NCBI RefSeq assembly: GCF_900141995.1
Contig: NZ_FQZA01000019.1
Span: forward strand, 1 to 32,803
Length of the DNA stretch: 32,803 nucleotides
DNA from: Palleronia salina
GTDB lineage: Bacteria; Pseudomonadota; Alphaproteobacteria; Rhodobacterales; Rhodobacteraceae
Direction of reading: 5' to 3'
The translations under genes and the position numbers were made by a program. Below, in pieces: positions 1-32,803 of this stretch (position 1 is the first letter of the stretch; each line of letters starts with the position of its first letter). A model generated the notes under the pieces. The model was given only the letters and a program-made list of their open reading frames with translations. It was not told the origin of the DNA and did not search any database.

Positions 1-262
1 TCTTCTCGCCGTGCTCGGCAGCCAGCCCCGCCATCATCTTCGCGAAGATGCCTTTGTCGCTCCAACGCTTCCAGCGGTTGTAGAGCGTCTTGTGCGGGCC
101 ATATTCCTTCGGTGCATCTCGCCAGCGCAAGCCATTGCGATTGATGAAGATAATCCCGCTCAGGACGCGTCGATCATCGACGCGGGGCTTGCCATGGGAC
201 TTCGGGAAGTAGGGCTCCAGACGCGCCATCTGCGCATCGCTGAGCCAGAAGAGATCAGACAT
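1..262 (-). CDS. IS5-family transposase, N-terminal part (cut by window edge)
   Basis: The minus strand from the ATG at 262 reads MSDLFWLSDAQMARLEPYFP followed by KSHGKPRVDDRRVLSG and then a stretch containing NRNGLRWRDAPKEYGPHKT. This is the typical start of the N-terminal domain (DUF4096-like) of IS5-family DDE transposases that are very common in Rhodobacteraceae. Only about 87 residues are inside the window and the catalytic DDE residues lie beyond its left edge. The frame is open with no internal stop, so this part is not visibly degraded. The terminal repeat of the element probably lies somewhere between 263 and about 330, but without the other end of the element it cannot be fixed. The family call is firm; whether the whole element is intact cannot be judged here. 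Confidence 0.85.
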   Translation of the reverse strand, partial: MSDLFWLSDAQMARLEPYFPKSHGKPRVDDRRVLSGIIFINRNGLRWRDAPKEYGPHKTLYNRWKRWSDKGIFAKMMAGLAAEHGEK

Positions 263-816
263 GTCACCGCTCAGTTTTCTGGCGGTGAATCACGCCCTTC
301 CGCTCAGATCAATGGGTCCTGAGCCTAAGCCCTGCCGCCGAAATCGCCGGCGCGCATAGGGCTCGGGCACCGCGCAATCCGATGGGATGGAGAGGCCCCC
401 TATACCTGCCGCTACGTCATTTTTGTGGAGTAGCGCGGCGAGATCCATCACGTCGGCCCCTTCCCCGCTGGCCGCCGGCCGTCAGGAAATGCACGTCTGC
501 CCGAGTGCCGACAAAGGCAACGGGAATCCGCCGGAGGCCGGCGGCCGGGGCGGTGATCGAGATTGCCGGCGGCTTATTCCGGGTGCTCCGATCACATCCA
601 CAGGCCCATGCCGCATTTACAACTCCGGAGTGCGGGGGTTTATTCCGCCCGGCCATGGCCTGACCGCAATCGGAAGACTTTCCGGAACGACCAACGTGCA
701 TTCGCCCGCGAGAATTCGTTTCAATAGCGTCTGGATCTTTGGCCGCGATCTTTGAGGGTTTCGTTCCCACCACCCCCGTGCGAGGATCGGGCTTCATCGA
801 ACAACCGGGAGCCGAC
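263..816. other. Gene-free stretch between IS5 end and the sensor kinase gene
   Basis: No convincing gene is seen in these roughly 550 bases. Open frames exist on both strands but overlap each other and match no family I know. The first ~60 bases should contain the end of the IS5-like element. The remainder is upstream sequence of the sensor gene and contains several short GC-rich inverted words (CCGGCGG/CCGCCGG type around 530-575). No clear sigma-70 or EcfG-type (GGAAC-N16/17-CGTT) promoter could be assigned. Confidence 0.5.
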
Positions 817-3800
817 GTGGCGGGCAGCGATACATTGAGGGGCGTTGTTGGCGTCGGGGCCTCTGCCGGGGGGCTGGAAGCTTTGAACGAGCTTGTCGCC
901 GCGATCCCCGAGGGCAGCGGGCTGGCCTTCGTGGTCGTTCAGCACCTGTCGCCCGATCATCCGTCGATCATGGACGAATTGCTTTCGTCGCACACCGCCC
1001 TGCCGGTGCGGAAGATCGAAGACGGCATGGAGATCTCGCCCGACCAGATCTTCGTCATCCCGTCCGGGCCCGCGCTGGAAGTCGTCGACGGACGGTTCCA
1101 CCTTCTGCCGCGCGACGACCGCAAGGGCATCCGGACACCGATAGATGTCTTCCTGACGTCGCTGTCCGAGGCCTATGGCGAGGACGCGTGCTGTGTCATC
1201 CTGTCGGGGACCGGCACGGACGGAACCCTTGGTCTCAAGGCGATCAAGGCCGGCGGCGGCGTCGCCATCGTTCAGGAGGCGGCATCGGCCCGGTTCCCCG
1301 GGATGCCGGACAGCGCGGCGGCCACGGGGGTCGTCGATGCGCGCCTGCCGGCCGGCGACGTGCCGGCCAACCTGATTTCGCTGCTCAATCACCGCGACGA
1401 AGTCCGCAACGGACACCGCGGCGACGCCGTGTTCACGACGATCGAGGCGCGGCTGGACCAGATCCTTGAGCTGCTGGCGGCCGAGGACGGCCAGGATTTC
1501 TCGAGCTACAAGCCGGGCACGCTGGTGCGACGGATCGAGCGGCGCATGATGCTGCGGATGAAGCACGACATCGATGATTACGTGGAGAATCTCCGGGCCG
1601 ACCCGGACGAGCGGACCCGCCTGCTTCAGGATTTCCTGATCGGCGTGACGCGCTTCTTCCGTGATCCGAAGGCCTTCAATGCCCTGACAGGGCAGGTCAT
1701 CGCGCCTTTGCTGGATCGTGACCAGGACAAGTTCCGCGTCTGGGTGCCGGGCTGTTCCACCGGAGAGGAAGCCTACACCATCGGCATCCTGTTTTCCGAA
1801 GCGTTGCGCAAGGCCGACGACCGCCGTGAATTGCAGATCTTCGGCACCGATATCGACCTCAACAGCCTGCGCCATGCCCGGGCGGCGATGTATTCGGACG
1901 CCGCGCTCGAGGGGATGCCCGACGCATTGATCGAGCGGTATTTCACCGCGCAGGAGGGCTACCACCAGGTCGGTCATCGGCTGCGCGAACGGGTTGCCTT
2001 CGCGCCGCACAACCTGCTGCGCGATCCGCCATTCTCGCGCATCGATCTCATTTCGTGCCGGAACCTGCTGATCTATCTCAATGCGGACGGTCAGAATTCG
2101 GTAATGCCACGGTTCCACTACGCGCTGCGGAATTCCGGTTTCCTGTTCCTCGGGCCCTCGGAATCCGCCGATGGCCGGGGCACCTATTTCTCGGCCGTTT
2201 CGCGCGAACACAGGATCTACCGGCGCAACGACTCGGCATCGGTGGGCTTTTCGGCTTTGACCGGCCGGCGTCCGCCGCAATCGGTGATGCCCCAACGCCA
2301 TATCGACACGACCGAACCGATCTCCTTCGGCCATCCGCCCAAGAGCCTGGATTATGAATCCAGGATCGACCAGATGTTTCTCGAGCGGCACGCGCCGCCC
2401 TTTTTCGTCGTCAATGCCTCGGATGAGGTGAGCTATCTTTCGGGAACGCTGGGCCCTTACGTGCGTCCGGCGAAAGGAGCGCTGTCGGCGAGGGTCGAGG
2501 ATCTTTTGCTGCCGGAGCTGCGGTCCGTGGTGCGACCCTTGGTGGCGCAGGTGCGCGACGAGGGCGGACCGAAGACCGAGATCGCGGTGATCACGGTGGA
2601 CGAGCGGTCGCAATGGCTGCGAGTCACCGTCGACCGCCTGCCGTTCTCGGATGGCGACGCGATGATCGTGCTTCAGCAGGTCGAGCGCGTCAGCGAGGCG
2701 CAACCCGCACAGACGCAAAGCCGGGCCGACCCGATGCGGGCCGCCGAAGAGGAACTGTCATCGCTGCGCCGGCGCCTGCACAGCGCCGAGGCCGGACACG
2801 CCGCGTCCGAGCAGGAGCTGCGCAGCGCCAACGAAGAACTCCTGTCGATGAACGAGGAATTGCAGAGCTCGAACGAAGAGCTCGAAACCTCGCGCGAGGA
2901 ATTGCAGTCCATCAACGAAGAGCTCGAGACGATCAACGCCGAACTGTTGGAGAACAACGCGCAGCTGAACGAGGCCAATTCCGACCTGAAGAACGTCCTC
3001 GACAGCACCGATATCCCCAAGCTGATCCTGGCCCAGGGCCTGATCGTGCGGCGCTTCACCCGCAGCGCCCGTGACCTGCTCCATATCGACGACCGGGATG
3101 TCGGACGGAAGGTCACCGACCTCAAGTGGCGCATCGACTATCCCGAGCTTGCCGACGATGTGCGCCAGGTCGAAGAGACGCTCCAGGTGGTCGACCGTGA
3201 AATCACCAATTCCGCGACCGACGAATACTACCAGGTCCGGGTCCGGCCCTACCGCAGTATCGACGACCGGCTGGACGGCTGCATCATCACCTTCTTCGAC
3301 GTCACGCGGCGCAAGCGGGCCGAGCTCGAACTGCGCGAAAGCCGCGAAAGGTTGGCGGCCGCGCTGGAGGCCGGTGAACTGGGCGTGCACGTGTACTACC
3401 CCGAAACCGGCACGCTGATCTGGGACGACCGGATGCGCGAAATCTGGAACGTCGCCGAGGACCGCGAGATCGACTACGAGCTGTTCCTCGACCGGATTCA
3501 CCCCGAGGATCGGGGGACCACGCAGAAGGCCGTGGATGCAGCGTTCGATCCGGACGGGGACGGTAAATACGTGGCCGAGTACAGGGTCCTGCAAGCGGAT
3601 GGCCCACCGAAATGGGTGCGCGCCGATGGCAGCGTGCGGCGCCAGAATGGCGCGCCCGACCGCCTGGTGGGTACCGTCCGGGATGTGACCGAGCGGCACG
3701 AGGCCGAACAGCGGATGCAGGAATACGCCGCCCGGCTCGAGCTGACCTACGAGGTCACGGGCATCGGCGCCTGGGAGTGGCACATGGAAGGGGATGTCTC

Positions 3801-4695
3801 GGAGTGGACCCCCAACATGTTCGACATTCTCGGGGCGCCACGCGATGCGCAGCCGTCGCTGACGATGTTCTCGGAGTTCATCCTGGACGACGATCGCGAC
3901 CGGGTCATGGGCGAGCTCGAGGCCGCCGTCGAAAGCGGCGAGCTGTTCGACACGCAGTTCCAGATCCGCCGCGGAGACGGGGAAGAGCGTGTGCTGATGG
4001 CCAAGGGGCGGGTCATCTACGATCGCTCGGGCAAGCCGGTCAGCATGATCGGCATCAACTACGACGTGACCGAGGAGGTCGAGAAGGAAGCGCGGCGCGA
4101 TCTGCTGACGAACGAGCTGAACCACCGCGTCAAGAACTCGCTCGCCACGATCCAGTCCATCGCGTCGCAGACCATCCGCCACGCGCCCGACATGGCGACG
4201 TTCAAGAAAAGCTTCCTGGGCCGCGTTCGCGCGATCTCGCGGGCGCATGACCTTCTGATCAACGGGGAAACAACCGAGGTGACGGTCGCCGACATGGTGG
4301 CGACCCAGATCGAACCCTACGCGTCGCGCGCCGACGACAAGGTTGAGACCCGGGGCCCGCGCATCCTGCTGGGGCCCAGCGTCGCACACGCCCTTGGCCT
4401 GGTGCTGCACGAGCTGGCCACGAATGCCTCGAAATACGGCGCGCTGTCGACCGGGGCCGGCCGGATCGAGATCACGTGGGAGCCGACGACGCGCGACGAC
4501 CTGCCGGCGGTGCGGATCGTCTGGCGCGAAACCGGTGGCCCGCCCGTGACCGAGCCCGAGCGGTCCGGGTTCGGGTCGGTCCTCATGAAGGAAACCCTGT
4601 CGTACAGCATCGGCGGATCAACACAAATCGACTACGGCGCCGATGGCATCGTTGCGACGATCGAATGCACGCTGCGTTCGGGAGACGAACGATGA
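817..4695 (+). CDS. CheB-CheR-PAS-HWE hybrid sensor histidine kinase
   Basis: A cytoplasmic multi-domain sensor of about 1292 residues without membrane segments. Domains in order: CheB methylesterase-like (about 8-185; GASAGG serine motif, QHLSPDH histidine, SGTGTDG aspartate, so the triad looks intact); CheR methyltransferase-like (about 210-475; GCSTGEEAYTIG SAM motif, RNLLIYL); a PAS-like segment; a long coiled coil with repeated NEEL/INEELE heptads (about 640-725); three further PAS domains; and an HWE-type kinase core (about 1095-1290) with phospho-acceptor His1103 in NELNHRVKNSL, the ATP-binding HELATNASKYGAL box and the WRE motif. I chose the GTG at 817 because GGGAG lies 6 bases upstream and the CheB fold begins directly after it; a TTG at 739 would add 26 unconserved residues. 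The stop overlaps the response regulator start. The signal sensed is unknown. Confidence 0.9.
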   Translation: MAGSDTLRGVVGVGASAGGLEALNELVAAIPEGSGLAFVVVQHLSPDHPSIMDELLSSHTALPVRKIEDGMEISPDQIFVIPSGPALEVVDGRFHLLPRDDRKGIRTPIDVFLTSLSEAYGEDACCVILSGTGTDGTLGLKAIKAGGGVAIVQEAASARFPGMPDSAAATGVVDARLPAGDVPANLISLLNHRDEVRNGHRGDAVFTTIEARLDQILELLAAEDGQDFSSYKPGTLVRRIERRMMLRMKHDIDDYVENLRADPDERTRLLQDFLIGVTRFFRDPKAFNALTGQVIAPLLDRDQDKFRVWVPGCSTGEEAYTIGILFSEALRKADDRRELQIFGTDIDLNSLRHARAAMYSDAALEGMPDALIERYFTAQEGYHQVGHRLRERVAFAPHNLLRDPPFSRIDLISCRNLLIYLNADGQNSVMPRFHYALRNSGFLFLGPSESADGRGTYFSAVSREHRIYRRNDSASVGFSALTGRRPPQSVMPQRHIDTTEPISFGHPPKSLDYESRIDQMFLERHAPPFFVVNASDEVSYLSGTLGPYVRPAKGALSARVEDLLLPELRSVVRPLVAQVRDEGGPKTEIAVITVDERSQWLRVTVDRLPFSDGDAMIVLQQVERVSEAQPAQTQSRADPMRAAEEELSSLRRRLHSAEAGHAASEQELRSANEELLSMNEELQSSNEELETSREELQSINEELETINAELLENNAQLNEANSDLKNVLDSTDIPKLILAQGLIVRRFTRSARDLLHIDDRDVGRKVTDLKWRIDYPELADDVRQVEETLQVVDREITNSATDEYYQVRVRPYRSIDDRLDGCIITFFDVTRRKRAELELRESRERLAAALEAGELGVHVYYPETGTLIWDDRMREIWNVAEDREIDYELFLDRIHPEDRGTTQKAVDAAFDPDGDGKYVAEYRVLQADGPPKWVRADGSVRRQNGAPDRLVGTVRDVTERHEAEQRMQEYAARLELTYEVTGIGAWEWHMEGDVSEWTPNMFDILGAPRDAQPSLTMFSEFILDDDRDRVMGELEAAVESGELFDTQFQIRRGDGEERVLMAKGRVIYDRSGKPVSMIGINYDVTEEVEKEARRDLLTNELNHRVKNSLATIQSIASQTIRHAPDMATFKKSFLGRVRAISRAHDLLINGETTEVTVADMVATQIEPYASRADDKVETRGPRILLGPSVAHALGLVLHELATNASKYGALSTGAGRIEITWEPTTRDDLPAVRIVWRETGGPPVTEPERSGFGSVLMKETLSYSIGGSTQIDYGADGIVATIECTLRSGDER

Positions 4696-5045
4696 CGCAG
4701 CTGGTTCTGGTGCTCGAGGACGAGGCGGTGGTCGCCATGGATATCGCCGCCGAGATCAAGGACGCCGGCTGGCGCGTGCTCGGTCCGGCGGGCACGCTGG
4801 AGCGCGCCGGCGAGTTGCTGGAGGTCGAGCGTCCGGCCGCCGCGATCCTCGACGTCAACCTGGGCGGCAAGCGGTCCATCGACCTGGCGCGACAGCTGCG
4901 CGACGATGGCGTGGCGATCCTGTTCCTGACGGGCTACGCGCCCGGGGTGATCCCCGACGAGTTGTCGGAATGTCCCATCCTTCCCAAGCCGATCGACCTG
5001 GACGCATTGGTGCGCCAGCTGGCCGAGCTCGCACCGCGGGACTGA
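4692..5045 (+). CDS. Single-domain response regulator
   Basis: A 117-residue receiver domain with no output domain. It carries the acidic pocket (Glu9, Asp10, Glu11), the phospho-acceptor Asp54 in AAILDVNLGG, the conserved Thr in FLTGYA and the Lys in LPKPIDL near the C-terminus. The ATG at 4692 overlaps the TGA of the kinase gene (ATGA), so the two are translationally coupled and almost certainly form a cognate pair. HWE kinases are often paired with stand-alone receivers that act as phosphate sinks or by protein-protein contact; that role here is inference. The gene ends 9 bases before the end of the convergent lysR gene and no hairpin terminator is visible between them. Confidence 0.93.
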   Translation: MTQLVLVLEDEAVVAMDIAAEIKDAGWRVLGPAGTLERAGELLEVERPAAAILDVNLGGKRSIDLARQLRDDGVAILFLTGYAPGVIPDELSECPILPKPIDLDALVRQLAELAPRD

Positions 5046-5054
5046 CGGCCCGCT

Positions 5055-6002
5055 CTACGGCCCCCAGACGATCGAGGTCTGGTGGCGTTCGATCGCGGCG
5101 CGCAGGGCGTCGAACTCCTTCAGGATGTGGTTGGCCAGTTGCTCGGCCGCGGGCAGCCGGGCCTCGCGCGCGCGCAGGATGCCCAGGGATCGCGGCGGTT
5201 GCGGGATATCGAGCGGCAGCACGGTCACCTGCCGGTCCTTGCGGTGCGCGAAACAGACCGAGTGGGGCAGGATCGTCAGCGCGTCGGTTTCTTCGAGGTA
5301 GTTCAGCACCGACAGCAGCGACCCGCCGGAATAGCGGATACAGACCTCGGGCAGGTCGAGGTTCAGCAGGATCGTGTGCAGGTCGGCCAGCAGCGGCGAG
5401 CCGGGCAGGGGGGCGATCCACGGATAGTCCGCCACGTCGGTCCGGTTGAGCGTCTTGCGCCGGAGCAGGGGGTGACCCACCCGGCAGGCGACCACGTTGC
5501 GCGCCTTCAGGATGGGAGTGAAGCGGAACTCGGGCTTCGACTTCATCGCGCCCAGCGGACAGATCGCGAGGTCCAGCCGCTTGGCCGCGATGCTGGTTTC
5601 CAGGTCCTTCAGGTTGCCATAGCCCTGCTCGACCAGGATATCCGGCGCGATCCGCTGGAAGCCGCCGATCATCCCGCTGATGAAGGCGTCCATGAAGAAG
5701 GGCACGCCCGCGATCCGGACCGTGCCCGCCGACCCGGCGCGGAAGCTGCTCATCGCCTCGGTCGCCTCGCGCGATGCTTGCAGGATCACCCGGCCGTGGC
5801 GGGCCAGCTCGCTGCCGATGAGCGTCGGGGCCAGGGGGCGGCGGCCCGGCTGGAACAAGGGTTCGCCCACCCGCTTCTCGAGCGCCGAAAGGGTGCGCGA
5901 GACGGCCGGCTGCGACAGGCCCAGTTCCTCGGCCGCGGCGGTGACGCCGCCGTATTCGATGACGGCGGCCAGGTGGACCAGGTGCTTTTCCTCGAACTTC
6001 AT
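5055..6002 (-). CDS. LysR-family transcriptional regulator of the aromatic operon
   Basis: A 315-residue protein with an N-terminal winged helix-turn-helix (about residues 5-63; AAAEELGLSQPAVSRTLSAL is the recognition region) and a periplasmic-binding-like effector domain from about 90 on. Length and layout are normal for LysR regulators. It is divergent from the ring-cleavage dioxygenase operon starting at 6144, the usual arrangement for a LysR activator of an adjacent aromatic pathway, so its inducer is probably a pathway substrate or intermediate such as a (hydroxy)quinol or muconate-type compound (inference). A perfect inverted repeat overlaps its own start codon (6000-6016), suggesting autoregulation. 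The specific subfamily is not resolved. Confidence 0.93.
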   Translation of the reverse strand: MKFEEKHLVHLAAVIEYGGVTAAAEELGLSQPAVSRTLSALEKRVGEPLFQPGRRPLAPTLIGSELARHGRVILQASREATEAMSSFRAGSAGTVRIAGVPFFMDAFISGMIGGFQRIAPDILVEQGYGNLKDLETSIAAKRLDLAICPLGAMKSKPEFRFTPILKARNVVACRVGHPLLRRKTLNRTDVADYPWIAPLPGSPLLADLHTILLNLDLPEVCIRYSGGSLLSVLNYLEETDALTILPHSVCFAHRKDRQVTVLPLDIPQPPRSLGILRAREARLPAAEQLANHILKEFDALRAAIERHQTSIVWGP

Positions 6003-6016
6003 AACGGATTGTTATG
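6000..6016. promoter_or_regulatory. LysR-type operator candidate, CATAAC-N5-GTTATG
   Basis: A perfect 6-bp inverted repeat with a 5-bp spacer, holding the T-N11-A pattern of LysR boxes. It covers the lysR start codon (CAT at 6000-6002 on this strand). A second, shorter symmetric word, GCAA-T-TTGC, lies at 6026-6034, one to two helical turns away and inside TGAGCAATTTGCA, also T-N11-A. The pair fits the recognition/activation site arrangement in a divergent LysR promoter. Function is inferred from position and symmetry only. Confidence 0.5.
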
Positions 6017-6143
6017 TCGTTTTGAGCAATTTGCATAGCGCGGCGTCGAACCCGGCGTATCTTTCTTTCCCACAGGTGGGCTGTTGCGCAACTTTCAACT
6101 GCCGGCCCGCCAAGGTCATACGGACGTCAGGGAGGACGCGCAC

Positions 6144-7109
6144 GTGAGCAGCATCAGGGGCTACCACCATCTGACCATGAGCACCGACGGTGCGCAGGAG
6201 GATTTCGACTTTTTCACCAAGACGCTCGGCCTGCACTCGGTCAAGCGGACGGTGCTGTTCGACGGGACCATCCCCGTCTACCACCTGTATTACGGGTCCA
6301 AGAACGGTGACGAGTCGACGATCATCACCACCTTCCCGTTCCGCAAGCCCGGCGTCTACGGCCGCCGCGGCACCAACCAGTCGAAGATCGTGCAGCAGGC
6401 GATCCCGGTCGGCGCCTCGGACTACTGGGTGAACCGGTTGGGCGAGCACGGCATCGAAGCGAAGACGAGCAATCGCTTCGGCATCGACCGGGTGGATTTC
6501 CGGCATCCCTGCGGGATCGAGATGCAGCTGGTCGAGAACCCCGGCGACATGCGCCCGTCGATCGTCAGCGAAGAGGCAGGCGTCACGGCCGAACACGGCA
6601 TCAAGGGCATTTACGGCGGCGTGGTCGCGGTCATGGACAAGACCGCCATGGACGACTTCCTGACCATCGCGCTGCCCATGAAGAAGATGGCCGACGACGA
6701 GAACGGCATGGCCTACGAGGTGCCGAACGCGAACGGCCCCACCAGCGTCGTCGAGGTGATGGAGATCCGCGACGAGGCCCAGGGCACCTGGACCCTGTCG
6801 GGCGGCACCATCCACCACTTCGCGCTGAACACCGGCGACGAAGAGAACCAGATGAACCTGCGCGCCCATATCGAGGGTCTGGGGTTCACCGACATCTCGG
6901 AACAGAAGGACCGGATGTATTTCAAGTCGTGCTACGTGCGCAGCCCCGGCGGCGCGCTGTTCGAACTGGCCTGGACCGTGCCCGAGGGCTGGGCGCGCGA
7001 CGAGCCCGCCGACGCCATCGGCCAGACGCTGGTGTTCCCGCCCTGGTTCGAGGACCGCAAGTCCGAACTGATCGAGGGACTCGAGCCCGCCAGCTTCCAG
7101 GACGCCTGA
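6144..7109 (+). CDS. PcpA/MhqO-type ring-cleaving dioxygenase (VOC family), probable hydroquinone 1,2-dioxygenase
   Basis: A 321-residue two-module vicinal-oxygen-chelate protein predicted to open the ring of (substituted) hydroquinones with O2 and Fe(II). Candidate metal ligands are His9 (GYHHLT), His225 (TIHHFALN) and Glu274 (ALFELAW). Their spacings (216 and 49 residues) equal those I recall for PcpA, 2,6-dichlorohydroquinone dioxygenase (His11, His227, Glu276). I chose the GTG at 6144 because GGGAGG lies about 8 bases upstream; an ATG at 6084 would add 20 unconserved residues. It is the first gene of the operon under the divergent lysR and is followed after 3 bases by an MhqD-like hydrolase, echoing the Bacillus Mhq genes. 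The exact substrate cannot be told from sequence. Confidence 0.85.
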   Translation: MSSIRGYHHLTMSTDGAQEDFDFFTKTLGLHSVKRTVLFDGTIPVYHLYYGSKNGDESTIITTFPFRKPGVYGRRGTNQSKIVQQAIPVGASDYWVNRLGEHGIEAKTSNRFGIDRVDFRHPCGIEMQLVENPGDMRPSIVSEEAGVTAEHGIKGIYGGVVAVMDKTAMDDFLTIALPMKKMADDENGMAYEVPNANGPTSVVEVMEIRDEAQGTWTLSGGTIHHFALNTGDEENQMNLRAHIEGLGFTDISEQKDRMYFKSCYVRSPGGALFELAWTVPEGWARDEPADAIGQTLVFPPWFEDRKSELIEGLEPASFQDA

Positions 7110-7112
7110 GGC

Positions 7113-7757
7113 TTGGCCGAGCTGGTCACATCCGGGGCAGACCCCGCGACGGCCCGCGCCGTCGCGGTGGTGCTGCACGGGCGCGGGCAGACGCCCGGCT
7201 ACATGCTGGAGGCCGTGGTGTCGCGGCTGAGCACACCCGACCTGCACTGCGTGTTGCCCGCCGCGCCCGGCGAGGGCTGGTACGACGCCAAGGCGGTCGA
7301 GGCGCTGAGCGCCGACACCGAGACCCAGCTTATCGCCGCGCTGGACCTGGTGGCCGGGGCCGAGGCGGCAGCGCGCGCGGCCTGCTCGGGCAAGCCGCTG
7401 ATCCTGATCGGATTTTCACAGGGTGCCTGTCTCGTGATCGAGCACCTGATGCGCGGCGGGCAGGCGGACGCGGCCGCCATGCTGACCGGTTGCCGCGTCG
7501 GTGCGGCGACCGACGATCTGCCCCGCGCCGAGCTGTCGGGACTGCCCGTCTACTGCACCAATGGCGACGCCGATCCGTGGATCCCGACCTGGGCCTTCCA
7601 GAAGGCGGTCGCCGATTTCATCACCGCCGGCGCGCGGGTGCGCAGCGACGTGCTGCCCGGCCGCGCCCACGAGATCGCGGCCCCCGAGATCGCCGCGCTG
7701 GACGCGCTCTGCGCTGCCATCGCGGACGGCACCGCTCCGTTCGGAGATAGCCCATGA
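7113..7757 (+). CDS. Alpha/beta hydrolase, phospholipase/carboxylesterase (MhqD-like)
   Basis: A 214-residue serine hydrolase of the abhydrolase_2 (phospholipase/carboxylesterase) family. The nucleophile elbow is GFSQG with Ser102; the acid is in GDADPWIP and the histidine in PGRAHEI near the C-terminus, so the triad looks complete. The HGRGQTP loop forms the oxyanion side. The start is TTG at 7113, 3 bases after the dioxygenase stop; no better in-frame start lies nearby. It overlaps the maleylacetate reductase start by ATGA. In Bacillus, MhqD-type hydrolases accompany MhqO-type hydroquinone dioxygenases, and here too it probably acts on a ring-cleavage product or an ester-type precursor. That is inference; the substrate is unknown. 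Confidence 0.85.
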   Translation: MAELVTSGADPATARAVAVVLHGRGQTPGYMLEAVVSRLSTPDLHCVLPAAPGEGWYDAKAVEALSADTETQLIAALDLVAGAEAAARAACSGKPLILIGFSQGACLVIEHLMRGGQADAAAMLTGCRVGAATDDLPRAELSGLPVYCTNGDADPWIPTWAFQKAVADFITAGARVRSDVLPGRAHEIAAPEIAALDALCAAIADGTAPFGDSP

Positions 7758-8809
7758 CCCCGTTCGTCTTTCCCGGCATCCTGACGCGCGTGGTCTTCGG
7801 CCGCGGGACGCTTGCGCAGACCGGCGACGAGGTCGCGCGCCTGGGGGGCAAGCGGGCGCTGGTTCTGACCACGCCGCCCCAGGCCGAAGACGGCGCCGCG
7901 CTGGCCGACCGGCTGGGTGACATGGCCGCCGGCACCTTCACCGAGGCCGCCATGCACACGCCCGTCGAGGTCACGGCCCGCGCGATTGCGGCATTCGACG
8001 CGGCGGGCGCCGACTGCGTGGTGTCGCTGGGCGGCGGGTCGACGATCGGGCTGGGCAAGGCCATCGCCACCCGCAAGGGCTGCGATCACGTGGCGATCCC
8101 CACCACCTATGCCGGGTCCGAGATGACCGACATCCTGGGCGAGACCGAGGGCGGCGAGAAGACCACCCGCCGCGACGCCTCGATCCGCCCGGAGACGGTG
8201 ATCTACGACGTGGACCTGACGCTGGGCCTGCCGGTGGAGCTGTCGGTGAAATCCGCGCTGAACGCCTCGGCCCACGCGATCGAGGCGCTCTACGCACCCG
8301 ACGCGAACCCGGTCACCAGCCTCATGTCGCTGGAAGCCCTGCGCGCCATTCGCGACGCGCTGCCCGGGCTGCGCACCGCGCCGAAGGATCCCGAGATCCG
8401 GGGGCAGCTGCTTTACGGTGCATGGCTGTGTTCGACCGCGCTGGGATATGTCGCCATGTCGCTGCACCACAAGCTGGCGCACGTGGTCGGCGGTTCGTTC
8501 GACATGCCCCATGCCGACACCCACGCCATCCTGCTGCCCCACACGGCGGGCTTCAACGCCGGCGGGACGGACGCGCTGGACCCGGTGGCCGACCTGCTGG
8601 GCGGCTCGGTCGGCGGCGGGCTGTGGGACCTTGCTAGGGACGCGGGTGCGCCGCTGCGGCTGGCCGACCTGGGCCTGACCGAGGCCGACCTGGACCGCGC
8701 CTCCGAGATCGCGCTGAAGAACAAGTACGAAAACCCCCGGCCCTTCGATCGGGAGGATATCCGGGGACTGCTGCAGGCCGCATGGGAGGGTAGGCGGCCT
8801 GCAGCGTGA
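7754..8809 (+). CDS. Maleylacetate reductase (iron-containing ADH family)
   Basis: A 351-residue protein of the Fe-ADH/maleylacetate reductase family, reducing maleylacetate to 3-oxoadipate with NAD(P)H. Visible features: the N-terminal FGRGTL element, the nucleotide-binding glycine motif SLGGGSTIGLGKAI, PTTYAGSEMTDILG, and in the C-terminal helical half NASAHAIEALYAP, SLHHKLAHVVGG and MPHADTHAILLPH, which supply the conserved His residues. Length is typical. The ATG overlaps the hydrolase stop (ATGA). It connects with the hydroxyquinol-type dioxygenase at the far end of the operon, whose product tautomerises to maleylacetate, and possibly also with the PcpA-like product after oxidation. This is one of the most secure functional calls in the cluster. 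Confidence 0.92.
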   Translation: MTPFVFPGILTRVVFGRGTLAQTGDEVARLGGKRALVLTTPPQAEDGAALADRLGDMAAGTFTEAAMHTPVEVTARAIAAFDAAGADCVVSLGGGSTIGLGKAIATRKGCDHVAIPTTYAGSEMTDILGETEGGEKTTRRDASIRPETVIYDVDLTLGLPVELSVKSALNASAHAIEALYAPDANPVTSLMSLEALRAIRDALPGLRTAPKDPEIRGQLLYGAWLCSTALGYVAMSLHHKLAHVVGGSFDMPHADTHAILLPHTAGFNAGGTDALDPVADLLGGSVGGGLWDLARDAGAPLRLADLGLTEADLDRASEIALKNKYENPRPFDREDIRGLLQAAWEGRRPAA

Positions 8810-8837
8810 CAAACACACCGAGGGAGGAGAGACCAAA

Positions 8838-10118
8838 ATGCTGACCAGAAGACGCCTGCTGAAATCCGCGGCCGCCACCGGCCTTGTCACCAGTGCCGGC
8901 GGGCTGGCCGCGCCTGCCATCGCGCAGGGTGCGCCCATCCGCATCGGCTATGTCAGCCCGCAGACCGGCCCGCTCGCGGGCTTCGCCGAGGCCGACGCCT
9001 TCACCATCGACGCGTTCAACCGCATCGCCGCCGACCAGGGGCTGAATGTCGAGGTGATTGTGAAGGACAGCCAGTCGAACCCCAACCGCGCCGCCGACGT
9101 GGCGCAGGAAGCGATCATCGACGACGAGATCCACCTGATGCTGGTGGCTTCGACCCCCGAGACCACGAACCCCGTCTCGACCGTGGCCGAGAGCGAGGGC
9201 ATCCCGACGATTTCCACCATGGCGCCGTGGCAGCCGTGGTTCATCGGCCAGCAGGGCAACCCCGGGGATCCGTCGGGCTGGCGGCCGTTCGAATATGCCT
9301 TCCACTATTTCTGGGGGCTGGAGGACGTGATCGCCGTCTTCACCAACATGTGGGACCAGCTCGACACCAACAAGGTGGTCGGCGGGCTGTTTCCCAACGA
9401 CGCCGACGGCAACGCCTGGGGCGATCCGAACGTGGGCGTGGCGCCGGGCTTCGCGCAGGCGGGATACGAGACCGTCGATCCCGGCCGCTACCAGAACCTG
9501 ACCGACGATTTCACCGCGCAGATCAACGCGTTCAAGCAGGCCAACGCCGATATCGTGACGGGCGTGGTGATCCCGCCCGATTTCACGACCTTCCGCAACC
9601 AGGCCAGCCAGCAGGGCTTCAACCCCATGGCCATCACCGTGGCCAAGGCCATCCTGTTCCCGCAATCGGTCGAGACGCTGGGCGAGGCGGGGCACAACCT
9701 CAGCTCCGAGGTCTGGTGGTCCGCGAACCACCCGTTCACGTCCTCGCTCACCGGGCAGGGCTGCATGGAGCTGGCCAACGCCTTCACCGAGGCGACGGGC
9801 CGGCCGTGGACCCAGCCCATCGGCTTCATCCATTCGCTGTTCGAAACCGCGGCCGACGTCATCACGCGCGCCGAGGATCCCACCGACCTGGACCAGCTGC
9901 GCGACGCGATCGCGTCCACCCAGCTCGATACCATCGTCGGCCGGGTGGAATGGAACGGCGCCGGTGTGCCCGATTTCGCCGCCGAGAACGTGTGCAAGAC
10001 GCCGCTGGTCGGCGGACAGTGGCGGCGCAACGACGACGGCAGCTTCGAGCTGGTGACCGTCGACAACACCACCGCGCCCGACATCCCGACGCAGGGCGAA
10101 ATGCAGCCCCTGTCGTGA
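8838..10118 (+). CDS. ABC transporter substrate-binding protein, branched-chain amino acid/aromatic type (LivK-like), Tat-exported
   Basis: A 426-residue periplasmic binding protein. Its N-terminus MLTRRRLLKSAAATGLVTSA has a twin-arginine motif (T-R-R-R-L-L-K), a hydrophobic core and a signal peptidase site near AIAQ. The mature part begins PIRIGYVSPQTGPLAGFAEADA, the hallmark of type I LivK/AmiC-like binding proteins. A GGAGG Shine-Dalgarno lies upstream of the ATG. It is followed by all four membrane/ATPase genes of a Liv-type importer, and its place inside a catabolic operon suggests it binds an aromatic acid or phenolic compound rather than an amino acid (inference from context). Confidence 0.92.
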   Translation: MLTRRRLLKSAAATGLVTSAGGLAAPAIAQGAPIRIGYVSPQTGPLAGFAEADAFTIDAFNRIAADQGLNVEVIVKDSQSNPNRAADVAQEAIIDDEIHLMLVASTPETTNPVSTVAESEGIPTISTMAPWQPWFIGQQGNPGDPSGWRPFEYAFHYFWGLEDVIAVFTNMWDQLDTNKVVGGLFPNDADGNAWGDPNVGVAPGFAQAGYETVDPGRYQNLTDDFTAQINAFKQANADIVTGVVIPPDFTTFRNQASQQGFNPMAITVAKAILFPQSVETLGEAGHNLSSEVWWSANHPFTSSLTGQGCMELANAFTEATGRPWTQPIGFIHSLFETAADVITRAEDPTDLDQLRDAIASTQLDTIVGRVEWNGAGVPDFAAENVCKTPLVGGQWRRNDDGSFELVTVDNTTAPDIPTQGEMQPLS

Positions 10119-10125
10119 TCCCTTG

Positions 10126-10151
10126 CGCCCGCCCGGCACCCCGGGCGGGCG
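10126..10151 (+). promoter_or_regulatory. Strong intercistronic hairpin after the binding-protein gene
   Basis: A perfect 11-bp GC stem (10126-10136 with 10141-10151) closes a 4-base CACC loop, 7 bases after the binding-protein stop. A run of five T (10162-10166) follows only after 10 bases, so it is not a canonical rho-independent terminator. Such hairpins often protect the upstream mRNA or reduce read-through so that the binding protein is made in excess over the membrane parts. The structure is seen; the role is inferred. Confidence 0.65.
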
Positions 10152-10182
10152 GCAGACCCGGTTTTTAACCCAGCGAGACTCC

Positions 10183-10905
10183 ATGAGCCCGATCCTGTCG
10201 CTTCGCAACGTCACGAAAAGCTTCGGCGCCCTCACGGTGACCGATGACGTGACCTTCGACGTGCCGCAGGGGCAGGCGCTGGGTATTATCGGGCCCAACG
10301 GCGCGGGCAAATCCACGCTGTTCAACCTGATCACGGGCAACCTGTCGGCGGACGCGGGACGCATCGACTACGACGGGCGCGACGTGACGCGCGTGCCGCC
10401 GATGCAGCGCTGCCTGTCGGGGATCGGCCGGTCCTTCCAGATCCCGCAGCCCTTCGACCGGCTGACGGTGTTCGAGAACCTGCTGGTCTCGGCCACCCAT
10501 GGCCGGGGCCTGCCCGAGCGCGCGGTCGAGGCGGATTGCGCCGCGGTGCTCGACCGGACCGAGCTGATCAAGGTCGCCAACCGGCCCGCGGGCGGTCTGA
10601 CCCTGCTGCAACGCAAGCGGCTTGAACTGGCGCGCGCCATGGCGACCCGGCCGAAGCTGTTGCTGCTGGACGAGATCGCGGGCGGGCTGACCGAGGGCGA
10701 ATGCGTTGCGCTGGTCGACACCATCCGCGCGATCCACGCCGAGGGGGTGACGATCATCTGGATCGAACACGTGCTGCACGCGCTCAACAGCGTGGTCGAG
10801 CGGCTGCTGGTGCTGGATTTCGGCAAGGTGATCGGCATCGGTGAGCCGGACACCATCATGGCCAGCCAGGAGGTGCGCGAGATCTACCTGGGGATCGAGG
10901 TCTGA
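10183..10905 (+). CDS. ABC transporter ATP-binding protein, LivG type
   Basis: A 240-residue ABC ATPase. Walker A is GPNGAGKST, the Q-loop lies in GIGRSFQIPQPF, Walker B is LLLLDEI and the H-loop histidine is in IWIEHVL. The signature motif reads LTLLQRKRLE instead of LSGGQ, a loosening also found in some LivG proteins of this subgroup. The ATG at 10183 was chosen over an upstream ATG at 10123, which would place the strong hairpin inside the coding region and add 20 unconserved residues. Its TGA overlaps the ATG of the LivF-type gene. With the neighbouring LivF, LivH and LivM it forms the importer; together the two ATPases power uptake across the inner membrane. Confidence 0.92.
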   Translation: MSPILSLRNVTKSFGALTVTDDVTFDVPQGQALGIIGPNGAGKSTLFNLITGNLSADAGRIDYDGRDVTRVPPMQRCLSGIGRSFQIPQPFDRLTVFENLLVSATHGRGLPERAVEADCAAVLDRTELIKVANRPAGGLTLLQRKRLELARAMATRPKLLLLDEIAGGLTEGECVALVDTIRAIHAEGVTIIWIEHVLHALNSVVERLLVLDFGKVIGIGEPDTIMASQEVREIYLGIEV

Positions 10906-11612
10906 TGGCGCTGCTCGAGACACGCGGCCTCACCGCCCATTACGGAGATTTCCAGGCGCTGTTCGGCGTCGATCTCGACCTGGCCGAGGGCGAGACCATG
11001 GCCGTGATCGGCGCCAACGGCGCGGGCAAGACGACGCTCATGCGGTCCATCGCCGGCGTGCTGGCGCAGTCGCCCGACATGGTCCGTTTCGACGGGCGCG
11101 CGATCGGCGCCATGGCGCCCGACGACATCATGGCGGCGGGCATCGCCATGGTGCCCGAGGGCCGAAAGCTGTTCCCGTCGCTGTCGGTGGAGGAGAACCT
11201 GCTCATGGGCTGCCACCGCCGCAAGGTCGCCGGGCCCTGGAGCCTCGAGACCGTCTACGGCCTGTTCCCGATCCTGAAGGAGCGGCGCCACCAGCCCGGC
11301 ACGGCGCTGTCGGGCGGGCAACAGCAGATGGTGTCCATCGGCCGGGCGCTCATGTCGAACCCGCGCGTGCTTCTGTGTGACGAGATCAGCCTGGGGCTCG
11401 CCCCCGTGGTCATCAAGGACATCTACGCCGCCTTCCCGCAGATCCGCGAGACCGGCGCCAGCATCGTGGTGGTGGAACAGGATATCGGGCAGGCGATGAA
11501 GGTCGCCGACCGGGTGCATTGCATGATGGAGGGCCGCGTCACCCTGTCCGGAAAACCCGGCGAGCTGAGCCGCGAGGCCATCCACGACGCCTATTTCGGG
11601 GCGGCGGCATGA
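10905..11612 (+). CDS. ABC transporter ATP-binding protein, LivF type
   Basis: A 235-residue ABC ATPase with canonical motifs: Walker A GANGAGKTT, signature LSGGQQQM, Walker B VLLCDEISLGL and the H-loop region in IVVVEQD. The last motif carries Gln-Asp instead of the usual histidine, a substitution common in LivF proteins. The segment VPEGRKLFPSLSVEENL is a LivF hallmark. The ATG overlaps the livG stop (TGATG) and its own stop overlaps the permease start (ATGA), so the transporter genes are translationally coupled. It pairs with the LivG-type subunit as a heterodimer. Confidence 0.93.
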   Translation: MALLETRGLTAHYGDFQALFGVDLDLAEGETMAVIGANGAGKTTLMRSIAGVLAQSPDMVRFDGRAIGAMAPDDIMAAGIAMVPEGRKLFPSLSVEENLLMGCHRRKVAGPWSLETVYGLFPILKERRHQPGTALSGGQQQMVSIGRALMSNPRVLLCDEISLGLAPVVIKDIYAAFPQIRETGASIVVVEQDIGQAMKVADRVHCMMEGRVTLSGKPGELSREAIHDAYFGAAA

Positions 11613-12472
11613 TCTGGGTCGACACGGTTCTTCAGGGCGTTCTTCTCGGCGGGCTCTACGCGCTTTTCGCGCTGGGGCTGAGCCTGGTCTTCGGCATCAT
11701 GCGGCTGGTGAACCTGGCCCATGGCGACCTGATCGTGTTCGCCGCCTACCTGATCCTGCTGCTGGTCACGCTGCTGGGCCTCGGGCCCTTCATGGCCGCC
11801 ATCGTCGCGCTGCCGATCATGTTCGCGCTGGGCTGGGCCTTGCAGCGGGTCGTGCTGAACCGGGTGCTGGGCACCGATATCCTGCCGCCGCTCCTGGTGA
11901 CGTTCGGGCTGTCGGTGGTGTTGCAGAACGCCCTGCTCGAGGGCTTTTCCGCCGATAGCCGCCGGATCCCGGCGGGCTGGCTGGAAACCGCGTCGCTGCC
12001 CATCGGGCCCATCTCGCTGGGGGTGATGCCGCTGCTGACCTTCCTGTCGGCCATCGCGGTGACGCTGGCGCTGCAATGGGTGTTCTACCGCACGTCGCTG
12101 GGCCGGGCGTTCCGCGCCACGTCGGACGACCCGGTGACGGCCAGCCTGATGGGGGTGAAGCCCGCGTCGGTCTTCGCCAAGGCCACCGGCATCGCCATGA
12201 TCGTGGTGACCATCGCCGCGCTCTACCTGGGCACGCGGGCGAATTTCGATCCCACCACCGGCCCCGCGCGCCTGATCTACGCCTTCGAGGCGGTCATCAT
12301 CGGCGGGCTCGGGTCGCTGTGGGGGACGCTGGCGGGCGGTATCATCATCGGCGTGGCGCAGACCGTGGGCGCGCAGATCAATCCCGAATGGCAGATCCTC
12401 GCGGGTCATGTGGCGTTCCTGGTGGTGCTGCTGATCCGGCCGCGCGGGCTGTTCCCAAGGGCGTTCGACTGA
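11609..12472 (+). CDS. ABC transporter permease, LivH type
   Basis: A 287-residue integral membrane protein with about eight hydrophobic segments. The start region contains LGGLYALFALGLSLVFGI and MRLVNLAHGD, diagnostic for LivH permeases, and the C-terminal part has AFEAVIIGGLGSLWGTLAGG, the cytoplasmic loop contacting the ATPases. The ATG at 11609 overlaps the LivF stop; an in-frame upstream start at 11519 would overlap LivF by 94 bases and was rejected. It forms the translocation pore with the LivM-type protein that follows with a 1-base overlap. Confidence 0.93.
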   Translation: MIWVDTVLQGVLLGGLYALFALGLSLVFGIMRLVNLAHGDLIVFAAYLILLLVTLLGLGPFMAAIVALPIMFALGWALQRVVLNRVLGTDILPPLLVTFGLSVVLQNALLEGFSADSRRIPAGWLETASLPIGPISLGVMPLLTFLSAIAVTLALQWVFYRTSLGRAFRATSDDPVTASLMGVKPASVFAKATGIAMIVVTIAALYLGTRANFDPTTGPARLIYAFEAVIIGGLGSLWGTLAGGIIIGVAQTVGAQINPEWQILAGHVAFLVVLLIRPRGLFPRAFD

Positions 12473-13518
12473 TGGCGGGCCAGACCTATACCGTTTCGAC
12501 CCGCACGGCGGCGTCGCAGATCGCCGCGGTCGTCGCGCTGGTGCTGCTGGTCGTGGCCATCGCGCTGCCCGCATTCGCGTCGCGGTCGCTGATCCAGGAC
12601 ATGTTCTTCATCCTGACAATGCTGACGCTGGCGCAGTTCTGGAACCTGCTGGCGGGCTATGGCGGGCTGGTCAGCGTGGGCCAGCAGGCCTTCGTGGGCT
12701 TCGGCGCGTACATGCTGTTCGGCGGCGCGATCCTGTGGGGCGTGAACCCGGTCGCGGGGCTTCTTCTGTCGGGGGTTTTCGCGCTGATTCTGGCGATCCC
12801 CACGGCGTTCTTCGCCTTCCGCCTGCAAGGCGCCTATTTCGCCATCGGCACCTGGGTGGTTGCCGAGGTCGTGCGCCTGAGCGTGGCGCAGTGGAAGGCC
12901 GTGGGCGGCGGCACGGGCACGTCCCTGCCGCGCGATGCCCGCGACGCCATGTGGGGTGTCGAGTGGATCGAGGCGGCCTTCGACACGCGCTCCTCGGCGG
13001 CGCGCGACATCCTGGCCTACTGGCTGGCGCTGGCGCTGGCCGTGGCGACCATCGGGGGCATCTACTGGTTCCTGCGCACCAAGCGCGGGCTGGCCCTGGC
13101 CGCGCTGCGCGACAACGTGGACGCGGCCCGCTCGGTGGGCGTGGACAGCGCCCGGATGAAATGGGTGGTCTTCCTCGTGGCGGCCTTCGGTACCGGCATC
13201 GCGGGGGGCCTGATCTTCCTGCAGAACGGGCGCATCAGCCCCGACAGCGCCTTCTCGGTCATCGACTGGACGGCCTTCGTGATCTTCATCGTGGTCATCG
13301 GCGGCATCGGCACGATCGAGGGGCCGATCATCGGCGTGCTGGTCTTCTTCGCGCTGCAGACGCTGCTGGCCGATTTCGGGGCCTGGTATTTGATGGTGCT
13401 GGGCGGCCTGGGGATCGCGGTGATGCTGTTCGCGCCCGGCGGGCTCTGGGGGCTCGTCTCGGGGCGCACGGGAATCCAGCTGTTCCCCATCCGGCGACGG
13501 CTGGAGCGGCGCGAGTGA
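12472..13518 (+). CDS. ABC transporter permease, LivM type
   Basis: A 348-residue integral membrane protein of the LivM family. Features include NLLAGYGGLVSVGQQAFVGF near residue 60, the FRLQGAYFAIGTW segment, the EAA-like loop LRDNVDAARSVGVD, and IVVIGGIGTIEGPIIGVL near the C-terminus. Its ATG overlaps the LivH stop by one base. It has a basic C-terminal tail (IRRRLERRE). It completes the five-part importer. After it comes a 37-base gap with a good Shine-Dalgarno for the next gene, so the operon continues. Confidence 0.93.
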   Translation: MAGQTYTVSTRTAASQIAAVVALVLLVVAIALPAFASRSLIQDMFFILTMLTLAQFWNLLAGYGGLVSVGQQAFVGFGAYMLFGGAILWGVNPVAGLLLSGVFALILAIPTAFFAFRLQGAYFAIGTWVVAEVVRLSVAQWKAVGGGTGTSLPRDARDAMWGVEWIEAAFDTRSSAARDILAYWLALALAVATIGGIYWFLRTKRGLALAALRDNVDAARSVGVDSARMKWVVFLVAAFGTGIAGGLIFLQNGRISPDSAFSVIDWTAFVIFIVVIGGIGTIEGPIIGVLVFFALQTLLADFGAWYLMVLGGLGIAVMLFAPGGLWGLVSGRTGIQLFPIRRRLERRE

Positions 13519-13555
13519 TACGGATCTGACGACACCAAACTGGGAGGATTTGGAG

Positions 13556-14101
13556 ATGACGGACAAGAACGGGATGACGGATCGCCGCACGGTCCTGGCG
13601 GGCGGCGCGGCCTTGGCCGGCGGCGCGGCTCTGGCGGGGCAGGCGGGCGCGCAGGACGACGCCGAGGCGGCGCGCAAGGCGATCGCCGAAAGCTATCTCA
13701 AGGCACTGGACGCGGGCGGCACGTCGCCCACCACGGGCCTCGGCCTTTTCGACCACTTCACCGACGACGCCGAGGTCTACTTTCCCAAGTGGGGCGTCGC
13801 GCGCGGCAAGGACCAGGTCGTGCAGATGTTTTCCGACGTGGGGGGAACGCTGAAGGGCATCACCCACCATTACGACGGCTTCACCTGGTACATGACCGGC
13901 ACCGACAGCTTCGCGGTCGAGGGCACGTCCGAAGGGTCGCACCGCGACGGAACCTGGACCGCCGGCGACCCCGACTGGGGCGCGGGCCGGTTCTGCGACT
14001 GCTTCACGGTCCGGGACGGCAAGATCGCCCGGCTCTTTATCTATCTCGATCCCGATTACGCCGGGCAGGACACCGACCGCTACGGCTGGATCGAGACGTA
14101 A
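13556..14101 (+). CDS. SnoaL/NTF2-like protein with twin-arginine export signal
   Basis: A 181-residue protein. Residues 1-34 form a Tat-type signal (DRRTVLAGG followed by an Ala/Gly-rich hydrophobic run, with a likely cleavage after AGAQ). The rest is a cone-shaped SnoaL/NTF2-like fold: an initial helix (AIAESYLKALDAGG), FTDDAEVYFPKWGVARGKD, and a final strand region FCDCFTVRDGKIARLFIYLDPDY. The ATG at 13556 was chosen over a TTG six bases upstream because GGGAGG lies at a good distance. SnoaL-like proteins in catabolic clusters are often isomerases, hydratases or small-substrate binders; here export would put it in the periplasm next to the importer's binding protein. The substrate and reaction are unknown. 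Confidence 0.82.
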   Translation: MTDKNGMTDRRTVLAGGAALAGGAALAGQAGAQDDAEAARKAIAESYLKALDAGGTSPTTGLGLFDHFTDDAEVYFPKWGVARGKDQVVQMFSDVGGTLKGITHHYDGFTWYMTGTDSFAVEGTSEGSHRDGTWTAGDPDWGAGRFCDCFTVRDGKIARLFIYLDPDYAGQDTDRYGWIET

Positions 14102-14103
14102 CA

Positions 14104-14121
14104 CCGCGCGTGGGCGCGCGG
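14104..14121 (+). promoter_or_regulatory. Short GC hairpin between SnoaL and monooxygenase genes
   Basis: CCGCGCG (14104-14110) pairs perfectly with CGCGCGG (14115-14121) around a TGGG loop, 2 bases after the SnoaL-like stop. It is followed by the Shine-Dalgarno AGGGG rather than a T-run, so it is not a terminator. It may protect mRNA ends or modulate the downstream start. Confidence 0.5.
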
Positions 14122-14134
14122 CCCGAGGGGAGAC

Positions 14135-15928
14135 ATGCACATGGCTGAAATCGAAACCGACGTCCTGATCGTGGGCACCGGCCCGGCGGGCAGCGCCACG
14201 GCGGCGCTGCTGTCGAGCTACGGGGTCGAGAACGTGGCGATCAACCGCTACCGCTGGCTGGCCAACACGCCGCGCGCCCACATCACCAACCAGCGCACGA
14301 TGGAGGTGCTGCGCGATCTCGGCCGCGAGGTCGAGGACGAGGCCTACATGCACGCCACCGAGGGCGACCTGATGGGCAACAACGTGTTTTGCGAAAGCCT
14401 CGCGGGGGAAGAGCTGGGGCGCATGCTGTCCTGGGGCAACGCGCCCGAAAGCCGGGCCGAGCACCTGCGATCCTCGCCGTGCCACATGAACGACCTGCCG
14501 CAGACCTTCATGGAGCCGCTTCTGTTCAAGACCGCCTGTTCGCGCGGGACACAGGCGCGCATGTCGACGGAATATCTTCGCCACGTCGAGGACGGGGAGG
14601 GGGTCACCACCATCTGCCGCGACCGCCTGACGGGGCGCGAGTTCGAGATCCGCTCGAAATACCTCGTGGGTGCGGATGGCGGCAATTCCGCCGTGGCCGA
14701 GACCTGCGGCCTGCCGTTCGAGGGGCAAATGGGCGTGGGCGGGTCCATGAACATCCTGTTCCGCGCCGACCTGTCGCGCTTCGTCGCGCACCGCCCGTCG
14801 GTCCTGTACTGGGTGATGCAGCCCGGCGCCAACGTGGGCGGCATCGGCATGGGGCTGGTGCGCATGGTGCGGCCCTGGAACGAATGGCTGATCGTCTGGG
14901 GCTACGACATCAACGAGCCCGCGCCGGTCGTGGACGAGGCGATGGCGACCGAGGTGGCGCGCCAGCTGGTGGGCGACCCGAAGCTCGAGATCGAGCTTCT
15001 CTCGGCCAATACCTGGACCGTGAACAACATGTACGCCACCCACATGCAGACCGACCGCGTCTTCATCATGGGCGACGCGGCGCACCGCCACCCGCCGTCG
15101 AACGGGCTGGGCTCGAACACGTCGATCCAGGACGCCTACAACCTGGCCTGGAAGCTGGCGCACGTGCTGAAGGGCCCGGCGGGCCCGGGCCTTCTGGACA
15201 GCTATTCCGTGGAACGTGCGCCCATCGCCAAACAGATCGTCACCCGCGCCAACCAGTCCATCGGCGAATTCGGCCCGATCTTCGAGGCGCTGGGCATGAC
15301 CGACAGTACCGACCCCGAGGTCATGCAGGCCAACATGGACAAGCGCGGCGAGGACAGCCCGGCGGCCGAGGCCCAGCGGGAGGCGCTGCGCAAGGCGATC
15401 GAGTTCAAGAAATACGAGTTCGACTGCCACGGCGTCGAGATGAACCAGCGCTACGACAGCGGCGCGGTGGTGAAGGACGGCCAGCCCGACCCGGGTTTCG
15501 ACCGCGACCCGGAACTGCACTACCAGCCCACCACGTGGCCGGGGGCACGGCTGCCCCATTGCTGGCTCTACCGCGACGACGGCACCCGGGTCTCGACCCT
15601 GGACCTGTGCGGCAAGGGGCGCTGGACCATCCTGACCGGGATCGGCGGCGAGGCCTGGGCCGACGCGGCGAAAACGGTCGCAGCCGATACCGGTGTCGAG
15701 ATCGACGTGCACGTCATCGGCCCGCGCCGCGCCATCGAGGACCACTTGGGCGACTGGTCCCGCCTGCGCGAAACCACGGATGCGGGCGCGGTGATGACCC
15801 GGCCCGACCAGCACGTGTGTTTCCGCGCGGCCGAGATGTCCGACGACCCGGCGGCCGAACTGCGCCGGGTGCTGGACGCCATCCTGCAACCCGCGGGCGC
15901 CGGCACCGCCCGCCACGCCGCCGAGTGA
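14135..15928 (+). CDS. FAD-dependent aromatic monooxygenase (TfdB/phenol hydroxylase type)
   Basis: A 597-residue class A flavoprotein hydroxylase that should insert one oxygen into a phenolic ring using NAD(P)H and O2. Motifs: N-terminal dinucleotide fold VLIVGTGPAGSATAALL; TPRAHITNQRTMEVLRDLG, characteristic of the TfdB (2,4-dichlorophenol 6-monooxygenase) branch; the DG motif YLVGADGGNSAVAE near 180; and the GD motif FIMGDAAHRHPPSNGLGSN near 310; then a C-terminal thioredoxin-like domain. Two starts are possible, ATG at 14135 or 14141, behind the same AGGGG. In this operon it could make hydroxyquinol or a hydroquinone from a mono- or dihydroxylated ring such as resorcinol or a (halo/nitro)phenol. 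The exact substrate is not readable from sequence. Confidence 0.88.
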   Translation: MHMAEIETDVLIVGTGPAGSATAALLSSYGVENVAINRYRWLANTPRAHITNQRTMEVLRDLGREVEDEAYMHATEGDLMGNNVFCESLAGEELGRMLSWGNAPESRAEHLRSSPCHMNDLPQTFMEPLLFKTACSRGTQARMSTEYLRHVEDGEGVTTICRDRLTGREFEIRSKYLVGADGGNSAVAETCGLPFEGQMGVGGSMNILFRADLSRFVAHRPSVLYWVMQPGANVGGIGMGLVRMVRPWNEWLIVWGYDINEPAPVVDEAMATEVARQLVGDPKLEIELLSANTWTVNNMYATHMQTDRVFIMGDAAHRHPPSNGLGSNTSIQDAYNLAWKLAHVLKGPAGPGLLDSYSVERAPIAKQIVTRANQSIGEFGPIFEALGMTDSTDPEVMQANMDKRGEDSPAAEAQREALRKAIEFKKYEFDCHGVEMNQRYDSGAVVKDGQPDPGFDRDPELHYQPTTWPGARLPHCWLYRDDGTRVSTLDLCGKGRWTILTGIGGEAWADAAKTVAADTGVEIDVHVIGPRRAIEDHLGDWSRLRETTDAGAVMTRPDQHVCFRAAEMSDDPAAELRRVLDAILQPAGAGTARHAAE

Positions 15929-15938
15929 GGACCACCCC

Positions 15939-16820
15939 ATGACCGATCCCGTCGAACAGGGCTATTTCACCGAGGAAAGCTCGGCCGATGTCGTCATCTC
16001 GCGCAATGCGGGGGCCGAGGACGCCCGCCTGAAAGAGGTGATGGAGGTGATCGTGCGCCACCTCCACGCCGCCGTGAAAGAGATCGAGCCCACCCAGGAG
16101 GAATGGATGAAGGCGATCCTGTTCCTCACCGACACCGGGCAGATGTGCAACGACTGGCGGCAGGAGTTCATCCTGCTGTCGGATGTGCTGGGCGTGTCGA
16201 TGCTGGTGGACGCCATCAACAACCGCAAACCGTCGGGCGCGTCCGAGTCCACCGTGCTGGGCCCGTTCCACGTGGCCGACGCCCCCGAGCGCGCGCTGGG
16301 CGACGACATCTGCCTCGACCAGAAGGGCGAGCCGATGCTGGTGCGCGGCCGCATCCTCGACACCGACGGCAACCCCGTCGCGGGGGCGAAGATCGACGTC
16401 TGGCAGGCCAATGACGAAGGGTTCTACGACGTGCAGCAGAAGGGCCTTCAGCCCGATTTCAACCTGCGCGGCGTGTTCCGCTCGAACGAACGGGGCGAGT
16501 ACTGGTTCAAGGGGGTGAAGCCCAAGTTCTACCCCATCCCCGACGACGGTCCGGTGGGCAAGATGCTGGGCGCGCTGGGGCGCCACCCGTTCCGGCCCGC
16601 GCATCTGCATTACATCATCGAGGCCGACGGGTTCGAGACGCTGGTCACCCACATCTTCGACCCCGACGACCCCTACATCCATTCCGACGCGGTCTTCGGC
16701 GTGAAGGAAAGCCTGATGGCCACCTTCGCCCCCGTGGACGACCCCGAGCGGATGGCGGATGCGGGCTTCGCCACGCCATTCCTCGAGGTCGAGCACGACT
16801 TCGTCCTGGCGCAATCCTGA
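15939..16820 (+). CDS. Intradiol ring-cleavage dioxygenase, probable hydroxyquinol 1,2-dioxygenase
   Basis: A 293-residue non-heme Fe(III) intradiol dioxygenase. The N-terminal helical dimerisation domain (about 20-105) is followed by the beta-sandwich catalytic domain. Iron ligands are Tyr163 (EGFYDVQ), Tyr198 (KFYPIPDDGP), His222 and His224 (RPAHLHYII), essentially the numbering I recall for hydroxyquinol 1,2-dioxygenases. Catechol or chlorocatechol dioxygenase is the main alternative. The presence of a maleylacetate reductase and the absence of muconate cycloisomerase or dienelactone hydrolase genes favour hydroxyquinol, because that product is maleylacetate itself. It follows the monooxygenase after 10 bases and is the last gene of the operon; no clear terminator was seen behind it. 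Confidence 0.88.
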   Translation: MTDPVEQGYFTEESSADVVISRNAGAEDARLKEVMEVIVRHLHAAVKEIEPTQEEWMKAILFLTDTGQMCNDWRQEFILLSDVLGVSMLVDAINNRKPSGASESTVLGPFHVADAPERALGDDICLDQKGEPMLVRGRILDTDGNPVAGAKIDVWQANDEGFYDVQQKGLQPDFNLRGVFRSNERGEYWFKGVKPKFYPIPDDGPVGKMLGALGRHPFRPAHLHYIIEADGFETLVTHIFDPDDPYIHSDAVFGVKESLMATFAPVDDPERMADAGFATPFLEVEHDFVLAQS

Positions 16821-17223
16821 GGCGGGGCCGTGGCGAGCGTGCCTGGAGGCGCGGCGACGAGAGCTCGCAGTCGGATCAATCGACCATCATGGTCAATAAT
16901 CAGGTCGTCGCGGAAGACTAAGCGGTCCCTGACGTGTAGCAGGTCCTGGAAACTTTGGCCGCCACGCTCTCGGCGGTGATCCGCCCTTCCGGCCTGCGGT
17001 GGCTGAGCCTGATCTTCATGCTGTCCGAGAGAGATGTGGAGGCGAGTACCGATGCCGTACCGCCGTTGCATCCCGTCGCTATCCGATTGTTATGCATGTT
17101 AAAATTGGATTTCCCTTGTCGCGGATTGTCCCTCCGGGTAGCACCTGGTTGCAGAGCTTTGGGCGGGTCGGTGTGAAGTGGCGCTGGTTCGAATCCCGGT
17201 TAGAACATCCCGAAGGATCGGAC
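16821..17223. other. Gene-free junction between catabolic operon and integrase
   Basis: About 400 bases without a gene I can support. The composition falls from very GC-rich to mixed near 17080-17110, suggesting a junction between operon and mobile DNA. A 13-bp palindrome, GACCAT-C-ATGGTC, lies at 16882-16894. The minus strand is open across 16673-17071 and overlaps the dioxygenase end, but its product matches no family I know. The final 40 bases hold the tRNA-like scrap and the integrase ribosome site (AAGGA at 17213). Confidence 0.45.
17186..17208 (+). other. tRNA T-arm-like remnant, candidate attachment site
   Basis: GGTTCGAATCC (17186-17196) is the invariant T-loop word of tRNA genes, and it sits 28 bases before the integrase start, where P4-type elements carry their attachment site made from a tRNA 3' end. 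No cloverleaf is formed: the T stem is imperfect and no matching acceptor strand was found upstream. It is therefore at most a 3' fragment. No second copy was seen in the window. Confidence 0.35.
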
Positions 17224-18504
17224 ATGCCGAAACGCGCGAAGGAGATGGGTCCCCTCGAGGTCAAAAGGCTCACGGAGCCCGGGCTTTACGCGGTCGGAGG
17301 CGTGGCCGGGCTTGCCCTACAGGTGACGGCGAGCGGCGCGCGGTCTTGGATTTTTCGCTACCGGTACAACGGCCGCCGCCGGGAGGCCGGGCTCGGGCCA
17401 TACCCGGACGTCCCACTCGCGAAGGCCCGAGACTACGCGCGAGAGGCACGCGACATGCTGCGCCAGGATGTCGATCCTTTGGCAGAGCGCCAAGCGGCCC
17501 GCCGGCGCCTGCTGACCTTTGCCGAGGCGGTCGAGCTGTTCGCGGCGGAAAAAGCAGTGGAATTTCGTAGCGACCTCCACCGCAAGCAATGGCGCGCCTC
17601 TCTGGAGCGCCACGCCCTGCCACAGCTGGGCGGAACAGCCGTGAAGGACATCACCCTGCACGATATCCTCGATGTGCTGCGGCCGATCTGGACAGAAAAG
17701 ACGGAAACGGCCTCGAAGGTTCGCCAGCGGCTGGAGCGCGTTCTCGACTATGCCACTGTCTCCGGCCATCGGGACGGCGAGAACCCGGCGAGGTGGCGCG
17801 GCAACCTCGATATGGTTCTACCCGCGCCGAGCAAGCTCTCCGGAGGCAGCAACTACCCGGCGCTCCAACTCGACGATGCTGCCCGCTGGTTCGCCACCCT
17901 CAGTGAGCGGGGAGGTACCAGCGCGCGGGCGCTTGAGTTTCAGGCTTTAACGGCGGCGCGGACCGGGGCGGTCCGGTTCGCGACCTGGGACGAGGTCGAT
18001 CTGTCGAAGCGGCTCTGGACGATACAGCCGGGGCGTCGGTTCTCGAAAATTCCGCCCAATGGTCGGCCACACCGCGTGCCGCTGACCGCGGCGATATGCG
18101 ATCTGCTCGACTCCTTGCCGCGGATGGATGGTAACCCACTCGTCTTCTGGGCCGCGCGCGGCGGCGCCCTTTCCGACGCGTCGATCGCCGCGGTGATGCG
18201 CAAGATCCACGCGGCGGACCGGCGGGAGGGCAGGGCAGGGTTCATCGATCCCCGTGATCGTCGGCCCGCCGTGCCGCACGGTCTGCGATCGACTTTCCGA
18301 ACCTGGGTTGCGGAGCGCACGCAGTACGATGGGGACATGGCGGAAATCGCTCTGGCCCATCGGGTCGGGAGCAAGGTCCAACAGGCCTATGACCAGTCCG
18401 ATCAGGTCGAGAAACGACGCGAAATGATGGAGGCCTGGGCCCTGTTTTTGGGCGCGTCGCGGCCTTTGGCGAGCAGTATTGTGCCGCTCAGAGGGCCGCG
18501 GTGA
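17224..18504 (+). CDS. P4-type tyrosine integrase
   Basis: A 426-residue tyrosine recombinase. The N-terminal DUF4102 arm-binding domain (LTEPGLYAVGGVAGLALQV, WIFRYRYNGRRREAGLG, PLAKARDYA) is typical of P4/CP4-57-like integrases. A SAM-like core-binding domain follows (about 95-190), then the catalytic domain with Arg in ALTAARTGAVRF, the H-x-x-R box PHGLRSTFRTW, the second His in ALAHRVG and Tyr in QQAYDQS. All catalytic residues appear present. The start is ATG at 17224 with AAGGA 6 bases upstream. Its stop overlaps the GTG of the next gene (GTGA). It should insert the element at a tRNA-like site. Confidence 0.93.
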   Translation: MPKRAKEMGPLEVKRLTEPGLYAVGGVAGLALQVTASGARSWIFRYRYNGRRREAGLGPYPDVPLAKARDYAREARDMLRQDVDPLAERQAARRRLLTFAEAVELFAAEKAVEFRSDLHRKQWRASLERHALPQLGGTAVKDITLHDILDVLRPIWTEKTETASKVRQRLERVLDYATVSGHRDGENPARWRGNLDMVLPAPSKLSGGSNYPALQLDDAARWFATLSERGGTSARALEFQALTAARTGAVRFATWDEVDLSKRLWTIQPGRRFSKIPPNGRPHRVPLTAAICDLLDSLPRMDGNPLVFWAARGGALSDASIAAVMRKIHAADRREGRAGFIDPRDRRPAVPHGLRSTFRTWVAERTQYDGDMAEIALAHRVGSKVQQAYDQSDQVEKRREMMEAWALFLGASRPLASSIVPLRGPR

Positions 18505-19136
18505 ATTCCCTCGAGGCTTATTTGCAAGCCCCGGCGGCTGTGGCGCGATGCGAGGCCGTGCTGGCGGACTACTTCCCGTCCCTGTCGCAGGGCGTATGCC
18601 GCTTGCAAGCCCATGCCATCGTCAACGCGGTGGTATTAGCCGAGGACCTTCATCACGGTGGTGCCGCGGAGAAAAAAGAACTCGCCCGTCTCGACAAGCA
18701 GTTGCAGAAGGTCCGCCATATGCTCTGCGAGCTGTCTCCTTGGGCCCAGCAGGCCTTGCTGATGGTTAGACACGACCACGATCTCGCGCGAGCCGACGAG
18801 CTTCGGAGCGAGCGTCGTGCGCCTCAATCGGTTCCCGAGCTCGCCGGGGATCTCATGCTATGGATTGTGGCCCTGCGGAAGGCCGAAGAGATCCACGGTG
18901 AAGGCCGGGCGGGCCACGGGAAGAATTGGCCGGCGATCGCCGTGATCGACGAAGGGCGCAAGGCCTGGTGTGGAAACGAGAAAAAGGCGCCGCCGCCCTA
19001 TCTCAATCCCGGAACGAGATTGGCATCTTTTCTACAGAACTTGCTGGACGCCTGCGGTGTCGATGCCGAGGTCGAGAGTGCTTACCGCGCCTGGCGACAG
19101 TACACTGCCGACCCGCACAGCCCTTTCGACTTATAG
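18501..19136 (+). CDS. Hypothetical protein coupled to the integrase
   Basis: A 211-residue soluble protein that I do not recognise. The GTG at 18501 overlaps the integrase stop by GTGA, so it is translationally coupled to it. The first 90 residues look helical, with a charged stretch (AAEKKELARLDKQLQKVRH) and no membrane segment or signal; the middle has the WPAIAVIDEGRKAW segment and the C-terminal third has a possible helical pair (TRLASFLQNLLDACG). No catalytic motif stands out. The position between integrase and AlpA-type regulator suggests an element-specific accessory role, but this is context only. Confidence 0.75.
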   Translation: MNSLEAYLQAPAAVARCEAVLADYFPSLSQGVCRLQAHAIVNAVVLAEDLHHGGAAEKKELARLDKQLQKVRHMLCELSPWAQQALLMVRHDHDLARADELRSERRAPQSVPELAGDLMLWIVALRKAEEIHGEGRAGHGKNWPAIAVIDEGRKAWCGNEKKAPPPYLNPGTRLASFLQNLLDACGVDAEVESAYRAWRQYTADPHSPFDL

Positions 19137-19269
19137 CGTTCCGACGCCTTTTGCTCGCATCCTTTGCGGTGAAGCAGCGAGCTTGCGCGGGATGGGGGCA
19201 CCGACTTTATTCCCCGAGCGCGACGTCGTGGTAGTCGGACGACCGATTCTGGCGCTCCGCGAAAGTAGA

Positions 19270-19299
19270 CAGGTTTCATGGTTTTTTCGTGAGAACCTG
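19270..19299. repeat. Long inverted repeat upstream of the AlpA-type gene
   Basis: CAGGTTTCATG (19270-19280) pairs with CGTGAGAACCTG (19288-19299), giving 11 pairs with one G-T wobble and one bulged G around a T-rich 7-base loop. No T-run follows, so it is not a terminator. It lies 62 bases before the AlpA-type start inside a 224-base gene-free gap, where an operator, excisionase-binding site or folded replication element would be expected. Confidence 0.5.
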
Positions 19300-19360
19300 A
19301 CCGCGCCAGCCACTTGCGCGTCGAATTAGGACTGAACTCATCACTATGAGGAGATCGTCC

Positions 19361-19540
19361 ATGACTACTTTTGCGAGCGACAAGCAGGTCGCTGAGAGAT
19401 TTGGAGTTGCACGGACCACCGTCTGGCGGTGGGTCAACTCGGTTCCGCATTTCCCGAAACCCATCGCGCTCACCCCTGGCTGTACCCGGTGGAGGCTCGA
19501 TGAGCTGGAGGCCTGGGAACGGGCCCGGGTGGCGAAATGA
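19361..19540 (+). CDS. AlpA-family helix-turn-helix regulator/excisionase
   Basis: A 59-residue DNA-binding protein of the AlpA/MerR-like winged-helix type: SDKQVAERFGVARTTVWRWV is the helix-turn-helix, followed by HFPKPIALTPGCTRWRLDEL, the wing typical of AlpA and excisionase proteins. The ATG at 19361 is preceded by AGGAG with 7 bases spacing, better than the ATG at 19346, which overlaps that site. Its stop overlaps the start of the ATPase gene (ATGA). In P4-like elements AlpA proteins control integrase expression and excision; the same role is inferred here. Confidence 0.88.
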   Translation: MTTFASDKQVAERFGVARTTVWRWVNSVPHFPKPIALTPGCTRWRLDELEAWERARVAK

Positions 19541-21219
19541 GCGCCCCTGGCCAGCGCGAGGAATCCCAAGCCGAGACCGCGCCCCGACAGCCTATTCGGC
19601 CGCTTGGACACAGGTCTGGGACTTACAGCTTCGTGGCGCCTTGTGGCCAGATCCGGCACTTGCGGGCTGACCAACTCGAAGCGGGGAAGGGGGTCCGCTC
19701 CCTTTTCACCAACATCTCACCCGAGGTCGCTCGTTGGTGCGAGGCGACATTCGACAAGCCGATCAGCGCCTGGGGCATGGAAGAAGCCCGCGCCGCCGGG
19801 AACTGGATTATTGAGGCATGCAATGCGGTTGGCCTCTACGACGACGAGCGCGCCGATCATTGTTCGACGGGTGTATGGCGGACCGAGCACGACGAGGCAG
19901 TGGCCCATTGCGGCGACCGGGTGGTCACCGCGGACGGGACGGCCGTCCCAGTTGCGGTCTTCGAGTCGGCCCACACCATGGTAGGCGCCTCAGCGATCAA
20001 TCCCCCGGTTTCAGACCCGTGTCTGGCCGCTCAGCTCAATACGCTCTTGCAGAACATCCGACGAGGGTGGGGATGGGCGAGACCAATTGATGCTGAGGTG
20101 TATCTCGGCTGGGTCGCTGCCGCCTTCCTCGGTGGCTTCCCAGATTGGCGAACTCATCTTCACGTTTCCGGGGGACGGGGCAGCGGAAAGTCGTCACTTA
20201 TGGAGGTGACGTCTCTCATGCTCGGGGACCTTGCCGGTGGTATTCTCAACGACGTCACCGAGGCCGGGATCCGACAGGCACGGAACAATCAAGCGCGGCC
20301 GCTCTTGATGGACGAGTTTGAGCCGGAGCAGGGGCGATCGTCACGCCAGGGTTCAATTATATCCTTCATTCGACTGATGTCGGGCGGTGGAGGCGGAAAG
20401 ATTGCGCGCGGCAGCAGCGACCACACGTCGAAGTCCTTCCGGGCCCTCGGACCCGTCTATCTGAGCGCAATCAATCACGTTGAGTTTGCGCCCCAAGATC
20501 GGTCTCGCTTTGTGTTCCTTCAGCTCGATGCGTTGCCCGCACTGGGCGGGCCCGTTGAAGGGGCAGAACGATTGCAACAGACGAGGAAGATGGCCAAACG
20601 GCTGTCCTCAGCCCTCTGGGCGCGCATGCTTGCTCAGTCGGTGCGATGGGATCGAGATTACCTGGCGGTAAAAGCGTCACTCGATGCGAAAGGCGCCGAC
20701 GCACGGCAAGCGGCGACAATCGCGACGATCGTCTTGGGGCGCGATCTGCTGCTCTACGAGGGCTCGATCACCGAGGAGCGGCTCGAGCACGCGGAAGAGC
20801 TGATGCGGGCCATGCTGGCAGACGCTAGCGTTTCTACCGGGGATTCCGAAGCGGAAGATGCGCTCGGTTGCGCCCTCGATTGCGTGATCCCTCTCGACCA
20901 CGGTGTGGGACGCAGCGTCCGGGAGATCCTTGGGTCTCTTCTCGCCGACATCGGCGAGGCGGTGCTCGGTGGTGAAGCCGCCCTGAACCGTGCCGGCGTG
21001 TTCATTCGGTGGCCCCAACGGGAGATCGCAATCCGGACCGGGGCCAAGGTCAAGCTGTTCGAAGACAGCAAGTGGGCCGGCGGCGCCCATTCGAGCGCTC
21101 TCTCGAAGCTTCCCGGCGCGGCCAAGTCAGCAAATTCGATCAATCTTGCGCCGGGCAACAAGCAACGTGCCGTGCTTATTCCCATCGGGATCCTCGGTTT
21201 CGAATCCAGTTCGAAGTAG
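19537..21219 (+). CDS. P-loop ATPase, possible replication helicase of the mobile element
   Basis: A 560-residue protein with one clear NTPase core: Walker A SGGRGSGKSS (Lys218) and Walker B LLMDEFEPE (Asp259-Glu260), followed by an Arg/Asn-rich segment (PVYLSAINHVEF...DRSRFVFLQL) resembling sensor and arginine-finger regions of D5/SF3-like phage helicases. The N-terminal 150 residues contain no primase motif I can identify. It is coupled to AlpA by ATGA and downstream of the integrase, the usual place of a primase-helicase in P4-like satellites and islands. An iteron-like cluster follows at 21221-21595. Replication is therefore the leading hypothesis; another P-loop function such as packaging or defence is possible. 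Confidence 0.65.
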   Translation: MSAPGQREESQAETAPRQPIRPLGHRSGTYSFVAPCGQIRHLRADQLEAGKGVRSLFTNISPEVARWCEATFDKPISAWGMEEARAAGNWIIEACNAVGLYDDERADHCSTGVWRTEHDEAVAHCGDRVVTADGTAVPVAVFESAHTMVGASAINPPVSDPCLAAQLNTLLQNIRRGWGWARPIDAEVYLGWVAAAFLGGFPDWRTHLHVSGGRGSGKSSLMEVTSLMLGDLAGGILNDVTEAGIRQARNNQARPLLMDEFEPEQGRSSRQGSIISFIRLMSGGGGGKIARGSSDHTSKSFRALGPVYLSAINHVEFAPQDRSRFVFLQLDALPALGGPVEGAERLQQTRKMAKRLSSALWARMLAQSVRWDRDYLAVKASLDAKGADARQAATIATIVLGRDLLLYEGSITEERLEHAEELMRAMLADASVSTGDSEAEDALGCALDCVIPLDHGVGRSVREILGSLLADIGEAVLGGEAALNRAGVFIRWPQREIAIRTGAKVKLFEDSKWAGGAHSSALSKLPGAAKSANSINLAPGNKQRAVLIPIGILGFESSSK

Positions 21220-21220
21220 A

Positions 21221-21595
21221 CTGTTCGCACTGTTCTGGGCAGCACATTGAATTTACTGGATAAAAGCCTCCAGAACAGCGGAACAAGGCTGCAGGGGCGC
21301 CCGAAAGCCGGGTGCCCTTTTCCTATACTATTCTCTAATTGAAACCTGTTCTTCCTGTTCCGACCTCGGAAAATCCAGCGAAATAAGGCGGATGCCAAGA
21401 ACAAGCGATATGTTCTGAGAAGTTCGACTGTTCGGAGGAAGCCAATTGGAGGCCATCTGGTGGCACAACAGGCGAGGCAGAACAGAGGGAGGGGTGGATT
21501 GAATCCTCGAAACGTATTGCGCCCCAGACCCGCACTCCCTCTCATGCACAGATTTTTTCCCCTTCGGCTGGAATTTCACCAACCCTCGGGGAACA
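21221..21595. repeat. Cluster of eleven TGTTC/GAACA words, candidate iteron origin
   Basis: TGTTC starts at 21222, 21231, 21347, 21356, 21411 and 21429, and its complement GAACA at 21273, 21281, 21399, 21480 and 21591. About one would be expected by chance in 375 bases. Two pairs are CTGTTC direct repeats with 9-base period (21221/21230 and 21346/21355), one pair has 8-base spacing (21273/21281), and CTGTTCTGG (21230-21238) and CCAGAACAG (21270-21278) form a perfect 9-bp inverted repeat. The 9-mer GAACAAGCG occurs at 21399 and 21591. No gene is credible here. This could be a replication origin or multi-site operator for the ATPase upstream. Confidence 0.6.
21294..21321 (+). terminator. Rho-independent terminator after the ATPase gene
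   Basis: GGGCGCCCG (21295-21303) pairs with CGGGTGCCC (21309-21317) with a single G-T wobble around a 5-base loop, followed at once by TTTT (21318-21321). It lies 75 bases after the ATPase stop and should end the integrase-AlpA-ATPase transcript. It sits inside the iteron-like cluster. Confidence 0.8.
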
Positions 21596-22039
21596 AGCGT
21601 CCATCAGTAGCGCGAAACATTAGATTCGAATTTTGGTCGGCGCATAGAGGAAATTTATTATAAGATACAACGACCTAAGAGGTGGCTTTGCGTGTTGTTT
21701 GGTTGATGATCAGGACATACCAGAGCTTCGCGTGAATATCTCCTGAGCGCGATCATTTTTCCCGACGGGCTTGACTCATCCCAACCAAGTGCGTCCGGTT
21801 GAAGTTCAAATGTACCTTAAACTGCGGCCCTCACGTGGCACAGTTCACAGAGCGTCAAAAAGCACAGAGGCCGGAGCTACGAGACGACGAAATGCGAGTG
21901 CGTGCAGATCATCCATACACTCCTAAAAGCAGAAAAGCGCATTTCTTTCAAATTCGGCGAACATATCGAGATAGCGCCTGGTCTTTCCCTTCGGCTCTCG
22001 AGTGATGATATCACCAAGAGCTTCACGCGGGGTGTCGCG
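21596..22039. other. Low-GC gene-poor stretch before the DEDD-RecQ-UvrD gene end
   Basis: About 440 bases, clearly more A+T-rich than the flanks, with no gene I can support on the plus strand. On the minus strand, directly after and in frame with the TGA of the helicase fusion gene, 38 further sense codons run to a TAG at 21923-21925. They translate to a coding-like sequence containing ALGDIITREPKGKTRRYLDM. This may be a former longer C-terminus or the remnant of another gene. No attachment-site repeat was found. Confidence 0.4.
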
Positions 22040-27049
<5,010 letters not shown>

Positions 27050-27151
27050 CGCCGCCAGGTCAAATACGCGCGCCGTTTTTGGATCGACCTCAAGATCGAC
27101 AGACAGGCATCGCGCCAGGAATGGATCAGGTTGGTTGACGGCCTGTAGCAG

Positions 27152-27418
27152 GGTGCACCGGTGGAGCTATTTATATCAACAACTTATCTGAAACGCTTGG
27201 CTTGGCGTGGTCAAGCATGACAGAGTATTTGATGTCGTCCGACCGCAACGCCTGTGGCCACAAAACACTTACTCAAAATGACGAGAACTAAGGGTTGTCG
27301 AGTTGATAAAGGCCTCGCGAATACTCCAAACCGACCGTCAATAACTGGTGCGAACCCGATAACCTTCCAGAAACCGAAACGAAAAGACCGCGGCAAACAG
27401 AATTGCCAGAAAAGTTAT
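27152..27418. promoter_or_regulatory. Divergent promoter region between helicase fusion and methyltransferase
   Basis: This A+T-richer 267-base gap separates the two divergent transcripts. On the minus strand TATAAA (27175-27170) is a good -10-like element that would start transcription about 12 bases before the CTG candidate at 27151, giving a nearly leaderless message. No matching -35 was found at normal spacing. For the plus-strand genes no clear promoter could be assigned. Confidence 0.35.
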
Positions 27419-28009
27419 ATGAACGGATTTTACGACACGAACGCTGAGAAATTCCTCCAAGACACCCAAAACGTCGACATGTCGTCCCTCCGCGATCGAT
27501 TTCTTGCTGCAGTTCCGAAAACCTATACCGGCAGCTCTCGCATCCTCGATGCGGGGACAGGATCCGGTCGCGACGCGCGCTCATTTTACCTCGCAGGATA
27601 CGAGACTGAGGCCTTTGATGCCTCGCCTTCCATGGTGCGGGCGGCGACCGATTTTTCCGATCTTCCCGTCCGGCAGATGCGCTTCGAAGATTTCGAATGG
27701 GAACACTCTTTCGAGGGCATCTGGGCCTGCGCTTCTCTTCTACACGTCGCGCGCGACGACTTGTCGGAAGTTATGCGAAGGCTGGCAGACCATCTGGTCT
27801 CTGCGGGGGCTCTGTATGCCTCGTTCAAGGTTGGAGACGGTGAGCGGCAAGAGGCGGCGCGACATTTCACCGACATGACCGAGGAATCGTTTGCGGCGCT
27901 CCTGGACGACTGCCCGTCGCTCCGGCAGGTTGAAACTTGGCGGACTGAAGACCGCCGTCCGGATAGAAAAGACGACCTTTGGCTCAATGCCTTGATGAGA
28001 AAAACCTGA
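27419..28009 (+). CDS. Class I SAM-dependent methyltransferase, small-molecule type
   Basis: A 196-residue Rossmann methyltransferase. It begins MNGFYDTNAEKFLQDT, has the SAM-binding motif I ILDAGTGSGRDARSF (about 42-56), the acidic motif II end EAFDASPSMV, and motif IV FEGIWACASLLHV. There is no DPPY or PC motif, so it is not a classic DNA N6/N4 or C5 methylase; it looks like a TehB/UbiG-type enzyme. I chose ATG at 27419 because the fold begins there; the frame is open to an ATG at 27254, which would add 55 low-complexity basic residues. It ends 3 bases before the HIT-PLD-helicase gene and must be co-transcribed with it. The target is unknown; modification of a nucleotide, tRNA or peptide are all possible. 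Confidence 0.85.
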   Translation: MNGFYDTNAEKFLQDTQNVDMSSLRDRFLAAVPKTYTGSSRILDAGTGSGRDARSFYLAGYETEAFDASPSMVRAATDFSDLPVRQMRFEDFEWEHSFEGIWACASLLHVARDDLSEVMRRLADHLVSAGALYASFKVGDGERQEAARHFTDMTEESFAALLDDCPSLRQVETWRTEDRRPDRKDDLWLNALMRKT

Positions 28010-28012
28010 CGA

Positions 28013-31000
28013 GTGCCCTCCGAGATTACCCCACCTGAGCCAAAAACATCCTGCCCGTGCTGCGCGCCATCCATCGAGAAGATTGTCGAGTGCGATGCGC
28101 AGACCATCTTGGTCCGAGATGGCATGGGCATTATTCTCGCCCCACGCCGCCATGTGACCCGTTGGCGCGACCTTTCGGAGCCCGAACAAGCCGCCCTTGT
28201 TGCGCGCATCACGCCAGCCCAGACTCTCTTGGAGGAGGACGGTGGCCCGGCACCAGTCAAGCTTATTGAAACCGCCGAACACTTCCATATCCGGTTGGAT
28301 GTCCCCACCACTGCCTCCAGCCCCATCCCTGGCGCGCCACATGACCGACCGTTGATCTCCGGCGGCGAAGATGCGCTGCACGCTCACCTGCGCCCCCTCA
28401 TCGATCAGGCGCATTCTGTCGACCTGGCAGTGTCCTTTCTGATGACCTCGGGCGCGCGCCTGGTCCTACCTCATCTGCGCGACCTATTGGAACGCGGCGG
28501 GCAGCTCCGGTTGCTCACGGGCGACTACCTCGACGTGACCGAGCCGACTGCACTGCGCCTGATGGAAGATCTGGACCACAACCGACAGCTCTACGTATTT
28601 CGAGCTGCCCGCATTCCGTTTCACCCTAAGGCCTGGATGTTCTCTTTTGCCGATGGAGCCGGGGCCATGATCGTTGGCTCGTCGAACCTTTCCCGTTCGG
28701 CATTGACCGAAGGTGTCGAATGGAACCTCCGCCACTTCGATCGGTCGGACGCGGTCCCCCTGATCGCTGCCCGAAATGCTTTCAAGGGTCTGCTGGTGCG
28801 GCCGGAGGTGACAGAACTCTCCGGGGAATGGATCGACAGCTATGAGACCCGCCGGGTCAACCCCATGCCGATACGCTCCGGCGTTCCGGAAGAGAGGCCG
28901 GAAGATGCGCCGAAGCCCCATGACATCCAGAGGGAAGCCCTGAACGCTCTGGCTACCACGCGAGCCAAGGGGTATCGCGCCGGCTTGGTCGTGCTTGCCA
29001 CCGGACTTGGCAAGACTTTCCTTGCCGCATTCGACAGCCAGCCGGCCACACGCATTCTCTTCGTTGCCCATCGCGAAGAGATCCTCACCCAGGCTATGGA
29101 GGCTTTCCGCGCTGTAAGACCCAAAGCACGCCTCGGTCGGTTCGGCGGGGGCGACAAGGATTTCGGCGCGGATGTGCTTTTTGCCTCGATTCAGACGCTC
29201 TCCCGCAACCAGCACCTGCAACGCTTCGCTCCAGACGCCTTCGACTACATCGTCGTCGACGAGTTCCACCACGCCGCCGCGGCGACCTACCGCAGGATCA
29301 TCGATCATTTCACCCCGGAATTCTTGCTGGGCTTGACTGCAACACCAGACCGCAGCGATGGCGGCGACCTTCTGGGTCTCTGCGAGGAAAACCTCGTCTA
29401 CGAATGTGACCTGTGGTCCGGCATCGACCGCGAGCTTCTTGCCCCGTTTAAATACTTTGGTGTGCCCGACCCTGTGGAGTATGCGCAGATCCCCTGGCGC
29501 AGCGGCAAGTTCGACGAGTCCGCGCTGACCTTGGCCGTCGCTACGCAGGCGCGCGCTGAAAATGCACTCAATCAACTGGCCCGGCGCGGCGGCAAGAAGG
29601 CCATCGGCTTCTGCGTCTCCCGCCGCCACGCCGATTTCATGGCCGAGTTCTCGCAGGCGCGAGGATTGCGCGCTGTCGCCGTCCATTCCGGCGACACGTC
29701 ATCCCCGCGCGCCAGTGCCCTCAAAGCCCTCGAAAACGGCGACCTCGACATTGTCTACGCCGTGGACATGTTCAACGAAGGCGTGGACGTGCCGTCGATC
29801 GACACCGTGCTGATGCTGCGCCCGACGGAAAGCCCTGTGATCTGGCTCCAGCAACTCGGCCGCGGCCTGCGCCGCTGCACCGAGAAGACCCACCTTGCCG
29901 TGATCGACTATATAGGCAATCACCGGGTCTTCCTGACCAAGGCTCGCACACTACTACAGATCGGCGCAGGCGAAGGTGCCCTGCGAATGGCGCTCGAGAG
30001 GTTCGAGCGCCATGAGATAAGCTTCCCCGCAGGCTGCGAAGTCACCTATGATCTCGAAGCCCTCGACATCCTAAAATCGTTGATCCGCCAGCCCCGCGAC
30101 GGCGAGGAACTGACGGCTTTCTACCGAGACTTCCGGGATCGGCATGGCGTCCGTCCAACCGCGTCGGAGGTCCAACATGCGGGCTTCAATCCAGGTCGCA
30201 CGGGGCACGCCGGATGGCTCGGCTTCGTAAACGACATGGGCGATCTCGCCGGCACTGACCATACGGCGTGGACCTCCCACAAGGCTCTGCTCGACGAGAT
30301 CGAAACAACCCGCATGACGCGCAGTTACAAGATGCTCGCGTTGCGCGGCATGATTGAGGCTGGAGCCTTGCCGGGCCGCATCTCTGTCACAGCTCTTGCT
30401 GAGCGCGTTGCTCGCCTTGCCAAGCGAAACCCAGAAATCCAGGCAGATATCAGCGTCGATCCGGACGACCTTGAAGCCGTTCAGACCATGCTCATGAAAT
30501 ACCCCTTGAAGCTCTTGGGCGAGACCGAATGGTTCCGATCCGGCTCGGGCGCATTCGAGACCACACTTGACGATAACGGCGATACCGCCCTTGCCAATCT
30601 CGCCTCGGAACTCGTCGACTGGCGGTTACTTCGTTACTTGCAAACCCGCCGTGTGACATACGATCAGCAGGAAACACGCCCTCTTGCCGAGGCCGCAGAG
30701 GCCCCGGGCGGGTTTCTCAATACCCCTGCTACCGGCCCCCGGATCTGGGCAGAATACCCTCGCGACCGCATCCCGCCGCTCTTCGGCGCAGTGTTCAACA
30801 CAGGCTCTTGGAATTCCGGCATCGTCGTCATTCCAGATGCCAAGGCCATGGTGCTGCTTGTGACAATGGACAAAAGTAGCATGTCTGTTGGCGACCATTA
30901 TGCCGTCGAGTTCGTTAGTCCCACCCGTTTCGTTTGGCAGACCCAAACCAGCACGCGGAGAAAAAGCCTCCGAGGGCGGATCATCGCCGGGGAAGAACCT

Positions 31001-31180
31001 GGATGGAGGATGCATCTATTTCTCCGCAAATCGAAGCTGCGCGACGGCCGCGCGGCGCCTTTCCGATACGCTGGGCCAGTTGAATTTGCGGGATGGGAAG
31101 GTGAGGCGCCTATAACCGTGCAACTCAATCTGGCGGAGCCATTACCCGAGGGCCTGCGCGAACTGTTTGGGATGGGGTGA
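28013..31180 (+). CDS. HIT-PLD nuclease-SF2 helicase-DUF3427 fusion, SauUSI-like type IV restriction enzyme candidate
   Basis: A 1055-residue protein. Domains: a HIT-like domain (about 12-98) with CPCC near the start and His90-x-His92-x-Arg94, where the last triad position is Arg but the middle nucleophile-type His is kept; a PLD-type nuclease (about 115-260) with HPKAWMF (His204, Lys206) and GSSNLSRSALTEG; an SF2 helicase with ATGLGKTF near 330, DEFHH near 415, LTATPDRSDGGD and QLGRGLRR; and a C-terminal DUF3427 region with WQTQTSTRRKSLRG and HLFLRKSK. PLD-helicase-DUF3427 is the architecture of SauUSI, an ATP-dependent enzyme cutting 5-methylcytosine DNA. The GTG at 28013 follows the methyltransferase stop by 3 bases. 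Its role as restriction enzyme is inferred from architecture; the HIT fusion is the unusual part. Confidence 0.88.
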   Translation: MPSEITPPEPKTSCPCCAPSIEKIVECDAQTILVRDGMGIILAPRRHVTRWRDLSEPEQAALVARITPAQTLLEEDGGPAPVKLIETAEHFHIRLDVPTTASSPIPGAPHDRPLISGGEDALHAHLRPLIDQAHSVDLAVSFLMTSGARLVLPHLRDLLERGGQLRLLTGDYLDVTEPTALRLMEDLDHNRQLYVFRAARIPFHPKAWMFSFADGAGAMIVGSSNLSRSALTEGVEWNLRHFDRSDAVPLIAARNAFKGLLVRPEVTELSGEWIDSYETRRVNPMPIRSGVPEERPEDAPKPHDIQREALNALATTRAKGYRAGLVVLATGLGKTFLAAFDSQPATRILFVAHREEILTQAMEAFRAVRPKARLGRFGGGDKDFGADVLFASIQTLSRNQHLQRFAPDAFDYIVVDEFHHAAAATYRRIIDHFTPEFLLGLTATPDRSDGGDLLGLCEENLVYECDLWSGIDRELLAPFKYFGVPDPVEYAQIPWRSGKFDESALTLAVATQARAENALNQLARRGGKKAIGFCVSRRHADFMAEFSQARGLRAVAVHSGDTSSPRASALKALENGDLDIVYAVDMFNEGVDVPSIDTVLMLRPTESPVIWLQQLGRGLRRCTEKTHLAVIDYIGNHRVFLTKARTLLQIGAGEGALRMALERFERHEISFPAGCEVTYDLEALDILKSLIRQPRDGEELTAFYRDFRDRHGVRPTASEVQHAGFNPGRTGHAGWLGFVNDMGDLAGTDHTAWTSHKALLDEIETTRMTRSYKMLALRGMIEAGALPGRISVTALAERVARLAKRNPEIQADISVDPDDLEAVQTMLMKYPLKLLGETEWFRSGSGAFETTLDDNGDTALANLASELVDWRLLRYLQTRRVTYDQQETRPLAEAAEAPGGFLNTPATGPRIWAEYPRDRIPPLFGAVFNTGSWNSGIVVIPDAKAMVLLVTMDKSSMSVGDHYAVEFVSPTRFVWQTQTSTRRKSLRGRIIAGEEPGWRMHLFLRKSKLRDGRAAPFRYAGPVEFAGWEGEAPITVQLNLAEPLPEGLRELFGMG

Positions 31181-31226
31181 TCCGACCGGTAAAGCCATCG
31201 AGCGAGAGGCAGCCGAAGCCTCCGCG

Positions 31227-31311
31227 TTACTTGCCGGGCACTAGGTAGGGCGGGATGGGCGCGTACAGTTTTTCGCTGCGCCCGCCACGTGCTTCGAGTT
31301 GGGCGATTTGC
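31227..31311 (-). pseudogene. C-terminal tail of a truncated gene next to the IS1182 remnant
   Basis: The minus strand ends at a TAA (31229-31227) after a coding-like tail containing QIAQLEARGGRSEKLYAPIP. Upstream of about 31312 the sequence changes to the IS1182 leader, including GAGTTTTTCAAC on this strand, which resembles an IS end. The gene therefore seems to have lost its 5' part to the insertion. The parent family was not recognised. It converges on the HIT-PLD-helicase gene with 46 bases between stops. Confidence 0.4.
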
Positions 31312-31382
31312 GTTGAAAAACTCTTCTCGTTTTGAGGTCTGAGCGCTGATTCAGTTTCTCCGTAAAGCCGGGAGGACTGGCG

Positions 31383-32450
31383 ATGTTGGGCAGAAGCAGA
31401 AAGCGCAGCCGGCGTTGTTTTGGGAGTGCCCCCTGGGAAGATCGCTTTACTCAGGATCACCAGCTTCGCTCCATCGACCGCTTTGTCGATCTGAGGAGCA
31501 TCCGCGGCTATCTGGCGGGTTTCTACTGCCACACTGGCCGCTCGTCGGTCGATCCCGAGCTGCTGATCCTTATGCTCCTGGTCGGTTAATGCTTCGATCT
31601 CCGGTCCGAGAGGCGGCACTGCGATGAGGTCCACCTGAACCTCACGCATCGCTGGTTCTGCCGCCGCGACCTGTCGCACGGCATTCTCAATCAGTCGACT
31701 TTCTCGAACAATCGCCATGGTCGTTTCGAGAGAGCGAGCTGGTGCGGCAACTGTTCGAGACAACTGTAGGGTGCTATGTCGCGGAAGGGCAGGTCAGAGG
31801 GTAGCGTATGGCGATCGATGCCAGCCTGACCGAGGCTGATGCTAACAAGCAGGACCCGACGCCCAGGGAAGAATGGGACGCGGCGCGGATCGAGCCGGCC
31901 GATGCGCCGCGCGCCGTTCGAGAATATCCCGACAAGTTGGACGAAGCTGTTCGCGGCCGGCAGCGAGGTGCAGCCCAGTTTCACCTCGCATTCTGATCCG
32001 GCCAACCAGTGGACGGCAGCCTGCTAGGGTCCGGCTTTCTTCAGGTACTCCGACAATCACCTGTTCGATACGGATCACGGGGTCATCGTCGATGTCGAGG
32101 CAATACGGTTGGTCAGGCAGGCCGAGGTTGGCTTGACCAAGACCATGCTGGATCGGGTGAAGGCAAAGTTCGACCTCCGTCCCGAGCTTCTGATCGCCGA
32201 CGCTGCGTATGGGACCGGGCCGATGCTGGGCTGCCTGGTCGACCGCAAGATCGCACCGCACATTCCGGTCTTCGACTAGTACAGCCGCAGCGATGGAACC
32301 TGGAGCCGGGCGGATTTCGAGTGGGACGTCGAGAACGATTAATCCGTCTGCAGCGAGGGTCAGTCACTGAAACACTTTTGCCGGAACTATTCCGACCCGA
32401 CCCGGAGGGCGACCAGTGACAAGAGTGCCAAAGACCGCGCCCTGCAACTG
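31383..32450 (+). pseudogene. Decayed IS1182-family transposase
   Basis: After a GGAGG Shine-Dalgarno, the ATG at 31383 opens a reading frame with DHQLRSIDRFVDLRSIRGYL and GRSSVDPELLILMLLVG, typical of IS1182 transposases. Decay is clear: TAA at 31587 replaces the Tyr of the GYCF motif, then the same frame resumes with DLRSERRHCDEVHLNLTHRW; a frameshift follows near 31725; a TAG lies near 31801; a second frameshift near 31950 leads to YSDNHLFDTDHGVIVDVEA and DAAYGTGPMLGCLVDRKIAP; further stops occur near 32026, 32278 and 32340. Similarity fades at about 32450, where the IS3 element starts. The element cannot make an active transposase. Confidence 0.88.
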
Positions 32451-32451
32451 C

Positions 32452-32803
32452 TGAGCTGCCCCAACCGAGTGGTCCAGGTTGATTGTTAGTGCATCGCTGG
32501 TCGCCGGTCGACGGCTATGATGCTCTCCGGCGCCGGAGGCCTGTAGCCCAAGGCGCTGTGGGGCCGGACGGTATTGTAGTGGCGACGCCACCGCTCGATG
32601 AGGATCTGGGCCTCACGGAGCGAATAGAAAACCTCTCCGTCGAGCAGCTCGTTGCGGAATCGAGCGTTGAAGCTTTCGCAGTAGCCGTTCTCCCAAGGTG
32701 AGCCAGGCTCGATGTAGGCGGTCTTGGCACCGACGGCGCCGATCCAGTCGCGGACCTTCAGAGCAACAAATTCGGCACCGTTGTCGGACCTTATAAACTC
32801 CGG
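32452..32803 (-). mobile_element. IS3-family element, one end, inserted in the IS1182 remnant
   Basis: The element starts at a TG dinucleotide (TGAGCTGCCCCAAC at about 32452), consistent with IS3-family ends, 34 bases beyond the transposase stop. The exact terminal repeat cannot be confirmed without the other end, which lies outside the window. Confidence 0.6.
32486..32803 (-). CDS. IS3-family transposase, C-terminal part (cut by window edge)
   Basis: About 105 residues of an IS3-type OrfB integrase domain are visible: RSDNGAEFVALKVRDW (second catalytic Asp), SPWENGYCESFNARFRNELL (catalytic Glu), FYSLREAQILIERWRRHYNT and RPHSALGYRPPAPE, ending at TAA 32488-32486. The frame is intact within the window. 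The element's terminus probably lies at about 32452, where TGAGCTGCCCC begins and the interrupted IS1182 sequence stops. The N-terminal OrfA and the first catalytic Asp lie beyond the right edge. Confidence 0.9.
   Translation of the reverse strand, partial: PEFIRSDNGAEFVALKVRDWIGAVGAKTAYIEPGSPWENGYCESFNARFRNELLDGEVFYSLREAQILIERWRRHYNTVRPHSALGYRPPAPESIIAVDRRPAMH

Follow-up and report, generated by a model that had tools for sequence, protein, structure and literature searches.

A reading frame of Palleronia salina places a domain of the HIT type, a fold known from nucleotide-handling enzymes, in front of what looks like a DNA-degrading machine, and the question that this raises is what such a domain does there, and with which partner. 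The frame lies in a stretch of 32,803 nucleotides, the whole of which was analysed and is called the window hereafter. A first-pass annotation, made from the letters alone, had proposed that the protein joins a HIT domain, possibly acting as a hydrolase or sensor of nucleotides, to the PLD nuclease, SF2 helicase and DUF3427 parts of SauUSI. The protein is indeed an enzyme of the SauUSI kind, in a new variant, and a neighbour more informative than the HIT fusion is a methyltransferase gene immediately upstream, absent from that annotation. The features that matter are these.

22040..27049, minus strand: RecQ-UvrD fusion helicase, divergent; a possible associated gene (Pfam)
27419..28009, plus strand: class I SAM methyltransferase (Methyltransf_25), 196 aa from the likely ATG; the ORF is open from 27254
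28013..31180, plus strand: HIT-derived/PLD nuclease/SF2 motor/coupler/DUF3427 protein, 1055 aa, GTG start
28043..28321, plus strand: HIT-derived domain, residues 11-103 (HIT profiles of relatives and fold comparison)
28052..28063, plus strand: CPCC with C14 and C17, presumed zinc ligands (alignment of relatives' N-termini)
28151-28153, plus strand: H47, presumed zinc ligand (same alignment)
28280-28282, plus strand: H90, presumed zinc ligand (same alignment)
28280..28294, plus strand: degraded triad H90-F-H92-I-R94, canonically HxHxH (alignment and motif tally)
28397..28744, plus strand: PLD nuclease domain, residues 129-244 (Pfam PLDc_2, 4.6e-7)
28913..29872, plus strand: SF2 motor (Pfam ResIII 4.3e-36, Helicase_C 3e-13), with motifs ATGLGKT at 329-335, DEFHH at 416-420 and QLGRGLR at 614-620
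30752..31156, plus strand: DUF3427/SauUSI-type target recognition part, residues 914-1048 (Pfam 1.2e-12)

The explanation of the locus as a whole that we find probable, if far from assured, is that of a SauUSI-type, DUF3427-guided PLD endonuclease bearing a HIT module that has lost its catalysis, with the methyltransferase as enzymatic helper. The frame would encode an ATP-driven nuclease; its HIT domain would go back to a catalytically active hydrolase of nucleotides that was joined to the engine in a single event, early in the history of the family; in the Rhodobacterales-type lineage this catalysis would have been lost, leaving a small, probably zinc-held module, and the operon-coupled class I methyltransferase would be the present helper.

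The engine and its family

The window protein is matched by the PADLOC model mREase_IV at 6.5e-108 and, in a profile search, by PDB 7clg, which is SauUSI, at 7.8e-83; SauUSI is also the best structural match of its model, over residues 300-1053. The HxK and GSxN features of PLD nucleases are present, with H204, K206 and G222-N225 (S224 and N225 lying within) invariant in a 46-row alignment, and the SF2 motor is related to that of SauUSI by profile and by structural match. At the C-terminal end the Pfam match to DUF3427 covers the second half of the profile only, and the recognition part aligns with residues 792-917 of 7clg at 5.7e-11 in the profile search; the layout first proposed is supported. 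Both proteins unite PLD nuclease, SF2 ATPase, helical coupler and a DUF3427/SRA-type part in one chain. SauUSI, however, begins at its PLD domain, without HIT, whereas the window protein has HIT in front; and the SauUSI clade has a NUDIX gene directly upstream (5/5 loci with at least 600 nt upstream), without a methyltransferase, whereas a methyltransferase occupies that place beside the window enzyme.

Excerpts of published accounts describe in SauUSI a recognition domain that binds the target, an ATPase that translocates and a PLD dimer that cuts repeatedly (PMC7913695), the single polypeptide being described as sufficient for activity (PMC3874153), and the reading of modified DNA by DUF3427 has been predicted by others too (from an excerpt of PMC7159879). 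By analogy, DUF3427 would here recognise a (modified) site, the SF2 motor would then translocate, and the dimeric PLD domains would shred the DNA as in SauUSI; cleavage and its dependence on modification are thus expectations drawn from that likeness. The host genome encodes, on another contig, a C5-cytosine methyltransferase, so that an enzyme aimed simply at m5C would put the host's chromosome at risk if sequence contexts did not differ, and this stands against a plain m5C-directed reading of the window enzyme.

In a tree built by a quick method on 111 rows of the PLD-motor core (SH-aLRT, no mixture model, long branches being flagged in the outer clades), the HIT carriers form one clade of 84 rows, with support 100, in which, states being set by clade, a single gain of HIT suffices. 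A survey of homologues for the fusion, advised at the outset, thus leads to one event common to the clade, and a fusion peculiar to the window protein is ruled out. HIT profiles match 82 of the 84 rows, some short-HIT rows as weakly as 9e-4, the other two (L055 and L093) being cut by contig ends; they match 0/27 outer rows. The clade divides into canonical subclades, three in number and with 28 rows together, the window's own subclade with 32 rows, and a short-HIT subclade of 24 rows, whose open frames measure 952 to 1160 aa; outside this clade stand the SauUSI clade (5 rows), a helical-N clade with another N-terminal part (16) and a HIT-less clade (6).

The window protein finds a match at E<=1e-60 in six of 385 genomes of its class, its own included. 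When the engine without its HIT part is the query, 21 of 398 genomes match at E<=1e-40, again counting the window's own; besides the window, only L102 among the loci returned matches HIT profiles, several of these loci being fragments or broken copies with the N-terminus out of view (e.g. L015 and L103). Among plasmids, 710 records match, and in three of them the match extends over 80% of the protein. A phage origin is ruled out by a scan of viral contigs, which gave two distant helicases, and by a search of phage records, none of the 1840 with a match covering 80% of the protein and the best reaching 68% coverage, with 32% identity, and leaving out residues 1-101.

The HIT-derived domain

The N-terminal domain has no Pfam match, lying below Pfam detection, and its HIT fold is recognised by profile and structure comparison; the assignment of residues 1-110 to HIT, made at first from the letters, is confirmed in ancestry as in fold, and chance resemblance is ruled out by this fold and by the canonical relatives. 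The fold is that of the HIT hydrolases (Fhit, Hint, Ap4A phosphorylase), and the full HIT motif with a GD..DPRGG segment behind it is found among the window's relatives as it is in those hydrolases, whereas in the window domain neither the third His nor the AGQT loop is present. Its motif, HFHIRL, departs from the HxHxHxx and AGQT-type loop of HIT hydrolases and transferases, and the FNxGxN...AGQT loop of canonical relatives is missing from it (by eye, in the alignment).

The extent of this decay may be followed in an alignment of 82 N-termini, comprising the best 80 of 186 relatives from a scan of a species-genome collection, the window protein and three plasmid relatives, less L044 and L045, which lack the anchor motif; as the loci are the best 80 of 186, the frequency of HIT among them is biased towards close relatives. 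HxHxR is read in 43 rows, HxHxH in 23, HxHxS in three and HxHxV in one; eight rows have lost the middle His, and four are not readable (three without N-terminus, and L094, which is misaligned). By eye, L094, L014 and L102 are canonical. HxHxH is found in 26/26 N-terminus-bearing members of the three canonical subclades and in 0/56 Rhodobacterales-type members, the 56th being L045, read by eye. In the latter group the third His is missing from all 55 readable rows as well as from L045, and eight rows have lost the nucleophile His itself, at the position of H92, while retaining the presumed zinc ligands. The triad first read in the window protein, HxHxR with the middle His kept, is therefore exact for this protein, and its conservation holds for the 43 rows of the tally and fails elsewhere, where H, S or V takes the third place or the middle His is gone.

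By comparison with zinc-type HIT proteins we take C14, C17, H47 and H90 to be zinc ligands. The CxxC...H...H residues of the zinc-type site are present in the window domain, which may bind zinc, and all four equivalents occur in 76 of the 79 rows having an N-terminus, the others being L053 (one Cys lost), L050 (the row ends short there) and the misaligned L094; L045, outside this tally, has Cys in place of H47. What remains of the domain is under purifying selection, its dN/dS lying well below 1: the median is 0.20 in the HxHxR group (80 pairs) and 0.27 in the short-HIT group (43 pairs), above the 0.06 and 0.15 of the motor, for pairs with overall dS of 0.1-1.5 taken from 22 and 16 sequences of these two groups. 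The remnant would most likely serve in docking or regulation, either docking a partner or stabilising the dimer, and the passage from an active enzyme with HxHxH, by way of HxHxR, to a short remnant that keeps only the presumed zinc ligands would make a clean case of an enzyme turned into a structural domain.

Another role has to be weighed, in which the accessory enzymes would act on a signalling molecule, for instance a second messenger of nucleotide type, as has been suggested for ThsC, the HIT protein of type II Thoeris. An excerpt of the Thoeris work (PMC8565338) gives a HIT gene in 2.4% of these systems and suggests for it a role in the signal, so that ThsC is an antiviral accessory like the HIT domain here, and HIT genes adjoin nucleases in the loci of this analysis. 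ThsC, however, is described there as an additional gene of Thoeris, without PLD-helicase engine, unlike the window fusion; among the genes named in the annotated loci that were read there is neither a cyclase nor a TIR gene, a SIR2-family gene being noted in L007; and the nucleases of the window's family have a presumed DNA-sensing part of their own. We regard the signal role as unlikely.

That the HIT domain retains enzymatic activity or senses nucleotides, gating the nuclease with the altered triad HxHxR, appears quite unlikely. HIT-family members with a changed third position exist, the fold is kept here, and H90 and H92 are invariant across the window's clade (19-row alignment), so that some chemistry or a metal role may persist; against activity stand the missing third His and AGQT loop, the eight rows in which H92 is lost and the presumed zinc ligands stay, and the faster evolution of the HIT region relative to PLD and motor. 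The nucleotide hydrolysis or sensing first held possible for the window domain is for these reasons not supported, and it may hold for the canonical-HIT relatives.

The upstream methyltransferase

The methyltransferase frame stops 3 nt before the GTG of the window enzyme. A homologue lies directly upstream, in the same order and strand, in 25 of the 29 members of the window's subclade that have at least 600 nt upstream (window included, and with incomplete or disrupted copies counted, L023 and L033 among them), and where its frame is intact the stop falls within ~30 nt of the script-chosen start codon of the enzyme. A class I methyltransferase is also upstream in 6/6 loci of the HIT-less clade, weak in L105 and fused to the enzyme in L104, as a frame of 1286 aa; L128 is likewise a fusion. 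A counterpart of this clade in E. coli was discarded, there being no DNA match to L106. With the same upstream length, no methyltransferase is found upstream in canonical-HIT (0/25), short-HIT (0/24), helical-N (0/16) or SauUSI-clade loci (0/5), and a distant homologue (3.8e-8) lies downstream in the helical-N locus L111. As the short-HIT subclade combines a degraded HIT with no methyltransferase, replacement of the one by the other is not general.

A search that starts instead from the methyltransferase gives 15 matches among 398 genomes of the same phylum. Ten have E<1e-30: four adjoin the PLD-motor family (window included), four adjoin HNH nucleases, three of a first HNH family and one of a second, one has beside it an ORF that distantly resembles the PLD-motor core, and the last has no recognised nuclease next to it. 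The five weaker matches have no nuclease-query match within ~1.5 kb on either side. It follows from these neighbourhoods that the pairing of methyltransferase and nuclease is specific.

A pairing as tight as this would suit an ordinary restriction-modification system, with the neighbour as cognate DNA methyltransferase, and so would the PADLOC result, in which mad2, from the MADS defence system, is matched in part (positions 291-404 of the 492 in the profile, 2.5e-10). This is nevertheless very unlikely, since Pfam gives above cut-off the general models Methyltransf_25, 23 and 11, with no DNA methyltransferase family at E<=1, the closest NCBIfam models, of TehB/BchM/BioC type, fall well short of their cut-offs, and homologues occur next to unrelated nucleases and are lacking beside many relatives of the engine; the cognate DNA methyltransferase that characterizes such systems is thus not what the neighbour resembles. 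A likeness to TehB/TPMT in the partner methyltransferases L013, L134 and L135, not significant in the window's own, hints at methylation of sulphur or tellurium. As a helper of the nuclease, the methyltransferase would act on a small molecule tied to the attack, most likely a modified nucleotide.

Other branches of the family keep other neighbours. One canonical-HIT subclade has an SprT-like protease upstream in 11/13 loci, and its restriction to these rules it out as a universal partner; neither NUDIX, class I methyltransferase nor SprT is upstream in short-HIT, helical-N or other canonical loci. For the S. aureus NUDIX beside a SauUSI-type gene the best model is NF007834 (NudG-type, 4.5e-29, below the curated cut-off), with a match to PDB 2rrk at 6.7e-20; of the four NUDIX partners scanned, L011 and L130 score best with another Nudix model. 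A RecQ-UvrD homologue (>55% identity over at least 365 aligned aa) occurs in 16 of the 125 other loci searched, many of which have short flanks; its side and its strand vary.

Partners shared with HNH nucleases

A Hymenobacter plasmid carries a NUDIX-SauUSI pair together with an HNH gene adjoining a HIT gene, and a Persicobacter plasmid carries an HNH-HIT pair. In the second HNH family, distantly related to the first, HIT lies just upstream in Polaromonas and Aromatoleum; in Roseomonas and Acinetobacter the first family has, in HIT's place, a class I methyltransferase homologous to the window's, at 38-41% identity. Among ten HNH plasmid records, HIT adjoins in two, a window-type methyltransferase in two and a MazG/PRA-PH-like gene in two, the HNH gene of one of these last being broken; 4/10 have none of the three, with an L5_gp82-family gene in three and only divergent DNA methyltransferases in one. 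HNH relatives in the 398 genomes have the methyltransferase beside them in 3/3 loci, which are the same three as in the reverse search, and the genome samples overlap, G446, G524, G535, G616, G637 and G694 being among the loci counted more than once. Six stand-alone HIT genes were examined, of which four lie by HNH (L131, L136, L137 and L140) and two, L138 and L139, have no nuclease beside them; L131, first met as the neighbour of a SauUSI-type gene, serves as the HNH query as well, and L140 is a match of both HNH and HIT searches.

With this recurrence, nuclease engines seem to have in HIT, methyltransferase and NUDIX partners that can be exchanged. Across three nuclease families HIT and methyltransferase apparently substitute for one another, and the pattern suggests that SauUSI-type and other nucleases share a set of exchangeable helper enzymes. 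That the methyltransferase and HIT neighbours are passengers of a defence island, without functional link, would agree with the mobile context (an integrase at 16999-18504 in the window, Pfam), with the RecQ-UvrD neighbour found on either side in relatives and with the two HIT genes that no nuclease adjoins, but it is very unlikely in view of the order and strand kept in 25/29 subclade loci, the close spacing of stop and start, the fusions L104 and L128, and the return of window-type methyltransferases beside HNH nucleases.

NUDIX, HIT, MazG and methyltransferase could all act on nucleotides or nucleotide derivatives, and nucleotide clean-up is our best guess for what the helpers do. A more specific and doubtful proposal is that SauUSI-type and the two HNH engines share one helper slot, filled by HIT, by a TehB/TPMT-like methyltransferase, by NUDIX or by a MazG-like enzyme, and that the helper removes a modified nucleotide or toxic product released by the nuclease, preventing its re-entry into host DNA; in the window's lineage HIT would have decayed and the methyltransferase would have taken over. 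Two pairings, offered as a proposal, would fit known chemistry. E. coli NudG is listed, in an excerpt of PMC5389931, as a 5-methyl-dCTP pyrophosphatase, and a NudG-type NUDIX would deal with 5-methyl-dCTP beside SauUSI; Hint-type HIT acts with nucleoside thiophosphates (excerpt of PMC8775712), and HIT would desulfurate nucleotide phosphorothioates while the methyltransferase would S-methylate. The fold of NudG-type NUDIX (PDB 2rrk) differs from those of HIT and methyltransferase, which makes it an analogue within the slot and not a relative.

In the literature searched, mostly open-access, no prior description was found of the pairing of such enzymes with HIT and methyltransferase. The wider partner pattern is the part worth following up: if true, a conserved second component, in which one small-molecule enzyme takes the place of another from nuclease to nuclease, would alter the choice of genes to clone and test, and the way in which cells handle modified nucleotides set free by restriction would become directly accessible. 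As a minor observation, the SIR2-family gene of L007 lies behind a short-HIT enzyme.

A helicase gene with a possible exonuclease domain

The SauUSI-like enzyme shares the window with a large helicase gene:

22040-27049 (-), RecQ-UvrD fusion helicase, 1669 aa counted from GTG

Reading by eye in the same frame upstream of this GTG shows a DLEVD motif of the exonuclease type, so the gene may encode a WRN-like exonuclease-RecQ-UvrD protein. Helicase homologues lie close to the enzyme in 16 of the 125 other loci searched, many of which have short flanks.

Possible borders of the defence island

16999-18504 (+), phage-type integrase (Phage_int_M, Arm-DNA-bind_3)
31227-32803, short, overlapping ORFs
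32486-32803 (-), open frame at the right edge of the window

The integrase separates the defence genes from a catabolic cluster encoding an FAD hydroxylase, an intradiol dioxygenase and an ABC transporter. As the right-edge frame resembles, by eye, the end of a transposase, the island may be bounded on that side by an insertion element.

Neighbours of related enzymes

In one subclade, relatives with the canonical HxHxH motif are directly preceded by a SprT-like metalloprotease gene in 11 of the 13 loci with enough upstream sequence (L061, L077, L080, L084, L090, L092, L095, L097 and others); the protease is possibly tied to covalent PLD-DNA intermediates. Immediately downstream of several short-HIT enzymes, where HIT is degraded, lies a conserved gene:

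L062 8902-12390, about 1150 aa; AAA_30 and PLD matches, both weak; equivalents in L064-L066, L068, L070, L071 and L074

Further genes adjoin a SauUSI-like gene or HNH nucleases (first line), or stand divergent from an HNH gene on three cyanobacterial plasmids (second line):

L011 6829-7149, L146 2108-2434, L147 2167-2469, MazG-like or PRA-PH-like nucleotide pyrophosphohydrolases
L133 1895-2335, L144 1877-2335, L145 1900-2349, mycobacteriophage L5 gp82 family
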